From: Gammaproteobacteria bacterium | Lineage (GTDB): Bacteria; Pseudomonadota; Gammaproteobacteria; HK1 | Length of the DNA: 6,974 nucleotides | Direction: 5' to 3' | NCBI GenBank assembly: GCA_022822245.1 | Contig: JAJECB010000505.1 | Location: forward strand, 1 to 6,974 | Part shown: one piece after another, positions 1 through 6,974 of the stretch | How positions within the stretch are numbered: the stretch's first letter is position 1 | Layout of the letters: every line of letters starts with the position of its first letter | Position numbers and translations under genes: made by a program | Notes under the pieces: model-generated | Told to the model about the DNA's origin: nothing | Databases searched by the model: none | What the model saw: the letters and a program-made list of their open reading frames with translations, nothing else

Positions 1-1716
1 CTTGAGGATGCTGAGGAGTGGATTGGCGGCGGCCTGCCCGAGGCCGCAGATCGAGGCGTCGGCCATCGTCCGGCTGACGTCCTCGAGGAGGGGCACGTCC
101 CAACTCGGGCGCTCCATCAGCCGGACCGCCTTCTCGGTGCCGACCCGGCACGGGGTGCACTGCCCACAGCTCTCGTCCTCGAAGAAGCGGAGGAGGTTGA
201 GGGCGACCGCGCCCATGTCGTCGCGGTCGCTCAGGATCACCACCGCGTGCGATCCGACGAAGCATCCGTGCTTCTCGAGGGACCCGAACTCGAGGGGAAG
301 GTCCGCCATCGACGCGGGGAGGATCCCGCCCGACGCGCCGCCCGGAAGGTAGCCCCGGAACGCGTGCCCCTCCAGCATCCCGCCGCAGTGCTCCTCGACG
401 AGCTCGCGCGCGGTGGTGCCGGCCGGCACGAGCTTGACCCCGGGCTCGCGCACCCGCCCCGAGACCGAGTAGCTGCGAAGGCCCTTCGCCTCGCCCTTCC
501 CCGCCCCCGCGAACCAGTCGGCCCCGCGGGCGAGGATCTCGGGCACCCAGTACAGGGTCTCGACGTTCTGCACCAGGGTCGGTCGCCCGAAGAGGCCCAC
601 CTCGGCCACATAGGGCGGACGGTGGCGCGGAAGGCCGCGCTTGCCCTCGATCGATTCGAGCATCGACGACTCTTCGCCGCAGATGTAGGCCCCCGCCCCC
701 CGCCGGAGCTCGAGGCGGTGCGGGCCGGCCCGGCCCTCGCGCTCGAGGCGCGCGATCTCGGCTTCGAGGATCTCGCGCGCCGCCGGGTACTCGTCGCGGA
801 GGTAGATGTAGACCGTCTCCGCCTCCACCGCCCACGCGGCGATGAGCACCCCCTCCAGGAACTGGTGGGGGCGGCGCTCGAGGTAGTACCGGTCCTTGAA
901 GGTGCCGGGCTCCCCCTCGTCGGCGTTCACCGCCATCAGACGCGGGCCGGGATAGGAGCGGACGATGCTCCACTTGCGGCCGGTCGGGAAGCCGGCCCCC
1001 CCGAGCCCGCGAAGGCCGGCCTCGTTCAGGGTCTCGACTGCCTGGTCCACCGTGCGGCGCCCCGCCCGGCAGTCCTCGAGCACCGCATACCCGACGCTCT
1101 CGACGTAGGCGTCGTAGTCCTCGTAGTCGGGTACGTGGGGGTGGGTATCCCCCGCCGCGGCCGCCGCGAGAACGGACTCCGCCGTCGCGCGGTCGATGTG
1201 GTGGTGACCGACTTCCGCAACGGGCGCGGTGTCGCAGCGCCCCATGCAGGGGGCCCGGACCACGCGCACCCCGTCCGGGCGCCCCTCCTCCAGGGCGGCC
1301 ATGAGCGGGACGGCGCCCGCGAGCTCGCACGAGAGGCTGTCGCACACCCGCACGGTGACGGGAGGCGGGGGGGCGGCGCCGTCCGCCACGATGTCGAAGT
1401 GGGCGTAGAACGTGGCGACCTCGTACACCTCCGCCTGGGAGAGGCGGTACTCGGCCGCGAGGGCCGCGAGATGCCGGGCGTGGAGGGCCCCGAAACGGTC
1501 CTGGACGAGGTGCAGGTGCTCGATGAGGTGGTCGCGCCGGTGCGGCCCGCCGCCAATGAGGCCGCGGATGTCCTCGCACGCGGCGGGGTCGACCTGCCGG
1601 CCCTTGGGCGTCGTCCGCCCCCGCCGGCGGCCCCGCCGGTTCGCGGGTACCGAATCGCCCGTGGCGGCGCCAGGGGTCGCCACGTCGCCCGGCCCCGGAG
1701 GGCGGCCCCCCGCCAT
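1..1716 (-). CDS. NAD-dependent formate dehydrogenase beta subunit, NuoE-NuoF fusion (3' end truncated by window edge)
   Basis: This diaphorase subunit would pass electrons from the Mo/W catalytic alpha subunit through Fe-S clusters to FMN and NAD+ in the cytoplasm. From ATG 1716 the frame has 572 residues and no stop before the edge. Residues 40-200 form a NuoE-like thioredoxin-fold [2Fe-2S] domain with ligands C125, C130, C157 and C161. Residues 233-249 hold the NuoF motif GLRGLGGAGFPTGRKW. NADEGEPGTFKD (264-275) and RGAGAYICGEES (339-350) complete the FMN/NADH site. An SLBB-like segment follows near 413-445. The [4Fe-4S] site is C517, C520, C523 (ESCGQCTPCR) and C557. The PKGRQVDP segment and overall order recall Methylobacterium Fdh1B (about 572 residues), so probably only some 15-25 C-terminal residues are missing. 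The start is uncertain: GTG 1683 would give an N-terminus closer to the Fdh1B length, and ATG 1818 is also in frame. HoxF or a complex I NuoEF fusion are less likely alternatives. Confidence 0.9.
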   Translation of the reverse strand, partial: MAGGRPPGPGDVATPGAATGDSVPANRRGRRRGRTTPKGRQVDPAACEDIRGLIGGGPHRRDHLIEHLHLVQDRFGALHARHLAALAAEYRLSQAEVYEVATFYAHFDIVADGAAPPPPVTVRVCDSLSCELAGAVPLMAALEEGRPDGVRVVRAPCMGRCDTAPVAEVGHHHIDRATAESVLAAAAAGDTHPHVPDYEDYDAYVESVGYAVLEDCRAGRRTVDQAVETLNEAGLRGLGGAGFPTGRKWSIVRSYPGPRLMAVNADEGEPGTFKDRYYLERRPHQFLEGVLIAAWAVEAETVYIYLRDEYPAAREILEAEIARLEREGRAGPHRLELRRGAGAYICGEESSMLESIEGKRGLPRHRPPYVAEVGLFGRPTLVQNVETLYWVPEILARGADWFAGAGKGEAKGLRSYSVSGRVREPGVKLVPAGTTARELVEEHCGGMLEGHAFRGYLPGGASGGILPASMADLPLEFGSLEKHGCFVGSHAVVILSDRDDMGAVALNLLRFFEDESCGQCTPCRVGTEKAVRLMERPSWDVPLLEDVSRTMADASICGLGQAAANPLLSILK

Positions 1717-1871
1717 CAGGTTCGTACCCCGGCCGGCGCCCCGCGGCCGGGCGGCGGCGGGCGGTGACTCGCAAGAGCCGTCATCGTGCGGGGCAGGTCC
1801 GACATCGCCATCGTGCATCCTCCGGGGTGGCGGCCGCGAGACCGCCGGCGGCGCCTCCGCGCCAACTTCGA

Positions 1872-1906
1872 CCGGAACCGTCTCCGGAACCCGCGGCGGG
1901 TTCCGG
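1872..1906. repeat. CCGGAACC repeats forming an 11-bp dyad (candidate operator or hairpin)
   Basis: CCGGAACC occurs at 1872-1879 and again at 1884-1891, exactly 12 bp apart, and its inverse GGTTCCGG lies at 1899-1906. The last two lie inside a perfect dyad: arm CCGGAACCCGC at 1884-1894, one central G, arm GCGGGTTCCGG at 1896-1906. As RNA it could fold into a 10-bp stem with a 3-nt loop. No T-tract follows on either strand, so a factor-independent terminator is unlikely. The regular spacing and symmetry suggest a dimeric regulator site, but this is inferred from symmetry alone. Confidence 0.45.
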
Positions 1907-1920
1907 CCGGCCGGCCGGCC
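1903..1920. repeat. (CCGG)4.5 simple self-complementary repeat
   Basis: Four and a half CCGG units lie directly against the right arm of the dyad and share its last four bases. The run is fully self-complementary. It is probably a slippage-generated low-complexity tract; no function can be assigned. Confidence 0.6.
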
Positions 1921-1922
1921 GA

Positions 1923-1938
1923 CGGGCCAACGGGCCAA
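1923..1938. repeat. Tandem CGGGCCAA x2
   Basis: The octamer CGGGCCAA occurs twice head to tail (1923-1930 and 1931-1938), shortly after the CCGG run. It is short and could be chance in a GC-rich region, but it adds to the cluster of repeats between the divergent genes. Confidence 0.4.
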
Positions 1939-2000
1939 CCAGCCGACCGGCGGCAAACCTACCGCCCCGCTCCCCTCGATGCAATGACCGGGGCGGCGTC

Positions 2001-2016
2001 GGGCACCGCTCGTGCC
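2001..2016 (+). promoter_or_regulatory. Possible sigma-54-type -24/-12 promoter for the carboxylase operon
   Basis: GGCAC at 2002-2006 is followed by GTGC at 2012-2015, giving the GG-N10-GC spacing of sigma-54 promoters (consensus TGGCAC-N5-TTGC). The base before GG is G rather than T, and the -12 box has G in place of the first T. Transcription would start near 2027, leaving a leader of roughly 110 nt before ATG 2137. The core GGCAC-N5-GTGCC is also an inverted repeat, so it could equally read toward the fdh gene. Known acetone carboxylase operons use the sigma-54 activator AcxR, which motivated the search. GG-N10-GC is common by chance at this GC content. Confidence 0.22.
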
Positions 2017-2136
2017 GGCGATCCACCCGCGTCGTACCGGCCCCTCGACGCGATGGTGGATGGTGATAGAGTCCGGCGAAGCGGCGAGCCGGCCGCGAAC
2101 CAGTTCGATGCCGAAGGGAGCCCCGCGGCCGAGCCC

Positions 2137-4401
2137 ATGTCCCAGTATCTCTGCGGCCTCGACATCGGGGGAACGTTCACCGACTGCGTGATCGTCGACG
2201 ACGGGGGCCGGGTGGTGAGCGCCAAGGCGCCCTCGACACCGGACGACTTCGCCGAGGGCCTCATGCACGCGCTCGAAGCGGCGGCCGGCAAGGTCGGGCA
2301 GCCGGTCCGGGAGCTTCTCGCGAACACCTCGCTCGTATCCCACGGCACCACCGTCGGCACGAACGCGATCGTCCAGAAGCGGGGCGCCCGGGTCGGCCTC
2401 GTCACCACCCGCGGGCACAACGACGTCATCCACATCATGCGGGGCTCGCGCGGGCTCGACGGCCGCGAGGTGCGCCAGGTGGTGCACATCCCGGAAAGCC
2501 GGAAGCCGAGCCCGGTCGTGCCGAAGCGGCTCATTCGCGGCGTCTCCGAGCGCGTGGACTGCTTCGGGCAGGTCGTGGTGCCCCTCAACGAGGCGCAGGC
2601 CGAGGCGTCCATTCGCGAGCTCATCGCCGAGGACGTGCAGGCGATCGCGATCTGCTTCCTCTGGTCGTTCCTCGAGCCCGCGCACGAGCGGCGGGTCAAG
2701 GACATCGCCCGCAACCTCGCCCCGGGCCTCTTCGTCACCTGCTCCCACGAGCTCGTGCCCAAGTGGGGCGAGTACGAGCGAACCACCGCCTCGTGCCTCA
2801 ACGCCTATGTGGGGCCGGTCACCACGAGCTATCTCGCGGACATCGAGGGGCGGCTCGCGCGAGCGGGATACGGCGCCCCGCTCCAGATCACCCAAGCCGC
2901 GGGCGGCACCATCCCCGTCGAGGTCGCGCGCCGCTCGCCGCTCCTCACCCTCGACTCGGGGCCGGTCGCGGGGGTGATGGGTTCGCGGCACTCGGCCGGG
3001 GCGATGGACTACGAGAACGTAATCACCACCGACATGGGCGGCACCTCGTTCGATATCGGGGTCATCCACGGCGGCGAGCCCGCCTACTCGTTCCGGAGCA
3101 AGGTGCACCAGTACGAGTACTACCTGCCGAAGGTGGACATCCAGGCGATCGGGAGCGGCGGCGGGAGCATGGTCCGGATCGACGAGGTGACGGGCACCCT
3201 CCGCGTCGGCCCGGAGAGCGCCGGGGCCGAGCCCGGCCCGGTCTGCTACGGCCGGGGCGGCGACGTGCCCACGGTGACGGACGCGGATCTGGTGCTCGGA
3301 CGCCTCAACCCCGACAACTTCGCGGGCGGCACCATGCGGCTCGACCTCCCCGCCGCCCGGCGCGCCATCGAGCGGGTGGCGGACCGGCTCGGGATGGACG
3401 TCGACGCATGCGCGGCCGGGATCACCCAGATCGTCGAGTTCCAGATGGCGGACCTCATCCACAAGGCGACGATCCAGAAGGGCTTCGACCCCCGGGACTT
3501 CGTGGTGTTCGCGTTCGGCGGGGCGGGGCCGGCCCACGCGGGGGTGTTCGCGGCGGAGCTCGGAGTCTCCAAGGTGGTCATTCCGCAGCGGGCCACCGCC
3601 TCGGTGTGGTGCGCGTTCGGGGCGGCGTCGGTCGACCTCCTCCACATCTACGAGCAGGTGGACATCATGGCGTCGCCCTTCGACCGCGCCCGGGTCAACG
3701 ACCTCCTCGCGTCGCTTCGCGGGCAGGCGGAGACGCAGCTCCTCGCGGACGGGCTGCCGCGCGAACGACACCGCTTCCGCTATGCCCTCGACATGCGGCA
3801 CAAGGGCCAGATCAACGAGGTGGAGGTGGGGCTCGACGAGATGCCGGTGGGGGGCGGCGAGTTCGACCGCCTCCCGGAGCGGTTCACCGCCCTCTACGAA
3901 CGGCTCTACGGGAGCGGGTCGTCGCTCGCGGGGGCGCGCCTCGAGATCGTGACCGCGAGGTGCCGGGCGTCCGCCGCGACGCCGAAGCCCTCCTTCGTGC
4001 GCCGCGAGGACCTGACCCCGGACATCCCCGGAGAGGCAGGCCTCGGGCGCCGCTCGGTCTACTGGCCGCGCATCGCGGGGACCGCGGCGGGCGCGCCGCC
4101 GGCGGTCGCCGCAGCGGGAGGCAAGGCCCGTGGCGAGGGAGGCGCGAACGGCGCCGGGGGAGGCGCGGACCGCGGCGACGGCCTGCCCGGCCGCCTCGAC
4201 ACGCCCATCTACGACGGCCACCGGCTCGTGCCGGGGAACGCGCTCGAGGGCCCCGCCATCGTGGAGCTCGACACCACGACGGCGGTGGTGCACCCGGGAC
4301 AGACCCTGCGGATGGACGCCTACGGCAACTTCGAGCTCTTTCCCGGCGGCGCGAATCCGGACCCGGACCCCGGCCGCGCGAACGCGCACCAGGCGCAGTA
4401 G
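2137..4401 (+). CDS. Hydantoinase A/oxoprolinase-family ATP-dependent subunit, acetone/acetophenone-carboxylase-like
   Basis: A 754-residue HyuA-family protein (AcxA/ApcA-like role), probably the ATP-binding subunit that phosphorylates substrate and/or bicarbonate together with the downstream HyuB protein. Hydantoinase A N-terminal region: DIGGTFTD (residues 9-16) and HGTTVGTNA (69-77). Central ASKHA-type ATPase: DMGGTSFD (299-306), GSGGGS (339-344) and FGGAGPAHA from 460. The C-terminal domain ends with PGNALEGPAIVE and TTTAVVHPGQ. Between VYWPRIAG and LDTPIYDG lies an Ala/Gly-rich insertion of about 35 residues (649-684). ATG 2137 is chosen because family members start a few residues before the DIGGTFTD loop. 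Its best purine-rich stretch, GAAGGGAG at 2113-2120, is 16 nt away, which is too far for a strong site. In-frame ATG 2053 would add 28 unconserved residues. The partner gene follows after 71 nt with no terminator. N-methylhydantoinase or an oxoprolinase-like amidase remain possible. Confidence 0.88.
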   Translation: MSQYLCGLDIGGTFTDCVIVDDGGRVVSAKAPSTPDDFAEGLMHALEAAAGKVGQPVRELLANTSLVSHGTTVGTNAIVQKRGARVGLVTTRGHNDVIHIMRGSRGLDGREVRQVVHIPESRKPSPVVPKRLIRGVSERVDCFGQVVVPLNEAQAEASIRELIAEDVQAIAICFLWSFLEPAHERRVKDIARNLAPGLFVTCSHELVPKWGEYERTTASCLNAYVGPVTTSYLADIEGRLARAGYGAPLQITQAAGGTIPVEVARRSPLLTLDSGPVAGVMGSRHSAGAMDYENVITTDMGGTSFDIGVIHGGEPAYSFRSKVHQYEYYLPKVDIQAIGSGGGSMVRIDEVTGTLRVGPESAGAEPGPVCYGRGGDVPTVTDADLVLGRLNPDNFAGGTMRLDLPAARRAIERVADRLGMDVDACAAGITQIVEFQMADLIHKATIQKGFDPRDFVVFAFGGAGPAHAGVFAAELGVSKVVIPQRATASVWCAFGAASVDLLHIYEQVDIMASPFDRARVNDLLASLRGQAETQLLADGLPRERHRFRYALDMRHKGQINEVEVGLDEMPVGGGEFDRLPERFTALYERLYGSGSSLAGARLEIVTARCRASAATPKPSFVRREDLTPDIPGEAGLGRRSVYWPRIAGTAAGAPPAVAAAGGKARGEGGANGAGGGADRGDGLPGRLDTPIYDGHRLVPGNALEGPAIVELDTTTAVVHPGQTLRMDAYGNFELFPGGANPDPDPGRANAHQAQ

Positions 4402-4472
4402 GCGCGCGGAACGGCGGGGAGGCAGCGAGGAGGCGACGGGGAAGCGCGCGCAGCGGCGGAGGACGAATTCGG
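4402..4472. other. Short intra-operon spacer, no terminator
   Basis: The 71-nt gap between the HyuA stop and the HyuB start is purine-rich and has no stem followed by a T-tract. It ends in the GGAGGA ribosome-binding motif for the next gene. This supports co-transcription of the two subunit genes. Confidence 0.7.
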
Positions 4473-4479
4473 ATGGAGG
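4458..4479 (+). promoter_or_regulatory. Two consecutive ribosome-binding sites for alternative HyuB starts
   Basis: GGAGGA at 4458-4463 lies 9 nt before ATG 4473. GGAGG at 4475-4479, inside the first codons, lies 8 nt before the in-frame ATG 4488. Both spacings are near ideal, so either or both starts could be used, and the products would differ by five residues (MEATN). Confidence 0.65.
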
Positions 4480-6839
4480 CGACGAACATGCTTCGAATCA
4501 GCGAGATGCAGGACGTCCGATTCGACGGGAAGCACTACCCCTACGTTCCGCCCGAGGCGCTCCGGATCGCGGAGGCGCTCAAGCTTCACCGGGACTGGTC
4601 CGAGGACCTCGACCCGGTGACCTTCGAGGTCATCCGCCACAACCTCTGGCACGTGAACGAGGAGCACGGCACCACCATCCAGAAGGTGTCGGGGTCTCCG
4701 GTCGCGATGTACGCCCTCGACCTCAACCCCTCGATCCTCACCGAGGACGCCGAGTTCGTGTACTTCGGCCCCTACATGCAGTACATGTCCGGGGTCACCG
4801 ACACCCAGGTGAAGTGGATCCTCGAGCACCGGAGCGAGAACCCCGGGATCCGCGACGGGGACATGTTCCTCGCGAACGACCCCTGGGTGGGCGCCGCCCA
4901 CCAGCAGGACGTGATGCTCATCTGCCCGGTGTTCCACGAGGACGAGCTCTTCTGCTGGGTCACGAACTGCCTTCACCAGTACGACATCGGGGGGATCACC
5001 CCGAGCAGCTTCTGCCCGGCCGCGGAGAGCGCCTACGACGAGGGAATCCTCATCCCGCCGGTCAAGATCGTCGAGGGCAACGTCATCCGGCGCGACATCG
5101 AGGAGATCTACCTCCGGGCGTCGCGCAAGCCCGAGATGGTGGCCCTCGATTTCCGCGCCCAGCTCGCCGGCAACACGACGGCGAAGGCGCGCATCGCGGC
5201 CCTTGTCGATCGCTACGGGCCGGCGACCGTCAAGGGGGTGATGAAGCGGATCATCGACAACGCGGAGAAGGCGTTCCTCGACAAGATGGCCCGGCTCCCC
5301 GACGGCGAGTGGCAGGAGCGGACCTACGTCGAGTCGTGCCGGCCGGGCGACCGCCGCACCCACCGGGTGGTGCTCACGGTGCGCAAGGAAGGCAGCCGCC
5401 TCACCTTCGAGAACCACGGGAGCGCCCCCCAGGACGGGGCGATGAACGCCACCTTCTCGGGGTGGCGGGGCTCGGTGATGGTGGCGATCAACGAGCTCCT
5501 GTGCTGGGACCAGTACTTCGCGGTCGGCGGCGCGCTCCGCCACATCGACTTCAACCCCACCCCCGGCACCTTCAACTGCGCGAACTTCCCGGGGTCGGTC
5601 TCCACCGCCCCGATCCAGGCGATGGAGATATCCCTCTACCCGGCCTACAACGCGCTCTCGAAGATGATCCACGCGGACCCGGAGATGCGGCGCGACATCA
5701 TGTGCATCGGCGGGACCAGCCAGTGGCCGTGCACCGTGTTCCGGGGCATCGACCAGTGGGGCGAGCGCTACGGGTACATCCTGGTCGACCCGATCGGCGG
5801 GGCGATCGGCGCCTTCGCGCACGCGGACGGCATCAACACGGGGGGGCAGGTCCGCACCCCCATCTGCCAGCTCCCGAACGTCGAGCACACCGAGCAGAGC
5901 TTCCCGGTGCTGTTCCTGTACCGCAAGGAGCTGCCGGACTCGGGCGGGGCGGGGCGCTTCCGGGGCGGGATGTCCGCCGAGAGCTGCTTCATTCCCCACA
6001 ACACCGAGGAGATCGTGCAGGACACCCTGTCGTCGGGGAACGCGGCGCCCACCTCGCCGGGACTCATGGGCGGCTATCCCTCGACCACCAACCGGTACGC
6101 CTACGTCACCGGGAGCGACATCGGCGAGCGGTTCGCCCGGGCGGAGATGCCGGAAGACATCGACGAGGTGGAGGGGACGCCGGTCCACCTCGAGCTCCGC
6201 CAGCAGAACCTGACGCAACGCGCCTCCGACGTGTACGCGGTGCGCTGGTGCGGGGGCGGAGGGTTCGGCGATCCGGCGGAGCGCGCCCCGGAGGCGGTCC
6301 AGGCCGACCTCGACAACTTCGCGATCACGGAGGGGGCGGCCCGCGACATCTACGCGGCGGTGCTCGACGAAGAGACCGGCCGGGTGGACGCCGAGGCCAC
6401 CGCCCGGCGCCGGAAGGGACTGCGGGCGGAGCGGGTGGCAAGGCTCGGCCGCCGCGATGCCAGGCGCGAGGGCACCCTCGTTCACGAGGTCACCCCTTAC
6501 CTGCACGCGAAGCGCGACGAGCGCGGCGCGTTCTGGGCGTGCGCCCGGTGCGGCACGGCGCTCGGCGGGATCGAGGACAACTACAAGCTCGGCTGCAACC
6601 GCGAGGACCGGCACATCTCCACGTCGAACCCGCTCATCGGCGAGCCCCGCGACTTCATCAACGACGACATCGAGTTCCGCCAGTTCTCGTGCCCCGGGTG
6701 CGGGACCCTCATCGAGAACGAGGTGGCGGTCGCGAGCGACCCGGTGCTCCGGGACATCGACCTCCGAGCGGCCGGGAGGGAGGTATTCGCCTGCGCCGAG
6801 TCCGAGGCGGAGGTGGAGGTCCCGATGGATGGAGACTGA
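4473..6839 (+). CDS. Hydantoinase B/oxoprolinase-family carboxylase subunit with fused acetone-carboxylase-gamma-like zinc domain
   Basis: A 788-residue protein (783 from ATG 4488), the likely metal-binding catalytic partner of the HyuA subunit. Residues about 45-650 are a hydantoinase B domain: [13 protein letters not shown] at its start, [31 protein letters not shown] (490-499) and GGGGFGDP (594-601). H143, D146 and H168 have the same spacing as the Mn ligands H150, D153 and H175 that I recall for the acetone carboxylase alpha subunit AcxB. After a charged linker, residues about 667-770 resemble AcxC, the gamma subunit (Acetone_carb_G family): CARCG (C690, C693), DNYKL, then [13 protein letters not shown] (C740, C743) and DPVLRDIDL. 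These two CxxC pairs should bind zinc. The usual AcxB lacks this domain, so a gene fusion is inferred. The stop overlaps the start of the next gene. The substrate is unknown, probably a ketone or related carbonyl or enol compound. Confidence 0.9.
6815..6820 (+). promoter_or_regulatory. Ribosome-binding site deciding the nitroreductase start
   Basis: GGAGGT lies 8 nt before ATG 6829, inside the 3' end of the HyuB gene. This favours ATG 6829, which overlaps the HyuB stop by 11 nt, over GTG 6841. GTG 6841 has only GGAG (6831-6834) at 6 nt. The overlap suggests translational coupling. Confidence 0.65.
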
Positions 6840-6974
6840 GGTGAGCACGCATCCCTTCGTGCCGCTCGCGGGCTACCGGGAGTATCCGGAAGACGAGATG
6901 GCGGCGCGGGCGCGCGAGTTCCACGCGGAGCTCGCACGCCGGCGCACCGTCCGGGACTTCGCGAGCCGCCCGGT
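6829..6974 (+). CDS. Nitroreductase-family FMN oxidoreductase (5' part only, truncated by window edge)
   Basis: Only the first 48 codons and two bases are visible. The N-terminus contains [17 protein letters not shown], then an amphipathic Arg/Ala/Glu-rich helix, and [13 protein letters not shown] at residues 37-49. The Arg-Arg-x-Val-Arg-x-Phe pattern is the N-terminal FMN-phosphate-binding motif of nitroreductase-like flavoproteins, and the preceding FVPL..YREYP..EM segment is typical of one subfamily as I recall it. Complete members are usually about 200-230 residues and act as soluble dimers using NAD(P)H. The start overlaps the HyuB stop in another frame, so the gene is probably the third member of the operon, placed where a separate carboxylase gamma gene might be expected. 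Its substrate cannot be inferred. The subfamily also includes enzymes unrelated to nitro groups, such as BluB-like and deiodinase-like proteins. Confidence 0.8.

Follow-up and report, generated by a model that had tools for sequence, protein, structure and literature searches.

The present analysis concerns 6974 bases of contig JAJECB010000505.1 from a gammaproteobacterium; this whole stretch is called the window, and the nearest genome (G001) was used in place of its own. The plus strand carries a gene for a HyuA-type alpha subunit, an ATPase of the ASKHA type (2137..4401, 754 aa; PF05378, PF01968 and PF19278), followed by a gene encoding a HyuB-type beta subunit and a gamma domain in a single frame (4473..6839, 788 aa as given, from the frame and its Pfam matches). 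The true start of this fused protein is probably Met6 (4488), giving 783 residues, because the family consensus (49 sequences) begins with MxRISEM; residue numbers below follow the 788-residue frame. A nitroreductase gene begins within the end of the fused gene and runs off the window on the same strand (6829..6974). Its ATG frame opens at 6829 and shares 11 bases with the end of hyuB, the overlap itself having been noted in the preliminary description, and its counterpart in a close relative (L003) matches PF00881. On the minus strand, divergent from hyuA and running off the other end of the window, lies a gene (1..1716; PF01257, PF01512, SLBB and PF10589) that joins NuoE-like and NuoF-like domains in one frame, as in a diaphorase of the soluble type. 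A relative of this gene occupies the same place in another locus (L004), and it is probably not part of the carboxylase-like system.

The fused protein consists of a Hydantoinase_B domain (PF02538, residues 47-601, 4611..6275, plus strand; E 3.1e-102), a beta C-terminal helix with a short linker seen in the secondary structure of the model (residues 640-667, 6390..6473, plus strand), and a gamma domain (residues 668-764, 6474..6764, plus strand), in which PF08882 matches residues 677-764 with 39.9 bits against a curated cut-off of 21 (E 5.5e-10). Both Pfam matches exceed their cut-offs, which bears out the proposal that an acetone-carboxylase gamma-like domain forms the C-terminus of HyuB (residues 667-770 of the frame 4473-6839, window positions 6471-6782). 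The NCBIfam model ApcB also matches residues 685-764, far under its equivalog cut-off (28.5 versus 250 bits). In an AlphaFold2 model, block means over residues 661-760 reach 89-96 pLDDT and the junction between the beta part and the gamma domain is well folded. Foldseek searches with this single chain retrieved the beta-type chains of acetophenone carboxylase (Apc) and acetone carboxylase (Acx) and, separately, the gamma chains of the same entries, so that the structural comparison proposed beforehand gave the expected fold. The gamma domain also gives weak cereblon/Yippee matches. Searched alone, it has Apc gamma as its closest solved structure (5l9w_C, E 7.6e-9, versus E 0.76 for Acx gamma, 5svb_C). 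The likeness to AcxC that had been seen by eye holds insofar as ECGH, DNWKL and CPECGTL occur in the Acx alignment, but Apc gamma is closer, and the first cysteine pair of the window is CxxC, as in Apc, whereas most Acx rows have CxC.

Two putative zinc pairs, Cys690/Cys693 (CxxC, 6540..6551, plus strand) and Cys740/Cys743 (CPxC, 6690..6701, plus strand), are taken to correspond to Cys22/Cys25 and Cys75/Cys78 of Apc gamma (PMC5214803). In 49 fused sequences, with identities as low as about 42%, none of these four cysteines varies, nor do Arg736 and Phe738, and the gamma domain is therefore under selection in the core clade of fused proteins defined below. With a score over the curated cut-off and a gamma fold, the domain belongs to PF08882, its zinc site being putative. 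Overall, it is firmly established that a single chain unites the beta and gamma parts of a complex resembling the ketone carboxylases.

The alpha subunit carries the ATP motifs DIGGTFTD, DMGGTSFD and GPESAGAEPGP, whose key residues are kept in 44-47 of 47 relatives, and the ERxD..G fingerprint, which PMC5214803 gives for alpha rather than alpha'. The metal site of the beta part (Asp83, His143, Asp146 and His168, first to last ligand; 4719..4976, plus strand) is kept in all 17 fused core rows of the alignment and aligns with Asp65/His123/Asp126/His148 of Apc beta (ligands named in PMC5214803). The first ligand is Glu in 11 of 12 Acx rows, the twelfth having a gap, and Glu89 in Xanthobacter acetone carboxylase (XaAc; PMC8453981). 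A HyuA chain of the ASKHA type and a HyuB chain with ATP and metal motifs are thus both present, as in the hydantoinase/ketone carboxylase family. The gene pair was counted over the window and 79 contigs (80 loci in all), leaving out L059 with its broken gene. An alpha gene comes shortly before the fused gene in 54 of the 57 loci having more than 500 bases before beta, with a median gap of 11 nt over 53 directly adjacent pairs, in agreement with the two-gene set read from the window. A second HyuA match was found in one locus out of 80 (L075), in a separate pair on the opposite strand, and a single HyuA match lies in the 20 kb around a near copy (L004). Therefore, the Apc-specific alpha' is outside this gene set as far as the contigs reach, many loci being short and the window itself covering 6974 bases.

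The fusion is common in metagenome-derived proteins and rare in sampled genomes. A protein search scored on residues 660-788 gave 83 proteins, all with both Pfam domains (83/83), and in a search on residues 1-660 (1734 proteins), 112 of the 120 matches listed carry both (73-96% identity). A scan of genome contigs from 84,980 species was seeded with the fused domains, and the best 80 of 102 confirmed places were kept. The same frame is open for more than 400 residues before the gamma domain in 70 of these best 80, a proportion that is not a frequency, given the fused seeds of the scan and the selection of its places; the remaining 10 are cut by a contig end (n = 7) or short or broken (n = 3). 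Frames of 641 and 770 aa at two other places (L142 and L156) were rejected, as they are stand-alone gamma genes. By their record titles, the best 80 places come from Rokuibacteriota, SAR324, Myxococcota, Planctomycetota and three classes of proteobacteria (gamma, beta and alpha), and 78 of the 80 titles say MAG. The core fused gene also occurs in metagenome bins titled Klebsiella pneumoniae (L014, L017, L025 and L077); L014 branches with gammaproteobacterial bins, and these titles may therefore be wrong. Among sampled genomes, a fused copy was found in one of 398 from the phylum and three of 369 from the class (G001 included in both), besides 9 and 30 stand-alone PF08882 matches, respectively, judged by frame length or inspection. 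The joined form is thus widespread in uncultured bacteria and present in a few cultured microbes. A one-off fusion is ruled out by the 83/83 proteins, the 112/120 matches listed and the 70/80 places, and the fusion is not exceptional in metagenome-derived proteins, though rare in sampled genomes.

Of 29 genomes that carry the fused gene, 25 lack any further PF08882 match. The other four carry an Apc-like operon (L182, G770), a second and divergent fused form (L183, G765), a split alpha-beta-gamma set (L184, G772) or two stand-alone matches (G763); weak gamma stretches escape the PF08882 genome search, as with L189 (G763) and L190 (G765), whose gamma did not appear among its matches. A split-type beta was found in none of the 398 phylum genomes at E 1e-120, in a search run without a positive control, and in 4 of 50 fused-gene genomes at E 1e-150. 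Genomes of the nearest genus of the window (G001, G399 and G400) hold at least 26-28 HyuB (PF02538) genes per approximately 5 Mb, and another genome of the family (G414) at least 29. Among 17 family genomes, PF08882 matches occur in three (G001, G399 and G414), each with a single one that lies within a long (fused) frame. Individual genomes with 12 (G615), 7 (G526) and 6 PF08882 matches (G499, one of these being the fused copy) carry several Acx/Apc-like operons side by side. A literature search by titles and abstracts, with subscription papers mostly outside its reach, found no published description of the fusion, no assay of the joined form and no pathway link for the fused gene. Current labels, N-methylhydantoinase B and hydantoinase B/oxoprolinase, hide the fused form.

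All trees are unrooted. In the beta tree (63 rows, including 14 of 62 full-length fused locus proteins and three database proteins), a branch with 100/100 support sets the 17 rows of the fused core clade apart from all others, and the gamma-less Hyd rows (n = 21; 100/100), Acx (n = 12; 100/100) and Apc (n = 13; 99/99) each group apart. The core clade is also recovered at 100/100 in the alpha tree (13 of 47 alphas) and in the gamma tree (41 rows). Some rows were trimmed by fixed residue number, and others were left out to make the sets smaller or to avoid long branches: eight Hyd rows in the beta and alpha trees, thirteen further rows in the extended tree, eight more in the tree of L190 and P0219, and fifteen of the extended set in a 52-row tree. 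The window lies outside the sampled clades of Acx (beta, gamma and extended trees), Apc (beta, alpha, gamma and extended trees) and Hyd (beta tree), yet it is nearer to Hyd than Apc and Acx are: an inner branch of the beta tree (97/92) separates Apc and Acx from the core clade and Hyd, and the alpha tree joins the core clade with Hyd at 94/87.

Wider relatives are fused or split. In genome G772 (L184), alpha and beta are accompanied by a gamma of 94 residues with a gene of its own, which shares 4 nt with the beta gene, and the clade of L184 includes a fused member (L189) as well as L190, counted as fused from two CxxC pairs seen by eye in the same frame, where the profile gives no match. P0219 (688 aa), in the split clade, was counted as split and looks frameshifted past the beta end. 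In a plasmid collection, 13 records matched and seven were examined. Gamma is a separate gene on the plasmids of Haloterrigena and Natronosalvus. On the other five (Mycobacterium branderi, Rhodococcus opacus, R. pseudokoreensis, Halorientalis and Niveispirillum) it is a fused stretch, whose match falls from a clear 56 bits in M. branderi to 5.8 bits in R. opacus, where it is eroded. The gamma stretch of the R. opacus protein (L195:7989-10298) lacks the first cysteine pair and is therefore hardly able to bind zinc in the known way. In the 52-row tree, the core clade corresponds to one change and the fused/split state changes at least four times, Hyd rows not counted. Therefore, the fusion is an old and frequent state that arose or was reversed more than once, and it cannot be the unique mark of one clade. 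The distinct subfamily suggested earlier stands as a clade apart from sampled Acx and Apc, but not as one defined by its fusion.

Clusters shared around the core loci, whose names rest on one representative each, include PuuE-like deacetylases (19/81), large subunits of Mo-hydroxylases (17/81), branched-chain-type ABC transporters (15/81) and 3-hydroxyisobutyrate-dehydrogenase-like enzymes (12/81). In 20 of 80 loci, the operon-like run that holds the fused gene also includes a gene for a Mo-hydroxylase, a flavin-dependent oxygenase, a flavin reductase or a PuuE-like protein; the single AMP-ligase cluster occurs in such a run in 2 of 80 core loci. The best solved match of the FAD monooxygenase cluster is 2,6-dihydroxypyridine hydroxylase. 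Compared with 25 Acx/Apc loci, 39 fused loci were richer in PuuE-like (14 versus 0) and Mo-hydroxylase genes (14 versus 0) but not in SDRs (6 versus 7), LivFG standing at 12 versus 3, in a control that favours fused loci, since these are longer and provided the queries. A density test avoids the bias from query origin: large-subunit Mo-hydroxylase genes occur at 13 of 29 core loci, where their genome density would predict 2.84, with a probability that is too small because the loci are related. The Mo-hydroxylase, oxygenase and PuuE-like neighbours suggest that many core members take part in the catabolism of aromatic or N-heterocyclic compounds. Several cultured wider relatives have other surroundings: alpha-beta-gamma followed by an AMP-binding protein in Haloterrigena, SDR-alpha-betagamma-SDR-acyl-CoA ligase in R. 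opacus, alpha-betagamma-CoA transferase-enoyl-CoA hydratase in R. pseudokoreensis, and, in Halorientalis, SDR-alpha-betagamma close to an AMP-binding gene of opposite orientation. By analogy, these CoA-enzyme neighbours would follow the logic of the acetophenone (Apc) pathway. The set of Natronosalvus has a thiolase and an acyl-CoA dehydrogenase in its vicinity, the neighbours of M. branderi are P450s, not CoA ligases, and those of the window itself (nitroreductase and NuoEF) fit neither pathway type clearly.

Our preferred reading, held tentatively and at a little under an even chance, is that HyuA and HyuB-gamma form a bicarbonate-dependent carboxylase that acts on an enolisable carbonyl compound during catabolism; the carboxylase named in the preliminary description is thus retained, with a reaction proposed from sequence. 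HyuA would spend ATP at its ASKHA site in activating substrate and bicarbonate, and the activated groups would move to the metal site of the beta part (Asp83/His143/Asp146/His168), where the bond would be formed. The gamma zinc domain, covalently held on the beta C-terminus, most likely stabilises the complex, for which an alpha2(beta-gamma)2 assembly may be expected. Because no second ATPase chain (alpha') stands beside alpha, the work would proceed sequentially at one ATP site, like in Acx or caprolactamase and unlike in Apc. The domains and predicted fold, the intact ATP and metal sites and the alpha gene just upstream are consistent with this carboxylase. Furthermore, the beta part scores higher with ApcD than with CapB (NCBIfam, 215 versus 160 bits) and with Apc beta than with the caprolactamase chain (5l9w_A, 184 bits; 6yra_B, 108 bits), gamma is known only from carboxylase branches (PMC5214803), and several cultured wider relatives adjoin CoA-activating enzymes. 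However, alpha scores higher with CapA than with ApcC (NCBIfam, 545 versus 454 bits), VIA-align matches the beta part best with CapB, and the core clade is on the Hyd side of the unrooted beta and alpha trees. Core gene runs hold the AMP-ligase cluster in 2 of 80 loci but an oxygenase, Mo-hydroxylase or PuuE-like gene in 20 of 80, P450s surround the fused gene of M. branderi, and the window's neighbours point nowhere clear. Gamma is far from the active site and was argued to be structural and unlikely to act in carboxylation (PMC5214803); therefore, gamma alone is no proof of a carboxylase.

The same facts make it quite conceivable, if less probable, that the pair is an ATP-dependent lactam, imide or hydantoin hydrolase resembling caprolactamase, with a structural gamma, in the breakdown of N-heterocycles. 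Besides the CapA score and the position in both trees, such a hydrolase would agree with the metal-site Asp, shared by Hyd and Apc rows instead of Glu, with the excess of Mo-hydroxylase genes, and with the PuuE-like and dihydroxypyridine-hydroxylase-related clusters; a need for bicarbonate would be compatible with it, as caprolactamase itself requires bicarbonate (PMC8453981). The characterised hydrolases lack gamma (PMC5214803), however, the beta part scores nearer to ApcD and Apc beta than to CapB, and CoA ligases or transferases adjoin several wider relatives. It is improbable that gamma is a vestige that has become dispensable, along with its binding of zinc, and that the fusion is a neutral step towards its loss. 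The cysteine pair missing in R. opacus, the CxxC pairs of L190 without a profile match, and the fused forms of R. pseudokoreensis and Niveispirillum, which match gamma weakly and branch beside Hyd (95/87 and 97/80, in an unrooted tree with a long-branch warning from the tool), would fit such a decay, but six gamma residues are invariant in the 49 fused sequences. Finally, an artefact of annotation or assembly, with two genes read as one as in the frames that run over a neighbouring gene at L142 and L156, has a negligible probability given the long open frame in 70 of 80 contigs, the contig ends that cut 7 of the 10 others and the well-folded junction.

A broader interpretation, which we consider rather unlikely as a whole, would place the window in a fourth zone beyond Hyd, Acx and Apc, the only gene arrangements given in the accessible part of PMC5214803. 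This zone would span bacteria and haloarchaea and combine one ATPase chain with beta and a repeatedly fused or split gamma; the window clade, as a putative two-chain carboxylase for breaking down aromatic or N-heterocyclic compounds, would be its most abundant fused form, and the gamma-less hydantoinases would have arisen inside it by loss of gamma, as the place of the eroded-gamma R. pseudokoreensis and Niveispirillum forms beside Hyd in the unrooted tree would suggest.

To our knowledge, very few enzymes, each with three to five subunits, carry out biotin-free, ATP-dependent carboxylation of inert carbonyls. A two-gene version that occurs in nature, and in abundance in metagenomes, would be the easiest to express and study, and the fused form would allow the part of the gamma zinc domain in the split between carboxylases and hydrolases to be tested.

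Among known systems, Apc of Aromatoleum aromaticum (5l9w) shares with the window its alpha-type and beta-type chains, the CxxC/CPxC putative zinc site of gamma and the Asp of the metal site. It differs by a second ATPase, alpha', by an epsilon subunit in some operons and by a gamma gene located separately between alpha' and alpha (PMC5214803). Acx of Xanthobacter (5svb, 5svc and 5m45) has a separate gamma with about 50 extra N-terminal residues (PMC5214803), encoded downstream of beta where it is fused here, the order being otherwise collinear; it also differs by Glu in the metal site (11/12 rows, versus Asp83 in the window) and by a first cysteine pair that is CxC in most rows instead of CxxC. 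Caprolactamase and the ATP-dependent hydantoinases (CapAB, 6yra; NMHase, 9h03) have no gamma domain. The haloarchaeal plasmids of Haloterrigena and Natronosalvus, which gave the two best matches (47.6% and 41.3%) when the beta part was compared with the plasmid collection, resemble the window by their adjacent alpha, beta and gamma, with the differences that gamma is a gene of its own and that, in Haloterrigena, a further HyuA-family gene lies on the opposite strand some 4 kb upstream; their sets (L192:8928-9227 and L193:8977-9258) are annotated as hydantoinase and acetone carboxylase gamma. In the crystallised Apc and Acx complexes, beta and gamma are already present 1:1 (PMC5214803; PMC5543143), so that the fixed stoichiometry attributed to the fusion is made covalent by it and is not new. 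Acx gamma contacts mostly the beta-type chain, there named alpha (PMC5543143), and in Apc a C-terminal arm of beta embraces gamma (PMC5214803). The fusion found here therefore joins two neighbours in a way that need not change the architecture.
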